Shown here: one piece after another, positions 1-64,000 of the stretch
Position numbering within the stretch: position 1 is the stretch's first letter
Layout: every line of letters begins with the position of its first letter
Assembly: GCF_937859865.1 (NCBI RefSeq)
Contig: NZ_CALMAT010000130.1
Span: forward strand, 1 to 64,000
DNA: 64,000 bases
From: an uncultured Mucilaginibacter sp.
Lineage (GTDB): Bacteria; Bacteroidota; Bacteroidia; Sphingobacteriales; Sphingobacteriaceae
Reading direction: 5' to 3'
Position numbers and translations under genes: made by a program
The notes under the pieces: model-generated
The model's input: the letters and a program-made list of their open reading frames with translations, nothing else
Database searches by the model: none
Told to the model about the DNA's origin: nothing

Positions 1-758
1 ACGTTGTTTACGTTTTTGATGATGATATTTTGGATCTCGCTGATGTTGTTGATCACCCCAATCCCTCTGACTACGTAGGCCTGGTTGTTTTTTTCGATCA
101 CATCGCCGCCCACATTGATATTGCTGCGGTTGATGGCAGTGTAAACATCTAATGAGGTTAGGCCATATTTTTGAAGTAGGGAAGGGTTTACGCTTATCTC
201 AAAATCCTTTTCTTCCCCGCCAAAACTGTTTACATCAGCAACGCCGGGAATGGCCTTAAACTGGCGGTCTAAAACCCAATCTTGTATCTCGGTCAGGTCG
301 TGAATACTTCTAATCTTGCTTCTCAGCGTGTAACGGAAAATTTCACCGGTTGGGCCGTACGGCGGTTCTACTTCCGGTTTTACGCCATCAGGCAAATCGG
401 CATTCAGCAACCGGCTTAAAACCTGCTGGCGGGCAAAGGCATCATCCACATCGTCATCAAAAATTATGCGGACGTAAGACAAGCCGAAAGAAGATGTGGT
501 GCGCAGGTTGGATTTTTTTTGGACCGAATTCAGCACCGTTTCCATCGGGATGGTGATCATCCTTTCCACCTCTTCTGCACTACGGCCGGGCCATTGCGCA
601 ATAATGATGATCTGGGTATTGGTTACATCCGGGAAAGTTTCGATCGGTGTATTCAGATAGCTCCAAACGCCAAGCAGGGCAAGTACCCCCGTTAAAAAGA
701 ACACTAAAAAACGGTGCCTTAACGAGAAGTAAATTATATTTTTAATGAAACTGTTCAT
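1..758 (-). CDS. CzcA/CusA-family heavy-metal RND efflux pump, N-terminal part (cut by window edge)
   Basis: Not in the ORF track because the frame runs off the left edge. My reverse-strand translation from the ATG at 758 gives about 252 residues: a short cytoplasmic start (MNSFIKNIIYFSLRHR), a first membrane helix (about 16-33), then periplasmic porter-domain sequence with FPDVTNTQI and WPGRSAEEVE, which are typical of the CzcA/CusA subgroup of RND pumps. The family forms an inner-membrane trimer that exports divalent or monovalent metal ions using the proton gradient, together with an adaptor and a TolC channel. Those two partners are encoded immediately upstream on the same strand. The metal cannot be told from this fragment because the transmembrane motif that separates subgroups lies outside the window. 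Confidence 0.9.
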   Translation of the reverse strand, partial: MNSFIKNIIYFSLRHRFLVFFLTGVLALLGVWSYLNTPIETFPDVTNTQIIIIAQWPGRSAEEVERMITIPMETVLNSVQKKSNLRTTSSFGLSYVRIIFDDDVDDAFARQQVLSRLLNADLPDGVKPEVEPPYGPTGEIFRYTLRSKIRSIHDLTEIQDWVLDRQFKAIPGVADVNSFGGEEKDFEISVNPSLLQKYGLTSLDVYTAINRSNINVGGDVIEKNNQAYVVRGIGVINNISEIQNIIIKNVNN

Positions 759-861
759 TGTTGGTTATGAGTTAAAATCGTTCTCTTTTTTGAAAATGGT
801 TTCATTGCAACTTGTCTTGCAATTACTTAAGCCTGGTTAAATTTTGTCTTGTTTGTTTCCG

Positions 862-954
862 ATGCTTCTTTTAGCACCTAAATTTTGAAATCCCGGTGCT
901 TTGTTCTACCTGTGCCATTTATGGAAACCAATTTTATAGGCATAAAAGAAGCAT
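862..954. repeat. ~93-bp inverted-repeat element between the adaptor and pump genes
   Basis: Starts with ATGCTTCTTTTAGCACC and ends with its diverged complement ATAGGCATAAAAGAAGCAT. The inner flank contains CCAATTTTATAGG, which also appears in the elements at 54196 and 62235. It sits in the 240-bp gap between the adaptor and the pump, so the transcript would have to read through it. It is one of about a dozen paired copies of the window-wide 12-mer. It may be a MITE/REP-like unit, and possibly lowers pump expression relative to the upstream genes (inference). Confidence 0.6.
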
Positions 955-998
955 GTTGGTTTTAGGGCAGAAATTTAAACAGGCCCTTGCTAAAGCTT

Positions 999-2093
999 TT
1001 ATTCTTCGGTCAGCGCGTCGTACAACAACAATTGGTTTTTGGAAACCAGCATTTCGCCGGCTTTCAATCCTGATGACAGGTAGCTCACGTTATCTACTGT
1101 TTTTATCACATTAACTTCGCGCACCTCTAATTCGCACTTGCTTTTGTACACCACCACAAAGTTTTTGCTGTCGTTAAAAATAATGGCAGAAGCAGGCACG
1201 GTTACCGATCGCGTTTGCTCGCTGTTGGTGATGATAACTGAAGTAAACATTTCCGGTTTCAGCAGCATATTGGGGTTAGGCAAAGTGATTTTTACTTTCA
1301 TCACTTTGTTGTCCGGGTCCAGCACTGAACTTACTTCGTTTACTTTGCCCGGAAAAATTTTGCCCGGATAAGCAAGCGTAGATACTTTGGCTGCATAACC
1401 TTGTTTTACTTTAGAAATATCGCTCTCAAAAACGTTGGCCCAGATCCAAACATCTTTCATATCCGAAATGGTGAACATGCTGGCTGCATTGTCCTGCCGG
1501 ATAAAACTTCCAGGCGTAACAGTTTTTTCTACAATATAACCGCCTTCTGATGCTTTGATTACATATTGGCCGCTTGCGCTCGTGTTGCCACGGCCGTTAA
1601 TAGAAAGCTGTTCCTGGATTTTCGTGCTGGCGGCTTGCGCTTTGTTGTAGTTTTCTTTGGCTTCGGTATAATCGCGCTCGCTGGAAATACCGTTTTTATA
1701 CAAGTATTCTGTTTGCGCTAACTGGCGTTTGGCAATAGCCAGGTCAGAATTTGTGGCCGATAAATCGGTATAGCTGCCTGCCACGTCCGCACTTCGCAGC
1801 ACGGCCAAAACCTGGCCTTTGCTTACTTTATCGCCCAAAGAAACCCTCACATCGGTAACTTGCCCGCTGGAAAAAGGATAAACTTTGACCACGCGGTTTT
1901 CATCAAAAGAAACCTCTCCAGACAGTGTCAGCTCATCTTGCATATTGGTTGTTTTAACCGTATCAATACTGATGATCTTGGCCAAAGAATCGGTGATGCA
2001 AACCGCTTTTTTTTGTGCCACTTCTTCTTTTTTATGTTCGCAGGAAGTTAAAAACACCAATACGGAAAAACCGGCTATTAATTCTCTTTTCAT
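999..2093 (-). CDS. RND efflux periplasmic adaptor (HlyD/CzcB-like lipoprotein)
   Basis: 364 residues, usual length for membrane fusion proteins of metal RND pumps. Begins with a lipoprotein signal (VFLTSC, Cys about 18), so it is probably anchored by lipid and acts in the periplasm, bridging pump and TolC channel. It shows a barrel-sandwich half-motif (YPFSSGQVTDVRVSLGDKV), a coiled-coil hairpin rich in K/E/A (about 115-165), and the second lipoyl half (YVIKASEGGYIVEKTVTPG). TolC-like gene lies 24 bp upstream and the CzcA-like gene follows downstream, an order common in Bacteroidota cation-efflux operons. It lacks the His-rich tails seen in some CzcB proteins, so the substrate is open. Confidence 0.9.
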   Translation of the reverse strand: MKRELIAGFSVLVFLTSCEHKKEEVAQKKAVCITDSLAKIISIDTVKTTNMQDELTLSGEVSFDENRVVKVYPFSSGQVTDVRVSLGDKVSKGQVLAVLRSADVAGSYTDLSATNSDLAIAKRQLAQTEYLYKNGISSERDYTEAKENYNKAQAASTKIQEQLSINGRGNTSASGQYVIKASEGGYIVEKTVTPGSFIRQDNAASMFTISDMKDVWIWANVFESDISKVKQGYAAKVSTLAYPGKIFPGKVNEVSSVLDPDNKVMKVKITLPNPNMLLKPEMFTSVIITNSEQTRSVTVPASAIIFNDSKNFVVVYKSKCELEVREVNVIKTVDNVSYLSSGLKAGEMLVSKNQLLLYDALTEE

Positions 2094-2117
2094 TTTTTAT
2101 AGAGTAGGGTTATTTTT

Positions 2118-3389
2118 TTAAGGGTTGATTACGGTAGAGCCAACATTAAAGTTAAGGTCGGCGATGGCTTTTTGCAGGTTGTATTCCTGCTGGATCACTT
2201 TCAGTTTGGTGTCTTTGTACGATTCAAAAAAATCAACAAATTCAACCAAACCCATTTGTCTCGAACGGTAAGCCTGAACCACGTTTCCAAACAACTTATC
2301 GTAAGTGTTATAAAACTCTAAATTGTTTTTTGAGAACAATTGCAAGCTTAAATTATATTGTTCTACAGCCGTTACCACATCATTGCGTACTTGCAGATCG
2401 CTGTTTTTAAGCACGTTTTCCTGGTTTTGGATATTAAATTTTGCCGATTTGATGTTGCCCTGGTTGCGGTTGAAAAACGGCAGCGGCAGGCTAATGGCCA
2501 AACCATAATAATTGGGCACGTAGTTACTGGCGCGGTCATAATCCACACCAACAGAAATATCAGGCACGGCAAGTGCTTTTTGGTACGATAAATTATGGCC
2601 GGCCTGTGCCAAAGCAAATTTGCTGGCCTGGTAATCGCCGCGGTTTGCCCTGGCCGTATCAATCAAAGCATTGATGTTTAACGAAACAGGGTTGGTGGTT
2701 GGCGTGCTGATATCCGGTACAATAAACGTGGTTTCCTTAACCACCAGCAAGGTTTTCAAGTCGTTCTCCAGTTCGTTGATTTGGCGTACATTCTCCACCA
2801 AATCATTTTCCAAACCAAAAGCAACAGCTTGAAGGCGAACCACATCCCGCAAAGAGGAATTACCAACGCTGTATTGTGTACTGATAGCTTTGACCAAATT
2901 ATTGGAAGAAGCGATCTCGTACTGAAAGATACGGTTTTGTTCGATCAGGTTATGCAATTGTGCAAAATCAACCTGCATGTTGTAGCGCAGGTTGCGCAGC
3001 AAATCATTAAACTGGGCTTGCTGGATACTGGCATCGTCTTGCGCAACTTTTATTTGCTTGCCCCTTTTGCCTGCCGTTAAAAATACCTGGCTGATTTGTG
3101 CAAAAAGCTGTCCGTTGCCGTTAGAGTGGTTAAAAAAACCCAAGTCTCTTGAGTAAAGGTTCTGGTCGGTGCTTAAAGCCGGATTGTCCCAAAGCCGGGC
3201 CTGCTGGATCAGTGCTTTGCTGGCATCAACATTGTACCGCTGCGCAATCAGGCTGAAGTTGTTTACCAGGAACCTTTTTTCGGCATCCTGAAATTTTAGG
3301 GTTAAAGTGTCAGTTTGGTTTTGGGCATAAAGTGCTGCAGATAATGCCATAGCGGCAACTAAACTAACAGCATATTTTAGTTTGAACAT
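2118..3389 (-). CDS. TolC family outer-membrane efflux protein (CzcC-like)
   Basis: 423 residues with a signal peptide (cleavage after about ALYAQ). The rest is dominated by long amphipathic heptad-like helices with repeated Q/N/L segments, as in the two outer-membrane-efflux repeats of TolC proteins; LPLPFFNRNQGNI is the conserved turn in the second repeat. It would form the outer-membrane/periplasmic exit duct for the adaptor and pump encoded downstream. First gene of the operon, so the promoter should lie in the 315-bp gap shared with glgB. Confidence 0.9.
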   Translation of the reverse strand: MFKLKYAVSLVAAMALSAALYAQNQTDTLTLKFQDAEKRFLVNNFSLIAQRYNVDASKALIQQARLWDNPALSTDQNLYSRDLGFFNHSNGNGQLFAQISQVFLTAGKRGKQIKVAQDDASIQQAQFNDLLRNLRYNMQVDFAQLHNLIEQNRIFQYEIASSNNLVKAISTQYSVGNSSLRDVVRLQAVAFGLENDLVENVRQINELENDLKTLLVVKETTFIVPDISTPTTNPVSLNINALIDTARANRGDYQASKFALAQAGHNLSYQKALAVPDISVGVDYDRASNYVPNYYGLAISLPLPFFNRNQGNIKSAKFNIQNQENVLKNSDLQVRNDVVTAVEQYNLSLQLFSKNNLEFYNTYDKLFGNVVQAYRSRQMGLVEFVDFFESYKDTKLKVIQQEYNLQKAIADLNFNVGSTVINP

Positions 3390-3703
3390 ATTATGTAACT
3401 CAGCGTGTTTTTAGTTAAAGTTTCGATTGATTTTCTTTCTACGTAAAAAGAATACGGCCAGTCTTGATATTACTGTAAAATATCAGTTAGCATGGCATCT
3501 TGCCCGAATGCTTCTTTTAGCAGCATAAAATTAGCATTCACAATTTTGTGTATTATTACGGCGAAAGTAGATATTATTCTAATTTTCAATTGCAACTTTA
3601 TTGTTATTTACCTGTTAAAAACATCATGTTATTGTAAGCAAACGGTAAATTACGTTTACAATTGGTTTAAATATCTGTATTATATCAATAACCCAAAAAT
3701 ATT
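3390..3703. other. Intergenic region between divergent efflux operon and glgB
   Basis: 314 bp that must hold both promoters. I see a perfect 7-bp inverted repeat, TGATATT-N7-AATATCA, at 3465-3485, close to the efflux operon start, a candidate operator for a metal-responsive regulator (inference). A copy of the 12-mer (ATGCTTCTTTTA) is at 3508-3519. The rest is AT-rich with no convincing TAnnTTTG element and no credible small gene; the 83-aa ORF at 3492 looks like noncoding AT-rich sequence. Confidence 0.5.
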
Positions 3704-5794
3704 ATGGCAAAAAAAGCAGTTTCCGCAACAGATAAAGCAATAACCAAGGATGCTTCCACCAGACAAAAAAAAGTACCGGCTACTAAAAAAGATGTGGTAA
3801 AAGAAGCATCGGCAGAAAGTAAAAAACCAGAAATTGTGGTTTCGGAAACCGGGTTTGCCAAAACAGAAACCAGCCAAACCATCAGCTTAAACCCGGTTGA
3901 AGTTTACAGCCGTTTTACCGATTTTGATATTAGTTTGTTTAAAGGCGGCAAGCATTACCGTTTGTACGAACTGTTTGGTTCGCACACGATGGAATATAAA
4001 GGTGTAACCGGAACATATTTTGCCGTTTGGGCGCCCAATGCAGAAAAAGTTGCCGTTATGGGCGATTTTAACGGTTGGGATAAACACAGCCATCCGCTTT
4101 TTGTGCGCTGGGATGGTTCCGGTATTTGGGAAGGTTTTATCCCGCACGTAGGCGATGGCGCAATTTATAAATATGCCATCCGCTCTTTTTATGGCGAAGA
4201 ACTGGAAAAAGGCGATCCGTTTGCGTTGCGCTGGGAAGAACCGCCGCGCACCGCTTCCATTGTAACGCACACTTATTTTGAATGGCAGGATGCCGCTTGG
4301 ATGAAAACGCGCCATCAGCATAACGCTTTAACTAGCCCATACTCCGTTTACGAGGTGCATTTTGGTTCCTGGGCGCGCAGCCCGGAAAACCCTGAACAAT
4401 TTTTAGGTTACCGGGAAATGGCCGATGTGCTAGTGAAATATGTAAAAGACATGGGTTTTACCCATGTAGAGTTTATGCCGCTGGCCGAGCATCCGTATTA
4501 TCCAAGCTGGGGCTATCAAATTACCGGTTATTTTGCGGCCAGTACGCGTTATGGTTCCCCGCAGGATTTGATGTTTTTGGTTGATCAATTTCACGAAGCC
4601 GGGATTGGTGTGATAATGGATTGGGTGCCTTCGCATTTTCCGGGCGATGCACACGGCCTTTTCCGTTTTGATGGCACCAGTTTGTACGAGCATGAGGATC
4701 CGCGTAAAGGATTCCATCCCGACTGGAAATCCTACATTTTTAATTACGGCCGCAATGAGGTTAAATCTTTTTTAATCAGCAACGCCTTGTTTTGGCTGGA
4801 TCGTTATCATATTGATGGCTTGCGGGTTGATGCCGTAGCTTCCATGTTGTACTTAGATTATTCGCGCGAGGCAGGAGAGTGGGAGCCAAACATTTACGGC
4901 GGCAACGAAAACCTGGAAGCCATCCAGTTTTTGCGCGAATTTAACGAAGCTGTTTACGGTAATTATGCCGATGTGCAGACCATTGCCGAAGAATCTACTT
5001 CTTTCCCCGGTGTTAGCAAACCAACTTATTTGGGCGGCTTGGGTTTTGGTATGAAGTGGATGATGGGCTGGATGCACGATACCATCAAATATTTTCAGGA
5101 AGACCCGATCAACCGGAAATACCATCACCAGCAAATCACTTTCAGCTTGCTGTATGCTTTTACCGAAAACTTTATGCTGCCGCTTTCGCACGATGAAATT
5201 GTGTACGGTAAGCATTCCATGATCAATAAAATGCCGGGCGACGAATGGCAGAAATATGCCAATTTACGCGCTTTGTACAGCTACATGTTCACGCATCCGG
5301 GAGCAAAACTGCTCTTTATGGGCGATGAGTTTGCGCAATCAGCAGAATGGGCTTTTGGCAAATCGTTGGACTGGCATTTGCTGCAATACCGGCCGCACAA
5401 AGGCATGCAGGATTTGGTGAAAGCGTTGAACCAACTGTACAAAACCGAACCGGCTTTGTACGAAAAAGCTTTTACGGACGAAGGTTTTGAGTGGATTGAT
5501 GACGGCAACGCTACGGACTCTGTGCTGCTTTACATTCGAAAAGGGAACGACCAAAAAGATGATTTGGTTGTGGCTTTAAATTTAACGCCGGTTGTACGCA
5601 CCGGTTTTCGTATCGGCGTGCCTACCGCCGGAACGTGGAAAGAAATTTTTAATTCCGACGATTTGGATTTTTGGGGAAGCGGGATCATCAACCCGGAACC
5701 TTTAAGATCGGAAGACGTTGCCTGGAATTATCGAAACCAATCGGTGCAATTAACCTTGCCGCCTTTAAGCGTTTCGGTACTTAAAAAGGTGTGA
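3704..5794 (+). CDS. glgB: 1,4-alpha-glucan branching enzyme (GH13)
   Basis: 696 residues. It makes alpha-1,6 branches in glycogen. A CBM48-type N domain is seen at about 100-185 (FAVWAPNAEKVAVMGDFNGWD region), followed by the GH13 barrel: region I DWVPSHFP (about 306), region II GLRVDAVAS with nucleophile Asp376, region III AEEST with the acid/base Glu (429-430), and region IV LSHDEIVYGK (His496-Asp497-Glu498). The first ~55 residues are an unusual Lys/Ala/Ser-rich tail (MAKKAVSATDKAITKD...), histone-H1-like in composition and absent from classical GlgB. Single transcription unit; the TGA stop is immediately followed by a TAAAAACAGCAT motif and then a strong terminator. Confidence 0.95.
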   Translation: MAKKAVSATDKAITKDASTRQKKVPATKKDVVKEASAESKKPEIVVSETGFAKTETSQTISLNPVEVYSRFTDFDISLFKGGKHYRLYELFGSHTMEYKGVTGTYFAVWAPNAEKVAVMGDFNGWDKHSHPLFVRWDGSGIWEGFIPHVGDGAIYKYAIRSFYGEELEKGDPFALRWEEPPRTASIVTHTYFEWQDAAWMKTRHQHNALTSPYSVYEVHFGSWARSPENPEQFLGYREMADVLVKYVKDMGFTHVEFMPLAEHPYYPSWGYQITGYFAASTRYGSPQDLMFLVDQFHEAGIGVIMDWVPSHFPGDAHGLFRFDGTSLYEHEDPRKGFHPDWKSYIFNYGRNEVKSFLISNALFWLDRYHIDGLRVDAVASMLYLDYSREAGEWEPNIYGGNENLEAIQFLREFNEAVYGNYADVQTIAEESTSFPGVSKPTYLGGLGFGMKWMMGWMHDTIKYFQEDPINRKYHHQQITFSLLYAFTENFMLPLSHDEIVYGKHSMINKMPGDEWQKYANLRALYSYMFTHPGAKLLFMGDEFAQSAEWAFGKSLDWHLLQYRPHKGMQDLVKALNQLYKTEPALYEKAFTDEGFEWIDDGNATDSVLLYIRKGNDQKDDLVVALNLTPVVRTGFRIGVPTAGTWKEIFNSDDLDFWGSGIINPEPLRSEDVAWNYRNQSVQLTLPPLSVSVLKKV

Positions 5795-5818
5795 TAAAAA
5801 CAGCATGGTTAAAATTGC

Positions 5819-5847
5819 AAAAAGCCGGCTTAGCAAGCCGGCTTTTT
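5819..5847 (+). terminator. Intrinsic terminator of glgB
   Basis: Perfect stem AAAAAGCCGGCTT / AAGCCGGCTTTTT around a 3-nt loop, ending in a T run, 25 nt after the glgB stop. The A-tract on the other side makes it usable in both directions. Confidence 0.9.
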
Positions 5848-5990
5848 GTTAATACTTCTTTTATCTGGTAAAAAAGTTGGAAAGGTAAAAGGTATCAAAT
5901 TATAATTCCCCTTTTGATGGGATCAGACTTGTTTTTTGTTAAACACAAAACCTTAAACTTCCATAATGCTTTTTTTATCGTATAAATTAC

Positions 5991-6016
5991 CAGGTTAACA
6001 ATATTTTTTTAACCTG
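5991..6016. terminator. Weak hairpin between convergent glgB and gapA
   Basis: CAGGTTAA-N10-TTAACCTG followed by TTTTTT on the plus strand, lying between two convergent genes and flanked by 12-mer copies at 5966 and 6031. Low GC stem, so it may be a secondary terminator only. Confidence 0.4.
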
Positions 6017-6063
6017 TTTTTTCAAAAGCGATGCTTCTTTTAACACCTAAAAATTAGTGTAGG

Positions 6064-7909
<1,846 letters not shown>

Positions 7910-7915
7910 ACGGGA

Positions 7916-8896
7916 TCAGATAGATAAAATATCAACCATGTCCAGCAAGTCCTGCTCCAGCTTAAACTCATGGTGCGAAATTGCTTCGTCCAGTTCGGCC
8001 AGTTGTATCGTGTTGCCTTTTAAACCAACCATTTTGCGCGTTTCGCCATCAATTAAAGCCCTTACCGCTGCATAGCCTAAACGACTGCCCAGCACACGGT
8101 CAAAACTGCTTGGGCTGCCGCCACGTTGCAAATGGCCCAAAATAGTTACTTTCACATCATAAGAAGGCACATGCTCTTTCACCCTTTTTGCAATGTCATA
8201 AGCGCCGCCGTTTTTATCGCCTTCGGCAACAATTACAATGCTGGACGTTTTTTTGTTACTGCCCGATTTCAGGTTTTCGATCAGTTCTTCAATCGCGGTT
8301 TCTTTTTCGGGCAACAAAATTGCTTCGGCACCACCCGCAATACCGGCACGCAAGGCAATACAGCCCGAATCGCGGCCCATCACTTCGATAAAAAACAAAC
8401 GGTCGTGTGCATCGGCGGTATCGCGGATTTTATCCAATGCTTCAACAACGGTATTGGTAGCGGTATCAAAGCCTAATGTAAAATCAGAGCCGTACAAATC
8501 GTTGTCAATCGTTCCGGGAATGCCGATCACCGGGATATCGTAAATCCGCGAAAAACGTTCGGCCCCGGTAAAAGTACCGTCGCCCCCAATTACGATCAAC
8601 CCGTCAACATCGCGGTTTTTTAAATTTTTGTATGCTTTTTCTAAGCCGCTTTCTTCTTTAAATTCCATACAACGGGCTGTTTTCAGGATCGTGCCACCCA
8701 AATGCAGAATATTGCTCACCGAACGCTCGTTCATATCATACATATTGTTGTTGATCAAACCCTGATAGCCTTGCTTCACGCCCACCACCTGCAGGCCGAA
8801 GTAGATACCTGTTCGTACAACCGCACGGATGCAGGGGTTCATCCCCGGTGCGTCCCCACCCGAAGTCAGTACGGCAATTTTGTTTACTTTAGACAT
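7916..8896 (-). CDS. pfkA: ATP-dependent 6-phosphofructokinase
   Basis: 326 residues from the ATG at 8896 (MSKVNKIAVLTSGGDAPGMN); the ORF track's longer start at 8998 would add 34 residues with no family support and run into the divergent gene's promoter. Motifs: TSGGDAPGMN (ATP site), GGDGTFTGA, where Gly rather than Asp after GGD points to ATP instead of pyrophosphate, GTIDNDL (catalytic Asp) and GFDTATNT. Commits fructose-6-phosphate to glycolysis. First gene of the pfkA/kinase-like/gapA unit, divergent from a NrtR-type regulator with a palindrome in between. Confidence 0.95.
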   Translation of the reverse strand: MSKVNKIAVLTSGGDAPGMNPCIRAVVRTGIYFGLQVVGVKQGYQGLINNNMYDMNERSVSNILHLGGTILKTARCMEFKEESGLEKAYKNLKNRDVDGLIVIGGDGTFTGAERFSRIYDIPVIGIPGTIDNDLYGSDFTLGFDTATNTVVEALDKIRDTADAHDRLFFIEVMGRDSGCIALRAGIAGGAEAILLPEKETAIEELIENLKSGSNKKTSSIVIVAEGDKNGGAYDIAKRVKEHVPSYDVKVTILGHLQRGGSPSSFDRVLGSRLGYAAVRALIDGETRKMVGLKGNTIQLAELDEAISHHEFKLEQDLLDMVDILSI

Positions 8897-8928
8897 TTTA
8901 AACCAACTCCTTGTAGCGCGAAGATAAG

Positions 8929-8943
8929 GTGTAATCTTTACAC
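8929..8943. promoter_or_regulatory. Candidate operator between pfkA and the Nudix-type regulator
   Basis: Perfect inverted repeat GTGTAA-TCT-TTACAC in the 107-bp divergent gap. On the minus strand it lies directly upstream of TATCTTCG, a near-consensus -7 element for pfkA, so a bound dimer would overlap the promoter spacer. On the plus strand it is about 20 nt upstream of TAAATTTG (8963-8970), a consensus -7 for the regulator. Inference: autoregulated operator of the adjacent protein. Confidence 0.5.
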
Positions 8944-9003
8944 TAAGTAATATATTATTTATTAAATTTGAAAACACATTCGTAAGCCTGTAAAACAATT
9001 AAT

Positions 9004-9699
9004 TTGGAAACATTACTGCCAAAATTTGATTCGGTATTCTCGGTGGATTGTGTCATCTTCGGGTTTCAGGCAAATGAACTAAAAATTTTGCTCATCGAAC
9101 GCAACCAGGAACCTTACAAAGGCCGAAACGCGCTGCCTGGCTACATTGTTAAAGATGACGAAAGCATTGACGATGCTGCCGAACGTATTTTGTACGAACT
9201 GACTGGCCTGCGCGGCCTGCATATGGAACAGTTCCATACTTTTGGCGATGTGGACAGGCACCCGCAAGGCCGCGTAATTACGGTTGCTTATTATGCCTTG
9301 ATTCGGATTGACGGGCACAACGAAGTAAAACCGGTTACCAATTTTGCCCGCAGCGCGTTTTGGCACCCGGTAAATAAGTTGGACAAACTGCCTTACGACC
9401 ACAGTAAAATATTTGAAACCGGTTTCCAAAAGATACGCCGCCGGTTAAGTTACCAGCCCATCGCTTTTGAGCTGCTGCCCGAAAAATTTACCTTAACCCA
9501 ACTGCAAACGCTTTACGAAGCAATCCTGAACAAGAAGCTGGACAAGCGCAACTTCCGCAAAAAAATGCTGAGCTACGGGTTTTTGAAAGAACTGGACGAA
9601 AAGCAAAAAGGCGTTTCGTATCGCGCCGCAACTTTGTACCGTTTTGACCGGCGGAAATACAACAAGATTTTTCAGAACGAATTGAACATTAATGGCTGA
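9004..9699 (+). CDS. NrtR/AraR-type transcriptional regulator (degenerate Nudix + winged helix)
   Basis: 231 residues starting at TTG (TTGGAAACATTA); no in-frame ATG precedes the conserved Nudix start. Residues ~10-140 form a Nudix-like domain; the Nudix box is broken (AERILYELTGL, lacking the RE and EE pairs), which in this family means ligand sensing instead of hydrolysis. Residues ~150-231 are the basic winged-helix DNA-binding tail (RNFRKKMLSYGFLKEL, YRFDRRKY). Family members repress NAD or sugar genes and release DNA on binding ADP-ribose or a sugar. The divergent pfkA-gapA unit is the obvious candidate target. The stop codon overlaps a 12-mer copy. Confidence 0.8.
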   Translation: METLLPKFDSVFSVDCVIFGFQANELKILLIERNQEPYKGRNALPGYIVKDDESIDDAAERILYELTGLRGLHMEQFHTFGDVDRHPQGRVITVAYYALIRIDGHNEVKPVTNFARSAFWHPVNKLDKLPYDHSKIFETGFQKIRRRLSYQPIAFELLPEKFTLTQLQTLYEAILNKKLDKRNFRKKMLSYGFLKELDEKQKGVSYRAATLYRFDRRKYNKIFQNELNING

Positions 9700-9742
9700 T
9701 GCTTCTTTTACCGGCATAAATTTAGTGTGCTAAAAGAAGCAT
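9699..9742. repeat. Paired 12-mer inverted repeat at the regulator's stop codon
   Basis: ATGCTTCTTTTA (9699-9710) and TAAAAGAAGCAT (9731-9742) with 20 nt between; the inner arms also show CCGGCATAAATTTAG. The first base is the last base of the TGA stop. Confidence 0.7.
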
Positions 9743-9757
9743 CAGGCTGAAATATAA

Positions 9758-9788
9758 AAACCTGCTTTAATTTATTTAAAGCAGGTTT
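9758..9788. terminator. Bidirectional terminator between convergent genes
   Basis: AAACCTGCTTTAA / TTAAAGCAGGTTT stem with a short loop, A-rich on the left and T-rich on the right, between the Nudix-type regulator (+) and the BadF-like kinase (-). Confidence 0.8.
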
Positions 9789-9807
9789 CTTGTTTTGAAG
9801 GAAAATC

Positions 9808-10671
9808 TTATTTTGCTGATAAAGGCGAAAGTTCCAAATGGTATTTCACCAAATCATCTATTGGCGAACGGATGATACGGCCAAAAGGCATCCCGTATTC
9901 TTTAGCGGTTTCTTCCAAAACATTGCGAAAATTATAACCGACAGAACCAATACAGTTAAAAGAGTAATTTTTATAATCCGGGTAATGGCTTACCAGGTTG
10001 CGGAAAAAATCATCAAACGAAGTTTTGACCAAATTGCGCGAGTAGGCAATGTTGGCCGTATTGTCGTACACAAACTTGCTGAAGCTGGCGCAAAAACGGT
10101 TGGGCAAAGGCTTGGTATAAACAGTGTCAATAATATCATCGGGCGTTAACTGGAAAGTTTCCCAAAAAACGTCTTTCACTTCCTGCGGCATATAGCCACG
10201 CACATAATCCGAAAGCAGTTTTTTGCCGATATAGCAACCACTGCCTTCATCGCCCAAAATATAAGCCAAAGAATTGATTTTGAAAGTGATGTCTTTCCCG
10301 TCGTACAAACAGGAGTTGGTTCCGGTGCCTAAAATAGCCGCAAAGCCAGAATTAACGCCCAGCAAAGCGCGGGCAGCAGCCATCAAATCATGGCCAACAA
10401 ATACTTTTGAAGACTTAAAAACCACCTTTATCGCATCTTCCACAATCTTAACCTTGTCTGCTACATCGCAACCGGCACCGTAGTAGTACAATTCGGTAAT
10501 GTCGTCCTTTTTTAAATCGGAGGGAAGGTTCTCATTCAGCGAATTAATAATGTAGGCCGTATCAGAAAAAAAAGGATTATAACCTTCGGTGTTGAAATAT
10601 ACTTTTTTTCCGAATTCATTGATCAGGCACCAATTGGTTTTTGTGGAACCGCCATCCGCTATAATAATCAT
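9808..10671 (-). CDS. BadF/BadG/BcrA/BcrD ATPase family kinase (N-acetylglucosamine kinase-like)
   Basis: 287 residues. Intact ASKHA motifs: phosphate-1 MIIIADGGSTKTNW, the second Asp in VGHDLMAAAR, ILGTGTNSCLYDG and a Gly-rich GDEGSGCYIGKKL. Similar Bacteroidota proteins are annotated as N-acetylglucosamine kinases that feed cell-wall or chitin-derived GlcNAc into metabolism; the exact sugar is not readable from sequence. Stands alone between two terminators. Its altered paralogue is 2 kb away in the pfkA unit, suggesting an old local duplication with divergence. Confidence 0.85.
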   Translation of the reverse strand: MIIIADGGSTKTNWCLINEFGKKVYFNTEGYNPFFSDTAYIINSLNENLPSDLKKDDITELYYYGAGCDVADKVKIVEDAIKVVFKSSKVFVGHDLMAAARALLGVNSGFAAILGTGTNSCLYDGKDITFKINSLAYILGDEGSGCYIGKKLLSDYVRGYMPQEVKDVFWETFQLTPDDIIDTVYTKPLPNRFCASFSKFVYDNTANIAYSRNLVKTSFDDFFRNLVSHYPDYKNYSFNCIGSVGYNFRNVLEETAKEYGMPFGRIIRSPIDDLVKYHLELSPLSAK

Positions 10672-10740
10672 ATCAATTAAACTTTTGTGTTAGGGTTTAA
10701 AAGTACAATAATAAATAATAAAGCTTATTTGGCTAAATAA

Positions 10741-10775
10741 AAAAATCCTGTTGTTTTATCAGCAACAGGATTTTT
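10741..10775 (-). terminator. Intrinsic terminator of the Gly-rich secreted protein gene
   Basis: AAAAATCCTGTTG / CAACAGGATTTTT stem, 27 nt past the stop of the minus-strand gene at 10802. Confidence 0.85.
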
Positions 10776-10801
10776 CAGGAAGGAATAAACCGGTAACAAA
10801 T

Positions 10802-11503
10802 TTAGCCTGCCGTTTGTGGTTTTGGCGATGCTTCTTTTGCCCTATAAAAATCAAGCACCAACTGGTCTATGTTGCCGTAGCGGTATTTTTTATTCTTTAT
10901 TTTTTCTACAATTTCGGGCTGGCTGGCCATAATTTCGCTCATAATTTCCACAAAATTATCTTTGCGCAGTTCGGTCAAACTGTTCGGGTCATCGCCGTAA
11001 TAATAAACGGGTTTGCTTTTTCCGCCGCCACCGCCCAGGTTAATGCCCAAACCGCCACCAATGCCGCTGCCAAAACTGCCGCCGCCAATACCCAAACTTG
11101 GCCTGATGCCGGGCGACATGCCACGGCCTCCAGGTGCGCCGCCGGTTGTGGCGTACAGTTTCGTCGGTTCGTTTACCAAAACTTTTACAAAATCAATGCT
11201 TCTGCCAGTCCAAACACCTGTCCGTGGCGCATGTGCAACCGTAAAACTGTCTCTTCCGGCAACAAAAGAGTGCACCATCGAAGCGGTTAACTTCTCTTTT
11301 TCTTCGCCTTTGTCTTTTCTAAACAAAATAAAACCTTCGCTGTCTTGCGGGCTTCTTCCCGACGGGCTAACAACAATTTGTCCGGGTACTTTTTTGCCGT
11401 TGGCATCATAAAAATAACCGTCGTCCCATTGGTTCAAACCCAATTGTGCCGAAGCTGAAAGGGCAGTCAGCAAAAACAAGCCTGTTAAAAAAGGTAAGCG
11501 CAT
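10802..11503 (-). CDS. Secreted protein of unknown function with glycine-rich linker
   Basis: I do not recognise a family. From the ATG at 11503 it has 233 residues; the longer track start adds ten residues before a clear signal peptide (MRLPFLTGLFLLTALSASAQ), so the shorter start is preferred. The mature part has a folded-looking N region with charged strands (SEGFILFRKDKGEEKEK), a glycine-rich stretch at about 130-165 (GGGSFGSGIGGGLGINLGG type) and a helical C-terminal tail (EIVEKIKNKKYRYGNIDQLV). Likely periplasmic or surface-exposed. The last codons contain a near-copy of the 12-mer (KEAS). Monocistronic by its terminator. Confidence 0.7.
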   Translation of the reverse strand: MRLPFLTGLFLLTALSASAQLGLNQWDDGYFYDANGKKVPGQIVVSPSGRSPQDSEGFILFRKDKGEEKEKLTASMVHSFVAGRDSFTVAHAPRTGVWTGRSIDFVKVLVNEPTKLYATTGGAPGGRGMSPGIRPSLGIGGGSFGSGIGGGLGINLGGGGGKSKPVYYYGDDPNSLTELRKDNFVEIMSEIMASQPEIVEKIKNKKYRYGNIDQLVLDFYRAKEASPKPQTAG

Positions 11504-11664
11504 TGTGTGTAATTTAATTTCAGGAATAACCATGATTTTTTGCTTTTATTATGCTTGCTCAGACTGTTGTTTTTGTAAAACGTTTATGGCAGTTTAAAAT
11601 TTTTGTTTTTTGGGGAAAGGATTGCTTTGAATTGCCTTTATTTTGCACCAAAATTAAAATCAGG

Positions 11665-12684
11665 ATGACTGTTGATTTAAGAAGCGATACCGTAACCAAA
11701 CCCACGCCAGGAATGTTGGAAGCGATGTGGAGCGCCAAAGTAGGCGACGATGTTTACGGCGAAGACGAAACCGTGAACGCACTGGAAGCCAAAGCTGCGG
11801 CGATGTTTGGGATGGAAGCCGCCATTTTTTGCCCTTCGGGAACGATGACGAACCAGATTGCCATCAAATGTTTTACACAACCTATGGACGAACTGATTGC
11901 CGACCAAACCGCGCACGTTTACCGGTACGAAGGCGGCGGGATTGCCTTTAATTCGGCTGTTTCTACACGTTTGTTAAACGGCGAACGCGGTATTTTAACG
12001 CCGGAAATGATCGAACCGGAAATTAACGACCCAAACAATATTCATTTCCCGCACACAACTTTAGTCGTTTTAGAAAACACGGTAAACAAAGGCGGCGGCA
12101 ATTGTTATCGCTTAGAACAAATCAAACCAATTGCAAATTTATGTGCTAAAAGAAGCATTAAATTACATTTAGACGGCGCACGGATTTTTAACGCTTTAAC
12201 TTTCACCAAAAACAAAGCCGCGGATTACGGACAGTATTTTGACGGGATTTCCGTTTGCCTTTCCAAAGGTTTGGGCGCGCCGGTTGGTTCTGTTTTGTTG
12301 GCCGATAAAAAAAGCATTGCGCAGGCCCGCCGCATCCGCAAAGTTTTAGGCGGAGGGATGCGTCAGGCCGGTTTTTTGGCTGCCGCCGGGATTTATGCTT
12401 TGGATAATCATGTTGAACGTTTGCAGCAAGACCATGACCACGCTAAATTATTGGAAGAAACTTTATTAAACTGCAAATGGGTTACCGGTGTTTTGAAAGT
12501 AGAAACCAATCTTGTCATTTTTGATACGGTAAAAGAAGCATCCTATTATCTGCAAAAATTAGCTGAAAAAGGGATCAAAGCTTCTGCCAATGATGTGCGC
12601 CGCATCCGTTTTGTAACGCATTTGGATGTTAGTCCGGATCAAATTCAATATACAATTGAAGCTTTAAAAAGTCTAAACGAATAA
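11665..12684 (+). CDS. ltaE: Low-specificity threonine aldolase
   Basis: 339 residues from the ATG at 11665 (MTVDLRSDTVTKPTPGM); the track start at 11551 adds 38 residues that do not fit the family. PLP fold-type I enzyme splitting threonine/allo-threonine into glycine and acetaldehyde. Motifs: RSDTVTKPT, LHLDGARIFNA (Asp near the PLP pyridine) and CLSKGLGAPVGS with the Schiff-base Lys. A TATTTTG promoter-like element lies about 20 nt upstream of the start. Two 12-mer copies lie inside it in different frames, read as AKRSI (12147) and VKEAS (12530). The aldo/keto reductase gene begins 11 nt later, probably the same transcript. Confidence 0.93.
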   Translation: MTVDLRSDTVTKPTPGMLEAMWSAKVGDDVYGEDETVNALEAKAAAMFGMEAAIFCPSGTMTNQIAIKCFTQPMDELIADQTAHVYRYEGGGIAFNSAVSTRLLNGERGILTPEMIEPEINDPNNIHFPHTTLVVLENTVNKGGGNCYRLEQIKPIANLCAKRSIKLHLDGARIFNALTFTKNKAADYGQYFDGISVCLSKGLGAPVGSVLLADKKSIAQARRIRKVLGGGMRQAGFLAAAGIYALDNHVERLQQDHDHAKLLEETLLNCKWVTGVLKVETNLVIFDTVKEASYYLQKLAEKGIKASANDVRRIRFVTHLDVSPDQIQYTIEALKSLNE

Positions 12685-12695
12685 GCGAAGAAAAA

Positions 12696-13589
12696 ATGGA
12701 ATATTCCAAGTTGGGAAAATCAGATTTGTTGGTCAGCAAAATTGGTTTCGGTTGCATGTCGCTTCGCGGAAATACTGATGACAATAAAACTTTGCTAAAC
12801 AAAGCATTGCAATTGGGCATCAATTATTTTGATACGGCCGATTTGTATGAAGACGGCGAAAACGAATCCAAAATTGGAACTTTGCTTAAACCCAACCGAA
12901 AAGATATTGTATTGGCCACCAAAGTTGGAAACCAAAAACAAGCCGATGGCAGCACAACTTGGAACGCAAGTAAAGCTTACATTTTGCAAGCTGCGAATAA
13001 AAGTTTAAAGCGTTTGCAAACCGACTACATTGATTTATACCAATTGCACGGTGGAACAATTGAAGATAATATTGACGAAACGATTGAAGCTTTTGAATTG
13101 TTGAAACAGCAAGGCAAAATAAGATATTATGGTAATTCTTCCATCCGGCCAAATGTAATCCGCGAAATTGTTGGCAAATCAAATATTACAAGTGTGATGA
13201 TGCAATACAGTTTGTTGGACAGACGGCCGGAAGAAACTTGTTTTGAGCTGCTCGAAAAAAACCAAATCAGCGTGGTAACCCGCGGCAGCGTTGCGCAAGG
13301 TTTATTGGTTGATAAACCTGCAAAACCGTATTTAAACTTCACTGAAAAAGAGGTGGTAAAAACAGTATTGGCCATTCAACAAATTGCTGGCAAAACCAAA
13401 AGTAAAGCACAAGTTGCGTTGCAATTTGCTTTGGCACCAAAAGTTGTTGCCAGTGCGGTAATTGGAATCAGGACGGTTGCACAATTGGAAGATGTGGTTG
13501 CAACTTTGAATGTTCCGCAACTTAAACCAGGTGAATTGGATTATTTAAAAAATGCAATTGAACCAAATAAATATGAACAGCATCGGTAG
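12696..13589 (+). CDS. Aldo/keto reductase
   Basis: 297 residues, single (beta/alpha)8 domain. Starts MEYSKLGKSDLLVSKIGFGCMSL. Catalytic tetrad recognisable: Asp and Tyr in FDTADLYEDGENE, Lys in LATKVGN and His in LYQLHGG; the NADPH-binding C-terminal part has VVASAVIGIRTVAQLEDV. Reduces carbonyls with NADPH; substrate unknown. Follows ltaE at 11 nt, so it may handle the acetaldehyde or another aldehyde from that reaction (inference). Unrelated in position to the second family member at 15438. Confidence 0.9.
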   Translation: MEYSKLGKSDLLVSKIGFGCMSLRGNTDDNKTLLNKALQLGINYFDTADLYEDGENESKIGTLLKPNRKDIVLATKVGNQKQADGSTTWNASKAYILQAANKSLKRLQTDYIDLYQLHGGTIEDNIDETIEAFELLKQQGKIRYYGNSSIRPNVIREIVGKSNITSVMMQYSLLDRRPEETCFELLEKNQISVVTRGSVAQGLLVDKPAKPYLNFTEKEVVKTVLAIQQIAGKTKSKAQVALQFALAPKVVASAVIGIRTVAQLEDVVATLNVPQLKPGELDYLKNAIEPNKYEQHR

Positions 13590-13593
13590 CTTG

Positions 13594-13605
13594 ATACTGT
13601 TTTTA
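13594..13605 (-). repeat. 12-mer copy (ACAGTAT form) after the aldo/keto reductase stop
   Basis: ATACTGTTTTTACCGGCATAATTTTG, five bases after the TAG stop. The outward extension CCGGCATAA matches the extended consensus of the window-wide family. Confidence 0.7.
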
Positions 13606-13671
13606 CCGGCATAATTTTGATATTCAAATTTTCTGTTCTTGCAATTGTCCAATGGTGATTAAAGTAATTGT

Positions 13672-14577
13672 ATGAAATTTAACCAGCAAACAACTTTAGA
13701 TACTTTTTTAAATATTTTGTTTGAACGTTATCAGTCAAAAGTTCCGGCGGTAAACCAAATTACGGAAGCTTTGATTAAACGGGGCGTGGTTAATTCTCAG
13801 CAGGAAATTGTAAACGATCATATCGCTTTTCGCACGTTGCGTGTCCCACATTTGGGCATTGCTTCTTTCGAAAAAATATTTTTGCACCACGGTTACCAAA
13901 AGCGCGATTATTATTATTTTGAAGGAAAGAAACTGAATGCTTATTGGTATGCGCCGCCTTCTCCAACTTATCCGCGCATTTTTATTAGTGAATTAATTGT
14001 TGATGAACTTTCCACTCATGCACAAGAAACAATTTATCGTTACACCAATGAAATAAATTTTGATCCTGCCGATCAGTTGGATTTAAATAACGGGCAAGAA
14101 ATTGGCGAGTTTTTCCACCAATCTTTGTGGACATTGCCAACTAAGCAGGATTATTTAACCTTGTTGGAAGAAAGCGAATATGCGGCCTGGGTAATTTACA
14201 ACCGCTATTATCTAAACCATTACACCATCAGCGTACATGCTTTAAAAACAGGCTACAATACAATTTTGGAATTTGATAATTTTGTGGAAGGCTTAGGCAT
14301 CAAACTCAATACTGCGGGCGGAAAAATAAAAACAAGTGCCGATGGATTGTTGCTGCAAAGCAGTACGGTAGCCGAAATGCAGGAAGCAACTTTTGCCGCC
14401 GGCGAAACTTTAAACATTGCAGGAAGTTATGTAGAATTTGCAGAGCGCAAGGTTTTGCCAGAGTTTAAAAATTTGCCGATAAAAGAAGTACAAGCTTGGC
14501 ACCGCCGTGATGGTTTTGAAACCAATAATGCCGATAAGATTTTTGAGAGCACTTATATTGGGCAGGTTAAAGGTTGA
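13672..14577 (+). CDS. DUF1338 family protein (2-oxoadipate dioxygenase/decarboxylase-like)
   Basis: 301 residues, matching the DUF1338/HglS family, which in Pseudomonas turns 2-oxoadipate into 2-hydroxyglutarate in lysine breakdown (established for HglS; inferred here). Likely metal ligands are visible: NDHIAFRT (about residue 45), HYTISVHALKTGYNT (about 185) and SYVEFAER (about 260). Also conserved is AYWYAPPSPTYPRIFISEL. About 90 nt separate it from the aldo/keto reductase, with a 12-mer copy between. No other lysine-degradation gene is in the window. Confidence 0.8.
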   Translation: MKFNQQTTLDTFLNILFERYQSKVPAVNQITEALIKRGVVNSQQEIVNDHIAFRTLRVPHLGIASFEKIFLHHGYQKRDYYYFEGKKLNAYWYAPPSPTYPRIFISELIVDELSTHAQETIYRYTNEINFDPADQLDLNNGQEIGEFFHQSLWTLPTKQDYLTLLEESEYAAWVIYNRYYLNHYTISVHALKTGYNTILEFDNFVEGLGIKLNTAGGKIKTSADGLLLQSSTVAEMQEATFAAGETLNIAGSYVEFAERKVLPEFKNLPIKEVQAWHRRDGFETNNADKIFESTYIGQVKG

Positions 14578-14603
14578 TGGAAAATTAACTGTTAATTGTT
14601 TCT

Positions 14604-15107
14604 TTATTCGTTATCAAGTTCTTTTAAAAAATCTTCCAGTGAAGTTGAATTGTTTTTTCCTTCTTCCGGTGTCATATTTTCATATTCTTCTGCCGTTTTT
14701 TTAATTTCTGAAAGTTGCTTTTGGATTTCATTTTCGTCAAAACCCATAAAAGTCATTTCGTACAAACAATGGCTGATAATTTCTAATTCGTTAAATTGAT
14801 TTAAAGCGTTGCTGCTAACGGTCATTCCCAACCATTCTGTCCAGGGTACAAATTCAATAGCCAAACCTTCTGTTGGATTGTCTTTTTTTAATCCCGAAAC
14901 AGCAACATAACTTTCTTCATTGGTTTCATCGTCATAACATTGCTGCAATACAATTTCAATAGCACTATCAGATGGTTCCATTTGTAGAAGAATGTCATAT
15001 ACTTTTTCGTATGCTGTTAAACTTTCTTTTTGGTTTGGATAAAGGCTCGTTAAAGTTATGGAAATACTTAACCAATTATTGGTTTCTATCAATTCATTAA
15101 ATTGCAT
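14604..15107 (-). CDS. Small acidic cytoplasmic protein, unknown (possibly DUF6557)
   Basis: 167 residues, no signal peptide or membrane segment. Start MQFNELIETNNWLSISITL, then YPNQKESLTAYEKVYDILL and a Gly/Thr region ending in WTEWLGMTVS, and an acidic helical tail (EIKKTAEEYENMTPEEGKN). The arrangement resembles a small Bacteroidota family I remember as DUF6557, recognition uncertain. Such proteins are often scattered singly and lack a known role. Convergent with the DUF1338 gene; 26 bp separate the stops. Confidence 0.65.
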   Translation of the reverse strand: MQFNELIETNNWLSISITLTSLYPNQKESLTAYEKVYDILLQMEPSDSAIEIVLQQCYDDETNEESYVAVSGLKKDNPTEGLAIEFVPWTEWLGMTVSSNALNQFNELEIISHCLYEMTFMGFDENEIQKQLSEIKKTAEEYENMTPEEGKNNSTSLEDFLKELDNE

Positions 15108-15437
15108 ATAGTTTGGTTTAAATCAATGCCAAGAAATAAAAGGAGTTATTTTGTACAATTCAAAAAATATTCATCTTAATTTATTAAACGCTATCAAATA
15201 AAAAACTATACAATTTTTAACAAAAAGTCGATTGAAATATCTTCATCCATCAATAGCTAGTGTATTCCGTAGCCTAATGGAGAAATTTCAAATAGGTTTC
15301 TTTGAATTTCAGTTGCAGATTTTGTAAAAAGAAAAACAAGTATCTACTTCTCAAATCGTTTAATAAAAAAAAGCTGAAACTCTCGTTCCAGCTTTTTTTA
15401 AAAACTCAATACTCTTTTTATCCCCCTAAAAACAGTA
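15108..15437. other. AT-rich intergenic region
   Basis: 330 bp between two minus-strand genes. Contains the terminator at 15365-15399 and a TAAAAACAGTAT copy at 15427-15438 whose end overlaps the reductase stop codon. The remainder is AT-rich; I find no tRNA, no clear promoter for the 14604 gene and no credible ORF (the 81-aa plus-strand ORF at 15302 crosses the terminator). Confidence 0.5.
15365..15399 (-). terminator. Intrinsic terminator of the second aldo/keto reductase
   Basis: A-tract plus AAGCTGAAAC / GTTCCAGCTT stem (one mismatch) and T-tract, about 40 nt past the minus-strand stop. Confidence 0.8.
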
Positions 15438-16460
15438 TCATCCAATCTTCCGGTCACTTCCTTGCCGTTCTACCATCCAGCCCGGATATTCTTGTGGCAA
15501 AGCACTTACTTCATCAATCTTTTTCAATTCATCTGAAGTTAAAGTAAGTTCGGTGGAATGCAAGTTGGATTTCAATTGTTCCGGGTTTTTTGCACCGATA
15601 ATGGTACTGGTAACGCCCGATTGTTGCCGAACCCAAGCCAGCGCAATTTCGGCTGCTTTAACATCGTATTGCTGGCCTACTTCGTTTAGCACATCAATAA
15701 TAGCGTAACCTTTTTCTTTATTTACCGGCGGGAAATCAAAACTGTCGCGACGTGAGTTGCCTGCCTTTTCAGTTTCCCTTGTATATTTTCCGGAAAGGAA
15801 ACCACCAGCCAGCGGACTCCAAGGCATCACGCCAATATTTTCGGCTTTGGCTAAAGGCAAAATTTCGCGTTCAATATCTCGGCCAGAAAGCGAATAGAAG
15901 TATTGCATGCCCACAAACTTGTTCCAACCGTGTTTTTCGGCAATTCCTAAACCTTTCATCACCATCCATGCCGGCCAATTGCATACGGCTACATAACGCA
16001 CTTTTCCGGAGAGTACGATGTCGTTTAGCGAACGCATAATTTCTTCAATCGGCGTTAAAGGGTCAACGCCGTGAACGTACAAAATGTCAATATGCTCCAC
16101 CTGCAAACGCTGCAAACTTTCATCCACAGAAGCAAAAATATGGTAGCGCGACAAGCCCACCTGGTTTTTGCCTTCGCCCATTTTGCCACGCACTTTGGTC
16201 GCGATTACCAAATCGTTTCGGTTCAAACCTAAATCTTTAATGGCTTGGCCCAGCATTTTTTCTGATTGGCCGAACGAATAAACATTGGCGGTATCAATAA
16301 AATTGATGCCTGCATCCACCACTTGTTTCATCATATCGTTTGCCCCGGCCTGTTCCACGCCACCGATAGCCGCCCACATTCCGCCTGAACCGAAAGTCAT
16401 GGTTCCAAAACAAATCTCGGAAACTAACAAACCTGTATTACTTAAAACGTTGTATTTCAT
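15438..16460 (-). CDS. Aldo/keto reductase (YajO/Tas-like subgroup)
   Basis: 340 residues. MKYNVLSNTGLLVSEICFGTMTFG start, Asp/Tyr of the tetrad in FIDTANVYSFGQSE, Lys in VIATKVRGK, His in DILYVHGVDPLTP; the C-terminal cofactor part has TSTIIGAKNPEQL. Longer than the 12696 paralogue and closer to the subgroup that reduces aldehydes or quinones. The start codon is preceded directly by CGATAAAAACAGCATT, a copy of the window-wide motif in exactly the position seen at ahcY (CGATAAAAGAAGCATTATG). Its TGA stop overlaps another copy, so the gene is bracketed by the motif. Confidence 0.9.
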   Translation of the reverse strand: MKYNVLSNTGLLVSEICFGTMTFGSGGMWAAIGGVEQAGANDMMKQVVDAGINFIDTANVYSFGQSEKMLGQAIKDLGLNRNDLVIATKVRGKMGEGKNQVGLSRYHIFASVDESLQRLQVEHIDILYVHGVDPLTPIEEIMRSLNDIVLSGKVRYVAVCNWPAWMVMKGLGIAEKHGWNKFVGMQYFYSLSGRDIEREILPLAKAENIGVMPWSPLAGGFLSGKYTRETEKAGNSRRDSFDFPPVNKEKGYAIIDVLNEVGQQYDVKAAEIALAWVRQQSGVTSTIIGAKNPEQLKSNLHSTELTLTSDELKKIDEVSALPQEYPGWMVERQGSDRKIG

Positions 16461-16525
16461 AATGCTGTTTTTATCGTATAAAAGTTTAACCTGTCAATGC
16501 TTGGTTTTGTTCTGAAAAAGCTTTC

Positions 16526-16615
16526 GGCGGTCAGCTATCAGCTTTCGGCCATCAACGATTAACCATAATCCATTAACAATCAACTATGAACCACTAACGT
16601 TAAAACCTATCAGCA
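16526..16615. repeat. Low-complexity AACCATT-like tract upstream of topoisomerase IB
   Basis: Degenerate 7-8-nt periodic sequence: CAGCTATCAGCTTTCGGCC then runs of TAACCAT, AATCCAT, TAACAATC, AACTATG, AACCACTAAC. A fainter similar tract (CAATCAGGTATCAGC) is at 33400-33430 after ahcY. Likely a slippage-born intergenic repeat; no gene is seen in it. Confidence 0.55.
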
Positions 16616-16636
16616 AATATTCCGTTTATTAGCATC

Positions 16637-17722
16637 ATGCAGCAACTCCGTAAACAGTTAGATAAAATTGGCCGCGACCCGCAAATTACCGCCAAAGCCG
16701 TAGGTTTAAGATATGTAAACGATTCTTCGCCAGGTTATACCCGCGAAAAAGTAGGCGAGGAATACATTTTTAAGGATGCAAAAGGGGCAGTGGTAGAAGA
16801 TGAAGAGCTGTTGGAACGTTTCCGCAAACTCATTATTCCGCCAGCTTATACCGATGTCTGGATTTGCCCTTATGAAAACGGGCATTTGCAGTTTACGGGC
16901 GTGGATGCGGCGGGGCGGAAGCAATACCGTTACCATGCCGATTGGAACAAGATCCGCAACCAATCCAAATACCACCGCATGGAAGTTTTTGCCAACCATA
17001 TCCCAAAAATCCGGGAAGTGATTGACCGGGATTTGGCACGAAAAAAATTAGACAAGCAAAAAGTGTTGGCTTTGGTGGTGAGGGTGATGGAACTGACGCA
17101 CATCCGCATCGGCAACGAAAACTACCGCGAATTGTACGGCTCTTATGGTTTAACTACCCTGAACGATGAACACGTAGAAATTGAAGGCGGAACCGTAAAG
17201 TTTGGTTTTAAAGGGAAAAAAGGCGTTTATCACGATTTAAAATTAGAAAGTAAAAAGTTGGCCAAGCTGATTAAACAATGCCAGGATATTCCCGGCCAAG
17301 AGTTGTTTCAGTATTATGATGAAGACGGCAACCCGCAGGATATTAAAAGCGACGATGTAAACGCCTATTTAAAAGAAATTACGGGCGAGGATTTTACGGC
17401 GAAAGATTTTAGGACCTGGAGCGGAAGCGTACATGCTTTGTATGCGTTTAAAGCAGCAGGCGGGTTTGAAACGACCACGCAATGCAAAAAAAATATCAAA
17501 AGTGTTTTGGATGACGTGGCTTTTCATTTAGGCAACACGCGTACGGTCTGTAAAAAATATTACGTGCACCCAACCTTAATTAAGAGTTATGAAGAAGGCC
17601 GGATCGAGCGTTACTTAGAACAGATCACCGAAGACAAACCACTTTCTGAACCAGGTTTGAACCAGGCCGAAAAGGTTTTGCTGGAACTGATCGGCAAAGA
17701 AAAAATTGCAGAAGCTTTGTAA
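16637..17722 (+). CDS. DNA topoisomerase IB (poxvirus/bacterial type)
   Basis: 361 residues, full length for bacterial TopIB. It relaxes supercoils through a 3'-phosphotyrosine. N-terminal cap (LRYVNDSSPGYTREK), then catalytic residues: Arg in ELTHIRIGNENY, Lys in KFGFKGKKG, Arg in KDFRTWSGS, a His/Asn group in FHLGNTRTVCKKYYVHP, whose Tyr is the nucleophile. Stands alone, followed by a 12-mer copy and a long hairpin. Not essential in most bacteria that carry it. Confidence 0.93.
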   Translation: MQQLRKQLDKIGRDPQITAKAVGLRYVNDSSPGYTREKVGEEYIFKDAKGAVVEDEELLERFRKLIIPPAYTDVWICPYENGHLQFTGVDAAGRKQYRYHADWNKIRNQSKYHRMEVFANHIPKIREVIDRDLARKKLDKQKVLALVVRVMELTHIRIGNENYRELYGSYGLTTLNDEHVEIEGGTVKFGFKGKKGVYHDLKLESKKLAKLIKQCQDIPGQELFQYYDEDGNPQDIKSDDVNAYLKEITGEDFTAKDFRTWSGSVHALYAFKAAGGFETTTQCKKNIKSVLDDVAFHLGNTRTVCKKYYVHPTLIKSYEEGRIERYLEQITEDKPLSEPGLNQAEKVLLELIGKEKIAEAL

Positions 17723-17735
17723 GAATTTATAGGGG

Positions 17736-17783
17736 TAAAAACAGTATCTGTATTATTTAAGCTGAAAATAGCTTAAATAATAC
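17736..17783 (+). terminator. Motif copy plus perfect 14-bp hairpin after topoisomerase IB
   Basis: TAAAAACAGTAT at 17736-17747 leads into GTATTATTTAAGCT-GAAAAT-AGCTTAAATAATAC, a perfect 14-bp stem with a 6-nt loop. There is no long T run on the plus strand, so it may end the topoisomerase transcript weakly or serve as a binding site; the SusC start is 226 nt further on. Confidence 0.5.
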
Positions 17784-18009
17784 TTGCTGTTCTTTTGATC
17801 TTTGGCCATAAAGGGTAATTCTGTGCTTTATTTCTGCCAAACACTTTCAAAATTTAACTACTGTTGCTAATAATAAAACAATAAATGCTTTTAAGCATAG
17901 ATTTTTCTTTTTTATTAAAAAAATTGTAAAAATTTGATGGCAAATTCAATTTAAACATAACTTTGTTTTAGTTTTAACAAATTTTTAACATTTGTATTCT
18001 AAAACAAGT

Positions 18010-21000
18010 ATGAAAAAACTTCTATTTTTTCTTTTATCGTTTACGGCTTCGCTAACTGTTTTTGCCCAAAACCGAACGATTACAGGTGTAATAACCGATG
18101 CAAAAGACGGTTCAGGTTTGCCTGGGGTTAGTGTTACCGTAAAAGAAATCCCAACGATAGGGACACAAACAGATGCAACTGGGAAGTACAGCATTTCTGT
18201 TCCTGCCAATGCCAAAACCCTCATTATAAATTATATTGGGTTTGGTACGCAACAATTACCCATTACCGGAAGTGTGCTTAATACAGCCATTCGCGAAAAT
18301 GCACAGCAATTATCAGAAGTGGTGGTGGTGGGTTATGGCACGCAAACCCGGCAATCGGTAACCGGTTCGATAGCTGGCGTTACGGCAAAAGACATCGCCG
18401 AAACACCCGTGCCAAGTGTTGAACAGGCTATCCAGGGCAAAATCCCGGGTGTGGCCATCCAATCCAACAATGGTAAATTAGGGCAGGGGATACAAATACG
18501 GGTAAGGGGCACTTCCTCTTTATCTGCCAGCAACCAGCCTTTGTATGTTGTTGATGGTATCCCGATTACTTCTTCCAGCCAATCAGGCACAGATGCGCCA
18601 ACCAACCCGATAGCCGACATTAATTTTAACGATGTTGAATCATTGGAAGTGTTAAAAGATGCTTCGGCATCTGCTATTTATGGTGCAAGGGCTTCCAACG
18701 GTGTTGTTTTGATCACCACAAAAAAAGGCAGGGCAGGCACGCCGCGCATCAATTTTACCGCACAATTTGGCGACAGCCAGCCTTCCAGACACCGCGATTT
18801 TTTAAACGCTTCGCAGTATGTGCAATTGGAAGAAAGGGCTGGGCTGGGGGCTGCTACACAGGATTTTAACGCCGGTTATTTTTCAACCTTGGCAGATGCA
18901 CAAAGCTATTACAAATCCTACGTAGATCGTCGCCTTACGCGTTACGCCGCCGGAAGCACCAACTGGCAAACGTCAGCCGTAAACACAGATTGGGAAAAAC
19001 TTGCTTTTCAAAAAGCGCCGCAATCGCAATATGATTTAAACCTGTCTGGCGGAACCGATAAAACAACTTATTACATCGGCGGCCAGTATTTGAACCAGGA
19101 CGGTATTTTAATCGGCAATAATTTTAAAAGATATTCCGGCAGGATCAACCTGGACAGCAAGATGTACAAAAATTTTACGGTGGGCATGAACCTGAGCTTT
19201 ACCAGGACGATCAACAACCGCGTATCTAACGATGATGCTTTTTCTACCCCGTTGCAAGATGTGGCTTTGTCGCCCATTACTCCGCAATTTGACCCGAGAA
19301 CAGGCTTGTTAAGCGGTACTTTGCCAAACGGTGTTTCCAGTACTTCAACTTTGGGCGGCACGCTGGCCAGTACCTACCCGGTTTATTATAACCCATTGTT
19401 AAGCCTTGGCAATGCTTCTTTTATCACCAATGTTTATCACACTTTAGGCAATGTTTACGGCGATCTTAAAATTGCCAAAGGTTTTTCTTTCCGTACCGAG
19501 TTTGGGATTGATCAGATCAACCAAAACGAAGACAGCTATTACAACAGTTTGACTTTCAGGAATACCGGTACGGCCAATGGTTCCGGCTCAGATGGTTATA
19601 ACCAGGTTTTAAACTATACCACCAACAATTACTTTACCTATAAAAACACTTTTGGCGATAACCACATTGTTGATTTTACAGGCGGCATGAGCTACCAGCT
19701 TTCGCAAACCAACTATAACCTGGCAACGGGCACACAGTTTCCTTCCGATGCTTACCGCACTATATCTTCGGCTGCGGTAACAACAGGCTCTTCCGGAAGT
19801 ACAAATTATAGTTTTGTGGGCTACTTTTTGAGGGGAAATTATGCTTATAAAAACAAATATTTAGTTTCTGCAAGTATCCGCGAAGACGGTTCTTCCCGTT
19901 TTGGCAAAGGCAATAAATATGGTGTTTATCCGGCTGGGTCTATCGGCTGGGTTTTAACAGAAGAAGATTTTTTGAAACCGGTAACTGCTTTAAGCAATTT
20001 AAAAATCAGGTTGAGTTACGGGCTGACCGGCAATGCAGAAATTTCCAACTATGCAGCTTTAGGGTTGTTTACCGGTACGGCCAGTTACAACGGTGTTGCT
20101 GGCCAGGCAATCACACAAATAGCCAATCCGAATTTGAAATGGGAATCTACCGCACAGTTTGATGCCGGTTTAGATTTTGGTTTGTTCAATAACCGTTTGT
20201 CCGGTTCGTTTGATTTTTATCGCAAAAACACCTATGACCTTTTGTTTAATGTGAATGTTCCGGGTACTTCCGGTTTTTCTACCCAATATCAAAATGCAGG
20301 CAAATTGTACAACCAGGGTTTAGAGTTTGGCTTATCCACACAAAACTTAGTGGGCAAGTTTAAGTGGTCAACTTCTGCCAATATCGCTTACAACAAAAAC
20401 GTGGTTACCGATGTAGGCGGGCAAATTTTGGGCACGAATGACCTGAACCGTGTACTTGAAGGGCAGCCAATCGGCGTTTTTTATGGAAGGGAATATGCCG
20501 GTGTTGACCCTGCAAACGGCGACGCGATTTATTATTTAAATACCACTAACCCCGACGGAACCCGTAACCGCAGCACAACCAACAATTATAATGCTGCCCA
20601 AAACGTAGTGTTAGGAAACCCAACGCCAAAGATTAATTACGGTTTTACCAATAATTTTGCTTTTGCAGGTTTTGACCTGGCCGTTACTTTTCAGGGTGTT
20701 TATGGCAACAAAATTTACAACAGCGGCGGCCAGTATATGAGCGCCAATGCCAGCAACGGTTTTGACAACCAGACAACTGACCAGATGAACTACTGGAACA
20801 AACCAGGCGATATCACCGATGTGCCTGAGCCGCGTCTGTTTCAGGGAAATGGGATTGCAGCTTCCAGCCGTTATTTGTCCAACGGATCTTATTTAAGGTG
20901 TAAAATTGTTTCTTTCGGTTATAACCTGCCTAAAGAATGGCTTAGCAAAATCAATGTGGCCAGGGCAAGGGTTTTTATGAATGCTTATAACCTGTTTTTA

Positions 21001-21132
21001 GTAACCAAGTATAAAGGCTGGGACCCGGAAGTTAATGCTGATTACCAGGCTTCAAACATCAACCTCGGTGTTGATTTTTATTCGGCACCACAACCGCGCA
21101 CCATTACTTTCGGTTTAAATATTGGTTTGTAA
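18010..21132 (+). CDS. SusC/RagA family TonB-linked outer-membrane protein
   Basis: 1040 residues from the ATG at 18010 (signal peptide MKKLLFFLLSFTASLTVFAQ); the track's TTG start at 17992 adds six residues. Domains: carboxypeptidase-regulatory-like beta-sandwich (about 22-95, GVITDAKDGSGLPGVSV), TonB box/plug (TGSIAGVTAKDIAE onward, with LYVVDGIPI and LKDASASAIYGARASNGV, the SusC signature), then a 22-strand barrel ending in FGLNIGL. It imports oligosaccharides or peptides with SusD. No hydrolase, sigma/anti-sigma pair or regulator is adjacent, so the ligand is unknown. Contains a 12-mer copy at 19412 (NASFI). Confidence 0.95.
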   Translation: MKKLLFFLLSFTASLTVFAQNRTITGVITDAKDGSGLPGVSVTVKEIPTIGTQTDATGKYSISVPANAKTLIINYIGFGTQQLPITGSVLNTAIRENAQQLSEVVVVGYGTQTRQSVTGSIAGVTAKDIAETPVPSVEQAIQGKIPGVAIQSNNGKLGQGIQIRVRGTSSLSASNQPLYVVDGIPITSSSQSGTDAPTNPIADINFNDVESLEVLKDASASAIYGARASNGVVLITTKKGRAGTPRINFTAQFGDSQPSRHRDFLNASQYVQLEERAGLGAATQDFNAGYFSTLADAQSYYKSYVDRRLTRYAAGSTNWQTSAVNTDWEKLAFQKAPQSQYDLNLSGGTDKTTYYIGGQYLNQDGILIGNNFKRYSGRINLDSKMYKNFTVGMNLSFTRTINNRVSNDDAFSTPLQDVALSPITPQFDPRTGLLSGTLPNGVSSTSTLGGTLASTYPVYYNPLLSLGNASFITNVYHTLGNVYGDLKIAKGFSFRTEFGIDQINQNEDSYYNSLTFRNTGTANGSGSDGYNQVLNYTTNNYFTYKNTFGDNHIVDFTGGMSYQLSQTNYNLATGTQFPSDAYRTISSAAVTTGSSGSTNYSFVGYFLRGNYAYKNKYLVSASIREDGSSRFGKGNKYGVYPAGSIGWVLTEEDFLKPVTALSNLKIRLSYGLTGNAEISNYAALGLFTGTASYNGVAGQAITQIANPNLKWESTAQFDAGLDFGLFNNRLSGSFDFYRKNTYDLLFNVNVPGTSGFSTQYQNAGKLYNQGLEFGLSTQNLVGKFKWSTSANIAYNKNVVTDVGGQILGTNDLNRVLEGQPIGVFYGREYAGVDPANGDAIYYLNTTNPDGTRNRSTTNNYNAAQNVVLGNPTPKINYGFTNNFAFAGFDLAVTFQGVYGNKIYNSGGQYMSANASNGFDNQTTDQMNYWNKPGDITDVPEPRLFQGNGIAASSRYLSNGSYLRCKIVSFGYNLPKEWLSKINVARARVFMNAYNLFLVTKYKGWDPEVNADYQASNINLGVDFYSAPQPRTITFGLNIGL

Positions 21133-21148
21133 TCCCTCAACATAAACA

Positions 21149-22543
21149 ATGATGAAAAAATTGAACATAAAATATACGGTTTGTGCAGGTTTAATGCTTC
21201 TTTTATCGGCTTGTAATAAGCAATTAGATTTAAAACCAACGCAAAGCATCGAGACTAGCCAGGCTTTGTTAACGGCGAAAGATGTACAAATTACATTGAT
21301 TGGCGCTTACAGTAACTTGGCTACGCTTGATGCAAACGGTGTAGAACATTTGTATAGCGGCTCTGTATTTTTAATGCCAGACCTGTTAGGAACTGCCGGG
21401 CAAAACATCATAGAATGGGCAGGAACGTACCAACAATTAACGGAGATGGCCAACCAATCAATTACGGTTACCAATAGTTATGTAGCCAATACCTGGCTTA
21501 CGGCTTATAACGATATCAACCAGCTAAACAATGTACTTTCCGCATTGAATAAAGTAACGGTTCAAGCCGATAAAGACCGGATAGAAGGGGAAGCCAAGTT
21601 TTTGCGTGGCATGATTTATTTTGATTTGGTAAGGCTGTATGGAAAAGCTTGGAACGATGGTGACCCGAATACCAACCTCGGCGTTCCGATAATTTTAACG
21701 CCGACTGCACAAATTGACGCTTCTTCTTATGTTGCCCGTTCTACCGTTGGCCAGGTTTATACACAAATACTTTCTGATTTGACAACGGCACAAACCAAAT
21801 TACCGGCTTCTAACAGTTTTTATGCCAATAAATATTCGGCGGCAGCTTTACTTTCAAGGGTTTATATGCAGAAACTAGATTATGCCAATGCTGCAACCGC
21901 TGCAAATGTGGTTATCAGTTCGGGTGCTTTCGGTTTAATGCCGACTTACGCTGCCGAGTTTCCGTACAGTACAACCGGCCCGGCACATGCTGACAACACT
22001 TCCGAAGATATTTTTGCTGTCCAAATTACTTCGCAACAAGGTGTTAACGCTTTAAACGAATTTTATGGCGGACCAACTTATGGCGGCCGCGGCGATGCTG
22101 TCGTTTCACCTTCTTTTCCTGCCGAATTTGAGCCGGGAGATGCACGCGGTGCTTTCTTTTATAACGATGGCGGTTCTCTTTATTCCTCCAAATTTCAAAA
22201 CCAATATGGCAACGTTAGGATAGTGCGTTTGGCCGAAATGTATTTAAACCGTGCCGAAGCCAATCTGCGTTCAAATACTGCCACCGGAGACACGCCTTTA
22301 AACGATGTCAACAAAATCCGTACACGTGCTGGTTTAGCCCCGCTTGCTTCCGTTTCTTTGGCACAGGTTTTAACAGAACGTAGGCACGAGTTAGCTTTTG
22401 AAGGCGGTTTCTTTTTGCACGATGCCAAACGGACGATGCAAAGTGTAGGCGCGCTTGAATGGAACTCGCCTAAACTGGTTTTCCCAATCCCGCAACGCGA
22501 AACCATTGCCAACCCCAATTTAAAACAAAACGCCGGTTATTGA
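21149..22543 (+). CDS. SusD/RagB family outer-membrane lipoprotein
   Basis: 464 residues; shorter than many SusD proteins. Lipoprotein signal with lipobox LLSAC (Cys about 22), TPR-like helices, and typical SusD stretches: AEAKFLRGMIYFDLVRLYG, AAALLSRVYMQKLDYANA, RLAEMYLNRAEANLR and LTERRHELAFEGGFFLHDAKR. It is the lid that captures ligand over the SusC barrel 16 nt upstream. The signal peptide region itself contains an ATGCTTCTTTTA copy (21194). A paired motif element follows the stop. Confidence 0.95.
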   Translation: MMKKLNIKYTVCAGLMLLLSACNKQLDLKPTQSIETSQALLTAKDVQITLIGAYSNLATLDANGVEHLYSGSVFLMPDLLGTAGQNIIEWAGTYQQLTEMANQSITVTNSYVANTWLTAYNDINQLNNVLSALNKVTVQADKDRIEGEAKFLRGMIYFDLVRLYGKAWNDGDPNTNLGVPIILTPTAQIDASSYVARSTVGQVYTQILSDLTTAQTKLPASNSFYANKYSAAALLSRVYMQKLDYANAATAANVVISSGAFGLMPTYAAEFPYSTTGPAHADNTSEDIFAVQITSQQGVNALNEFYGGPTYGGRGDAVVSPSFPAEFEPGDARGAFFYNDGGSLYSSKFQNQYGNVRIVRLAEMYLNRAEANLRSNTATGDTPLNDVNKIRTRAGLAPLASVSLAQVLTERRHELAFEGGFFLHDAKRTMQSVGALEWNSPKLVFPIPQRETIANPNLKQNAGY

Positions 22544-22549
22544 TTTCTG

Positions 22550-22605
22550 ATGCTTCTTTTAGCAGGTAAAAATTGGCATCAAATTTATACCGATAAAAAC
22601 AGTAT
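22550..22605. repeat. 56-bp paired-motif inverted repeat after susD
   Basis: ATGCTTCTTTTAGCAGG on the left and TACCGATAAAAACAGTAT on the right (one GAAGC-form and one ACAGT-form arm), with AAAATT/AATTT inner arms. Starts 7 nt after the susD stop. Confidence 0.65.
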
Positions 22606-22673
22606 GGCCGGAAAAATAGTTACCGGCCGTGCTTTTTTACCGGTAGAAAAACTTTTAAACCAAAGCATCGGTC

Positions 22674-23348
22674 TCAAAATTTAAACAGAATTTTTAAGCC
22701 GGTAAACGCAATTTGTAAGCCTACACAAAATATTAAAAAAGCAGAAATACGGTTTACAATATTTTCGCCGTTTTCGCCAAGAAAATTAATCAGCGTTTTG
22801 GTGTTGAAGTAGAAAATGTAAATCAGCGTACACATCACCAATACCGAAACCAGCAAAGCCAAGGTATTGATGAGATAACCGTTCGTGTTATTGGCCGCAC
22901 TGTGCGCGCTCAAGGTAAAAAGTACCGAAATGGTACCTGGGCCGGTGGTAATCGGGAAAGCTATCGGGTAAAAAAGCTTGCTGGCCACTTGCTCATATCC
23001 GTCGTCGGTATTGTTCAATGCTGCATCCCTTGGCTGCACTTGTGTTGTTTTATCGGAAGACAAAAACCCCCAGCCAATTTTGCAGATCATAATGCCGCCA
23101 GCGAGTTGTATAATGGGTATGGAAATGCCGAAAAGCTTTAAAATCCATTGCCCGGCAAACAACGAAACCATGCAAATCAAAAAAGCATACAGACTTACAT
23201 TTTGCACCACTTTGCGCTTGTCTTTTTTATTGAGGTTGAGAAAATACGGACTGACGATAAACGCTGAACCAATTGGGTTGATAACCGGGAACAGCGCAAT
23301 GATACCGATAAAAACAAGGTTAATAAATGAATGGTAAAATTCGTCCAT
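22674..23348 (-). CDS. MarC family integral membrane protein
   Basis: 224 residues with six predicted membrane segments: FINLVFIGIIALFPVINPIG start, two NP-containing half-repeats (the second near FPITTGPGTISVLFTL), as in MarC/NAAT proteins. Inner membrane; the family was once linked to antibiotic resistance and in archaea to amino-acid transport, but substrate here is unknown. The start codon is embedded in a motif variant (GTACTTCTTTTATG on the coding strand), and single copies lie on both sides of its neighbours. Confidence 0.85.
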   Translation of the reverse strand: MDEFYHSFINLVFIGIIALFPVINPIGSAFIVSPYFLNLNKKDKRKVVQNVSLYAFLICMVSLFAGQWILKLFGISIPIIQLAGGIMICKIGWGFLSSDKTTQVQPRDAALNNTDDGYEQVASKLFYPIAFPITTGPGTISVLFTLSAHSAANNTNGYLINTLALLVSVLVMCTLIYIFYFNTKTLINFLGENGENIVNRISAFLIFCVGLQIAFTGLKILFKF

Positions 23349-23510
23349 AAAAGAAGTACCGTTTTAACGTCAGGATGGATAAAGCTAATAGAACATTTTG
23401 GTTTTTAAACCTCTAATTATTTTTTCGTTATAAACCCAACTGGTCGGGATTTGCAAATCCCAGCTTTTAAGCTCAGGGTTTCCTAATCCTTTCTTGTGAA
23501 TTGCCTAAAA

Positions 23511-23556
23511 AAAAAGAAGCATAACCAGGAGAAACTTCCCGGCCATGCTTCTTTTA
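23511..23556 (-). terminator. Intrinsic terminator built from a pair of 12-mer motifs
   Basis: On the minus strand: TAAAAGAAGCAT, a 22-nt loop with GGCCGGGAAG, then ATGCTTCTTTTTTTTT. The two motif copies form the stem and the T run follows, 14 nt after the stop of the oxidoreductase gene. The clearest case in the window of the motif acting as an intrinsic terminator. Confidence 0.75.
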
Positions 23557-23570
23557 TGCCTATAATTTCA

Positions 23571-24905
23571 TCAGCTTTCTTTTGGCGGCGTGCCCCGGAA
23601 AGCATCCAGTTTGTCAATGCGTTCTAATTGTACAGGTTTGCCGGTGCGGGCAGATTCATAAATGGCTTCCATAATTTTTTGGTCCTGCAAACCTTCTTCG
23701 CCGGGCGTATAAGGCGTTTTGTTTTCGATCACACATTCCGAAAAATGGTCAATCTCTAAAGCAAACTGGTTTTCTTCCGGCAACTTCGGGTTCGATTTGT
23801 TTTGAACTTTACCTTCTACATGTCCAACTTCTGGCATCAAACCTTTATAATCAAACGCCGGATCCATGCCAAACCAGCCGCCGTTATCAGCATAACAACG
23901 GTAATGTTTGGAGTTGTGCGCACCGTAACTGCAAGTATTATTGGCAATGGCGCCACTTGGAAAATACATCTGAAACATCACCGCTTCTTCCACTTCTTTA
24001 AAACGCGGGTCGTTGGGCGTGGTATAAGTGGTTGCGTTCACCATATAAGGTTCTTCGCCAAGCAAATAGCGGTTGGTGTTGATGTCGTACAAGCCAATAT
24101 CAGGCAAAGAGCCGCCGCCCGATAGTGCTTTTTTCAAACGCCATTGGTTTGGGTCGCCGATGTTTTGCACATTAACGGAAGTAATCACTTTTACTTTTCC
24201 ATATTTTTGCTGGCGGGTAAAATCCTTGATCTGCCGGTTGTTCGGTTCGTACTGGATGCGATAAGCAACCATCAGCTTTTTACCAGCTTTTTTGCAGGCA
24301 TCAATCATCCTTTCTGCGGATTTGGAAGAAGTAGTCATCGGCTTTTCGCACAGCACATGTTTGCCTGCTTTGGCTGCCCGAACCACAAATTCTTCGTGCA
24401 TCGCATTCGGCAAAACAATGTAAACGGCATCAATTTCCGGGTTGTTTTTGATGTTGTCGTAATTTTGGTAGTTGTAAATGTTTTTTGGGGAGATACCGTA
24501 TTGTTGGGCCACTTTTTGCGCTTTTGCCGCATCGCCGCTTACCAAAGCTACCGGTTTCGAGTTTTTGCATGCACCAAAGGCTTCCATAATCTGGCCTAAA
24601 GTCAGTTCGCCCAAACCTACAATGGCATAGCCAACACGTTTTTCTTTTGGTAAGATCGAAGGCGCAGCGGGTTGCTCGCCTTCGCTTTTGGCGTGCTGGC
24701 TCGGCACTTCTACTTTTACCGCTGCCGACATTGGCCCCGGCCCACTGCCGATGTTTGTGCTTTGTGCGCTTGCCGTTCCGCTTGCTAGTAATTCGCCTGC
24801 AACGGTAGCGGCAATAATCCCTTTGCCTGCACTTTCTATAAATTGCCTTCTGTCATATGCTTTTTGGGTTGATGTTTCCGGCTTATGGTCTTTAAAATCT
24901 GTCAT
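23571..24905 (-). CDS. Gfo/Idh/MocA family oxidoreductase with Tat-type signal
   Basis: 444 residues from the ATG at 24905 (MTDFKDHKPETS); the track's ATG at 24950 adds 15 Lys/Thr-rich residues and cannot be excluded. A twin-arginine signal (YDRRQFIESAGKGIIAATVAG) is followed by a small-residue linker, then a Rossmann domain (RVGYAIVGLGELT), the family EKP motif (HVLCEKPMTTSSKSAER) and a C-terminal alpha/beta sheet. Such exported members keep NADP tightly bound, glucose-fructose oxidoreductase being the model; substrate probably a sugar in the periplasm. Convergent arrangement with nothing sugar-related nearby. Confidence 0.85.
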   Translation of the reverse strand: MTDFKDHKPETSTQKAYDRRQFIESAGKGIIAATVAGELLASGTASAQSTNIGSGPGPMSAAVKVEVPSQHAKSEGEQPAAPSILPKEKRVGYAIVGLGELTLGQIMEAFGACKNSKPVALVSGDAAKAQKVAQQYGISPKNIYNYQNYDNIKNNPEIDAVYIVLPNAMHEEFVVRAAKAGKHVLCEKPMTTSSKSAERMIDACKKAGKKLMVAYRIQYEPNNRQIKDFTRQQKYGKVKVITSVNVQNIGDPNQWRLKKALSGGGSLPDIGLYDINTNRYLLGEEPYMVNATTYTTPNDPRFKEVEEAVMFQMYFPSGAIANNTCSYGAHNSKHYRCYADNGGWFGMDPAFDYKGLMPEVGHVEGKVQNKSNPKLPEENQFALEIDHFSECVIENKTPYTPGEEGLQDQKIMEAIYESARTGKPVQLERIDKLDAFRGTPPKES

Positions 24906-25011
24906 TTGTTTTGCTTTAGTTTTGATCAGTGTTGATTTCTGTTTCTCCATAAAAAACTCCCGGCCAATACTTTAGTTTACAATTAATTAAATTTTTACCG
25001 GTAAAAGAAGT

Positions 25012-25065
25012 ATTGTTCTGTCGCTACAGGTTTTCGCACTAATTTTTTGCCGGTAAAAGAAGCAT
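25012..25065 (+). repeat. Two direct copies of the 12-mer upstream of the diadenylate cyclase gene
   Basis: TTACCGGTAAAAGAAGTAT at 25005-25023 and GCCGGTAAAAGAAGCATC at 25049-25066, same orientation, 42 nt apart. This is the only close direct (not inverted) pair I found. Confidence 0.6.
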
Positions 25066-25116
25066 CAGTTAATTATTCGTGTACAAATCTTCAGCACAAC
25101 TATTAACTTCGTGCAA

Positions 25117-25902
25117 ATGGATTTGAGCTTTCTGCGTTTTTCTTTTTTTGATGTGCTGGATGTTATCCTCGTGGCTATTATTATTTACCAAATCTATAAT
25201 TTGATCCGCGGCACCATTGCGGCCAATATTTTTATCGGTTTGGCCATTTTGTGTGCTTTGTATTTTGTGGTGAAAGCTTTGAACATGCGCTTGCTTACCG
25301 GCATTTTGGGCAATTTTATGAACGTTGGCATTTTAGCGCTCATCGTGGTTTTTCAGCAAGAAATCCGGCGGTTTTTGTTGCTGGTTGGCCGCAATGCTTC
25401 CCTTCAAAGAAATAAAGCCTGGTGGAAATATTTTTTTGGGCGGAAAGAGGAAGATAAAAACAACCTGGCACGTATCAAGCCGATTATTGACGCCTGCAAA
25501 ACCATGAAAGACAGCCGAACCGGCGCATTGATTGTTTTTGCCAAATATTACGACGAAGAGTTTTTTCACAACAGTTGCGAATATTTGGACGCTAAAATTA
25601 CCAAACGTTTGCTCGAAAGTATCTTTCAGAAAAACGGTCCGCTGCATGATGGCGCCGTCATTATCTCCGGAAACAAGATCAAATCGGCCAGTTGTATTTT
25701 GCCTCTGACCGATAATACAAACCTGCCGCCACAGTTTGGTTTGCGCCACCGCGCCGGCATTGGGATTTCGGAAGCAAGCGATGCTACGGCTTTGATCGTT
25801 TCTGAAGAAACCGGCGAAATTGCCTACGCCAAACAAGGAAAAGTGAAGATGGACATCAGTTTTAACGAACTGGAAAAACTGCTGAACAAAGATTTTGACT
25901 GA
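25117..25902 (+). CDS. Diadenylate cyclase, CdaA/DisA_N type (c-di-AMP synthase)
   Basis: 261 residues from the ATG at 25117 (MDLSFLRFSFFDVLD); the track begins at GTG two codons earlier. Three N-terminal membrane helices (to about residue 80), then the DAC domain with the catalytic DGA motif (GPLHDGAVIISG) and the RHR motif (FGLRHRAGIGISE). Makes c-di-AMP from two ATP; in other phyla this controls potassium, osmolytes and cell wall. A near-consensus -7 element (TAACTTCG) ends about six nt upstream, so the mRNA may be leaderless or nearly so. The TGA stop is immediately followed by a 12-mer copy. Confidence 0.93.
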   Translation: MDLSFLRFSFFDVLDVILVAIIIYQIYNLIRGTIAANIFIGLAILCALYFVVKALNMRLLTGILGNFMNVGILALIVVFQQEIRRFLLLVGRNASLQRNKAWWKYFFGRKEEDKNNLARIKPIIDACKTMKDSRTGALIVFAKYYDEEFFHNSCEYLDAKITKRLLESIFQKNGPLHDGAVIISGNKIKSASCILPLTDNTNLPPQFGLRHRAGIGISEASDATALIVSEETGEIAYAKQGKVKMDISFNELEKLLNKDFD

Positions 25903-25941
25903 TAAAAGAAGCATTTTTGTTTTTTGGTGATGCTTCTTTTA
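25903..25941. terminator. Paired-motif hairpin between convergent genes
   Basis: TAAAAGAAGCAT (25903-25914), a T/G-rich 15-nt loop, ATGCTTCTTTTA (25930-25941): a perfect 12-bp stem directly after the cyclase stop and about 45 nt from the histidine kinase stop. Plausible bidirectional terminator, although the T run is inside the loop. Confidence 0.6.
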
Positions 25942-25986
25942 CCGGCTTAAAATTGGTTTTTTACAACCGTGTTTTTTAAGTAATGC

Positions 25987-27714
25987 TTATTCTAAAATAG
26001 CTTGCGGCAGCGGTGCCAATGCATATTTTTTGATCAAAGCCAGCATTTGGTAAGGCTCAAATGGTTTTGAAATGAAATCTGTAAAACCGATCAGCATCAG
26101 TTCGGCCAGCATTTCCTGATCCATTAAAGATGCCGTAAATGCAATTACCGGTAAGTTCGGATATATTTTTTTCACCTCTTTGATGGCCGTAAAACCGTTC
26201 ATCACCGGCATTTCCAAATCCATCAAAACCAAAGAATAATCTGCGTTTTGTTCTAAAATATCCAAAGCTTCCTGTCCGTTATAAGCACAAGTAACGGCAG
26301 CTTTGTAACCGGTTAAAATTTTCCTGGCAATCATCATGTTGATCTTGTTGTCTTCTGTAACCAGGATATTTAAGCCCAATAGGTCGTCTGTGTCCGGTTT
26401 GGCACTTAACAAAGGCGACTCCTTTTTATCGGCAAGTTTAAAATTGATGGTAAAGCTAAACTTGCTTCCCTGGCCTTTTTCGCTTTCTAATTTCAATGCG
26501 CTGTTCATCAATTCCAACAAACGGAGGCAAATAGAAAGCCCTAAGCCGGTGCCGGTGTATTTGCGGGTGCTTTCGTCATAAACCTGCCAAAAACTTTCAA
26601 ATATTTTGCTTTGGTCTTCTTTTGCAATGCCTAAGCCTGTGTCTTGTACTATAAATTCTACCGAAAGCCCTGCACCCTCTTTTTGCCGGCAAAGCAAACT
26701 CAGCTTTACAAAACCTTTCTCGGTAAACTTTAATGCGTTTGACAGCAAATTGTTGAGGATTTGAATGATGCGTACATCATCGCCCCAAATCAGCACATCG
26801 GCCTCAGGCGCAATCTCCACCATCAGTTGCAGGTTTTTTTCTTCAAAACTGTTGTAAAACGGCAGGATTGCGTTGGTGATCAACTGCTTCAAATTGAACT
26901 CGACCAGGTGGACTTCCAGCTTGCCGGCCTCTATTTTGTTAAAGTCGAGTATATCGTTTACTAGGTTGAGCATGTGTTTAGAACAATACTTTAAAATTCG
27001 GTAATATTCGTTGTCTTCCGAAAGGTATTTTTCATCTTTTAACAAATTAACTGCGCCTAAAACACCATTGAGCGGCGTCCTCAGTTCGTGGCCCATGGTA
27101 GAAAGGAACCTGGTGCGGGAAGAAATGGTATTGTTTTTTTCTTCAATTAATTCTTCAAAGTTTAATTTTTGAGAACGGATGAACGCATAGGCAAGGCCAA
27201 CCGTCATCACTACGGAGGAGAGGGCATTGCACATAAATATTACCGCGCCAATCCTGTGCGAGACTGGTTCTAACGGCTTAATATACAGCCCCAAAAAAAT
27301 GCAGGTTAAAAAGGAAACCACGGTAATGGTAAAATTAAACAGCAAGGTGTTGTAGTTTGACTTTTCAAAATCTATCAGCACCGGCAAACAGATCAGCAGT
27401 GGGAAATAATAGAAGCATTGGCCAGACTGCGCCCCTTCTACCAATGTGCTGATTATCAAATGTGTGCTTACAATAAATAGAAATACGTATTCTGTTTTAT
27501 TTAGAATGCCTGCCTTTTTTAAAAGCATTACAGATCCAAGGCAAAAGCAAAACAAGCTTGTTGATACACAGGAAAAGTTGAGGTGTAAACAAAAATAAAC
27601 GATTGATAAAACGAAGCCGGAAATAAATGCCACAGAATAAACCAGGAAAAGCCTTTTAGAAAGATCCCTTAAATCAAATATTGACAGGAAAGAGTCTTTT
27701 GTGATGAAAGGCAT
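25987..27714 (-). CDS. Hybrid sensor histidine kinase / response regulator
   Basis: 575 residues. N-terminal six-helix membrane sensor (about 15-180) without an obvious periplasmic domain; HisKA with phospho-acceptor His in STMGHELRTPLNGVLG (about 210); HATPase_c with N box ILNNLLSNALKFTEKG, G boxes DTGLGIAKED and GTGLGLSICLRLLEL; a C-terminal receiver with VTEDNKIN, phospho-acceptor Asp in LVLMDLEMPVMNG and Lys in FISKPFEP. No DNA-binding output domain, so it must pass phosphate onward, perhaps to a single-domain regulator such as the one at 46481 (speculative). Signal unknown. Confidence 0.92.
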   Translation of the reverse strand: MPFITKDSFLSIFDLRDLSKRLFLVYSVAFISGFVLSIVYFCLHLNFSCVSTSLFCFCLGSVMLLKKAGILNKTEYVFLFIVSTHLIISTLVEGAQSGQCFYYFPLLICLPVLIDFEKSNYNTLLFNFTITVVSFLTCIFLGLYIKPLEPVSHRIGAVIFMCNALSSVVMTVGLAYAFIRSQKLNFEELIEEKNNTISSRTRFLSTMGHELRTPLNGVLGAVNLLKDEKYLSEDNEYYRILKYCSKHMLNLVNDILDFNKIEAGKLEVHLVEFNLKQLITNAILPFYNSFEEKNLQLMVEIAPEADVLIWGDDVRIIQILNNLLSNALKFTEKGFVKLSLLCRQKEGAGLSVEFIVQDTGLGIAKEDQSKIFESFWQVYDESTRKYTGTGLGLSICLRLLELMNSALKLESEKGQGSKFSFTINFKLADKKESPLLSAKPDTDDLLGLNILVTEDNKINMMIARKILTGYKAAVTCAYNGQEALDILEQNADYSLVLMDLEMPVMNGFTAIKEVKKIYPNLPVIAFTASLMDQEMLAELMLIGFTDFISKPFEPYQMLALIKKYALAPLPQAILE

Positions 27715-27851
27715 ACTTAATTTTTACGAACCGCTAATATTAATGTTTCAAAATCCCCTGCTATATTGCTGTCATTTAGGCAATTGCTTTTTGCTTTCGC
27801 ATACACCAATTTTATAGGCATAAAAACAGTATGCGGGCTTTTAATTGATTT

Positions 27852-28235
27852 TTAAGGATTAAGTTTTGGCGCTTCCGTTTTTGGTTGAACAACCGGCGGC
27901 AAACGTTTAATTGGCATCGTGTAAATTACGGTTCCATCAGGTTTTACAATTGGCATATTCCAGTTGCCTTGGGGCGTGGCAATCGGCATGTTATCCAACG
28001 AAGCCGTTAAATTTTGGTTTGTTGAAGTGGATTTTTTTGGTTGAACACGAGGCGAAAACAATAAGTTCAAATCGTTTTGTTGCTGTTTAGAAAGCTTGTT
28101 TGATGGAACCGTATCGGAAAAACGATAAAGGCCAAGTACATCTTGAGGCGTACGGTTTGGCGTAATTGTATTTTGCTGGGCCTTCAGTGTAAGAACCGTT
28201 CCTGAAAACAAGATGAAGAAAATAGCTTTTTTCAT
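27852..28235 (-). CDS. Small secreted protein, unknown
   Basis: 127 residues, unrecognised. Signal peptide MKKAIFFILFSGTVLTLKAQ, then a Q/N/P/T-rich mature part containing MPIATPQGNWNMPIVKPDG and YTMPIKRLPPVVQP. The repeated MPI...P segments suggest an extended, low-complexity, perhaps surface or lipoprotein-like polypeptide; there is no lipobox. Flanked by a single motif copy at 27821 downstream and a terminator 65 nt upstream of its start, so it is its own transcript. Confidence 0.65.
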   Translation of the reverse strand: MKKAIFFILFSGTVLTLKAQQNTITPNRTPQDVLGLYRFSDTVPSNKLSKQQQNDLNLLFSPRVQPKKSTSTNQNLTASLDNMPIATPQGNWNMPIVKPDGTVIYTMPIKRLPPVVQPKTEAPKLNP

Positions 28236-28300
28236 AACCTCGGGATTTGATGTGTAATTTACAAATGTTTATCCAAAAACTTTGCAAATTAAATGCAAAT

Positions 28301-28336
28301 AAAAAGAGCATCCAGATTTTTCCGAATGCTCTTTTT
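28301..28336 (-). terminator. Intrinsic terminator of the M1 aminopeptidase gene
   Basis: AAAAAGAGCAT / ATGCTCTTTTT stem with T tail on the minus strand, 20 nt past the aminopeptidase stop. The arm ATGCTCTTTTTATGCCGG is close to the 12-mer consensus, so the terminator may derive from it. Confidence 0.8.
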
Positions 28337-28355
28337 ATGCCGGTAAAAACAGTAT

Positions 28356-30869
28356 CTACTTAGCTGCTTTTATTTCATCAATGGCTTTGGCAATATAATC
28401 GGCCTGTGCATTTAACTGGCTTTTTAAATTTGCATCAGCGTTTTTGGCCTGGTTTTGTTTTTGGGTTTTCAGGTCGCCCAGCATGCCCATTACGTATTGG
28501 TCAACGCCGTATTGTTTGTATTGGATAGCCAGTTTTTTAAACGCATCAACCCGTGGGTTTACTTTTTGCGTGTCGTTCACTTTTCCCAGCATGGCAACAT
28601 AACCTTGCATCACGTTGAATTTTGCCTGTACGCCAGCCTGGTCAAATGCTTTGCTCACAAAAGGCAATTCGGCTTCCGTTCCTTTTGTGGTGTAAAGCAG
28701 CACCATCGCTTGTGTAAGCGCGCCTTTGTTGTCTTTTTCAAAACCTTTTGCAATTTTTAAAGCTTCGTCCGGGTTTTGCGCTGCCAAAGCATTCAAAGCC
28801 GCACCTTGCACCGCGTACGACTGGCTGTTTAAAGCCGTCCTGAACAAAGGCAAATCAGTAGCGTTTTTAAGTTTGCCCAAAGCAATGATCGCTGCTGCTT
28901 TTACCGTATTGTTTTTATCGTTTTGGGCGATGTTGGTCAGTTCGGGCATGGCCGCTTGTTTAACTTCATCGCTGCTCAGGTTTACATTTCGGATAGCCAA
29001 AGTGCGCAGCCCGTAATAATTATCTTTTAATGCCGCCAATATTACTTTGCGCGCCCCGGCATCGCCTTGTTTGCCCGTTACGGCGTTCATCGCTTCCCAG
29101 CGGTCTAAATACAAAGGCGCGTTAAAGTACTGGAACACATATTCATCCGTAGTTTTATTGTCGGTTTTTTGGGCGAGCAAGGTTTTATCGCCATCCACAT
29201 TTACCAAATTTGGTTTGGATGCAACTTTAAAACTCAGCGTGTCTGCTTTATCACGCATCCAAATCTGATGGCGTTCTTTCTTGCCACCAACATACAAATC
29301 AATGGCCATTGGCAAGGTAAAAGTCTGGCCTTCCTGCGTTTGCGTTAAATAAACAAACTGCGTTTTGCTGCCTTCGTCCCATTTATAATCAATCTTTAAA
29401 TCCGGGTTGCCCGCGCCATAATACCATTGGTTAAAAAACCAGTTTAAATCCTGGCCGCTCACTTTTTCCAATGCCAAACGCAATTGTTGCGCTTCGCCGT
29501 TGCCCAAAGCATTTTGGCGGAGGTATAAATTTAGGCCGGCAAAAAAAGCATCCTCGCCTAAATAGTTGCGCAGCATATTTAAAATGCAGCCGCCTTTTTG
29601 GTACGTAACTACATCAAACATATCTTCTTTATCGGCATAATAAAAACGAACCAGGTTTTTTGTCCGCGCATCTTTAGAATTCAGGTAAGCCAGCATATTT
29701 TCGTTGATGTGCGCGCCGCCTTCGTCTTTTCCATAGCGGTGTTCGGCCCAAAGTGTTTCGCTGAAATCAGCAAAAGATTCGTTCACCGTCAAATTGCTCC
29801 AGCTTTCGCAGGTTACATAATCGCCAAACCATTGGTGGAAAAGTTCGTGCGCGATGGTGCTTTCGCCCTGGCTGTAGTTATCGTCCAGCATTTCGCGCGG
29901 CGTTTTTTGCACATATTCTCCATGTAAAGTTGCCGTAGTGTTTTCCATCGCGCCGCTTACATAATCGCGCACCACAATCTGGCTGTATTTGTTCCACGGA
30001 AAATCAACACCTAATTTCTGCGAATAAAAAGCGATCAGTTCCGGCGTAAAACCAAAAATTTGTTTGGCAAAAGGGGCAAAGGCAGGTTCTAAATAATAGC
30101 TTACTTCTTTGTCTTTCCATTTGTCTTTGTAGATTTTAAAATCGCCAACGGCCATCATAAACAGATATGGCGCATTGGGCTTGTCCATTTTCCAAGTGTC
30201 AGTCCGCAAACCAGTTCCGGCAGGTTTTTGGGAGATGAGTTTTCCGTTAGAAAGCGTAACGTATTTAGCAGGGACCGTCATGCTGATTTCTTCCAGCGTT
30301 TTCTGATCGGGCTTGTCAATCGTTGGAAACCAGGCGGAAGAACTTTCCGTTTCGCCCTGCGTCCAAATCTGGATCGGTTTGGTTTTGTCGGCGCCATCCG
30401 AATTGATAAAATACAAACCTTTGGCATCGCTGATGGCTGCGCTGCCTTTTACTTTTAATTCGTCAGGCTTTGCTGTATAACTTAAATACAGCGTGTAGTT
30501 TTCTGCGGAAGTATATTTTTTATCGAGTTTGATCTTCAATTGCAAACTATCATAAGTGTATTTCAACGGCATGTTTTTACCGTTTTTAACCACAGAAATA
30601 TTGCTGATGTCCATTCCTTTGGCATCCAAAACCAAAGAATCGGTTGGGTAAAAATGCGGTTTCAGCGTAACCCATTCTTTGCCGTATAAATAGTGTTTGG
30701 CGTAATCAAAACGAACATCCAGTTTGGTGTTGACCAAATCGTTGATTTTTACCGGCGTGGCGCGGTAAATTTTTAAAGCCGGGTTATCATTGGTTGTTTG
30801 GGCAGATAAGGCTGAGGAAACCAAACAGGCTGCGCCGATTGCGACAAAGCGTTTAAAAAGGTTGATCAT
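28356..30869 (-). CDS. M1 family metallopeptidase (aminopeptidase N-like), secreted
   Basis: 837 residues from the ATG at 30869 (MINLFKRFVAIGAACLVSSALSAQ signal peptide); the track start adds 22 residues in front of it. Zinc peptidase: exopeptidase motif GAMEN (SGAMENTTATL), HEXXH...E as HELFHQWFGDYVTCESWSNLTVNESFAD. N-terminal beta-saddle domain, catalytic domain to about 480, and a C-terminal HEAT-like helical region of alanine-rich repeats (ALGKLKNATDLPLF). Removes N-terminal residues from peptides in the periplasm. The TAG stop is directly abutted by a TAAAAACAGTAT copy. Confidence 0.93.
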   Translation of the reverse strand: MINLFKRFVAIGAACLVSSALSAQTTNDNPALKIYRATPVKINDLVNTKLDVRFDYAKHYLYGKEWVTLKPHFYPTDSLVLDAKGMDISNISVVKNGKNMPLKYTYDSLQLKIKLDKKYTSAENYTLYLSYTAKPDELKVKGSAAISDAKGLYFINSDGADKTKPIQIWTQGETESSSAWFPTIDKPDQKTLEEISMTVPAKYVTLSNGKLISQKPAGTGLRTDTWKMDKPNAPYLFMMAVGDFKIYKDKWKDKEVSYYLEPAFAPFAKQIFGFTPELIAFYSQKLGVDFPWNKYSQIVVRDYVSGAMENTTATLHGEYVQKTPREMLDDNYSQGESTIAHELFHQWFGDYVTCESWSNLTVNESFADFSETLWAEHRYGKDEGGAHINENMLAYLNSKDARTKNLVRFYYADKEDMFDVVTYQKGGCILNMLRNYLGEDAFFAGLNLYLRQNALGNGEAQQLRLALEKVSGQDLNWFFNQWYYGAGNPDLKIDYKWDEGSKTQFVYLTQTQEGQTFTLPMAIDLYVGGKKERHQIWMRDKADTLSFKVASKPNLVNVDGDKTLLAQKTDNKTTDEYVFQYFNAPLYLDRWEAMNAVTGKQGDAGARKVILAALKDNYYGLRTLAIRNVNLSSDEVKQAAMPELTNIAQNDKNNTVKAAAIIALGKLKNATDLPLFRTALNSQSYAVQGAALNALAAQNPDEALKIAKGFEKDNKGALTQAMVLLYTTKGTEAELPFVSKAFDQAGVQAKFNVMQGYVAMLGKVNDTQKVNPRVDAFKKLAIQYKQYGVDQYVMGMLGDLKTQKQNQAKNADANLKSQLNAQADYIAKAIDEIKAAK

Positions 30870-30940
30870 ATTTTCAATAAAAATTACACAGGTTAAGAAA
30901 CGTAAATTTACATTCATCCGGCTAATAACGCACAATTAGT

Positions 30941-30948
30941 TAATTTTG
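30941..30948 (+). promoter_or_regulatory. Bacteroidota -7 promoter element for the 80-aa gene
   Basis: TAATTTTG matches TAnnTTTG exactly and lies 15 nt before the ATG at 30963, giving a leader of about ten nucleotides. Confidence 0.6.
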
Positions 30949-30962
30949 GATAAAACCAAACC

Positions 30963-31205
30963 ATGGAAACTTCAGAAATCAAAAAAAAGCTGCACGATTA
31001 CATTGAGTTTGTAGCAGAAGAAAAACTAAAAGCAATTTATATAGTTTTGGAAAGCGATATTGAAAGCGTTTACAACCATCAGAACGATCCAAGATTTGTT
31101 GCCGAAACGGAAAGCCGGACGAAAAAACCGGAAGCCGGAACTGAAAAGGAAAACACTTGGCAGGAAGCAAAAGCAAAGGCTATGAAAAGGATTGTTGAGG
31201 GTTGA
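30963..31205 (+). CDS. Small helical protein, addiction-module/antitoxin-like
   Basis: 80 residues. METSEIKKKLHDYIEFVAEEKLKAIYIVLESDIES is an amphipathic helical N-terminus of the kind seen in small Bacteroidota antitoxin-like proteins; the rest is charged and probably disordered (TESRTKKPEAGTEKENTW). Exact -7 element upstream supports expression. A toxin gene is missing on either side: the next feature is a repeat element, then bacilliredoxin on the other strand. Either an orphan antitoxin or a stand-alone regulator. Confidence 0.6.
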   Translation: METSEIKKKLHDYIEFVAEEKLKAIYIVLESDIESVYNHQNDPRFVAETESRTKKPEAGTEKENTWQEAKAKAMKRIVEG

Positions 31206-31215
31206 TAATTTCAGA

Positions 31216-31425
31216 ATGCTTCTTTTACCGGCATAAATTAGGTGGAGTGGAAAGCAACTTCTTGTTTTTTAGAAACTTGCAGGGCCGCTTGTAAGGTATG
31301 CGCCCAGGAGCGTGGGGCTGAATGCCGCCCGGAGGCGATCCGGCATGCTTGATTTTTTGGTTCTTTTTTATCAAGAAAAAAGAACGGACAAAGAGAAAAC
31401 AAATTTATACCGATAAAAACAGCAT
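31216..31425. repeat. 210-bp composite element: motif-derived terminal inverted repeats around a GC-rich structured core
   Basis: Left end ATGCTTCTTTTACCGGCATAAAT... right end ...ATTTATACCGATAAAAACAGCAT; as inverted repeats these match at about 18 of 23 positions. The core is far richer in GC than its surroundings and holds two hairpins: ATGCCG...CGGCAT (31321-31347) and the perfect GTTCTTTTTT-ATCA-AGAAAAAAGAAC type stem (31360-31385). The core sequence resembles a repeat I recall as common and often mis-called as short proteins in Sphingobacteriaceae. Candidate non-autonomous mobile element or structured RNA. Confidence 0.6.
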
Positions 31426-31460
31426 GTAAATAAACTTCCTGCACAAAAATTCAGGAAATA

Positions 31461-31494
31461 AAAAAATCCGGCAAAATCAAATTCGCCGGATTTT
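31461..31494 (-). terminator. Intrinsic terminator of the bacilliredoxin gene
   Basis: AAAATCCGGC / GCCGGATTTT stem with a T run on the minus strand, 25 nt past the stop; a TAAAAACAGTAT copy (31508-31519) lies between stop and stem. Confidence 0.85.
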
Positions 31495-31518
31495 AATTTT
31501 ATACCGATAAAAACAGTA

Positions 31519-31929
31519 TTAGCAATATTGGTCGAAAGCACCAGCCAAATTATCGGCAATCATTTGTGCCGGGCGGCCTTCAATCTGGCGTCGTTCGATA
31601 ATGTGCACCAATTTTCCGTCTTTAAACAAAGCCATCGCCGGCGATGACGGCGGATAAGGCAGCATATAATCACGCGCTGTATCTACGGCATCTGTTTCCA
31701 TTCCCGCAAAAACAGTTACAAAACGGTCTGGCACTTTGCCGTTTTGCGTAGCCATTTTTGCAGCCGGGCGCGCATTGGCAGCCGCACAACCGCAAACCGA
31801 ATTCACCATTACAAAAGTAGTTCCCGGCGATTCGATGGCACTTTTTACATCATCGGCCGTTTTTAATTCCTGAAAACCAACTCTGGTCAAATCTTCCCGC
31901 ATCGGGGCAACTAAATATTCTGGGTACAT
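31519..31929 (-). CDS. BrxA/BrxB family bacilliredoxin (YphP-like)
   Basis: 136 residues from the ATG at 31929 (MYPEYLVAPMREDL); the track adds nine residues. Thioredoxin-fold protein with the family's CGC active site (VNSVCGCAAANARPA). Bacilliredoxins remove bacillithiol from oxidised protein cysteines and are recycled through bacillithiol and the flavoprotein YpdA, a gene for which starts at 63542. A good promoter is readable on the minus strand: TTG-N21-TAGCTTTG at 31954-31985. Monocistronic. Confidence 0.9.
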   Translation of the reverse strand: MYPEYLVAPMREDLTRVGFQELKTADDVKSAIESPGTTFVMVNSVCGCAAANARPAAKMATQNGKVPDRFVTVFAGMETDAVDTARDYMLPYPPSSPAMALFKDGKLVHIIERRQIEGRPAQMIADNLAGAFDQYC

Positions 31930-31953
31930 TTTTTCTTTTCTTTTAATCTTCAA

Positions 31954-31985
31954 CAAAGCTAATCAATCCAAATTGTTCGTGCCAA
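31954..31985 (-). promoter_or_regulatory. Promoter of the bacilliredoxin gene
   Basis: On the minus strand TTG, 21 nt, TAGCTTTG (exact TAnnTTTG), about 25 nt upstream of the ATG. Confidence 0.6.
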
Positions 31986-32056
31986 ATGAAGTAAAATATT
32001 AACAAAACACTGACAACGATCATCATCCAAATTTCAAAATAAAACTTTTTTATACT

Positions 32057-32081
32057 TATTTTTGCACGATAAAAGAAGCAT
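32057..32081 (+). promoter_or_regulatory. ahcY promoter with motif copy at the transcription start
   Basis: TATTTTTG (32057-32064) is an exact -7 element. The 12-mer TAAAAGAAGCAT (32070-32081) begins about where transcription should start and ends one base before the ATG, so the whole leader is essentially the motif. Confidence 0.6.
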
Positions 32082-32082
32082 T

Positions 32083-33396
32083 ATGGCATTAGTAGAAACC
32101 TACGTACCGTTTAAAGTAAAAGACATTAATTTGGCCGAGTGGGGCCGCAAAGAAATTGGCCTTGCCGAAGCAGAAATGCCTGGTTTGATGGCTTTACGTG
32201 CTGAATACGGCGCATCGAAACCGCTGAAAGGCGCGCGGATTGCAGGCTGTTTGCACATGACGATCCAAACCGCCGTTTTAATTGAAACGCTGATTGAACT
32301 GGGTGCCGAAGTTACCTGGTCGTCCTGCAATATTTTCTCCACTCAAGACCATGCCGCTGCGGCCATTGCTGCTGCCGGAATTTCGGTTTATGCCTGGAAA
32401 GGGATGAACGAAGAAGAATTTGAATGGTGCATTGAGCAAACTTTACATTTTGGCGAAAACCAGGAGCCGTTGAACATGATTTTGGATGATGGCGGCGATT
32501 TAACCAACCTGGTTTTTGATAAATATCCGGAACTGGTTGCCGGTATCAAAGGTTTATCCGAAGAAACAACCACTGGCGTGCACCGTTTGTACGAGCGCAT
32601 GAAAAACGGTTCGTTGCCGATTCCTGCCATCAACGTAAATGATTCGGTTACCAAATCCAAGTTTGATAACAAATACGGTTGCCGCGAGTCTTTGGTTGAT
32701 GCGATCCGCAGAGCAACTGATGTAATGATGGCCGGAAAAGTAGCCGTAGTTTGCGGTTATGGCGATGTTGGTAAAGGTTCTGCAGATTCTTTGCGCAACG
32801 CCGGTGTGCGTGTAATTGTAACCGAAATTGACCCGATTTGTGCGTTACAAGCTGCGATGGAAGGTTTTGAAGTAAAGAAACTTTCGACTGCCATTACCGA
32901 AGCCGACATTGTAGTTACCGCAACCGGAAATTGTGATATTGTAAAAGAACAACATTTCCGTGCTTTAAAAGATAAAGCCATTGTTTGCAACATTGGCCAC
33001 TTTGACAATGAAATTGACATGGCTTGGCTGAACGAAAATTATGGCAATACCAAAATTGAAATCAAGCCACAAGTTGATAAATATACCATCAACGGTAAAG
33101 ATGTAATTGTATTGGCAGAAGGCCGTTTGGTAAACTTGGGTTGTGCAACCGGACATCCAAGTTTCGTGATGAGTGCTTCTTTTACCAACCAAACTTTGGC
33201 ACAATTGGAACTTTGGATGAATACCGACAAGTACGAAAACAAAGTTTATACTTTGCCAAAAACCTTGGATGAAAAAGTTGCAAGGTTGCATTTATCAAAA
33301 ATTGGTGTGGAGTTGGAAGAATTAGAAAATTACCAGGCCGATTACATTGGTGTAAAAGTTGAAGGTCCGTTTAAACCGGATTATTATAGATATTAA
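32083..33396 (+). CDS. ahcY: S-adenosylhomocysteinase
   Basis: 437 residues from the ATG at 32083 ([15 protein letters not shown]); the track start seven codons earlier falls in the promoter. Splits S-adenosylhomocysteine into adenosine and homocysteine, completing the methyl cycle. Substrate-domain motifs [32 protein letters not shown]; the NAD-binding Rossmann segment [19 protein letters not shown] and C-terminal FKPDYYRY are diagnostic. No leader long enough for an SAH riboswitch. Followed by a clear terminator. Confidence 0.97.
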
Positions 33397-33468
33397 GCTT
33401 TTAGGTGTGAGCAATCAGGTATCAGCTTTTGGGTATCGGAGAGCAAAACTTAAATAACAAGTATCGAG

Positions 33469-33500
33469 AAAATGGCTTCTAAATTTTGGAAGCCATTTTT
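33469..33500 (+). terminator. Intrinsic terminator of ahcY
   Basis: AAAATGGCTTC / GAAGCCATTTTT stem with a 9-nt loop and T tail, 73 nt after the stop. Confidence 0.85.
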
Positions 33501-33529
33501 GTTTTGCTATAAAAATTGTAACTTCAATT

Positions 33530-33706
33530 ATGCAAAGAACATATCGTGTTTTATTAACGCCAGAAGCGGAAGGTGGATTTTCTGTTTCTGTTCCGGCTTT
33601 GCCTGGTTGTTTTACGCAAGGCGAAACTATTGAAGAAGCGATGGAAATGGCGAAAGAAGCTATTAGTTTGTATGTAGAAAGTTTGGAATTGGATGGTAAG
33701 TGTTAA
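33530..33706 (+). CDS. Orphan HicB-like antitoxin domain protein
   Basis: 58 residues, too short for the track: MQRTYRVLLTPEAEGGFSV, then VPALPGCFTQGETIEEAMEMAKEAISLYVE and a TAA stop. This is the partial RNase-H-like fold of HicB/UPF0150 proteins (PGCFTQGETIEEA is the hallmark). HicB normally sits beside the mRNA-cleaving HicA toxin and often carries a C-terminal DNA-binding domain; both are absent here. It follows the ahcY terminator by 29 nt. Either a solo regulator or the remnant of a lost toxin-antitoxin pair. Confidence 0.8.
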   Translation: MQRTYRVLLTPEAEGGFSVSVPALPGCFTQGETIEEAMEMAKEAISLYVESLELDGKC

Positions 33707-33748
33707 CCTTAAGCTAAAATAGCAACTACTGTTTTAAGAAAACAAAAA

Positions 33749-34738
33749 TTACTTCTCAAATTCCTCATTCAAACTTTCGCGCAAATCATACAGCAACCAC
33801 TGTTTTTGTGTTACATTTTTTTGTTCCAATTTCAGCAAACTGATAAAATCATTTACGCCAATTGGTTCATTGCCGTTGCCATGGATCAGCACGATACTTC
33901 CCGGCAAAGCTTTTTGTCCTTTTGCCAGCCAGGCATCGCTGCCGATCGGGATCAAACCAAAACCGGTAATCTCGTACAATAATTTCGCATCCGAAACCAA
34001 TCCCGGGAACCGAAAAAACACCGACGGCAGCAACCCATTGCGCAACATCGCCTGCTCGGTTTCCAGCACTTCGTAGTTGATGTTGGTGCCAGGTTCCAGT
34101 AAAAAGTTCTCTTTCAGCGGCTTTTTCGGGTCAACGCGGTGGTTATAAGTATGGTTGATCCAGGTGATAAAAATATGGCCGTCCAGTTCCTGCTGTTTCA
34201 GCCAGTTCAAATCCGCTTCATGGTCCTTCATCCACAAACCCGAAACCGAAATGGCAACCGGCGGGTGCGGCTCCACTTTGTTAAATTCCGCAAAAACATC
34301 GTTAAAAATACGGCGGTCGAGTGTTTTATGAGACGGGCAAAGGTCAATCGTTAAACTAATCCCGGTTTCTTTCGGCATTCCCTGTACAATCCCTGCATCC
34401 TGGATGGTAGAAGACTGCTTCTCGGCAGCCGTTAAAGCATTGGTATAAGCCGTATTTTTGAAAGTTTGCCGCGCTGCTGCAAGCGTAGTTGGTTTCAGTT
34501 CATACAAATTGGCTTCGGCAACTTTGGTAGCCATTGTCCGCGGTTCTGCCATCAAAAGCCAGGTTTTCCCCGAACCCTCAAAACGGCGGATGGCCAGCCA
34601 GTTTTCGGTATTTCTTCTGGCCTCGGCATAATAAGTTTCATAATTGCGAATGTCTTTAAAAGCTGAAATTTGGGCGGATGCTTCTTTTACCGGTATAAAA
34701 ATGGTGAGGAAAACGAGGAGTTTGAGTTTGAACGGCAT
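33749..34738 (-). CDS. Polysaccharide deacetylase family protein, secreted
   Basis: 329 residues. Signal peptide MPFKLKLLVFLTIFIPVKEASAQ, oddly containing a 12-mer copy (VKEAS, 34678-34689). NodB-like motifs follow: LTIDLCPSHK with the catalytic/metal Asp (about 131), WINHTYNHR with the two metal His, FFRFPG, and IHGNGNEP near the end. Probably removes acetyl groups from a cell-wall or extracellular glycan in the periplasm. The N-terminal ~110 residues (IRNYETYYAEARRNTENW) are a family-specific extension. Alone on its strand. Confidence 0.82.
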   Translation of the reverse strand: MPFKLKLLVFLTIFIPVKEASAQISAFKDIRNYETYYAEARRNTENWLAIRRFEGSGKTWLLMAEPRTMATKVAEANLYELKPTTLAAARQTFKNTAYTNALTAAEKQSSTIQDAGIVQGMPKETGISLTIDLCPSHKTLDRRIFNDVFAEFNKVEPHPPVAISVSGLWMKDHEADLNWLKQQELDGHIFITWINHTYNHRVDPKKPLKENFLLEPGTNINYEVLETEQAMLRNGLLPSVFFRFPGLVSDAKLLYEITGFGLIPIGSDAWLAKGQKALPGSIVLIHGNGNEPIGVNDFISLLKLEQKNVTQKQWLLYDLRESLNEEFEK

Positions 34739-34945
34739 TCGGTTTTTTAGCTAAAATGTTTTTAACGCAAGAGCAGGAGAAGTGGTTTTGGGATAATGAA
34801 CGTCTTCTCTCTTTTTCTAATACAAGACAAATTTTATACCGGTAAAAGAAGCATTGGCATTATATCAGGAAAAATTTAAACAAGCCCGATGTGTTTGATT
34901 ATTAAAAGATATTAAGTAACTTACGTACCTCCATTTACCTAAAAA

Positions 34946-35692
34946 ATGAGCAGTCAAATTTTAAAATTCATAGCCGTATCTTTTATAAGTATGGTTTATG
35001 TTGAAACTTTAAAAGGGCAAAACCTGGTTCCGGATACTTCTTCCGGGCAACAAAAGATCAACAGCGTTATTCAAAATTTTACTACGGCCATCGGCGAAAA
35101 TTCCAGGTTGTACAACGGGCCGGAATATGATCAGTATAATTTTTTTATTAAAGGAAATGCTTATTACGATGATGTAAATGTTTGGAAGTTTGGATCAGTA
35201 AAATACGATGATGTTACCTACAACAACGTGCCGATGATGTACGATGTTTACAAAGATTGCGTGGTGGTACTACATTACAATAAAGCTTTCAGTTACATTT
35301 TATTGAACGATAAATTGCATTATTTTAATTTAGCCGACCATCATTTTGTAGCTGTTAATGTGGATAGTTTGAACAATCCTGGCATCCGCAATGGTATTTA
35401 CAACCAATTGTACAAAGGGAAAACAGAAGTTTTAACAAAAACATCAAAAACAATCCAGACCGGTACAACAGGAAATTTAGAAAGTTACTTTAGCCCAGGG
35501 AAAAAAGGAATTTACCTGAAAAAAGGGACGGAATATTATAACATCAACGGCCTATCTTCTATTTTGAAAGCTTTGCAAGATAAGAAAAAGCAAGTCCAGC
35601 TTTTTATCAGCGATAACCGTATTAAATATAAAGCAGACCCGGAACAGGCATTGGTAAAAATTGCTTCTTATTACGACCAATTATCAAACTAA
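34946..35692 (+). CDS. Secreted protein of unknown function at the head of a TonB-receptor cassette
   Basis: 248 residues, unrecognised. Signal-peptide-like start (MSSQILKFIAVSFISMVYVETLKGQ), then a beta-rich, Tyr/Asn/Asp-rich mature part (YYDDVNVWKFGSVKYDDVTYNNVPMMYDVY in pieces) and a basic C-terminal half. The stop lies one base before the ATG of the TonB receptor, so translation is coupled. Its tight link suggests a periplasmic or surface partner of that receptor (inference). Confidence 0.7.
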   Translation: MSSQILKFIAVSFISMVYVETLKGQNLVPDTSSGQQKINSVIQNFTTAIGENSRLYNGPEYDQYNFFIKGNAYYDDVNVWKFGSVKYDDVTYNNVPMMYDVYKDCVVVLHYNKAFSYILLNDKLHYFNLADHHFVAVNVDSLNNPGIRNGIYNQLYKGKTEVLTKTSKTIQTGTTGNLESYFSPGKKGIYLKKGTEYYNINGLSSILKALQDKKKQVQLFISDNRIKYKADPEQALVKIASYYDQLSN

Positions 35693-35693
35693 T

Positions 35694-38453
35694 ATGAAAA
35701 AATGTTACTTGGTTTTTTTCCTGCTGATCCTTATAAAAGTTGCGTTTGCACAACAACCGCCAAAAACTTTTAGCGTCAATTTTCATGGAGCCAACATTGA
35801 ACAGTTTGTTGCTGAATTGGAATTAAAAAGCGGCTATCATTTTTATTACAATCCAGTGCAATTTGACAGTTTGAAAATTACTTTGGAAGTTGTAAATGTG
35901 CCTTTGCAAACTATTTTAGATCGGTCTTTTCGCAATACAAATTTTCATTATGCCATCGTTGAGCAGCAAGTTTTCCTTACGAAAGGAAGGGAAATACAGA
36001 CAACGCTTGCAGCCGGTTTTTTTAAAGGAAAGGCAGGAGATGTGCCGCATGAAACAATTCCAATAACAGATTATACCAACGATCAGGATAAAAAAATACC
36101 GGAAGCAACGACAGAAAACAAGCTTTACGAAATCGGGATAAAAACAAACGAAATCAAATCGGGAACGGCCACGCTTGCCGGTTATGTAAAAGACATTAAA
36201 TCCGGCGAGGCGGTTATTGGTGCAAGTATCCGTGTGGTTGATTCTAAAATTGGAATTGCGACGGACCAGTTTGGTTACTATTCCCTCACTTTGCCGCGCG
36301 GCAGGCAAACATTAAGTATCCGGGGTTTGGGCATGCGTGATACCCGGCGGCAAATTATGTTGTACAGCAACGGGAAGTTGAATATTGAAATGCAGGAACA
36401 AATTACCTCGTTAAAAGAAGTACGGATTTCTGCGGAAAAAGTAGCCAATGTACGGAGCGGGGAATTGGGCGTAAACCGGCTGGATATAAAAGCGATCAAA
36501 CAAGTGCCGGCAGTTTTTGGGGAAGCCGATGTGTTGCGGGTGATTTTGACACTGCCAGGCGTGCAATCTGTTGGGGAAGCGACTACGGGGTTTAATGTCC
36601 GTGGCGGCGCTGCCGATCAAAACCTGATCTTGTTGAACGATGCGACCATTTACAACCCGGCGCATTTTTTTGGTTTTTTCTCTGCTTTCAATCCTGATAT
36701 TGTGAAGGATGTTCAGTTGTATAAAAGCAGTATCCCGGAGAAATACGGCGGCCGTTTGTCTTCTGTTTTGGATGTAACCGACCGCGAAGGAAACAAGAAG
36801 AAGTTTACCGGTTCGGCAGGTATTGGTTTGCTTACCAGCAGATTAAATATTGAAGGGCCGATTATCAAGGATAAAACTTCTTTTATTTTTGGCGGCCGCA
36901 CCACTTATTCTGATTGGTTGCTGAAGTTGTTGCCCGAAGACTACAAACACAGCCAGGCTTCTTTTTATGATTTGAACCTGGATATCAGCCACCAAATCAA
37001 CGACCGGAATAATATTTACATCACCAGTTACCTCAGCAACGATAAATTTAAGTTAAACAGCGATACGGCTTATGCTTACAGCAACAGCAATGTCAACATC
37101 AAATGGAAGCATAATTTTAGCAATAAGTTTTATAGTGTTTTTACGGCAGGAAATGATCATTACCAATACAATACTTCGAGTTCCGATAATCCTGTAAATG
37201 CTTATAAGCTGGGTTTTGATATCAACCAAACTAATTTTAAAGCAGATTTTACTTATTACGTCAACCCAAAAAATACGATTGATTTTGGGCTGGGCTCTAT
37301 TTTGTACAAACTCAATCCCGGTGATTTTGAACCAAACGGAAGCAAATCTTTAGTAGTGCCAAATGTTGTACCGGCAGAACGGGCTTTAGAAAGCGCTTTG
37401 TATTTGGGCGATAAGTATGACATTACGCCTGATTTGTTAGTGAGTTTCGGCTTGCGTTATTCTTTGTATAATTATCTTGGCCCGCAAACGGTTAATTATT
37501 ACGCGCCCAATTTGCCGAGGGAAAGTGTGAACCTGATTGACAGCACGACTTATAAAAAGAACCAGGTGATCAATACTTATCATGGCCCGGAGATCAGGGC
37601 TTCGGTAAGGTATAATCTGGGCGATAATTCTTCCATCAAAGCAGGTTACAATACGTTGAGGCAATACATTCATTTGCTTTCCAACACCACAGCTATTTCG
37701 CCTACCGATGTTTGGAAGTTAAGCGATCCGAACATCAAACCACAATACGGCGACCAGGTTTCTTTAGGTTTATACCACAATGCAAAAGCAAATACCATTG
37801 AGCTTTCTGTGGAAGTGTATTATAAAAGGTTGAAGGATTACTTGGATTATAAAAGCGGCGCAACCTTGGTATTGAACCATCATGTGGAAACAGATGTGGT
37901 CAACACACAAGGAAAGGCTTACGGCGCAGAATTTTTACTGCGCAAAACGGCAGGGAAACTTAATGGTTGGATGAGCTATACTTACTCACGTACTTTTTTA
38001 AAACAGGACGACCCGAATGCGGGAGATTTGATCAACAAAGGCAATTATTATCCGGCAAATTTTGATAAACCACACGATTTTAACTTTACCGGCAATTACC
38101 GTTTGTCGCACCGCTTCAGTTTTTCTTTAAATGCCACTTACAGTACCGGCCGGCCGATTACTTTGCCGATTGCCAAGTATAATTATGCAGGAGCTGAAAG
38201 GGTTTATTATTCGGACCGGAACCAATACCGTATCCCGGATTATTTCCGAATGGATTTTTCGATGAACATCGAAGGCAACCATAAAGTGCATCAGCGCACG
38301 CATAATTCCTGGACAATTGGCGTTTATAATTTAACAGGCCGGCAAAATGCCTATTCAACTTATTTTACCGAGCAGGGCGGCGCGATCAATGGCTACCAGC
38401 TGTCCATTTTTGCAAAGCCAATTCCTTTTGTAAACTATAACATCAGATTTTAA
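35694..38453 (+). CDS. TonB-dependent receptor with N-terminal STN and carboxypeptidase-like domains
   Basis: 919 residues from the ATG at 35694 (signal peptide MKKCYLVFFLLILIKVAFAQ); the track start overlaps the previous gene. Domain order: STN (about 25-95, FVAELELKSGYHFYYNP), a Lys/Asp/Glu linker, carboxypeptidase-regulatory-like sandwich (about 170-240), plug (GELGVNRLDIKAIKQVPA, then FNVRGGAADQNLILLNDA), barrel to the C-terminal Phe. An STN domain usually reports ligand to an anti-sigma factor, but no FecR/FecI pair is in the cassette, so signalling would be in trans. A DUF4249 gene follows, as often seen. Confidence 0.92.
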   Translation: MKKCYLVFFLLILIKVAFAQQPPKTFSVNFHGANIEQFVAELELKSGYHFYYNPVQFDSLKITLEVVNVPLQTILDRSFRNTNFHYAIVEQQVFLTKGREIQTTLAAGFFKGKAGDVPHETIPITDYTNDQDKKIPEATTENKLYEIGIKTNEIKSGTATLAGYVKDIKSGEAVIGASIRVVDSKIGIATDQFGYYSLTLPRGRQTLSIRGLGMRDTRRQIMLYSNGKLNIEMQEQITSLKEVRISAEKVANVRSGELGVNRLDIKAIKQVPAVFGEADVLRVILTLPGVQSVGEATTGFNVRGGAADQNLILLNDATIYNPAHFFGFFSAFNPDIVKDVQLYKSSIPEKYGGRLSSVLDVTDREGNKKKFTGSAGIGLLTSRLNIEGPIIKDKTSFIFGGRTTYSDWLLKLLPEDYKHSQASFYDLNLDISHQINDRNNIYITSYLSNDKFKLNSDTAYAYSNSNVNIKWKHNFSNKFYSVFTAGNDHYQYNTSSSDNPVNAYKLGFDINQTNFKADFTYYVNPKNTIDFGLGSILYKLNPGDFEPNGSKSLVVPNVVPAERALESALYLGDKYDITPDLLVSFGLRYSLYNYLGPQTVNYYAPNLPRESVNLIDSTTYKKNQVINTYHGPEIRASVRYNLGDNSSIKAGYNTLRQYIHLLSNTTAISPTDVWKLSDPNIKPQYGDQVSLGLYHNAKANTIELSVEVYYKRLKDYLDYKSGATLVLNHHVETDVVNTQGKAYGAEFLLRKTAGKLNGWMSYTYSRTFLKQDDPNAGDLINKGNYYPANFDKPHDFNFTGNYRLSHRFSFSLNATYSTGRPITLPIAKYNYAGAERVYYSDRNQYRIPDYFRMDFSMNIEGNHKVHQRTHNSWTIGVYNLTGRQNAYSTYFTEQGGAINGYQLSIFAKPIPFVNYNIRF

Positions 38454-38457
38454 ATTT

Positions 38458-39606
38458 ATGAAAAGTAAGATGCTTCTTTTATGGCTGTTTATTCTAAGTT
38501 TAAATCTTAGTTGTAAAAAGCCTTATAATCCTCCTGCAGTAAATGCGCCCAATAGTTATCTGGTGGTAGAAGGTGTAATTAACGGCAATTCCGACTCCAC
38601 CATTATCAAGCTTAGCCGCACGGTAAATCTCTCTCAAAATACAAAATCTTCTGCTGAAACCAAGGCAAAATTGAATGTTGAAGATATGTCGGGCAATAGT
38701 TATCCCTTAAATGAAGCAAGCAGCGGAAAGTACACTTGCGCCCCGTTAAACCTCGACAGCACGAAAAAATACCGGTTGCATATCCAAACTAATAATGGGA
38801 AAACTTACTTTTCGGACTACGTACAATTTACGTCCACACCTGCAATAGATAGTGTTGGTTATCATGTAACCTCAAACGGGTTGCAGATTTATGCCAACAC
38901 CCACAATCCTAAAAACAATACCCGATATTACCGCTGGGATTTTGCAGAAACCTGGAAGTTTCATTCCAAGTATTATTCGGGCTACGTTACCAATGGTACT
39001 GCTATTGTTCAAAGAAGGGCAGACCAAATGTTTTATTATTGTTTCGGCAGCGATATATCAAGCAACATCATTTTAGGTTCTTCGGAGAAACTGCAACAGG
39101 ATGTGATCTATCAAAACCCAATCACAACTATTCTTTCCACATCCGAAAAAATTGAAATGAAATACAGCATTTTGCTTAAACAATATGGCTTAACAAAAGA
39201 CGCCTATTTGTATTGGCAAAACCTGCAAAAAAACACCGAACAGCTTGGAAGTATATTTGATGCACAACCTTCTACCAGTTCCGGAAATATCCACAATACT
39301 GCCGACCCTACGGAACCTGTTATCGGGTTTATCAGCGCTACAAATGTTAAAAGCAAAAGGGTGTTTATATCGAACGATGCTTTGCCACCGAGCTGGCAAC
39401 CTGCATATCCTTATAATTGCGGCATGGATTCTATTAAAGTCAAAGATGTGGCAGCACTTCTTATTCCTATAGGCTCTACTTTTATCCCGATGAATCCATT
39501 CTCCTATCCTAAAAGTACTATGATAGATGGTTACATCAGTTCTAGCATTGAATGTACCGATTGTACAATTCGCGGAACAGTTAAACAGCCTGTATTCTGG
39601 AAATAA
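38458..39606 (+). CDS. DUF4249 family lipoprotein
   Basis: 382 residues. Lipoprotein signal with lipobox ending NLSC (about Cys 20), then YLVVEGVINGNSDSTIIKLSRT, the characteristic DUF4249 opening, an Ig-like beta region and a CTDC-containing C-terminus (SIECTDCTIRGTVKQP). DUF4249 lipoproteins are nearly always encoded next to a TonB receptor in Bacteroidota and are thought to act at the outer-membrane surface; ligand unknown. Begins 4 nt after the receptor. A 12-mer copy (38470) lies in the signal peptide. Confidence 0.88.
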   Translation: MKSKMLLLWLFILSLNLSCKKPYNPPAVNAPNSYLVVEGVINGNSDSTIIKLSRTVNLSQNTKSSAETKAKLNVEDMSGNSYPLNEASSGKYTCAPLNLDSTKKYRLHIQTNNGKTYFSDYVQFTSTPAIDSVGYHVTSNGLQIYANTHNPKNNTRYYRWDFAETWKFHSKYYSGYVTNGTAIVQRRADQMFYYCFGSDISSNIILGSSEKLQQDVIYQNPITTILSTSEKIEMKYSILLKQYGLTKDAYLYWQNLQKNTEQLGSIFDAQPSTSSGNIHNTADPTEPVIGFISATNVKSKRVFISNDALPPSWQPAYPYNCGMDSIKVKDVAALLIPIGSTFIPMNPFSYPKSTMIDGYISSSIECTDCTIRGTVKQPVFWK

Positions 39607-39618
39607 AGATAAGTAACA

Positions 39619-39696
39619 ATGCTTCTTTTACCCATCAAATTTTGGTGTTTAAAAGTGATAAAAGTTTTAATGTTTTTTAGGTGATAAAAGAAGCAT
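39619..39696. repeat. 78-bp paired-motif inverted repeat between cassette genes
   Basis: ATGCTTCTTTTACCCATCAAATTTTGGTG on the left (with the extension seen in the long elements) and TAAAAGAAGCAT on the right; between DUF4249 and the MG2-like gene, so it may attenuate the distal gene. Confidence 0.65.
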
Positions 39697-39742
39697 CAGC
39701 AACCAACTGAACAAAAGGAATTAGCGATAATAATTGAAAGAT

Positions 39743-42136
39743 ATGTTAAAAAATATTTTAGTCAGTTTTGTAATTGTGCTTTTGCTTTCGTTTGAAAGTA
39801 ATGCACAAACCGCCACTACAATTCAAAACCGTTTTGAGGCTTATCAGCAAAACACTTTCCAGGAAAAGCTCTTTGTGCATACCGATAAAAGCACTTATTT
39901 AACCGGCGAAATATTGTGGTTTAAAATTTACAATGTTGATGCTGGGAACAATAAACCGATCAATATCAGCAAAGTAGCTTATGTAGAAGTGCTGGACGAT
40001 AACCAAATCCCGGTGATACAAGCCAAAATTGCTTTAAAAGAAACCGGCAGCGGAAATGGTTCAGTTTACATTCCGGTTTCTGTAAACAGCGGCAATTATA
40101 AGTTGCGGGCTTACACCAATTGGATGAAAAATTTTAGCGCCGATAGTTATTTTGAAAAAAATATAACCATCATCAATCCTTTAAAATCTCCTGAAATAAC
40201 TTTAAACAAAGCAAAGCCAACTTATGACATTCAGTTTTTCCCGGAAGGCGGAAATTTAGTTAACGGTTTAACCAGCAAAATTGCATTTAAAGTTTTGGGC
40301 GAGGATGGAAAAGGTGTAAACTTTAGAGGTGCAATTATAAACCAACACAACGATACCATTGCAAAATTTCGGCCTTTAAAGTTTGGTATCGGCAACTTTA
40401 GTTTCAAGCCCAATTTAAAAGATGTTTATAAAGCAGTTATTTATGTTGATGCAGAAAACAAACCAATTGTAAAAGAACTGCCTGCAATATTTGATCAGGG
40501 TTATGTGATGCAATTGGCAGACAATGCAAACCAATTAGCCGTAACGGTAAACAGCAATACCGAACATGGCGATGTGTATTTGTTTGCGCATACCAAAAGT
40601 ACTTCTAAATCAATACAAAGTGCAGCTTTGGTAAACGGAACGGCCAAATTTTTAATTGACAAAGCTTTGTTGGGCGAAGGCATATCTCACTTAACGGTAT
40701 TTAACAGCGACAGAAAACCAGTTTGCGAAAGGCTTTATTTTAAACGGCCAGCACAAAAAGTTGTAATCGCTTCTAACCCAAATCAGGAACAATATGGCGT
40801 AAGAAAAAAGGTTAACGTTGCTATTTCGGTTAAAGATTTGCGAGGCCAGCCTTTGGTTTCTGATTTGTCTATGTCGGTTTATCAAATAGATTCGCTTCAA
40901 ACTACAGAACCAGGCGATCTAATTAATTATTTATGGCTCACTTCGGATTTAAAAGGCAACATCGAATCGCCGGATTATTATTTCAAAAATAAAGATGCAG
41001 AAGCAGACCAAGCCATTGATAATTTAATGCTTTCGCAAGGTTGGAGCAGGTTTAAATGGGAAGAAATATTAAAAAGTCTCCAGCCTTCATTTTCATTTCT
41101 TCCCGAATATACCGGGCATTTGGTTACGGCAAAATTAACCGGTATTTCCAACAACCAACCTGAAAAAAATATTACTGCTTATTTTGCCGTGCCGGGAAAA
41201 CGTGTACAACTATATACTGCAAAAAGCGATTCGACAGGGAAATTGATCTTCAATACAAAAGATTTTTACGGTCCGGGAGAGATTGTGGTGCAAACCAATA
41301 CAGAAAAAGACAGCACTTACCGCATTGATATTTTAAGCCCTTTTTCCGAAAAATATTCCAAAAGTACTTTGCCGGTTTTTACTTTAACCGGCCAAATGCA
41401 AAATGCACTTAAAGCGCGGAGTTTGGATATGCAAGTCCAAAACCTATATGCCGGGAATCAGTTGAAGCAGTTTTACAATCCGAAAATTGACAGCAGCTCT
41501 TTTTACGGCAAATCATTTTTCCCCTACAAATTGGATGACTATACCAGGTTTACCACAATGGAAGAAGTTTTGCGCGAATATATAAGATCATTGATTGTGG
41601 TAAAACAGCAAAAGCGGTTCCATATCAGGATTATCAGCGAAAAGGCAATGTTAAGCGGAGACCCGCTGGTGATGCTGGATGGCGTTCCGGTTTTTAACAT
41701 GGATAAAGTAATGGCGATAGACCCGCTGAAAATACGAAAGCTGGAACTGGTTAAAAGCCCATATTTTTGGCAGTCAACGGAGTTTCAAGGAATAGTAAAC
41801 CTAACGACTTACAAAGGCGATTTGGGCGGGTACGAATTTGACCCTCATGCGGTTATTGTGGATTACGAAGGCATGCAACTGGAGCGCGAATTTTATTCGC
41901 CCGTGTACGAAAGCAGCCAGCAAATGGCCAGCCGGCTTCCCGATTTTAGAAACGTGCTTTACTGGTCGCCATCCGTTTTTACCAATGCAAACGGAAAAAC
42001 ACAGATAAACTTTTATACTTCGGATAGAACCGGAAATTACATTGGCGTATTACAAGGCATCACCGCAGCAGGCGAAGCAGGAAGCCAGTATTTTAAATTT
42101 AGTGTGAAGCAGGATTACACGGCGGGGCTGAAATAA
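39743..42136 (+). CDS. MG2/alpha-2-macroglobulin-like secreted protein with TonB-plug-like C-terminus
   Basis: 797 residues from the ATG at 39743; the track begins at a TTG three codons earlier. Signal peptide (MLKNILVSFVIVLLLSFESNAQ). N-terminal macroglobulin-type domain (FVHTDKSTYLTGEILWFKIYNVD, then SGNYKLRAYTNWMKNF) as in MG2 domains; several further beta sandwich regions; near the C-terminus a plug-like piece, VMLDGVPVFNMDKVMAIDPLKIRKLELVK, as in TonB-receptor plugs but without a barrel. Such proteins accompany TonB receptors in Bacteroidota with unknown role. No thioester motif is seen, so a trapping function is doubtful. Confidence 0.75.
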   Translation: MLKNILVSFVIVLLLSFESNAQTATTIQNRFEAYQQNTFQEKLFVHTDKSTYLTGEILWFKIYNVDAGNNKPINISKVAYVEVLDDNQIPVIQAKIALKETGSGNGSVYIPVSVNSGNYKLRAYTNWMKNFSADSYFEKNITIINPLKSPEITLNKAKPTYDIQFFPEGGNLVNGLTSKIAFKVLGEDGKGVNFRGAIINQHNDTIAKFRPLKFGIGNFSFKPNLKDVYKAVIYVDAENKPIVKELPAIFDQGYVMQLADNANQLAVTVNSNTEHGDVYLFAHTKSTSKSIQSAALVNGTAKFLIDKALLGEGISHLTVFNSDRKPVCERLYFKRPAQKVVIASNPNQEQYGVRKKVNVAISVKDLRGQPLVSDLSMSVYQIDSLQTTEPGDLINYLWLTSDLKGNIESPDYYFKNKDAEADQAIDNLMLSQGWSRFKWEEILKSLQPSFSFLPEYTGHLVTAKLTGISNNQPEKNITAYFAVPGKRVQLYTAKSDSTGKLIFNTKDFYGPGEIVVQTNTEKDSTYRIDILSPFSEKYSKSTLPVFTLTGQMQNALKARSLDMQVQNLYAGNQLKQFYNPKIDSSSFYGKSFFPYKLDDYTRFTTMEEVLREYIRSLIVVKQQKRFHIRIISEKAMLSGDPLVMLDGVPVFNMDKVMAIDPLKIRKLELVKSPYFWQSTEFQGIVNLTTYKGDLGGYEFDPHAVIVDYEGMQLEREFYSPVYESSQQMASRLPDFRNVLYWSPSVFTNANGKTQINFYTSDRTGNYIGVLQGITAAGEAGSQYFKFSVKQDYTAGLK

Positions 42137-42186
42137 ATTATAACTTGTCGTGATATTAGCAATATATATTGTATTTTATTTGATTT

Positions 42187-42369
42187 ATGTTAAACAAAGA
42201 GCAGTTAATTCAAACTATTAAAGAATTGCCAGAAAGCTTTTCGTTTGATGATTTGTTAGATAGCCTTCTTCTGATTCAAAAAATAAAAACAGGACTTGAG
42301 CAGTCAGCAGCAGGCGAAACTTTAACAACGGAAGAAGCTAAACAAAAATTGAATAAGTGGTTGAAATAA
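42187..42369 (+). CDS. Small ParD-like antitoxin candidate, no toxin partner
   Basis: 60 residues: MLNKEQLIQTIKELPESFSFD followed by a helix and GETLTTEEAKQKLNKWLK. This layout (helix, short linker, EEAKQKL...WLK tail) is typical of small Bacteroidota antitoxins normally found directly before a RelE/ParE toxin. Here the next gene is pdxJ and no toxin-sized ORF lies between. Expression not proven; an orphan antitoxin is the best reading. Confidence 0.6.
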   Translation: MLNKEQLIQTIKELPESFSFDDLLDSLLLIQKIKTGLEQSAAGETLTTEEAKQKLNKWLK

Positions 42370-42446
42370 GCTAAATCATACAAATTTTTACCCGATAAAA
42401 ACAGCATTGCCCCAAACATCTTCCCCAATTCCCTACTTTTACCAGC

Positions 42447-43163
42447 ATGACGCATCTTTCCGTAAACATCAATAAAATCGCAACCCTGCGCAATTCGCGC
42501 GGCGGCAATAACCCAGATTTGGTAAAAGTAGCTTTGGATTGCGAACGTTTTGGTGCCGAAGGAATTACCGTTCATCCCCGGCCTGATGAAAGGCATATCC
42601 GTTACCAGGATGTTTTCGATTTAAAAAAAGTTATTGCGACTGAATTTAACATCGAAGGCAACTGCCAGGAACAGAAATTTGTGGATTTGGTGCTGGCCAA
42701 TAAACCGGCACAAGTTACTTTGGTTCCCGATGTTTTAGGGCAGATCACTTCCAACCACGGTTGGGACACGATCAAAAACCAGGATTATCTAAAACAAATT
42801 ATTGCTGTTTTTAAGGCAGAAAATATCCGTGTTTCTATTTTTGTTGATCCTGTTGTAGAAATGGTAGAAGCGGCCGCAACCACCGGAACAGACAGAATCG
42901 AATTGTACACTGAAAGTTATGCTGCTAATTATCATCAAAACAAAGAACAAGCGATTGCACCTTACATAAAAGCTGCCGAAAAAGCAGTTGAATTAGGTTT
43001 AGGTTTAAACGCTGGCCACGATTTGGATTTGCACAATTTAAAATACTTCGCCCAAAATATTCCCGGTTTGCTGGAAGTTAGTATTGGCCATGCTTTAATT
43101 GCGGATGCTTTGTATTTGGGTTTGGAAAACACGATACAGATGTACAAGCGGTGTTTGGCGTAA
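42447..43163 (+). CDS. pdxJ: Pyridoxine 5'-phosphate synthase
   Basis: 238 residues, TIM barrel. Condenses 1-deoxyxylulose 5-phosphate with 3-amino-2-oxopropyl phosphate to give pyridoxine phosphate. Conserved [40 protein letters not shown], a C-terminal [12 protein letters not shown] and [22 protein letters not shown] element ends about five nt upstream, implying a very short leader. It supplies PLP, used by several products here (ltaE, gcvP, argD), but it is not co-transcribed with them. A 12-mer copy (42396) precedes and a pair follows. Confidence 0.95.
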
Positions 43164-43180
43164 AGCAATTTCCGTTGTTG

Positions 43181-43262
43181 ATGCTTCTTTTATCGTGCAA
43201 AAATCACTGCAGCAGGTTTTCGCTTTTTTACCAATCTGAAAAAACAGTGCTAAAAGAAGCAT
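43181..43262. repeat. 82-bp paired-motif inverted repeat between pdxJ and gcvP
   Basis: ATGCTTCTTTTATCGTG and its partner GTGCTAAAAGAAGCAT, 18 nt past the pdxJ stop; the middle contains CACTGCAG and a T-rich stretch. Confidence 0.65.
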
Positions 43263-43305
43263 TCCAAAACTTTATGTAAATCTCCTGTAACGATTGCACA
43301 AAACA

Positions 43306-43336
43306 TTGACCGTCAAAACCCAAAGCCTTACCTTTG
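43306..43336 (+). promoter_or_regulatory. gcvP promoter
   Basis: TTG, 20 nt, TACCTTTG: an exact match to the Bacteroidota -33/-7 layout, 26 nt before the ATG. No glycine riboswitch is visible upstream. Confidence 0.7.
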
Positions 43337-43362
43337 CGCCTTAAATTCATCCAGCAAACTAC

Positions 43363-46254
43363 ATGAAGTTAAATATCAATTACCAGGAAAAATTTCAACA
43401 TCGTCATATCGCCCCGGATCAGCCAGAAACCGACGCAATGCTACATCAAATTGGTGTAGTATCGGTTGATGAACTGATCGATCAAACCGTTCCAGCCGCA
43501 ATCAGACTTAAAAATCCGCTCAATTTGCCTCCTGCCAAAAGCGAATTTGATTATCTAAACAGCTTAAAAATTACGGCCTCAAAAAATAAAGTCTTTAAAA
43601 GTTTTATCGGAAAAGGTTATTACGATGTGATCGTTCCGGGCGTTATCCAACGTAACATTTTGGAAAACCCGGGCTGGTACACGCAATACACACCTTACCA
43701 GGCCGAGATTGCGCAAGGCCGTTTGCAGGCTTTGCTCAATTTCCAAACGATGGTGATTGATTTGACCGGAATGGAAATTGCCAATGCTTCTTTGTTGGAT
43801 GAAGGCACGGCCGCTGCCGAAGCGATGTTTATGCAATACAGTTTGCGTAAAAATGCCAAAGCCAAAAAGTTTTTTGTTTCTGCGGAAGTTTTCCCGCAAA
43901 CGATTGATATTTTAAAAACCCGTTCTCAACCTTTGGATTTGGAATTGGTGATCGGTAATCATGAAACTGCTGAGTTGGATGATAGCTTTTTTGGTGCGAT
44001 CATTCAATATCCGGCCTCAAACGGTGAGGTTTACGATTACCGCAACTTTGCCGATTCCCTTCACCAAAAAAATATAAAACTAACTGTTGTTGCTGATTTG
44101 ATGAGCTTGGTTTTGCTCACGCCTCCGGGCGAGTGGGGCGCAGATGTAGTGGTTGGCACAACGCAGCGTTTTGGTGTGCCGATGGGTTTTGGTGGCCCGC
44201 ACGCTGCTTTTTTTGCCACAAAAGATGCCTATAAAAGAAGCATTCCCGGCCGTATCATCGGCGTAACGATTGATAATGCTGGCAATTATGCTTTGCGTAT
44301 GGCTTTGCAAACCCGCGAGCAGCACATTCGTAGGGACAAAGCAACTTCCAATATTTGTACGGCGCAGGCTTTGTTAGCGATAATGGCCGGAATGTATGCC
44401 GCTTATCATGGTGCCGAAGGTTTAAAATTGATTGCAGAACGCATTCATGGTTTAACCGTTTTGCTGTCCGAATCGTTAAAAGCTTTAGGTTACCAACACC
44501 AAAATGAAGTTTATTTTGATACACTGACTTTTGAAACCGGGCAAATTGTTGATACAATTCATTCCGAAGCCTTGAACCAGGAAATGAACTTTTATTATCA
44601 AGGTTCGCTGGTTTCGATTGCTTTGGATGAAACGACTGCTGCGGAAGATATCCAAACCATCGTTAAAATCTTTGCCAAAGCCAAAGGAAAAACTTTGGCC
44701 GATACCAATTTTGATGCGATAAAAGAAGCATTGCAAACGCCGGTTCCAACGGAATTGCAGCGCACTTCTGAATTTTTAAACCATCCGGTTTTTAACACGC
44801 ATCATTCTGAACACGAAATGCTGCGTTATATCAAATCGCTGGAAGCAAAAGATCTTTCTTTATGCAATTCGATGATTCCGTTGGGTTCGTGTACTATGAA
44901 GTTGAATGCAACTACAGAAATGGTTCCGGTTACTTGGCCGGAATTTAGCAAAATGCATCCGTTTGCACCAACTGACCAAGTGGGCGGTTACATGCAGATT
45001 TTTGATGAACTGAACCAATGGCTGAATGAAATCACCGGGTTTGCGGCGATGAGTTTGCAGCCAAATGCCGGTGCACAAGGCGAATATGCTGGTTTACTGG
45101 TGATTCGCGCCTACCATCATGCCAATGGCGACCACCATCGAAATATTGCATTGATCCCTTCTTCGGCACATGGAACCAATCCGGCTTCGGCAGCCATGGC
45201 CGGCATGAAAATCATCGTGGTAAAATGTGATGACAACGGAAACATTGACGTTGCAGATTTGAAAGCGAAAGCCGAACAATACCGCAATGAACTTTCTTGT
45301 TTGATGGTTACGTATCCTTCAACCCACGGCGTTTTTGAAGAATCTATCATCGAAATTTGCGATATTATCCATCAGCACGGCGGCCAGGTTTACATGGATG
45401 GTGCCAACATGAATGCACAAGTTGGTTTAACCAGTCCGGCCAATATTGGTGCCGATGTTTGCCACCTCAACCTGCATAAAACTTTTTGCATTCCGCATGG
45501 CGGCGGCGGCCCGGGCATGGGCCCGATTGGCGTAGCTAAACACTTGGTTCAGTTTTTACCGGGACATGCCATGGTTGATATCGAACAGGGAAAATCTATT
45601 CCGGCAGTTTCGGCAGCTCCTTGGGGTTCGGCTTCTATCTTGCTGATTTCTCATGCTTATATTGCCATGATGGGCAGCGAAGGTTTAACCAATGCTACCC
45701 GTTATGCTATTTTAAACGCCAATTATATTAAATCCCGTTTAGAAAAATATTATCCGGTTTTGTATGCCGGGGCAAACGGAAGATGCGCGCACGAAATGAT
45801 TCTGGATTGTCGCGCTTTCAAAAATTTTGGTATCGAAGTAACGGATATTGCCAAACGGTTGATAGATTACGGTTTCCATGCGCCAACGGTTTCTTTCCCG
45901 GTTGCCGGAACGGTGATGGTGGAGCCGACAGAATCAGAACCTAAACACGAACTTGACCGGTTTTGTGATGCGATGGTTTCTATCCGGAACGAAATTGAAG
46001 ATGTGGCAAACGGTATTTCTGATAAAGCAAATAACCCGCTAAAAAATGCCCCGCATACAGCTGCCGTTGTTACAGATAACGAGTGGGAGCATCCATACAC
46101 ACGGCAAAAAGCAGCTTTCCCGCTGCCTTATGTTGCTGCTTTTAAATTTTGGCCTTCTGTAGGTCGTGTAAACGATACACACGGCGACCGTACTTTAATT
46201 TGTGCATGCCCTCCTTTGGAAAGTTATGCTTTTGAAGAAAGTTTGACCGAATAA
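43363..46254 (+). CDS. gcvP: Glycine dehydrogenase (decarboxylating), single-chain P protein
   Basis: 963 residues, the fused alpha2-type P protein. Decarboxylates glycine on PLP and passes the aminomethyl group to the lipoyl H protein. N half: DFRHIAPD-like start ([17 protein letters not shown]), [16 protein letters not shown] half: PLP lysine in [38 protein letters not shown]. gcvT and gcvH are not in the window. Two 12-mer copies lie inside it in different frames (AYKRSI at 44232, DAIKEAL at 44720). Confidence 0.97.
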
Positions 46255-46480
46255 ATGTATAATTGTAGTGTAAAAGTCATTTAGAATTACAAAAAAATCT
46301 GCTTTTCTAATTTCAGCGTAACAGTATTAATGTCTTTTATAGGATATTAAGCGCACGTTATTTCTCTATAGTCTAAAGAAAATCGTTTTGTGCCGCTTGA
46401 GATTGTAATTTTATTAAGGTGCTAAAAAATTTATTATGCATGTACCGAACTTTCATGCTTTTACTTTCGTACAAACTTAT

Positions 46481-46906
46481 ATGAATGTGAATCAGAAGCC
46501 TGTCAATATTATGCTGGTTGACGATGATGAGATAAATAATTTCATTACCGTTAAACTGATCAGGAAGGGATTTGCCGATGCAGAGATTTCAACTTACTTG
46601 AATGGCCGTCTGGCAATAAACCGGTTAAAGGATATATTTAATAACCATCCGGAGCAAGTTCCTGATTATATTTTGCTGGACATTAATATGCCGATTATGA
46701 ATGGCTGGGAATTTCTGGAGGAATATAAATCCTCAAATTTAGACCCCGATAAAAGGATTACGATTTACATCTTGTCCTCGTCTGTTTTTAGTAATGATAT
46801 TGAAAAAGCCAGGTCATTTAGTTCTGTAGCCAACTTTATATCCAAACCGCTCAACATAGAGTCTATAAAAGAAGTATTTGGTGGCGTAAAAGTACACGCC
46901 GGCTAA
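46481..46906 (+). CDS. Single-domain response regulator (CheY-like receiver)
   Basis: 141 residues from the ATG at 46481 (MNVNQKPVNIMLVDDDEIN); the track start 15 codons earlier is unlikely since TACTTTCG, a near-consensus -7 element, lies at 46462-46469. Receiver only: acidic pair in LVDDDEIN, phospho-acceptor Asp in YILLDINMPIMNG, Ser/Thr in ILSSSVF and Lys in FISKPLN. No output domain, so it acts by phospho-relay or protein contact. Its stop codon overlaps by 4 bp that of the convergent MBL hydrolase. Confidence 0.9.
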   Translation: MNVNQKPVNIMLVDDDEINNFITVKLIRKGFADAEISTYLNGRLAINRLKDIFNNHPEQVPDYILLDINMPIMNGWEFLEEYKSSNLDPDKRITIYILSSSVFSNDIEKARSFSSVANFISKPLNIESIKEVFGGVKVHAG

Positions 46907-47676
46907 CTGTCCAGCGTTTTTACCGAAAACCCGTTATTGTCTGTAACCTTGCCAATGGCAAGGTTTTTTGCATGGTAAAAACAGCATATCCAATTTTCTT
47001 CGGCGGCTTGTTTTCCAAAACGTTCGCGCAGTTCCATTGATTTTTTTCCGTCAAAATCATATTTTGCAGCAAACTTTCTGATCAATTGTTCTGGTTCCGG
47101 CAAAACATCGCCGCCAAAAAAATAAATTTCTCCCGCTGACTCGATTTTAAAAACCTGGTGAAACGGGCAATGGCCACCAGTCAGTTCGTAAGTAATTCCG
47201 TTCCTGAAATTGCCGCTACCTTCCACCAAAGTTACGTTAACTGATTGTTGCAGCACTTCAAAGATCGGTTGCCGGTAAGAAGATGATTTTCCGGAAAAAG
47301 CAAACTCCCATTCGCCGCGCTGGATGATGTGTTCGGCATCCGGAAAAGACGGCTCCATTCTTCCGTTTCGTTCTACCACCAGGCCACCGGTATGGTCGTA
47401 ATGCAGGTGCGACATTAAAATCAGCGTAACATCTTCCGGTTCAAAACCAGCGTTTCTGATGTTATCATGTAGCATCAGTTCGCCGTTCGGGTTTTTGAAA
47501 CCTAAACCGGCATCCATCAAAATTAAATCGTGTTCGGTTTTGAGTAAAAACGGCTGAACGTGGATGAAAATAGAGCCTTTTCGGTCTGTAGGGCTATCGG
47601 TAAGCGGGTTAAAAGGGACAAACTTTTTGGTAGAATCAACAGAAAAAGAACCTTCGCCCAACGCATAAATATTCAT
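46903..47676 (-). CDS. MBL-fold metallo-hydrolase
   Basis: 257 residues. Metallo-beta-lactamase fold with the two-metal motif LMSHLHYDHTGG, further ligands in GGHCPFHQVFKI and GGDVLPEPEQ. Overall like quorum-quenching lactonase/YtnP-type hydrolases, but substrate is not readable. Cytoplasmic by lack of signal. Convergent with the response regulator, sharing 4 bp at the 3' ends. A TAAAAACAGCAT copy is inside the coding region (46976). Confidence 0.85.
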   Translation of the reverse strand: MNIYALGEGSFSVDSTKKFVPFNPLTDSPTDRKGSIFIHVQPFLLKTEHDLILMDAGLGFKNPNGELMLHDNIRNAGFEPEDVTLILMSHLHYDHTGGLVVERNGRMEPSFPDAEHIIQRGEWEFAFSGKSSSYRQPIFEVLQQSVNVTLVEGSGNFRNGITYELTGGHCPFHQVFKIESAGEIYFFGGDVLPEPEQLIRKFAAKYDFDGKKSMELRERFGKQAAEENWICCFYHAKNLAIGKVTDNNGFSVKTLDS

Positions 47677-47753
47677 AGCAATGCTAAAATCAGTTTAAAC
47701 TTATTTAATGATAAGTCAATAACTATCTTTACTGTTTAAACTTTTTTAAAGAT

Positions 47754-49469
47754 ATGCAAAAGCGATGGGTTTTGGAGCAGGAGGGAAACCGCGAACAGGT
47801 TTTGGCTTTGGCAGAGGCTTTGCAAATTGACGAAGTGCTGAGCAACCTGCTGGTGCAGCGCGGCGTTACTACTTTTGAAGAAGCCAGATACTTTTTCAGG
47901 CCGGATTTAGGCCATTTGCACGATCCGTTTTTAATGCAGGATATGGAAAAAGCCGTGCTTCGGATTGAAAAAGCTATCAGCAACAACGAAAAAATATTGA
48001 TTTATGGTGATTACGATGTGGACGGAACCACGGCCGTTTCTGTTGTGTATCAGTTTTTTAAGAAGCGTTACAAAAACATTTTCTTTTATATTCCGAACCG
48101 ATACACGGAAGGTTACGGCATTTCTACCGCCGGGATTGATTTTGCTGCCGAGCATAATTTCAGTTTGATTATTGCTTTGGATTGCGGTATCAAATCCGTA
48201 GAAAAAGTAATTTATGCCGGTAAAAGAAGCATTGACTTTATCATCTGCGACCACCATTTGCCAGGCGAAGAACTGCCGCAAGCCGTTGCCGTTTTAGATC
48301 CGAAAAGAAGCGATTGCGGTTATCCTTACAAAGAGCTTTCTGGCTGCGGTATTGGTTTTAAACTGATTCAGGCTTATGCCGAAAAAAATGATACTCCGTT
48401 TGAAGAAGTCAATTGTTACTTGGATTTGGTTGCCGTCAGTATTGCTTGTGATCTCGTCCACATTAACGGCGAAAACCGCACGCTTACGGCTTTTGGCCTC
48501 GAAAAAATCAACACCAATCCTTCCATTGGTTTAAAAGCTTTGATGAATGTTGCCGGAAAAGCGGAAAATTATACTGTTTCTGATCTCGTTTTTACCATCG
48601 GCCCGCGCATCAATGCCGCCGGGCGGATTGATGATGCCAAACACGCGGTTAACTTGTTGATTGCGGATTGTTCGGTTTCGGCTTCTGATTTCGGCGAATC
48701 CATCAACCTGAAAAATACCGAACGAAAAGAGCATGACCTGAGCATTACCGGCCAGGCTTTGAATATGATTGATCAAAACCCGCTGCTCATCAACCGCCGT
48801 TCTACCGTGGTTTTTCAGGAAAACTGGCACAAAGGCGTGATTGGAATTGTGGCTTCGCGCTTAACCGAAAAATATTACCGGCCAACCGTTGTATTGACCA
48901 AAAGCAATGGCCACGTTACCGGTTCTGCGCGTTCTGTTTACGGTTTTGATTTGTACGAAGCTTTGTGCGGCTGCAGCGATTTACTGTTGCAGTTTGGCGG
49001 ACATAAATATGCCGCCGGTTTAACTTTGCTGCCCGAAAACGTAACAGCGTTTAGCGAACGTTTTGAGGAAATTGTAGCTTCGGTAATTACAGAAGAACAA
49101 TTGGTGCAACGGATCAGGATTGATGCTGAAATCAAATTAAACCACATTACACCGCGTTTTCTACGGATTTTAAAGCAGTTTGCGCCTTTCGGCCCGGAAA
49201 ATATGACGCCTGTTTTCGTAACTAAAAATGTGTATGTTAGCGGCAATATAAACCTGGTGGGCGAAAAACACCTTAAACTTTGCGTAGTGCAGGAGGGTTC
49301 TGCAATTTTTAACTGTATTGGTTTTGGTATGGGCGACTATATTTATGCCATTAAAAACAGTATGCCGTTTGATATTTGTTATACCATCGAAGAAAACGTT
49401 TGGCGCGAACAGAAAACTTTGCAATTGAATGTAAAAGGGATTCGGTTTGAAGATACAACATCAGCATAA
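47754..49469 (+). CDS. recJ: Single-stranded-DNA-specific exonuclease RecJ
   Basis: 571 residues. DHH-family 5'-3' exonuclease in RecF recombination, mismatch and base-excision repair. Motifs: IYGDYDVDGTTAV (motif I), ALDCGIKS, FIICDHHLPGEELP (DHH), SGCGIGFKLIQA; DHHA1 domain with QFGGHKYAAGLTL; C-terminal OB domain (about 460-565). A TATCTTTA near-consensus -7 lies 23 nt upstream of the ATG. Heads a recJ-lptB-GH3 operon (3- and 6-bp gaps). Contains motif copies at 48221 and 49352. Confidence 0.95.
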   Translation: MQKRWVLEQEGNREQVLALAEALQIDEVLSNLLVQRGVTTFEEARYFFRPDLGHLHDPFLMQDMEKAVLRIEKAISNNEKILIYGDYDVDGTTAVSVVYQFFKKRYKNIFFYIPNRYTEGYGISTAGIDFAAEHNFSLIIALDCGIKSVEKVIYAGKRSIDFIICDHHLPGEELPQAVAVLDPKRSDCGYPYKELSGCGIGFKLIQAYAEKNDTPFEEVNCYLDLVAVSIACDLVHINGENRTLTAFGLEKINTNPSIGLKALMNVAGKAENYTVSDLVFTIGPRINAAGRIDDAKHAVNLLIADCSVSASDFGESINLKNTERKEHDLSITGQALNMIDQNPLLINRRSTVVFQENWHKGVIGIVASRLTEKYYRPTVVLTKSNGHVTGSARSVYGFDLYEALCGCSDLLLQFGGHKYAAGLTLLPENVTAFSERFEEIVASVITEEQLVQRIRIDAEIKLNHITPRFLRILKQFAPFGPENMTPVFVTKNVYVSGNINLVGEKHLKLCVVQEGSAIFNCIGFGMGDYIYAIKNSMPFDICYTIEENVWREQKTLQLNVKGIRFEDTTSA

Positions 49470-49472
49470 AAA

Positions 49473-50210
49473 ATGATTTTAAGGGCAGAAAATTTAATTA
49501 AAAAATACAAGCAGCGCACCGTTGTAAACGATGTTACTTTTGATGTGCAGCAAGGCGAAATTGTAGGTTTGCTTGGCCCAAACGGTGCCGGAAAAACCAC
49601 TTCTTTTTATATGATTGTTGGTTTGATCAAACCAAACGAAGGAAAGATTTTTCTGGAAGACGAAGACATAACCGATGCGCCGATGTACCGACGCGCACAA
49701 AAAGGCATTGGTTATCTGGCGCAGGAAGCTTCTGTTTTTCGCAAACTTTCGGTAGAAGACAACATCAAAGCCGTGTTGGAAATGGGCAAAATGAACCAAG
49801 CCGAACAAAAAGACAAGCTGGAAGAACTGATTGACGAATTTAGTTTGCAAAAAGTGCGTAAAAACCGCGGCGATTTGCTTTCGGGCGGAGAACGCCGCCG
49901 GACTGAGATTGCCCGCGCTTTGGCTGCCGAACCTAAGTTTATTTTGCTGGACGAACCTTTTGCCGGCGTTGATCCGATTGCGGTGGAAGAAATTCAATTT
50001 ATGGTAGCCAAATTACGAACGCGCAACATCGGGATTTTGATTACCGACCACAACGTGCAGGAAACTTTATCCATTACAGACCGCGCTTACCTGCTTTTTG
50101 AAGGCAAGATTTTGCGTTATGGCGAACCGGAAGTGTTGGCAGAAGACCCGATTGTACGCAAATTATATCTGGGTTCTAACTTCGTTTTAAAAAGAAAAAC
50201 TTTCGCCTAA
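49473..50210 (+). CDS. lptB: LPS export ABC transporter ATPase LptB
   Basis: 245 residues. Walker [15 protein letters not shown]-loop [17 protein letters not shown] (LptB signature), ABC signature [15 protein letters not shown], Walker [14 protein letters not shown], switch His in ITDHNVQET. Powers LptFG extraction of lipopolysaccharide from the inner membrane. Starts 3 nt after recJ; the GH3 gene follows at 6 nt. Partner lpt genes are elsewhere. Confidence 0.95.
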
Positions 50211-50216
50211 AGCCCT

Positions 50217-51743
50217 ATGACTTTCATCAATTCATTAGTTACCTGGATCATGAAAAAGCGGATGCACCAGATCGAGCTTTTTATCAAATATCCAAATGAG
50301 GTGCAGGAAGAATGGTTTGAAAACTTAATTACCAGCGCAGAAAATACCGAATGGGGCAAAAAGTACGGTTATAAAAGTATCGAAAATGCAAATGATTTCC
50401 GGCAGCGTTTCCCGATTCAAACTTATGATACTTTAAAACCTTACATCGAGCGGATGATGAAAGGCGAGCAAAATGTGCTTTGGCCTTCGGAAATTAAATG
50501 GTTTGCCAAGTCATCCGGCACCACAAGTGATCGCAGCAAATTTATTCCGGTAAGTGAAGAAGCGATGGAAGAATGCCATTTTAAAGGTGGCAAAGACATG
50601 ATCACGCTGTATTGCAACAACCGCCCGGAAGCCAAATTATTTACTGGTAAAACATTAGTTTTAGGCGGAAGCCATCAAATTAACCAATTAAATACGGACT
50701 CTTTTTATGGCGATCTTTCTGCCGTTCTCCTAAAAAATTTACCGCTTTGGGCTGAGTTTTACCGAACGCCGGAATTGGCCATTACGCTGATTGAGAACTA
50801 TGAAGAGAAGATTGAAAAGATTGCTAACATCACCAAATTGGTTAATGTTACAGCAATCAGCGGCGTGCCAACTTGGAACATTGTGCTGGCAAAACGTTTG
50901 TTGGAACTGACCGGGAAAGACAACTTGTTGGAAATCTGGCCAAACCTTGAACTATACGTTCATGGTGCCGTTTCTTTTACGCCTTACCGCGATCATTTTA
51001 AAAAGCTGGTTCCAAGCGATGCAATGTATTACATGGAAACGTACAACGCTTCGGAAGGGTTTTTTGGGATTCAGGACCAGTCGGATTCGGAAGAAATGCT
51101 GCTGATGCTGGATTATGGCGTGTTTTACGAATTTTTGCCAATTGAAAATTTGTTTGATGATGACCCGAAAACGCTGCTGTTGCATGAGGTTGAAACCGGT
51201 AAAAACTATGCTTTGATCATTTCTACCAATTCCGGTTTGTGGCGGTACATGATTGGCGATACGGTTCAGTTTACGTCGCTTTCGCCTTTTCGCATCCGCA
51301 TCACCGGCCGCACCAAACACTTTATCAATGCTTTTGGCGAAGAAGTGATTATTGATAACAGCGAAAGGGCTTTAAAAGAAGCATGTACGCAAACCGGTGC
51401 CATCATCCGCGAGTACACCGCAGCACCACTTTATTTTGACGGAAACAAGGCCGGCGGGCACGAATGGATCATCGAGTTTGAAAAGCAGCCGGACGAATTT
51501 GAGCGTTTTGTGGATCTGCTGGACGAAACCCTGCGCAAAGTAAACTCGGATTATGACGCCAAACGGTTTAAAGATATGGCTTTAAAAAGGCCGCTTGTCC
51601 ATATTGCTGCCGACGGTACATTTTACAAATGGCTCAAACAAAAAGGCAAACTGGGCGGCCAGCACAAAGTGCCGCGCCTGGCCAATAACCGCGAATATGT
51701 AGATTCTATTTTATCAATTATGAATATTCAGGTAACAATTTGA
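50217..51743 (+). CDS. GH3 family acyl-amido synthetase-like protein
   Basis: 508 residues. Related to plant GH3 auxin-amino acid conjugases (ANL superfamily): adenylation signature KSSGTTSDRSKFIPV, the Gly-rich AVSFTPYRDHF, YNASEGFFGIQDQ and a C-terminal GLWRYMIGDTVQFTS. It should adenylate a carboxylic acid and pass it to an amine; bacterial substrates are mostly unknown. Co-transcription with lptB hints at an envelope or lipid link (inference). Contains a 12-mer copy at 51373 (LKEAC). Confidence 0.88.
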   Translation: MTFINSLVTWIMKKRMHQIELFIKYPNEVQEEWFENLITSAENTEWGKKYGYKSIENANDFRQRFPIQTYDTLKPYIERMMKGEQNVLWPSEIKWFAKSSGTTSDRSKFIPVSEEAMEECHFKGGKDMITLYCNNRPEAKLFTGKTLVLGGSHQINQLNTDSFYGDLSAVLLKNLPLWAEFYRTPELAITLIENYEEKIEKIANITKLVNVTAISGVPTWNIVLAKRLLELTGKDNLLEIWPNLELYVHGAVSFTPYRDHFKKLVPSDAMYYMETYNASEGFFGIQDQSDSEEMLLMLDYGVFYEFLPIENLFDDDPKTLLLHEVETGKNYALIISTNSGLWRYMIGDTVQFTSLSPFRIRITGRTKHFINAFGEEVIIDNSERALKEACTQTGAIIREYTAAPLYFDGNKAGGHEWIIEFEKQPDEFERFVDLLDETLRKVNSDYDAKRFKDMALKRPLVHIAADGTFYKWLKQKGKLGGQHKVPRLANNREYVDSILSIMNIQVTI

Positions 51744-51797
51744 TTTCTGTTACCGTAAGAAAGGAGGTAGAAGACACTAAGCTTAACAAATTTATTA

Positions 51798-52946
51798 ATG
51801 AAGTATATCAAGGAGTTGGACAGTCTGAGAGCACTGGCTATATCCACTGTTATTGTAACGCATTGGTTCCCTAAAAATTCTTTATTGCAATCTGTTGCTT
51901 CAGGCTTTGATGCACCTACTATATTCTTTGTTATCAGCGGCTTTTTAATCACAAGTATTTTATTAAAGGATAGGAAACGTGCAGAAGTTCTTAACATTAA
52001 TAAGATTACACTTTTCAAGAACTTCTTTTTTAAGCGCGCTATTCGGGTTTTTCCAGGTTATTTTTTAGTAATTGCAATTTGGTATTTTACTCAACCCTCT
52101 AACGATCCTATTAATTACAACTATTTCTTAATGTTTATTTCTAATATTTACATCTATAAAATAAAGGAATGGCCTGCACTTACACATTTATGGACTATGT
52201 CTGTAGAAGAGCAGTTTTATTTTTTATGGCCGTTGCTTGTATTATATATTAACAAGAAATTTTTGCCGCATTTAATTTTGCTGTGTGTGGGTATTAGCAT
52301 TATTAGCCAATGTATTACTGCACCGTTGAACGAGTTTTCTATGGTTTTAACGACCAATTGCTTTGGCTTCCTTGCAATAGGTGCCCTGCTTTCCTGGATA
52401 ACCATTATAAAGCCAAAAAAGCTTCCTGCTTTTTATAAAATTGTTTGTTATGTTGCTATTTTAAGCTTTACGATCATCTTAGCTCAGATTATCTTTCACC
52501 TGTCAAATTATATTAAAAGTCCAATTGTAAGGGCATTAATGACAATGTGTAAAAGCAGAATTTTAATTTCCTTTATAACTGTGTGGGTTATTACCTTCTT
52601 TGTTGTAAGAAAAGATGAAAAATGGTATTTATTTGCGTTTTTGCTGGAGAACAAAATTCTGATGCGTGTTGGTAAAATTAGTTACGGAATTTACCTTTAC
52701 CATTTGATCATTCCTTATTACACCTATCATCCTACTAACATTATCTTATACAAGTTTTTACATATATCGCTAAGTGCCGGAGTTTATAACTATGTAATGA
52801 TTGCTGAAAATTTTATTTCATTAATGCTTATTTCAATATTTTCTTACAAGTTTTTTGAATTGCCGCTTTTACAACTTAAAAAGCATTTTAATACATCAAA
52901 ATTAAAAGTGGCACCCGGAACAATAGATATTGTTTTAGACGCATAA
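51798..52946 (+). CDS. Membrane acyltransferase, OafA/YrhL (acyltransferase 3) family
   Basis: 382 residues, about ten membrane segments. N-terminal LDSLRALAISTVIVTHWFP carries the catalytic Arg and His of acyltransferase 3; FKRAIRVFPGYFLVI and LTHLWTMSVEEQFYFLWPLL are family landmarks. Adds acetyl or other acyl groups to surface sugars. Base composition is clearly more AT-rich than all neighbours, with many AAA, ATA, TTA codons, and it lacks the 12-mer entirely; both suggest recent acquisition. It follows the GH3 gene by 54 nt. Confidence 0.9.
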   Translation: MKYIKELDSLRALAISTVIVTHWFPKNSLLQSVASGFDAPTIFFVISGFLITSILLKDRKRAEVLNINKITLFKNFFFKRAIRVFPGYFLVIAIWYFTQPSNDPINYNYFLMFISNIYIYKIKEWPALTHLWTMSVEEQFYFLWPLLVLYINKKFLPHLILLCVGISIISQCITAPLNEFSMVLTTNCFGFLAIGALLSWITIIKPKKLPAFYKIVCYVAILSFTIILAQIIFHLSNYIKSPIVRALMTMCKSRILISFITVWVITFFVVRKDEKWYLFAFLLENKILMRVGKISYGIYLYHLIIPYYTYHPTNIILYKFLHISLSAGVYNYVMIAENFISLMLISIFSYKFFELPLLQLKKHFNTSKLKVAPGTIDIVLDA

Positions 52947-53046
52947 GACAACCCGTATTTTAATTTATTGGAATACTTGATAAAAGTTCGTACCTTTTAA
53001 ATAATTCAAATACTATATGTAAAACTTGCCATACTTCTTTTACCAC

Positions 53047-54018
53047 CTATTTTTTACGCTCGGTCGTGAAACGTACCAGTTGCTCCAAACCAGTCCGAAA
53101 TTCATTTGGAGGGAAAGTGTTTAAAATCGCAAAAGCTTCTTCCTGGTATTTTGCCATTTGGGTTGAAGCATAAGCCAAACCGCCGGAACCTTTTACAAAA
53201 TCAATAATTTCGGCTACTTTTTTGGGTTCTTCGTTGTGGTTTTTAACAAGGTTGATGATGTTTCGCCGATCGGTTTTTGATGCTTTGTTTAAGGCATAAA
53301 TCAACGGAAGCGTAATCTTTTTCTCCTTGATATCAATGCCCAAAGGTTTGCCTACATCGTCCAAACCGAAATCAAACATATCGTCCTTGATCTGGAAAGC
53401 AATGCCAATCTTCTCCCCAAAAAGCCGCATCCGTTCAACCGTTTCTGCATCTGCACCGGCCGAAGCTGCGCCGCAGGCACAGCACGAAGCAATTAAAGAA
53501 GCTGTTTTCTGGCGGATCACTTCGTAATAAATCGGTTCGCCCACATCCATTTTCCGCACTTTCTCGATCTGCAACAGTTCGCCTTCGCTCATTTGTTTTA
53601 CCGCTTCGGATACTATTTTTAGCAGTGAAAAATCATTGTTGTCCAGCGAAAGCAGCAAGCCTTTTGATAACAGATAATCGCCAACCAAAACCGCAATTTT
53701 GTTTTTCCACAAAGCATTGATGGAAAAGAAACCGCGCCGCTGATAGGAATTGTCAACCACATCATCATGCACCAGAGTGGCCGTGTGCAGCAGTTCAACC
53801 AAGGCTGCACCGCGATGCGTGGATTCATTGATCCCGCCGCACAAACCGGCACTAAAAAACACAAACATCGGCCTGATTTGCTTGCCTTTTCTTTTGACAA
53901 TATAATGGGTGATGCGGTCGAGCAGCGGAACCGAACTGTGCATTGAAGCTTTGAACTTGTCTTCAAAAACATCAATTTCGGCAGCTATCGGTTTTTTAAT
54001 CTCGTCTATGCTTGGCAT
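53047..54018 (-). CDS. Polyprenyl synthetase (all-trans, octaprenyl-type)
   Basis: 323 residues. First Asp-rich motif LVHDDVVDNS with GRRG-like RRG following, second FQIKDDMFDFG; GKQIRPMF at the start. Chain-length region before the first DDxxD has small residues (LLHTATLVHDD), compatible with long products used for menaquinone side chains. Promoter on the minus strand: TTG-N21-TATCTTTG (54094-54125). An ATACTTCTTTTA copy sits five bases beyond the stop. Confidence 0.92.
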   Translation of the reverse strand: MPSIDEIKKPIAAEIDVFEDKFKASMHSSVPLLDRITHYIVKRKGKQIRPMFVFFSAGLCGGINESTHRGAALVELLHTATLVHDDVVDNSYQRRGFFSINALWKNKIAVLVGDYLLSKGLLLSLDNNDFSLLKIVSEAVKQMSEGELLQIEKVRKMDVGEPIYYEVIRQKTASLIASCCACGAASAGADAETVERMRLFGEKIGIAFQIKDDMFDFGLDDVGKPLGIDIKEKKITLPLIYALNKASKTDRRNIINLVKNHNEEPKKVAEIIDFVKGSGGLAYASTQMAKYQEEAFAILNTFPPNEFRTGLEQLVRFTTERKK

Positions 54019-54093
54019 TTACCGGTTTGGTGGGGTTAATATCGAAATAAGTAAAACCAGCATAGCAAGGTAAATTCTGTTCGGGTTTGTGCT

Positions 54094-54125
54094 CAAAGAT
54101 ACAAATCGGAAACAAAAAAACGCAA
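54094..54125 (-). promoter_or_regulatory. Promoter of the polyprenyl synthetase gene
   Basis: Minus-strand TTG, 21 nt, TATCTTTG (exact TAnnTTTG), about 75 nt upstream of the ATG. It overlaps the left arm of the hairpin at 54114-54154. Confidence 0.55.
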
Positions 54126-54154
54126 CAAGCCACATTGTGGCCAATTGCGTTTTT
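54114..54154. terminator. Terminator-like hairpin upstream of the polyprenyl synthetase gene
   Basis: AAAAAAACGCAA / TTGCGTTTTT stem with inner GCCAC/GTGGC arms. Could end the minus-strand transcript coming from 54338, just upstream of the next promoter. Confidence 0.7.
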
Positions 54155-54195
54155 AGCTAAAACCTGTTTAAACTTATTCTTTTGTATTTTGCACA

Positions 54196-54289
54196 ATGCT
54201 TCTTTTACCCTACAAAAATTGGTATGCCCTGGTTTCTGGTTTGTTCAGGCTGAATGTATGCACCAATTTTTATAGGGTAAAAGAAGCAT
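54196..54289. repeat. 94-bp MITE-like element with ~28-bp terminal inverted repeats
   Basis: Ends ATGCTTCTTTTACCCTACAAAAATTGGT and ACCAATTTTTATAGGGTAAAAGAAGCAT, nearly perfect inverted repeats around a 38-bp unrelated middle. Near-identical ends occur at 62235-62325, and a diverged version at 862-954. GTTTAAACTT and AAGTTTAAAC sit outside the two ends. No transposase nearby and no ORF inside. Confidence 0.8.
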
Positions 54290-54337
54290 CAACTTAAAAA
54301 AAGTTTAAACATCTTTTGAATCAGAAAAAAAACGGGT

Positions 54338-54703
54338 TTATTCTTCTCCGCCTACTTTTGCCTGGTCTGGCTCTTCGCGGTAACCGGCGCCTTCCGTTTC
54401 AGGTTGTAAAGTTGCAGCGTCTTCTTCTGGTGTATTGGTTGATGGCGAAGGCACTTCTTCCAGTTGTTCTTCGGTTAGGTTTGTGCTTCCGCTAATGTTT
54501 TCCCAAGGCTTTTCGCCTTCTTGTTCTATCGTCATGGCTTTTGGTATTTGGTGTCCTTCTTCATGTTCAACAACTACATTGCCGCTTTCTGTGTCCTGCT
54601 CTTCGTCGCCCAAAAAACCGGCGTCAAAATGGCTGCGGTTGTTATCATCTTCCCTGCCCTGGTCGTCCAGGTCGCGGAAAACTTCGTCTTTAGGATCTAT
54701 CAT
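54338..54703 (-). CDS. Acidic, probably disordered protein of unknown function
   Basis: 121 residues, unrecognised. Very rich in Glu/Asp with almost no hydrophobic core: MIDPKDEVFRDLDDQGREDD, GNVVVEHEEGHQIPKAM, EEVPSPSTNTPEEDAATLQPETEG. No signal peptide or Cys. Small acidic proteins like this are found singly in Sphingobacteriaceae and may be stress or nucleoid-related, but this is a guess. Reading frame and codon use look genuine, since the reverse frames show runs of Ser/Phe typical of antisense. Confidence 0.6.
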   Translation of the reverse strand: MIDPKDEVFRDLDDQGREDDNNRSHFDAGFLGDEEQDTESGNVVVEHEEGHQIPKAMTIEQEGEKPWENISGSTNLTEEQLEEVPSPSTNTPEEDAATLQPETEGAGYREEPDQAKVGGEE

Positions 54704-54844
54704 TTTTTGCTGGTTTAAGTTTAAAATTTATTGCCATAAAAGAAGCATCGAAACCGCAGATTGTTTGCGTTGAGGTTATAAAATGGGTTTTTTGAAAACC
54801 ACCTCTGCCATACCGATAAACAACATGCCTTTGCCTCCTTTCAG

Positions 54845-54852
54845 TATCTTTG
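54845..54852 (+). promoter_or_regulatory. -7 promoter element fused to the antiporter start
   Basis: TATCTTTG (exact TAnnTTTG) ends three bases before the ATG at 54856, so transcription should start at or next to the start codon, predicting a leaderless mRNA. Confidence 0.6.
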
Positions 54853-54855
54853 TTG

Positions 54856-56118
54856 ATGGATTCATTTGTGGTGATAACAATACTGGTTGTTGTAAGCGCT
54901 GTTTTTTCGTTTGTTAACGCCCGCTTTTTTAAATTGCCCGGCGCAATCGGTGTCATCAGTATTGCCGTTGCGGTTTCTGTGATTGCTATTTTTATCGGCA
55001 AAGTTTTTCCGGGTATGTTCAAAACCATCACCGGGTTTAACAACAAAATTAATTTTTCGCAAACGCTTTTATACACCATGCTCGGCTTTCTGCTTTTTGC
55101 CGGTTCGCTCCGTTTTAACTGGAACGACCTGAAAAAGCAAATGCGGCCAGTGTTTATTTTAAGCACTTTGGGCGTGGTGCTTTCTACTTTTGTTTTCGGG
55201 ATATTGTTTAACTGGTTTACAATTTTGATTAAAGTTGAAATCCCTTTAAGCTATTGCCTGCTTTTTGGCGCGCTCATTTCGCCAACAGACCCGGTGGCCG
55301 TTTCTGCGATATTGAGGACATCTAAAATACCGAAAAATTTAGAAACAATCATCACCGGCGAATCCTTGTTTAACGATGGCATCGGCCCGATACTTTTTAT
55401 CAGTATTTTAGAATATATTACGCAGTCTGGCCAAGTCCACTCCACCGGAATTGCAGTTTTATTTGTCAGGGAAGTTTTTGGCGGGATTTTATTGGGCGGT
55501 TCCCTGGCTTTTATTGCCTATAAATTAATGCGCAAAGTGGATGATTTTCAAACGCTGGTGATTGTTTCGCTTGCTTTGGTGATGGGCATTTCTGTTCTGG
55601 CCAACAAATTTCATTTTTCTATTCCCCTGGCCGAAATAGCGGCTGGTTTGCTGGTGGGCAATTTAAGTTTTGGCAAAGACCCTTCGGGGAGGATGAACGA
55701 ATTTTTAGAAAGGTTTTGGACGCTGATAGACGAGTTGTTGAACACAGTTTTATTTGTGATGATTGGTTTACAAATCGTGATGATGCCGTTTTTAAGTGCT
55801 TACTGGCTGGTTTGTATGGCCGCGATCCTGGTTATTACCATCGCCAGAATCCTGAGTGTTTTTGTGCCGATCGTTTTTCTGCGGAGAACTTTGGACATCA
55901 ATTACAACAACATCGGAATATTGACTTGGGCTGGCGTTCGTGGCGGAATATCAATTGCATTGGCACTTTCCATCCCAAACAATAAATGCAAAGAAATCGT
56001 CGTGGCAAGCTGCTACTTTATCGTTATTTTTTCGATTGTAGTTCAAGGGCTTACTTTAAATAAAGTCGCCAATTATTTTGTAAAAGAAGCACCGTTGCCT
56101 ATGCCAAACCCAGCTTAG
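54856..56118 (+). CDS. Na+/H+ antiporter, CPA1 (NhaP-like) family
   Basis: 420 residues from the ATG at 54856 (MDSFVVITILVVVSAVFSF); the track's TTG start lies inside the promoter element. About twelve membrane helices. Key ion-binding region GALISPTDPVAVSAILR (Asp in TDP) and GESLFNDGIGPILF (the ND pair) are intact, as is LTWAGVRGGISIALALSIP. Exchanges Na+ or K+ for protons at the inner membrane. No C-terminal regulatory domain. The last residues contain a motif variant (VKEAP). Convergent with argF': one base apart. Confidence 0.92.
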   Translation: MDSFVVITILVVVSAVFSFVNARFFKLPGAIGVISIAVAVSVIAIFIGKVFPGMFKTITGFNNKINFSQTLLYTMLGFLLFAGSLRFNWNDLKKQMRPVFILSTLGVVLSTFVFGILFNWFTILIKVEIPLSYCLLFGALISPTDPVAVSAILRTSKIPKNLETIITGESLFNDGIGPILFISILEYITQSGQVHSTGIAVLFVREVFGGILLGGSLAFIAYKLMRKVDDFQTLVIVSLALVMGISVLANKFHFSIPLAEIAAGLLVGNLSFGKDPSGRMNEFLERFWTLIDELLNTVLFVMIGLQIVMMPFLSAYWLVCMAAILVITIARILSVFVPIVFLRRTLDINYNNIGILTWAGVRGGISIALALSIPNNKCKEIVVASCYFIVIFSIVVQGLTLNKVANYFVKEAPLPMPNPA

Positions 56119-57066
56119 TTACATCGTTTCCAGCATCCGTTTTAAAACCGCTTGTGCCGCCCATTCGCGGTTGGCTGCTTCTTTTATCACGATAGAATTT
56201 GGCCCGTTCAGTATTTCTGCAGACAGTTCCAGGTCGCGGCGGACGGGCAAACAGTGCATCACTTTGGCGTTATTGGTGTTTTTGAGCTTTTCATTCGTCA
56301 TCATCCAATCTTCATTTCCCGGGATCACTTTGCCATAAGGCTCAAAAGCCGACCAGTTTTTGACGTAGATAAAATCCGCATCCTGCAAAGCCTCGTTTTG
56401 GTTGTGGGTGATCGTTGCGCCTTTTGTAAATTCCGCAGAAAGCTCTAAACCAGCCGGATGCGTGATGGTAAAATCAACATCTGCTTTGCACATCCATTCC
56501 GAAAACGAATTCGGAACAGCTTGCGGCAATGCTTTTACGTGCGGTGCCCAGGTTAAAACTACTTTTGGGCGAGGCTTGGTTTTCAGTTCTTCAATCGTAA
56601 CTAAATCAGCCAGGCTTTGCAACGGATGCCGCGTTGCCGATTCCAAACTCACTACCGGGACTCCGCATAATTCTACAAACTTGTTAAAAATAACCTCGCT
56701 GTAATCTTCTTCCCGGTCTTTCAATCCTGGGAAAGAACGCAAACCGAGAATATCAACATATTGTCCCATCACCGCTGCCGCTTCACGAATATGTTCTACC
56801 GTTGTGCCGTCCATTTTTACGCCATCGCGCAACTCCAAGGCCCAGCCTTCTTTATCAATGTTCAAAACCATTACGTTCATGCCCAAATTCATGGCCGCTT
56901 TTTGCGTGCTCATGCGTGTGCGCAAACTTGGGTTGAGGAAAACCAAACCCAGCGTTTTGTTCTTCCCCAAATGCTGCAAAGCGAACGGATCTTTTTTCAA
57001 ATCCAATGCTTCTTTTACCAGTGCATTTATATTGGCAACATCGTTTACAGAGGAGAAGAGTTTCAT
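56119..57066 (-). CDS. argF': N-acyl-ornithine carbamoyltransferase (probably succinyl-type), ArgF'
   Basis: 315 residues. Carbamoyl-phosphate site FLNPSLRTRMSTQ, HCLPVRR motif (KVMHCLPVRRDLELS) and ATRHPLQSLADL. Closest by memory to the Bacteroides fragilis enzyme that uses N-succinyl-ornithine. The residue that separates acetyl- from succinyl-specific forms (Glu92 versus Pro90) is in MDGTTVEHI, where I read Val, a residue reported to be compatible with succinyl specificity. Last gene of the operon in this window; argB and argE are not seen. A 12-mer copy (57006, VKEAL) is near the N-terminus. Confidence 0.88.
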   Translation of the reverse strand: MKLFSSVNDVANINALVKEALDLKKDPFALQHLGKNKTLGLVFLNPSLRTRMSTQKAAMNLGMNVMVLNIDKEGWALELRDGVKMDGTTVEHIREAAAVMGQYVDILGLRSFPGLKDREEDYSEVIFNKFVELCGVPVVSLESATRHPLQSLADLVTIEELKTKPRPKVVLTWAPHVKALPQAVPNSFSEWMCKADVDFTITHPAGLELSAEFTKGATITHNQNEALQDADFIYVKNWSAFEPYGKVIPGNEDWMMTNEKLKNTNNAKVMHCLPVRRDLELSAEILNGPNSIVIKEAANREWAAQAVLKRMLETM

Positions 57067-57112
57067 GGAAGTTGTATTGAAAGGCTTTTTATTTGGGTTG
57101 AATTATGCGTTC

Positions 57113-57223
57113 TGTCATTCCGACGATAGGAGGAATCTTCTTTGAAGCGTTAGTTATTTTAAGGTGATAAAAGAAGCATACTTTCTGCTTTGAAGAAGAT
57201 TTCTCCCGTTGGTCGAAATGACA
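57113..57223. repeat. 111-bp inverted repeat TGTCATTCCGACGA...AATCTTCTT, containing a nested motif
   Basis: Left arm TGTCATTCCGACGATAGGAGGAATCTTCTTTGAAG, right arm the complement of TGTCATTTCGACCAACGGGAGAAATCTTCTTC: about 29 of 35 positions match. Between them lies TAAAAGAAGCAT (57168), whose inverted partner is just outside the right arm (57226). This hairpin family is, in my recollection, common in Bacteroidota intergenic DNA. It lies between argD and argF'. Confidence 0.75.
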
Positions 57224-57258
57224 AGATGCTTCTTTTACCGGTGTTTTTTTAGAATTTT

Positions 57259-58416
57259 TTACATGGAAGGATTAAAAACCGCAACCGGTGCATTTTTCAT
57301 TGCCAAACTAAAAGCTTCCAAAAAACGGTCAGCATGAGCTTTAGTCAAATTTAAAGCAGGCAGCAAACGGATCACGTTTGGTTTGGCTTCTCCTGTAAAA
57401 ATATGGTATTTAAATAAAAGTTCCGCTTTAACATGTGCCAACGTATCCGGCAAATCAATCCCGATCATCAAACCACGGCCGCGTACTTCTTTTACCTGCT
57501 CAAATTTGCGGAGTTCTTCGATTAAATAACTGCCAACTTCGGCTGCATTTTGCATCAGGTTATCCTGTTCCATTACTTCTAAAACCGCTAAACCGGCAGC
57601 GCAAGCCAAATGGTTTCCGCCAAAAGTTGTTCCGAGCATGTAATAAACCGGTTTTATTTTGGGCGAAATCGAAATGCCGCCAATCGGGAAACCATTGCCC
57701 ATGCCTTTGGCCATCGTATAAATATCGGCATCAACGCCAGCAAAATCATGCGAGTAAAATTTACCGGTACGGCCGTAACCGCACTGTACAGAATCGGCAA
57801 TAAAAACAGCACTATAATGATTGCAAAGCGAACGGATTTTTTGCAGAAAACTTTCCGCAGCAACTTGGATTCCACCAACGCCTTGGATGCCTTCAATAAT
57901 CACCGAAGAAATTTCATTTTCTGCAAAAGCCTGTTCTAAAGCAGCTTCATCATTCCAAGGCAAAAAAATAACGTTATCCGTTTCATTTACCGGCGCAACA
58001 ATTTTAGGATTATCGGTAACCGAAACCGCCAGAGAAGTACGGCCATGAAAGGCTTTCCTAAATGCAATTACTTTCTTCCTGCCATTGTAAAAGGAAGCCA
58101 GTTTCAACGCGTTTTCGTTTGCTTCTGCACCAGAATTGCATAGAAACAATTGGTAATCTTCCCGACCGGAAACTTTTCCTAATTTTTCTGCAAACTCTTT
58201 TTGGATAGGAATTTCGATGGAATTACTATAAAAACCCAACTGGTGCAACTGGTTTTCCAATCGCTCCACATAATGCGGATGCGTGTGGCCGATAGAAATT
58301 ACCGCGTGGCCGCCGTATAAATCCAAGTATTCCTGGCCTTGATCGTCCCAAACTAAACTGCCTTGTCCGCGAACAATATTTATGTGGTTGATTGGGTAAA
58401 CGTCAAATGGTTTCAT
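57259..58416 (-). CDS. argD: Acetylornithine/succinylornithine aminotransferase
   Basis: 385 residues, class-III PLP aminotransferase. DLYGGHAVISIGHTHP start region, CNSGAEANENALKLA, IIEGIQGVGGIQVA, cofactor Asp in FIADSVQCGYGRTG and Schiff-base Lys in YTMAKGMGNGFPIGG. The usual DEVQ(T/C)G is replaced by DSVQCG, as in several Bacteroidota ArgD proteins. Converts N-acyl-glutamate semialdehyde to N-acyl-ornithine. Downstream of the four-helix-bundle gene; argF' follows after a repeat-filled 192-bp gap. Confidence 0.92.
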   Translation of the reverse strand: MKPFDVYPINHINIVRGQGSLVWDDQGQEYLDLYGGHAVISIGHTHPHYVERLENQLHQLGFYSNSIEIPIQKEFAEKLGKVSGREDYQLFLCNSGAEANENALKLASFYNGRKKVIAFRKAFHGRTSLAVSVTDNPKIVAPVNETDNVIFLPWNDEAALEQAFAENEISSVIIEGIQGVGGIQVAAESFLQKIRSLCNHYSAVFIADSVQCGYGRTGKFYSHDFAGVDADIYTMAKGMGNGFPIGGISISPKIKPVYYMLGTTFGGNHLACAAGLAVLEVMEQDNLMQNAAEVGSYLIEELRKFEQVKEVRGRGLMIGIDLPDTLAHVKAELLFKYHIFTGEAKPNVIRLLPALNLTKAHADRFLEAFSLAMKNAPVAVFNPSM

Positions 58417-58424
58417 GTTTTAAA

Positions 58425-58463
58425 GGTAAAAGGTATTGAGGTAAAAGGATAAAGGTGAAAAGC
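58425..58463. repeat. GGTAAAAGG-type purine tract upstream of argD
   Basis: AAAGGTAAAAGGTATTGAGGTAAAAGGATAAAGGTGAAAAG: degenerate 7-8-nt repeat. Similar tracts at 5880-5893, 58871-58905 (opposite strand) and inside argC at 59568-59636. Confidence 0.6.
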
Positions 58464-58470
58464 AAATTTG

Positions 58471-58830
58471 CTAATTGGCGCGTAAATATTTGATAAAAGA
58501 AATCAGCATTGCTTTCACTTCATTTACTGATTTATTGATTGCATCATGAAGGGCAGGTAAAATATATGAAAGATCAAAGATTAACAGGCAAGTATATTCA
58601 ACTTCGTTTGCAGAACCTAAAGCAATATCTAAATAATGAACAAAATCTTTATTGGTATTTTTGCCGCAACCTTCAGCAATATTTAAAGGTATAGAATAAG
58701 TAGAACGGCGTAGTTGACTGGTCAAAGCAAACTTTTCTTCGACAGGCATTTTGGGCAAAACTTCTTTATAAATAAACAATGTAAGTTGATGGCCTTTCGA
58801 CCATACATCTAATTTTTTGTAATCTCTCAT
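58471..58830 (-). CDS. Four-helix-bundle protein (23S rRNA IVP-like family)
   Basis: 119 residues. MRDYKKLDVWSKGHQLTLFIYKEV, then FALTSQLRRSTYSIPLNIAEGCGK and a helical tail: the standard pattern (KLDVW...R.a.sip.NIAEG) of the small four-helix proteins first noted in 23S rRNA intervening sequences. Function unknown; they occur scattered in Bacteroidota. Here it is inserted between argC and argD in the same direction. The ATG overlaps a TAAAAACAGTATG motif copy. Flanked on both sides by GGTAAAAGG-type tracts, which suggests insertion as a unit. Confidence 0.88.
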   Translation of the reverse strand: MRDYKKLDVWSKGHQLTLFIYKEVLPKMPVEEKFALTSQLRRSTYSIPLNIAEGCGKNTNKDFVHYLDIALGSANEVEYTCLLIFDLSYILPALHDAINKSVNEVKAMLISFIKYLRAN

Positions 58831-58901
58831 ACTGTTTTTATCACCTGTTTTTGTGTGAAGTTGATTTCTGCCTTTTACCTTTCAACCCTTCGCCTTTCAC
58901 C

Positions 58902-59963
58902 TTAAAACGCATTGGCCTTCAATTTTAGCCCTGCGGTTTCTTCCAAACCAAACATCAAATTCATGTTTTGTACTGCTTGTCCGGATGCGCCTTTTAGCAG
59001 GTTGTCCATAATGCTGATAACGAAAATTTTGTTGCCGTGTTTTTTGATTTGGATAAAGCATTTGTTGGTGTTTACCACCTGCTTTAAATCAATATCGCGA
59101 ATTGTAACATGCGTAAAAGGATGTTCGGCATAATAATCCGAGTATAACTTTAGTGCTTCCTCTTCGGTTAAATTACATTCGGTATAAATGGAAGCTAAAA
59201 TGCCGCGTGTAAAATCGCCGCGGTAAGGGATAAAATTAAGCCGGTTTTCATCGCCGGGATAAACCGGAAAATCGGATTGCAACTGGTTTAACGACTGGCT
59301 GATCTCTTTTAAATGCTGGTGGTTAAAAGCTTTGTAAACTGATAAATTATCATTGCGCCACGTAAAATGCGAAGTAGGTGAAAGGCTTTGCCCAGCTCCG
59401 GTTGAGCCGGTTGTTGCCGAAATATGTACTTCTTTTACCAGCATATTTTTTGCCGCTAAAGGAAGCAAGCCCAACTGGATGCAAGTTGCAAAACAACCGG
59501 GATTGGCAATGTTGAATGCTTCTTTTATGGCACTTTTATTGAGTTCGGGAAGACCGTAGACGAAGGAGCGGGGAGCGGAATTTGAGGTGTGCGTTTTTCC
59601 TTCCAACCTTTCACCTTTTACCTCAAAACCTTTCGCTTCCTTCAACCTAAAATCCTGACTTAAATCAATAACTTTTATATGTTCTGCAATTGGATTTGCT
59701 TCCAGAAATTTCTGTGCATCACCATGCCCAACGCATAAAAACAAAACATCTATTTCATCCGATAATTCGCTGCTAAATTTCAATTCTGTATCGCCAAAAA
59801 GATCCGTATGAACTTCGTACAAAAAGTTTCCGGCGTTACTTTTACTGTTTACAAAAGCGATTTCTACGTTTGGATGATTGAGTAAAATGCGCAACATTTC
59901 GCTGCCAGTATAACCTGCGCCGCCAATAATTCCGGCTTTGATTTTTTGTTCTGTCGAAGCCAT
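58902..59963 (-). CDS. argC: N-acetyl-gamma-glutamyl-phosphate reductase with an in-frame insertion
   Basis: 353 residues. Rossmann start AGIIGGAGYTGSEMLR, catalytic Cys157 in NPGCFATCIQ, and C-terminal domain with HTDLFG/HVTIRDIDL. Reduces N-acyl-glutamyl phosphate. Between DLSQDFRLKE and SFVYGLPELN, where the family normally has a handful of residues, it carries an extra ~20-residue segment (AKGFEVKGERLEGKTHTSN) whose DNA (59568-59636) is the same CCTTTCACCTTTTACC low-complexity repeat found between genes here. Starts 4 nt after argG. Motif copy at 59516 (AIKEAF). Confidence 0.93.
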   Translation of the reverse strand: MASTEQKIKAGIIGGAGYTGSEMLRILLNHPNVEIAFVNSKSNAGNFLYEVHTDLFGDTELKFSSELSDEIDVLFLCVGHGDAQKFLEANPIAEHIKVIDLSQDFRLKEAKGFEVKGERLEGKTHTSNSAPRSFVYGLPELNKSAIKEAFNIANPGCFATCIQLGLLPLAAKNMLVKEVHISATTGSTGAGQSLSPTSHFTWRNDNLSVYKAFNHQHLKEISQSLNQLQSDFPVYPGDENRLNFIPYRGDFTRGILASIYTECNLTEEEALKLYSDYYAEHPFTHVTIRDIDLKQVVNTNKCFIQIKKHGNKIFVISIMDNLLKGASGQAVQNMNLMFGLEETAGLKLKANAF

Positions 59964-59967
59964 CTGC

Positions 59968-61167
59968 TTAGTTTTCTTTCGCTCCGTTTACTTTATGATA
60001 AATCACCGTTTGGTTGCCAAATATTTTGGAAAATCCTTTCACATCGTCGCCGGTCCAGGTGTTGTTCATTTCGCCGTAACTGCCAAACTTGTTTGACATT
60101 AAATCATATGCCGATTCAATTCCTAAAACCTGAAAACGGTAAGGATACAATTGTACAAACACTTTTCCCGAAACGTTTTGCTGTGTATCAGTCAGAAAAG
60201 ATTCAATATTGCGCATAACCGGATCGTGAAACTGGCCTTCGTGCAGCCAATTTCCGTAGAAAGACGAAAGCTGGTCTTTCCAGCTCAATTGCCATTTGGT
60301 AAGTGTATGTTTTTCTAAAGTATGATGCGCTTTGATGATAACCATCGGCGCAGCAGCTTCAAAACCAACGCGGCCTTTGATGCCAATAATGGTATCGCCA
60401 ACATGAATATCGCGGCCAATGGCATAAGGCGAAGCCAGCTCCTGCAAGTGTTGGATGGCTTTGGTTGGATGATCGAAAGTTTCATCGTTAATGGCAATTA
60501 GTTCACCTTGTTTAAATTCAAGCGTTACTTTTTCCGAGCCTTCTTTCGTGAGTTGTGTTGGCCAGGCATCGTCCGGCAAACCTTCGTGCGAAGTCAGCGT
60601 TTCTTTTCCGCCAACAGAAGTTCCCCAAATACCTTTGTTGATGGAGTATTTGGCTTTCTCGAAATTCATTTCCACACCGTGCTCTTTCAGGTATTTAATT
60701 TCTGCTTCACGGCTCAATTTTAAATCGCGGATTGGCGTGAGGATTTTTACTTCCGGGATCAGGATATTAAAAATCATATCAAACCGAACCTGGTCATTAC
60801 CCGCGCCGGTGCTTCCGTGGGCCACATAATCGGCACCTATTTTTTTTGCGTACAAAGCAATTGCCGTAGCCTGGCTCACACGTTCAGCACTTACAGAAAG
60901 CGGATAAGTATTGTTTTTCAACACGTTTCCGTAAATCAAATAGCGGACGCAGGTGTTGTAAAAGTTTTCTGTTTCATCAACAACCGCGTGCGAAACAACG
61001 CCCATTTTATAAGCACGGCGTTCAATATCGGCCAATTCTTCGGCACCAAAACCGCCGGTGTTTACAATCACGGAATGAACTTCCAAATTCAAATCCTGCG
61101 ACAAATAAATGCTGCAAAACGAAGTATCCAAACCTCCGCTAAAAGCTAAAACTACTTTTTCTTTCAT
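59968..61167 (-). CDS. argG: Argininosuccinate synthase
   Basis: 399 residues. ATP site VVLAFSGGLDTSFCSIYL (PP-loop SGGLDTS), YVAHGSTGAGNDQVRFD, and KGIWGTSVGG-type Ser/Thr loop. Joins citrulline and aspartate. Slightly shorter than E. coli type, as usual for Bacteroidota. Between the acetyltransferase (2 nt) and argC (4 nt), tightly co-translated. No motif copies in this gene. Confidence 0.95.
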   Translation of the reverse strand: MKEKVVLAFSGGLDTSFCSIYLSQDLNLEVHSVIVNTGGFGAEELADIERRAYKMGVVSHAVVDETENFYNTCVRYLIYGNVLKNNTYPLSVSAERVSQATAIALYAKKIGADYVAHGSTGAGNDQVRFDMIFNILIPEVKILTPIRDLKLSREAEIKYLKEHGVEMNFEKAKYSINKGIWGTSVGGKETLTSHEGLPDDAWPTQLTKEGSEKVTLEFKQGELIAINDETFDHPTKAIQHLQELASPYAIGRDIHVGDTIIGIKGRVGFEAAAPMVIIKAHHTLEKHTLTKWQLSWKDQLSSFYGNWLHEGQFHDPVMRNIESFLTDTQQNVSGKVFVQLYPYRFQVLGIESAYDLMSNKFGSYGEMNNTWTGDDVKGFSKIFGNQTVIYHKVNGAKEN

Positions 61168-61169
61168 GG

Positions 61170-61850
61170 TTAAATATCAGTTAGTTTGGTAATGCCCAAA
61201 CCTAAAGTTTCAATTGTTTTGGTAGATTTTTTCAGCGCATTTTCGATACGTTCCAGCAGCGTTGCTTTGTGGCTTAGCTTTTTCATTTTATCTTCAATCT
61301 CTTTTGCCTTTTCTGCCGGATCAAAAAGCATGGCCGTACACATGCAGTTTTTGCGTTCTTTGCTCATCAAAATATCGTAGTTAACGCAGCTTTTGCAGCC
61401 TTGCCAAAACGCTTCATCTTGCGTTAATTCTGAGTAGGTAACGGGTTCGTAACCTAATTCAGAGTTGATTTTCATCACAGCTAAACCAGTAGTTAAACCG
61501 AAGATTTTGGCATCAGGATATTTTTTGCGGGACAATTTAAAAACTTCTTCTTTAATGGCTTTTGCCAACCCGACTTTCCTAAACATCGGATTCACAATCA
61601 AACCGGAATTGGCCACAAACTGCCCGTGGCTCCAGGTTTCGATGTAACAAAAACCTGCCCAGGTGCCGTCTTTGTGCAGCGCTATGACTGCTTTGCCTTC
61701 CAGCATTTTATTGGCTACATATTCAGGCGAACGTTTGGCAATGCCGGTTCCGCGTGCTTTGGCAGATTCGGCCATTTCATCACAAATCTGCGGGGCATAA
61801 TCTGCGTGTTCGCCTGTGGCTACCTGTATTTTAAAATCTTGAATGGTCAT
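61170..61850 (-). CDS. GNAT acetyltransferase, probable N-acetyl/succinyl-glutamate synthase of the arginine operon
   Basis: 226 residues from the ATG at 61850 (MTIQDFKIQVATGEH). GNAT core: HADYAPQICDEMAESAK, then GLIVNPMFRKVGLAKAIKEEVF (acetyl-CoA-binding R/GxG/A variant), LTTGLAVMKINSELGY. A C-terminal helical tail (EKAKEIEDKMKKLSHK) follows a Cys-containing stretch (GCKSCVNYDI, NCMCTAM), possibly metal-binding. Being first in the operon, it is the likely enzyme that acylates glutamate, the step done by ArgA elsewhere (inference by position). If the transcarbamylase is succinyl-specific, the donor might be succinyl-CoA. Confidence 0.82.
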   Translation of the reverse strand: MTIQDFKIQVATGEHADYAPQICDEMAESAKARGTGIAKRSPEYVANKMLEGKAVIALHKDGTWAGFCYIETWSHGQFVANSGLIVNPMFRKVGLAKAIKEEVFKLSRKKYPDAKIFGLTTGLAVMKINSELGYEPVTYSELTQDEAFWQGCKSCVNYDILMSKERKNCMCTAMLFDPAEKAKEIEDKMKKLSHKATLLERIENALKKSTKTIETLGLGITKLTDI

Positions 61851-62234
61851 GGAGAAATACAAATATTTTCCGTTAAAATAAAAATGCTTTTAACGCCGGA
61901 AGTTAATTTTAAGGCAATTGCACAAGCCTTTTTTCCGACAGGTGAATGTGTATTTGCAGGAAACGGTTTAAATCCGGGAAATGTAAATCCGTCGTCGTTT
62001 TAACGAAAAGAGGCGGGTAGAAACCAAAACTAACGCAGTTGCAACCGGAGCAAAAACCGCTCTGACAGTAGGCAAAATATAGCGTTGTTGATTCATTATT
62101 TGTCTAATTTAAAATGCTGCAATTATCGCGTTAATTTTTTGATTATACTACGTGCATTTTCAAAAGTTACATTAAAGACAAATTCTTTGCCGCGAAGTTT
62201 AAAACCTGTTTAAAATTTACTTATTCAGGTTTAC
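61851..62234. other. Upstream region of the arginine operon, mostly without genes
   Basis: Must contain the arginine-operon promoter (minus strand), but I find no consensus element. A 39-codon plus-strand ORF at 61884-62003 (MLLTPEVNFKAIAQAFF...) is open and not obviously low-complexity, but lacks a promoter or homologue I know. The other strand is also open through this stretch in a Cys-containing frame without an ATG. The rest is AT-rich. Confidence 0.4.
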
Positions 62235-62325
62235 ATACTTCTTTTACCCTATAAAAATTGGTGTAATTGGTTTGTGCTTTGTTAAGTTGGCGCAGGCACC
62301 AATTTTTATAGGGTAAAAGAAGCAT
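62235..62325. repeat. 91-bp MITE-like element, sister of 54196-54289
   Basis: Ends ATACTTCTTTTACCCTATAAAAATTGGTG and CACCAATTTTTATAGGGTAAAAGAAGCAT: 28 of 29 bp complementary. The 33-bp middle differs from the sister copy. AAACCTGTTTAAA lies about 30 bp outside the left end in both copies. Confidence 0.8.
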
Positions 62326-62443
62326 CGCCGTTTTTACTTGGATCTGTTTAAACAGTTTCCTTAACTGCAAATGTTGATAAGTTTGTTGATAAAATGTGGA
62401 AAAGTAGCAATATTAAAAGCTAAAATTATTGGTAATTATGTGA

Positions 62444-63022
62444 ATGGAAACATTCAAACTAAACCCATTTGCCAAGTTAGTTAGCCAGGACTACCTGCTT
62501 GTTATCACACCAAGCGAAGAAGTTGTTTCGGAAGTGCGAAAATTGAAAGACTTCGCGAAAAAGCTGATCGGCTATTATCACTCCTTTAATAGTAAAGCGC
62601 ATATCACGGTTAACCATTATTACGACGGTAAAGCTTTGTTTTTTGATGAACGCGTGCCAACTTGCAAAAGCATGACGGGCCGGATAGATGTTTTCGAGAT
62701 CAAAATTTGCGGTTTTGATTTTTTTGAACACCAAGGCAATTACACCATTTATGCCAAAGTGGAATTAAGCCAAAACATCAAAGCAGCTTTTTCCAGGTTT
62801 AAAAAAGTTTTTGGTGCTGATGTTCCGCAAACGCCGCACATTACCATTGCCAGGTCTTTGTCTTACAATCAATATAAATTATTGTGGTATTATTTTAAAA
62901 AGCAAAGCTTTGAATGCTCTTTTTATGCCGATGAAATTGTGGTGCTGAAAACACCAACACGCAGGTTTTACAAGTTGCCGATGGAAGTTGAAACAGGGTT
63001 TAAGCTGAGAAACGTAGTTTAG
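62444..63022 (+). CDS. 2H phosphoesterase / 2'-5' RNA ligase family protein
   Basis: 192 residues. Two HxT motifs, SKAHITVNHYY (about residue 52) and TPHITIARSL (about 130), about 78 residues apart, the 2H superfamily layout. Acts on 2'-5' bonds or cyclic phosphates of RNA or nucleotides; substrate unknown. The C-terminal third (HITIA to LKTPTRRFYKLPMEVE) reappears in the fragment that follows. Basic and cytoplasmic, no signal. Confidence 0.88.
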   Translation: METFKLNPFAKLVSQDYLLVITPSEEVVSEVRKLKDFAKKLIGYYHSFNSKAHITVNHYYDGKALFFDERVPTCKSMTGRIDVFEIKICGFDFFEHQGNYTIYAKVELSQNIKAAFSRFKKVFGADVPQTPHITIARSLSYNQYKLLWYYFKKQSFECSFYADEIVVLKTPTRRFYKLPMEVETGFKLRNVV

Positions 63023-63038
63023 TTAAATGTGTTAGGTA

Positions 63039-63233
63039 ATGCCGCCGCACATTACAATTGCAAAAAATATTTCTAAAGAAAAAGCCGATTGGTTATGGCA
63101 GTATTTTGCAGGCCTGAAATTTGAATACTCTTTTTATGCCGATAAAATCAGTGTGCTGGAAACACCCACGCGCAAGTTTTTCAACCTGCCGATGCGTGTA
63201 AAAGCAGAGATCGGATTGGCGGCCGCATCATAA
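63039..63233 (+). pseudogene. Truncated duplicate of the 2H phosphoesterase C-terminus
   Basis: 64 residues, starting in the second HxT motif (MPPHITIAKNISKEKADWLWQYFAGL) and ending FNLPMRVKAEIGLAAAS. It matches the last ~65 residues of the gene upstream (HITIARSLSYNQYKLLWYYFKKQ...FYADEIVVLKTPTRRFYKLPM) at around half of positions, including FYADKISVLETPTRKF. The first half, with the other catalytic His, is missing, so it cannot be a working 2H enzyme alone. Divergence suggests an old duplication, not a sequencing artefact. Confidence 0.75.
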
Positions 63234-63280
63234 AAAAAATAAGGATTGTTATTTTGATGCGCTTGTTTTAATAATTTTTC

Positions 63281-63288
63281 TACTTTTG
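63281..63288 (+). promoter_or_regulatory. -7 promoter element of the SRP RNA
   Basis: TACTTTTG, an exact TAnnTTTG, five bases before the predicted 5' end of the RNA. I see no well-spaced -33 TTG. Confidence 0.65.
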
Positions 63289-63292
63289 TGGC

Positions 63293-63389
63293 GGGTAAGT
63301 CTTCTACGACCAGCTCCTCTTGAACTCCCTCAGGGTGGGAACGCAGCAAGGGTAGAGAGTTGTAGCGGTGCGATAGGAGTAGCTTACCC
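63293..63389 (+). ncRNA. ffs: Signal recognition particle RNA, small bacterial type
   Basis: 97 nt. Closing stem GGGTAAG / CTTACCC; internal part CTCCTCTTGAACTCCCTCAGG; the conserved SRP54-binding helix with GGGAACGCAGCAAGGGTAGA (the GGAA tetraloop/AGCA asymmetric loop region). Pairs with Ffh to target membrane proteins to the translocon. Strong -7 element just upstream, hairpin plus T-tract terminator 47 nt downstream. The minus-strand ORF at 63134-63391 overlaps it and is not real. Confidence 0.88.
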
Positions 63390-63435
63390 ATTTTTTATTT
63401 TTCAAACAACCTTTCCCTTTTTTAAATTATATCGT

Positions 63436-63465
63436 AGCCGGAGTTTTTTCCGGCTTTTGTTTTTT
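63436..63465 (+). terminator. Terminator downstream of the SRP RNA
   Basis: AGCCGG / CCGGCT stem around a T-rich loop, followed by TTTTGTTTTTT. Confidence 0.7.
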
Positions 63466-63481
63466 AATGATTTTTTACCGG

Positions 63482-63527
63482 TAAAAGAAGCATCAGGAAT
63501 TTGTTAAAACCGATGATGCTTTTTTTA
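63482..63527. repeat. Paired motif between the SRP RNA and ypdA
   Basis: ACCGGTAAAAGAAGCATC (63477-63494) and ATGCTTTTTTTATCA (63516), the second arm with one change; just before the ypdA start. Confidence 0.55.
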
Positions 63528-63541
63528 TCACACTAAAATTT

Positions 63542-64000
63542 ATGTTGGATTTATTGATTATCGGCGGCGGGCCAATTGGTTTGGCCTGCGCACTCGAAGC
63601 AAAAACTAAAGGTTTAACTTACCTGATTGTAGAAAAAGGCACGCTGGTTAACTCCTTATATAATTACCCTGCGGGGATGACTTTTTTTTCCACTTCGGAT
63701 AAATTGGAGATTGGCGGCGTTCCGTTTGTTTCCAACAGCATCAAACCAACGCGTGCCGAATCGCTGGAATATTACCGGCGCGTAACCACTTCCAATCAAT
63801 TAAATATCCATTTGTTTGAAGCCGTTTTAAGCAATCAACTTAAAAACAATCATTACGAAATCACCACAACCAAAGCAGTTTATCAGGCTAAAAACATCAT
63901 TATTGCCACCGGTTTTTACGATGTCCCGGTGAAGATGAATATTCCGGGAGAGGATTTGCCAAAGGTTAGGCACTATTATAAAGACCCGAACTTTTACACC
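63542..64000 (+). CDS. ypdA: YpdA family bacillithiol-disulfide reductase, 5' part
   Basis: Not in the track because it runs off the right edge; 153 residues are visible. MLDLLIIGGGPIGLACALEAK is an FAD-binding dinucleotide fold; YPAGMTFFSTSDKLEIGGVPF is the YpdA-type stretch that replaces the CxxC redox region of thioredoxin reductase; IIIATGFYDVPVKMNIPGED follows. YpdA reduces oxidised bacillithiol with NADPH, and the bacilliredoxin gene at 31519 supplies its client system. Confidence 0.88.
   Translation, partial: MLDLLIIGGGPIGLACALEAKTKGLTYLIVEKGTLVNSLYNYPAGMTFFSTSDKLEIGGVPFVSNSIKPTRAESLEYYRRVTTSNQLNIHLFEAVLSNQLKNNHYEITTTKAVYQAKNIIIATGFYDVPVKMNIPGEDLPKVRHYYKDPNFYT

Follow-up and report, generated by a model that had tools for sequence, protein, structure and literature searches.

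The locus examined here raises the question of what kind of unit a 210-base, GC-rich element with inverted arms represents. The element lies within a 64-kb stretch of Mucilaginibacter DNA, all of which was analyzed and is referred to as the window (Table 1). A sequence-only reading had described it as a mobile element bounded by terminal inverted repeats, carrying a possible structured RNA as cargo. The GC-rich core and both of its stems were confirmed at the positions proposed, with 69% GC over positions 31283 to 31347 compared to 41% in the window and 28% in the right flank. Inverted arms enclosing this core were also found (31216 to 31239 and 31402 to 31425; 24 nt, 83% complementary). The 210 bases are one copy of a previously uncatalogued repeat that sits between genes and is scattered across many Bacteroidota. 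A real multicopy, structure-forming repeat had been spotted correctly and bounded wrongly, and the unexpected part is that the "ends" of the element expose a genus-specific, uptake-like motif.

Table 1. Features at the element locus (window coordinates)
Feature	Position	Strand	Remarks
80-aa ORF	30963..31205	+	Orthologue of the congeners' gene that precedes the ParE-like toxin gene
210-base element	31216-31425		Coordinates of the sequence-only reading are correct
Left arm, copy of the genus-specific hyperabundant motif, GAAGCA type	31216..31239	+	Core TGCTTCTTTTA 31217-31227
68-aa ORF through the element	31238..31444	-	...FFFLDKKEPKNQ...; judged no gene
Conserved 5' block of the F-type module	31293..31312	+	AAGGTATGCGCCCAGGAGCG
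GC-rich hairpin P	31320..31348	+	GAATGCCG 31320-31327 with CGGCATGC 31341-31348, one mismatch
Stem ATGCCG/CGGCAT	within 31320-31348
38-nt motif, Bacteroidota-wide	31348..31385	+
Pairing S1, window copy	31348-31353 with 31370-31375		CTTGAT with ATCAAG
Pairing S2, window copy	31360-31369 with 31376-31385		GTTCTTTTTT with AAAAAAGAAC
Right arm, ACAG-type copy of this motif	31402..31425	-	Core TGCTGTTTTTA 31414-31424
Remnant of toxin gene 3' end (last ~30 bases)	31442..31471	+
Third motif copy, ACAG type	31495..31519	-	Core TACTGTTTTTA 31508-31518

Other copies occur throughout the genome. Aligning the 210 bp to the whole genome gave 55 BLAST matches, of which ~30 take in the core and ~25 cover one end only, nearly all within positions 1 to 33. 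Genomic copies that start at position 1 end at query positions 171 to 192, and position 210 is reached by two partial copies only; the right arm is no constant component of the family. What oriented copies share is a constant unit of ~100 nt, made up of AAGGTAnCCnCCCAGGnGCG..., a GC-rich stem with a CCCGGAGG apex, and then CTTGATTTTTTGGTTCTTTTnnATCAAGnnAAAAGAACG. Statements of this kind about the whole genome are based on searches and on sampled stretches of a draft assembly.

The family is intergenic and consists of two sub-types, named R and F. The stem of the F sub-type is GAATGCCG/CGGCATTC or GCATTTCG/CGAAATGC, that of the R sub-type is GACAAAAC/GTTTTGTC and relatives, and each module terminates in a motif of ~38 nt, CTTGAWTTTTTGnnnCTTTTTn-WTCAAG-nAAAAAGnnn. 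A common layout is an inverted pair, with R reversed at the left, F at the right, and the AT-rich ends facing outward. Among 43 F modules obtained from matches of one full R-F pair to two congeners, at least 24 had an R partner in this layout within 400 bp. The window copy is a lone F module without an R partner, and its hairpin P abuts the 38-nt motif, with one C common to both. Intergenic repeats of two further types, GAGATTGCCACG...GCAATGACG and TGTCATTCCGACCGCAGGGAG, adjoin 38-nt motif repeats at locus L053 (positions 2300 to 2400) and upstream of the R modules at L055 and L056.

Folded alone, the window copy was not exceptional (RNA z = −1.3, DNA z = −1.8), so the case for structure rests on covariation among copies. 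The 38-nt motif contains two pairings that cross, S1 (CTTGAN with NTCAAG) and S2 (NNNCTTTNNN with NNNAAAGNNN), and these near-perfect crossing inverted repeats have CTTGA..TCAAG and CTTT..AAAG as their invariant parts. Across 54 distinct sequences, 98.8% of cells in S1 and S2 were paired, and 98 cells were changed on both sides, compared to 27.4 ± 3.6 in shuffled data, where 0 of 500 shuffles reached as high a value. The covariation score of 0.317 fell to 0.03 to 0.06 when partners were slid by 1 to 3 columns. Part of this sample was gathered with patterns that fix some of the paired columns, and such columns, being invariant, contribute nothing to the covariation. When instances were chosen by the 5' half alone, 257 of 262 had the S1 partner and 224 of 262 had the exact 7-bp S2 partner, although many of these 262 loci had earlier been gathered by a two-sided pattern. 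A third stem, P, often stands directly before CTTGA, with an exact 8-bp complement upstream in 51 of 237 instances compared to 0.65 expected, and its pairing is kept in 24 different sequences.

Because no linker separates S1 and S2, they may fold as a kissing-type pseudoknot or as two hairpins that alternate, and they may be unable to form at the same time; covariation means that both pairings are kept and says nothing about coexistence. The sequence-only reading was thus supported on two points, the existence of genomic copies and a core that behaves as a structure-forming unit, possibly an RNA, with real covariation.

Two further counts bear on which strand folds. On the CTTGA strand, G.T pairs exceeded A.C pairs by 30 to 6 (18 to 6 among distinct motifs), a bias that fits single-stranded folding rather than reading of a duplex palindrome. 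In 107 of 167 cases, the 5'-side gene ran in the sense direction, and for copies flanked by co-oriented genes, sense led by 60 to 35. Since array copies are not independent of one another and the pair and orientation counts are modest, these figures are indications and no proof. An intrinsic terminator was considered and rejected, as the hairpin is not followed by a U-tract.

The 38-nt end extends far beyond the genus. A similarity search placed it in 24 of 60 relatives, spanning many families. With a strict pattern, 40 of the 297 phylum genomes scanned were positive, and the reversed control pattern had no match. Genomes carrying it include Pedobacter, Chitinophaga, Flavobacterium, Algoriphagus, Saprospiraceae, Tannerella, and others. 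A few metagenome-assembled genomes (MAGs) labeled as other phyla also match, including one Williamsia MAG, and these labels may be misassigned. Rfam 15 contained no family above its gathering cutoff for the element, either in the window or at 15 distant loci. A phylum-wide repeat that lacks an Rfam entry and covaries clearly in its structure offers a ready bait for the protein that reads it. A survey of mainly open literature returned no earlier description of such repeats or of uptake motifs in Bacteroidota. Phage origin was rejected after a phage collection gave no match, and the few plasmid matches were mostly to Persicobacter replicons. Integron-like cassettes were also rejected, since array units are near-identical tandem repeats or sit between ordinary genes. 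No characteristic neighbor gene was apparent at the fetched loci, where neighbors read by eye were varied and ordinary.

The history of the family was examined at the proB-proA locus, where all three species of the genus carry an R-F pair. Both modules are conserved there and the spacer between them has diverged. S2 shows compensatory double changes, reading GTTCTTTTGT/ACAAAAGAAC in this genome and GTTCTTTTCC/GGAAAAGAAC in congener G001. Such conservation suggests that the fold is under selection, or else that gene conversion has acted.

The best overall explanation, which we consider reasonably probable, is a REP/BIME-like family that lies amid uptake-like motifs and functions in folded, single-stranded form, as RNA or DNA. 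The window element would be a solitary F-type module of an interspersed noncoding repeat family whose unit in the genus is often bipartite and inverted, R-F, the AT-rich 38-nt motif standing at each outer end. In this view, the CTTGA strand would work as a folded single-stranded nucleic acid, hairpin P coming first and the two overlapping pairings after it, in one or the other of the arrangements named above. We infer that a putative protein supplied in trans likely recognizes this fold and so spreads the repeat, and the same putative protein would give the repeat an RNA effect in transcripts downstream of genes. Like the RAYT-associated REP, BIME, and REPIN sequences of enterobacteria and pseudomonads, these repeats are extragenic, multicopy, and hairpin forming, occur as inverted pairs of two sub-types in genome-specific families, and often stand behind genes. 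Unlike them, they are ~100-nt modules with a phylum-wide, crossing-stem 38-nt end, they have no conserved GTAG foot, and RAYT genes at the loci tested, except one, are not flanked by them.

A second possibility, clearly less probable than a REP/BIME-like family, is that the copies serve as RNA elements in 3' untranslated regions (for stabilization, processing, or attenuation) and are kept for this role, with mobility being secondary. Sense orientation behind genes and tolerance of G.U pairs are consistent with such a role, as are the proB-proA modules, where compensatory changes accompany conservation on both sides of a diverged spacer. A patchy distribution over 40 of 297 genomes, the tandem arrays, and the varied, ordinary neighbors argue against it.

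Mobilization of a REP/REPIN-type element by a RAYT (Y1 transposase), comparable to the "atypical" structures of Bacteroidetes subclass 2.6, appears unlikely. It would account for two sub-types in inverted pairs, extragenic location, and genome-specific families, and atypical repeats do occur around Bacteroidetes RAYTs (PMC6006769). However, the motif lay within the examined stretch at only 1 of about 49 Y1_Tnp loci, the motif is missing from the sole Y1_Tnp locus of this genome, which has hairpins of another kind, and the foot varies among genus modules (GTAG 13, GTAT 8, GTAA 8, GTCT 5, GTCG 2, ATAG 1). PMC6006769 places "atypical secondary structures" beside RAYTs of subclass 2.6; these resemble the present repeats in phylum, in being structured, and in having copies elsewhere in the genome, and the two may be identical. 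They are set apart by the RAYT loci examined here that, with one exception, have no motif. Since PMC6006769 is compatible with RAYT action in trans, a RAYT rival keeps some weight. At L065 (contig C34 of this genome, positions 1110 to 1260), the sole Y1_Tnp gene adjoins a different palindromic repeat of the GCAACGGGTTTAAACCCGTTG type, which is probably that gene's own family. At L099/L109 (G003:C53), the 38-nt motif occurs as two inverted copies near a single RAYT-like gene, a proximity that could be chance or a genuine link.

A binding site in double-stranded DNA, its overlapping palindromes recognized by a protein, is more unlikely still. Two near-perfect crossing inverted repeats with invariant segments are what such a site would look like, but the excess of G.T over A.C mismatches on one strand and the adjoining stem P, whose pairing is preserved in 24 different sequences, speak against it.

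The arms described as "terminal inverted repeats" are not transposon ends. Each is a copy of TRCT(TC|GT)TTTTA, an 11-mer specific to the genus; the full motif has the consensus A-TRCT(TC|GT)TTTTA-YCRS-nn-WAAAWTT. In this genome TGCTTCTTTTAYC occurs 1,603 times, and in two congeners 1,515 and 832 times, compared to 0 to 5 copies in each of 57 other genomes, and it is about equally frequent on both strands, with no overall strand bias. The most common 11-mer of the window is TGCTTCTTTTA (41 copies), which also tops the 11-mers in sampled stretches of all three species at 31 to 79 per 100 kb; stretches sampled from seven further genera of the family had 0 to 1.7 per 100 kb. Of 70 motif copies in the window, 29 are inside predicted coding sequence, and 12 facing pairs lie within 200 bp. 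Examples can be seen at positions 863/943, 9700/9731, 33174, 39620/39685, 54197/54278, and 62236/62314. The ~93-bp elements, of which the 210-base element had been called a larger relative, probably also have copies of the 11-mer as their ends, in facing pairs, and that relationship was not upheld.

In both congeners, the window locus holds a pair of genes, the second of them toxin-like; in G002 its protein matches ParE (PF05016) with an E value of 9e-8. Here the element occupies the place of the toxin gene, and the copy is absent at this locus in the two congeners. The event was not a clean insertion, as sequence was also removed and the body of the toxin gene was lost. A search for an empty site found none that was clean, since the congeners carry the toxin gene there, and comparison of this one locus with the two congeners revealed no target duplication. 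Positions 30963 to 31471 correspond to a toxin-antitoxin-like module in the two congeners, from which the ParE-like toxin has been lost here; the 80-aa ORF is a probable antitoxin, with weak Pfam support from the G002 orthologue only.

A MITE-like, 210-bp transposon bounded by terminal inverted repeats, with RNA cargo, is thus largely refuted, and we give it very little credence. The core is indeed enclosed by inverted arms, and the copy is indeed missing from both congeners, but the right arm is absent from nearly all other copies, the arms belong to a motif with thousands of copies that is found in genes too without insertion, and the locus has neither a target duplication nor a clean empty site. 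A short minus-strand gene for a Lys-rich protein can practically be dismissed, because the 68-aa open frame has no Pfam match above cutoff and the stem-compensating changes and loop-length variation across copies do not follow codons.

The motif that makes up the arms arises by point substitution. In-gene copies aligned across congeners were conserved or, with one exception, differed by substitutions only. For example, the motif copy in the S-adenosylhomocysteine hydrolase gene differs from relatives by substitutions that include one amino acid change, with codons AAC TCT TTC in G001 and GCT TCT TTT here and in G002. The residues NSF are found in G001 and in 15 of 16 other family members; G014 has ASF but without the motif. 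The two core types swap by a double change at positions 3798, 7778, 44720, 59517, and 5795, and the orthologues of the third motif site (Table 1) are kept in congeners with 1 or 2 substitutions. Occurrence in genes and between them, origin by point substitution, and lack of overall strand bias resemble a DNA-uptake sequence, and the motif would most simply be one, accumulating by substitution. For Chi or KOPS-like signals, strand polarity along each replichore would be expected; motif totals are balanced, a statement about totals in a draft genome that is separate from replichore polarity. A ComEC homologue is present, and its family also occurs in 10 of 14 control genomes.

In the literature consulted, uptake sequences are described for Neisseriaceae and Pasteurellaceae only, and in both they are known from terminators (PMC13020248). 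Like the DUS and USS of these families, the flanking motif is clade specific, has a short core and an AT-rich tail, numbers thousands of copies over the two strands, inside and outside genes, is made by substitution, and forms facing pairs near gene ends. Unlike them, it belongs to another phylum, has no sequence relationship to either, and comes in two core types (TC or GT) that are interchangeable. Another member of the Bacteroidota, the flavobacterium Riemerella columbina, is naturally transformable and prefers its own DNA in competition, yet its top k-mers are only A/T rich, with no clear uptake motif (PMC7965970), in contrast to the present genus.

As a joint proposal, tentative and somewhat short of probable, this genus may have evolved its own uptake sequence, independent of those of Neisseriaceae and Pasteurellaceae, and Bacteroidota may hold an unrecognized class of structured repeats whose crossing-stem 3' end is read single stranded, as RNA or DNA, by a putative copying enzyme. 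The framing motif leads to a sharp prediction, namely competent Bacteroidota that preferentially take up DNA with an 11-mer of which they carry thousands of copies. If true, a further case of an uptake sequence would make the origin of such sequences, and their link to terminators, testable. Elsewhere in the window, positions 63286 to 63393 encode an ordinary small SRP RNA (RF04183, 102 bits).
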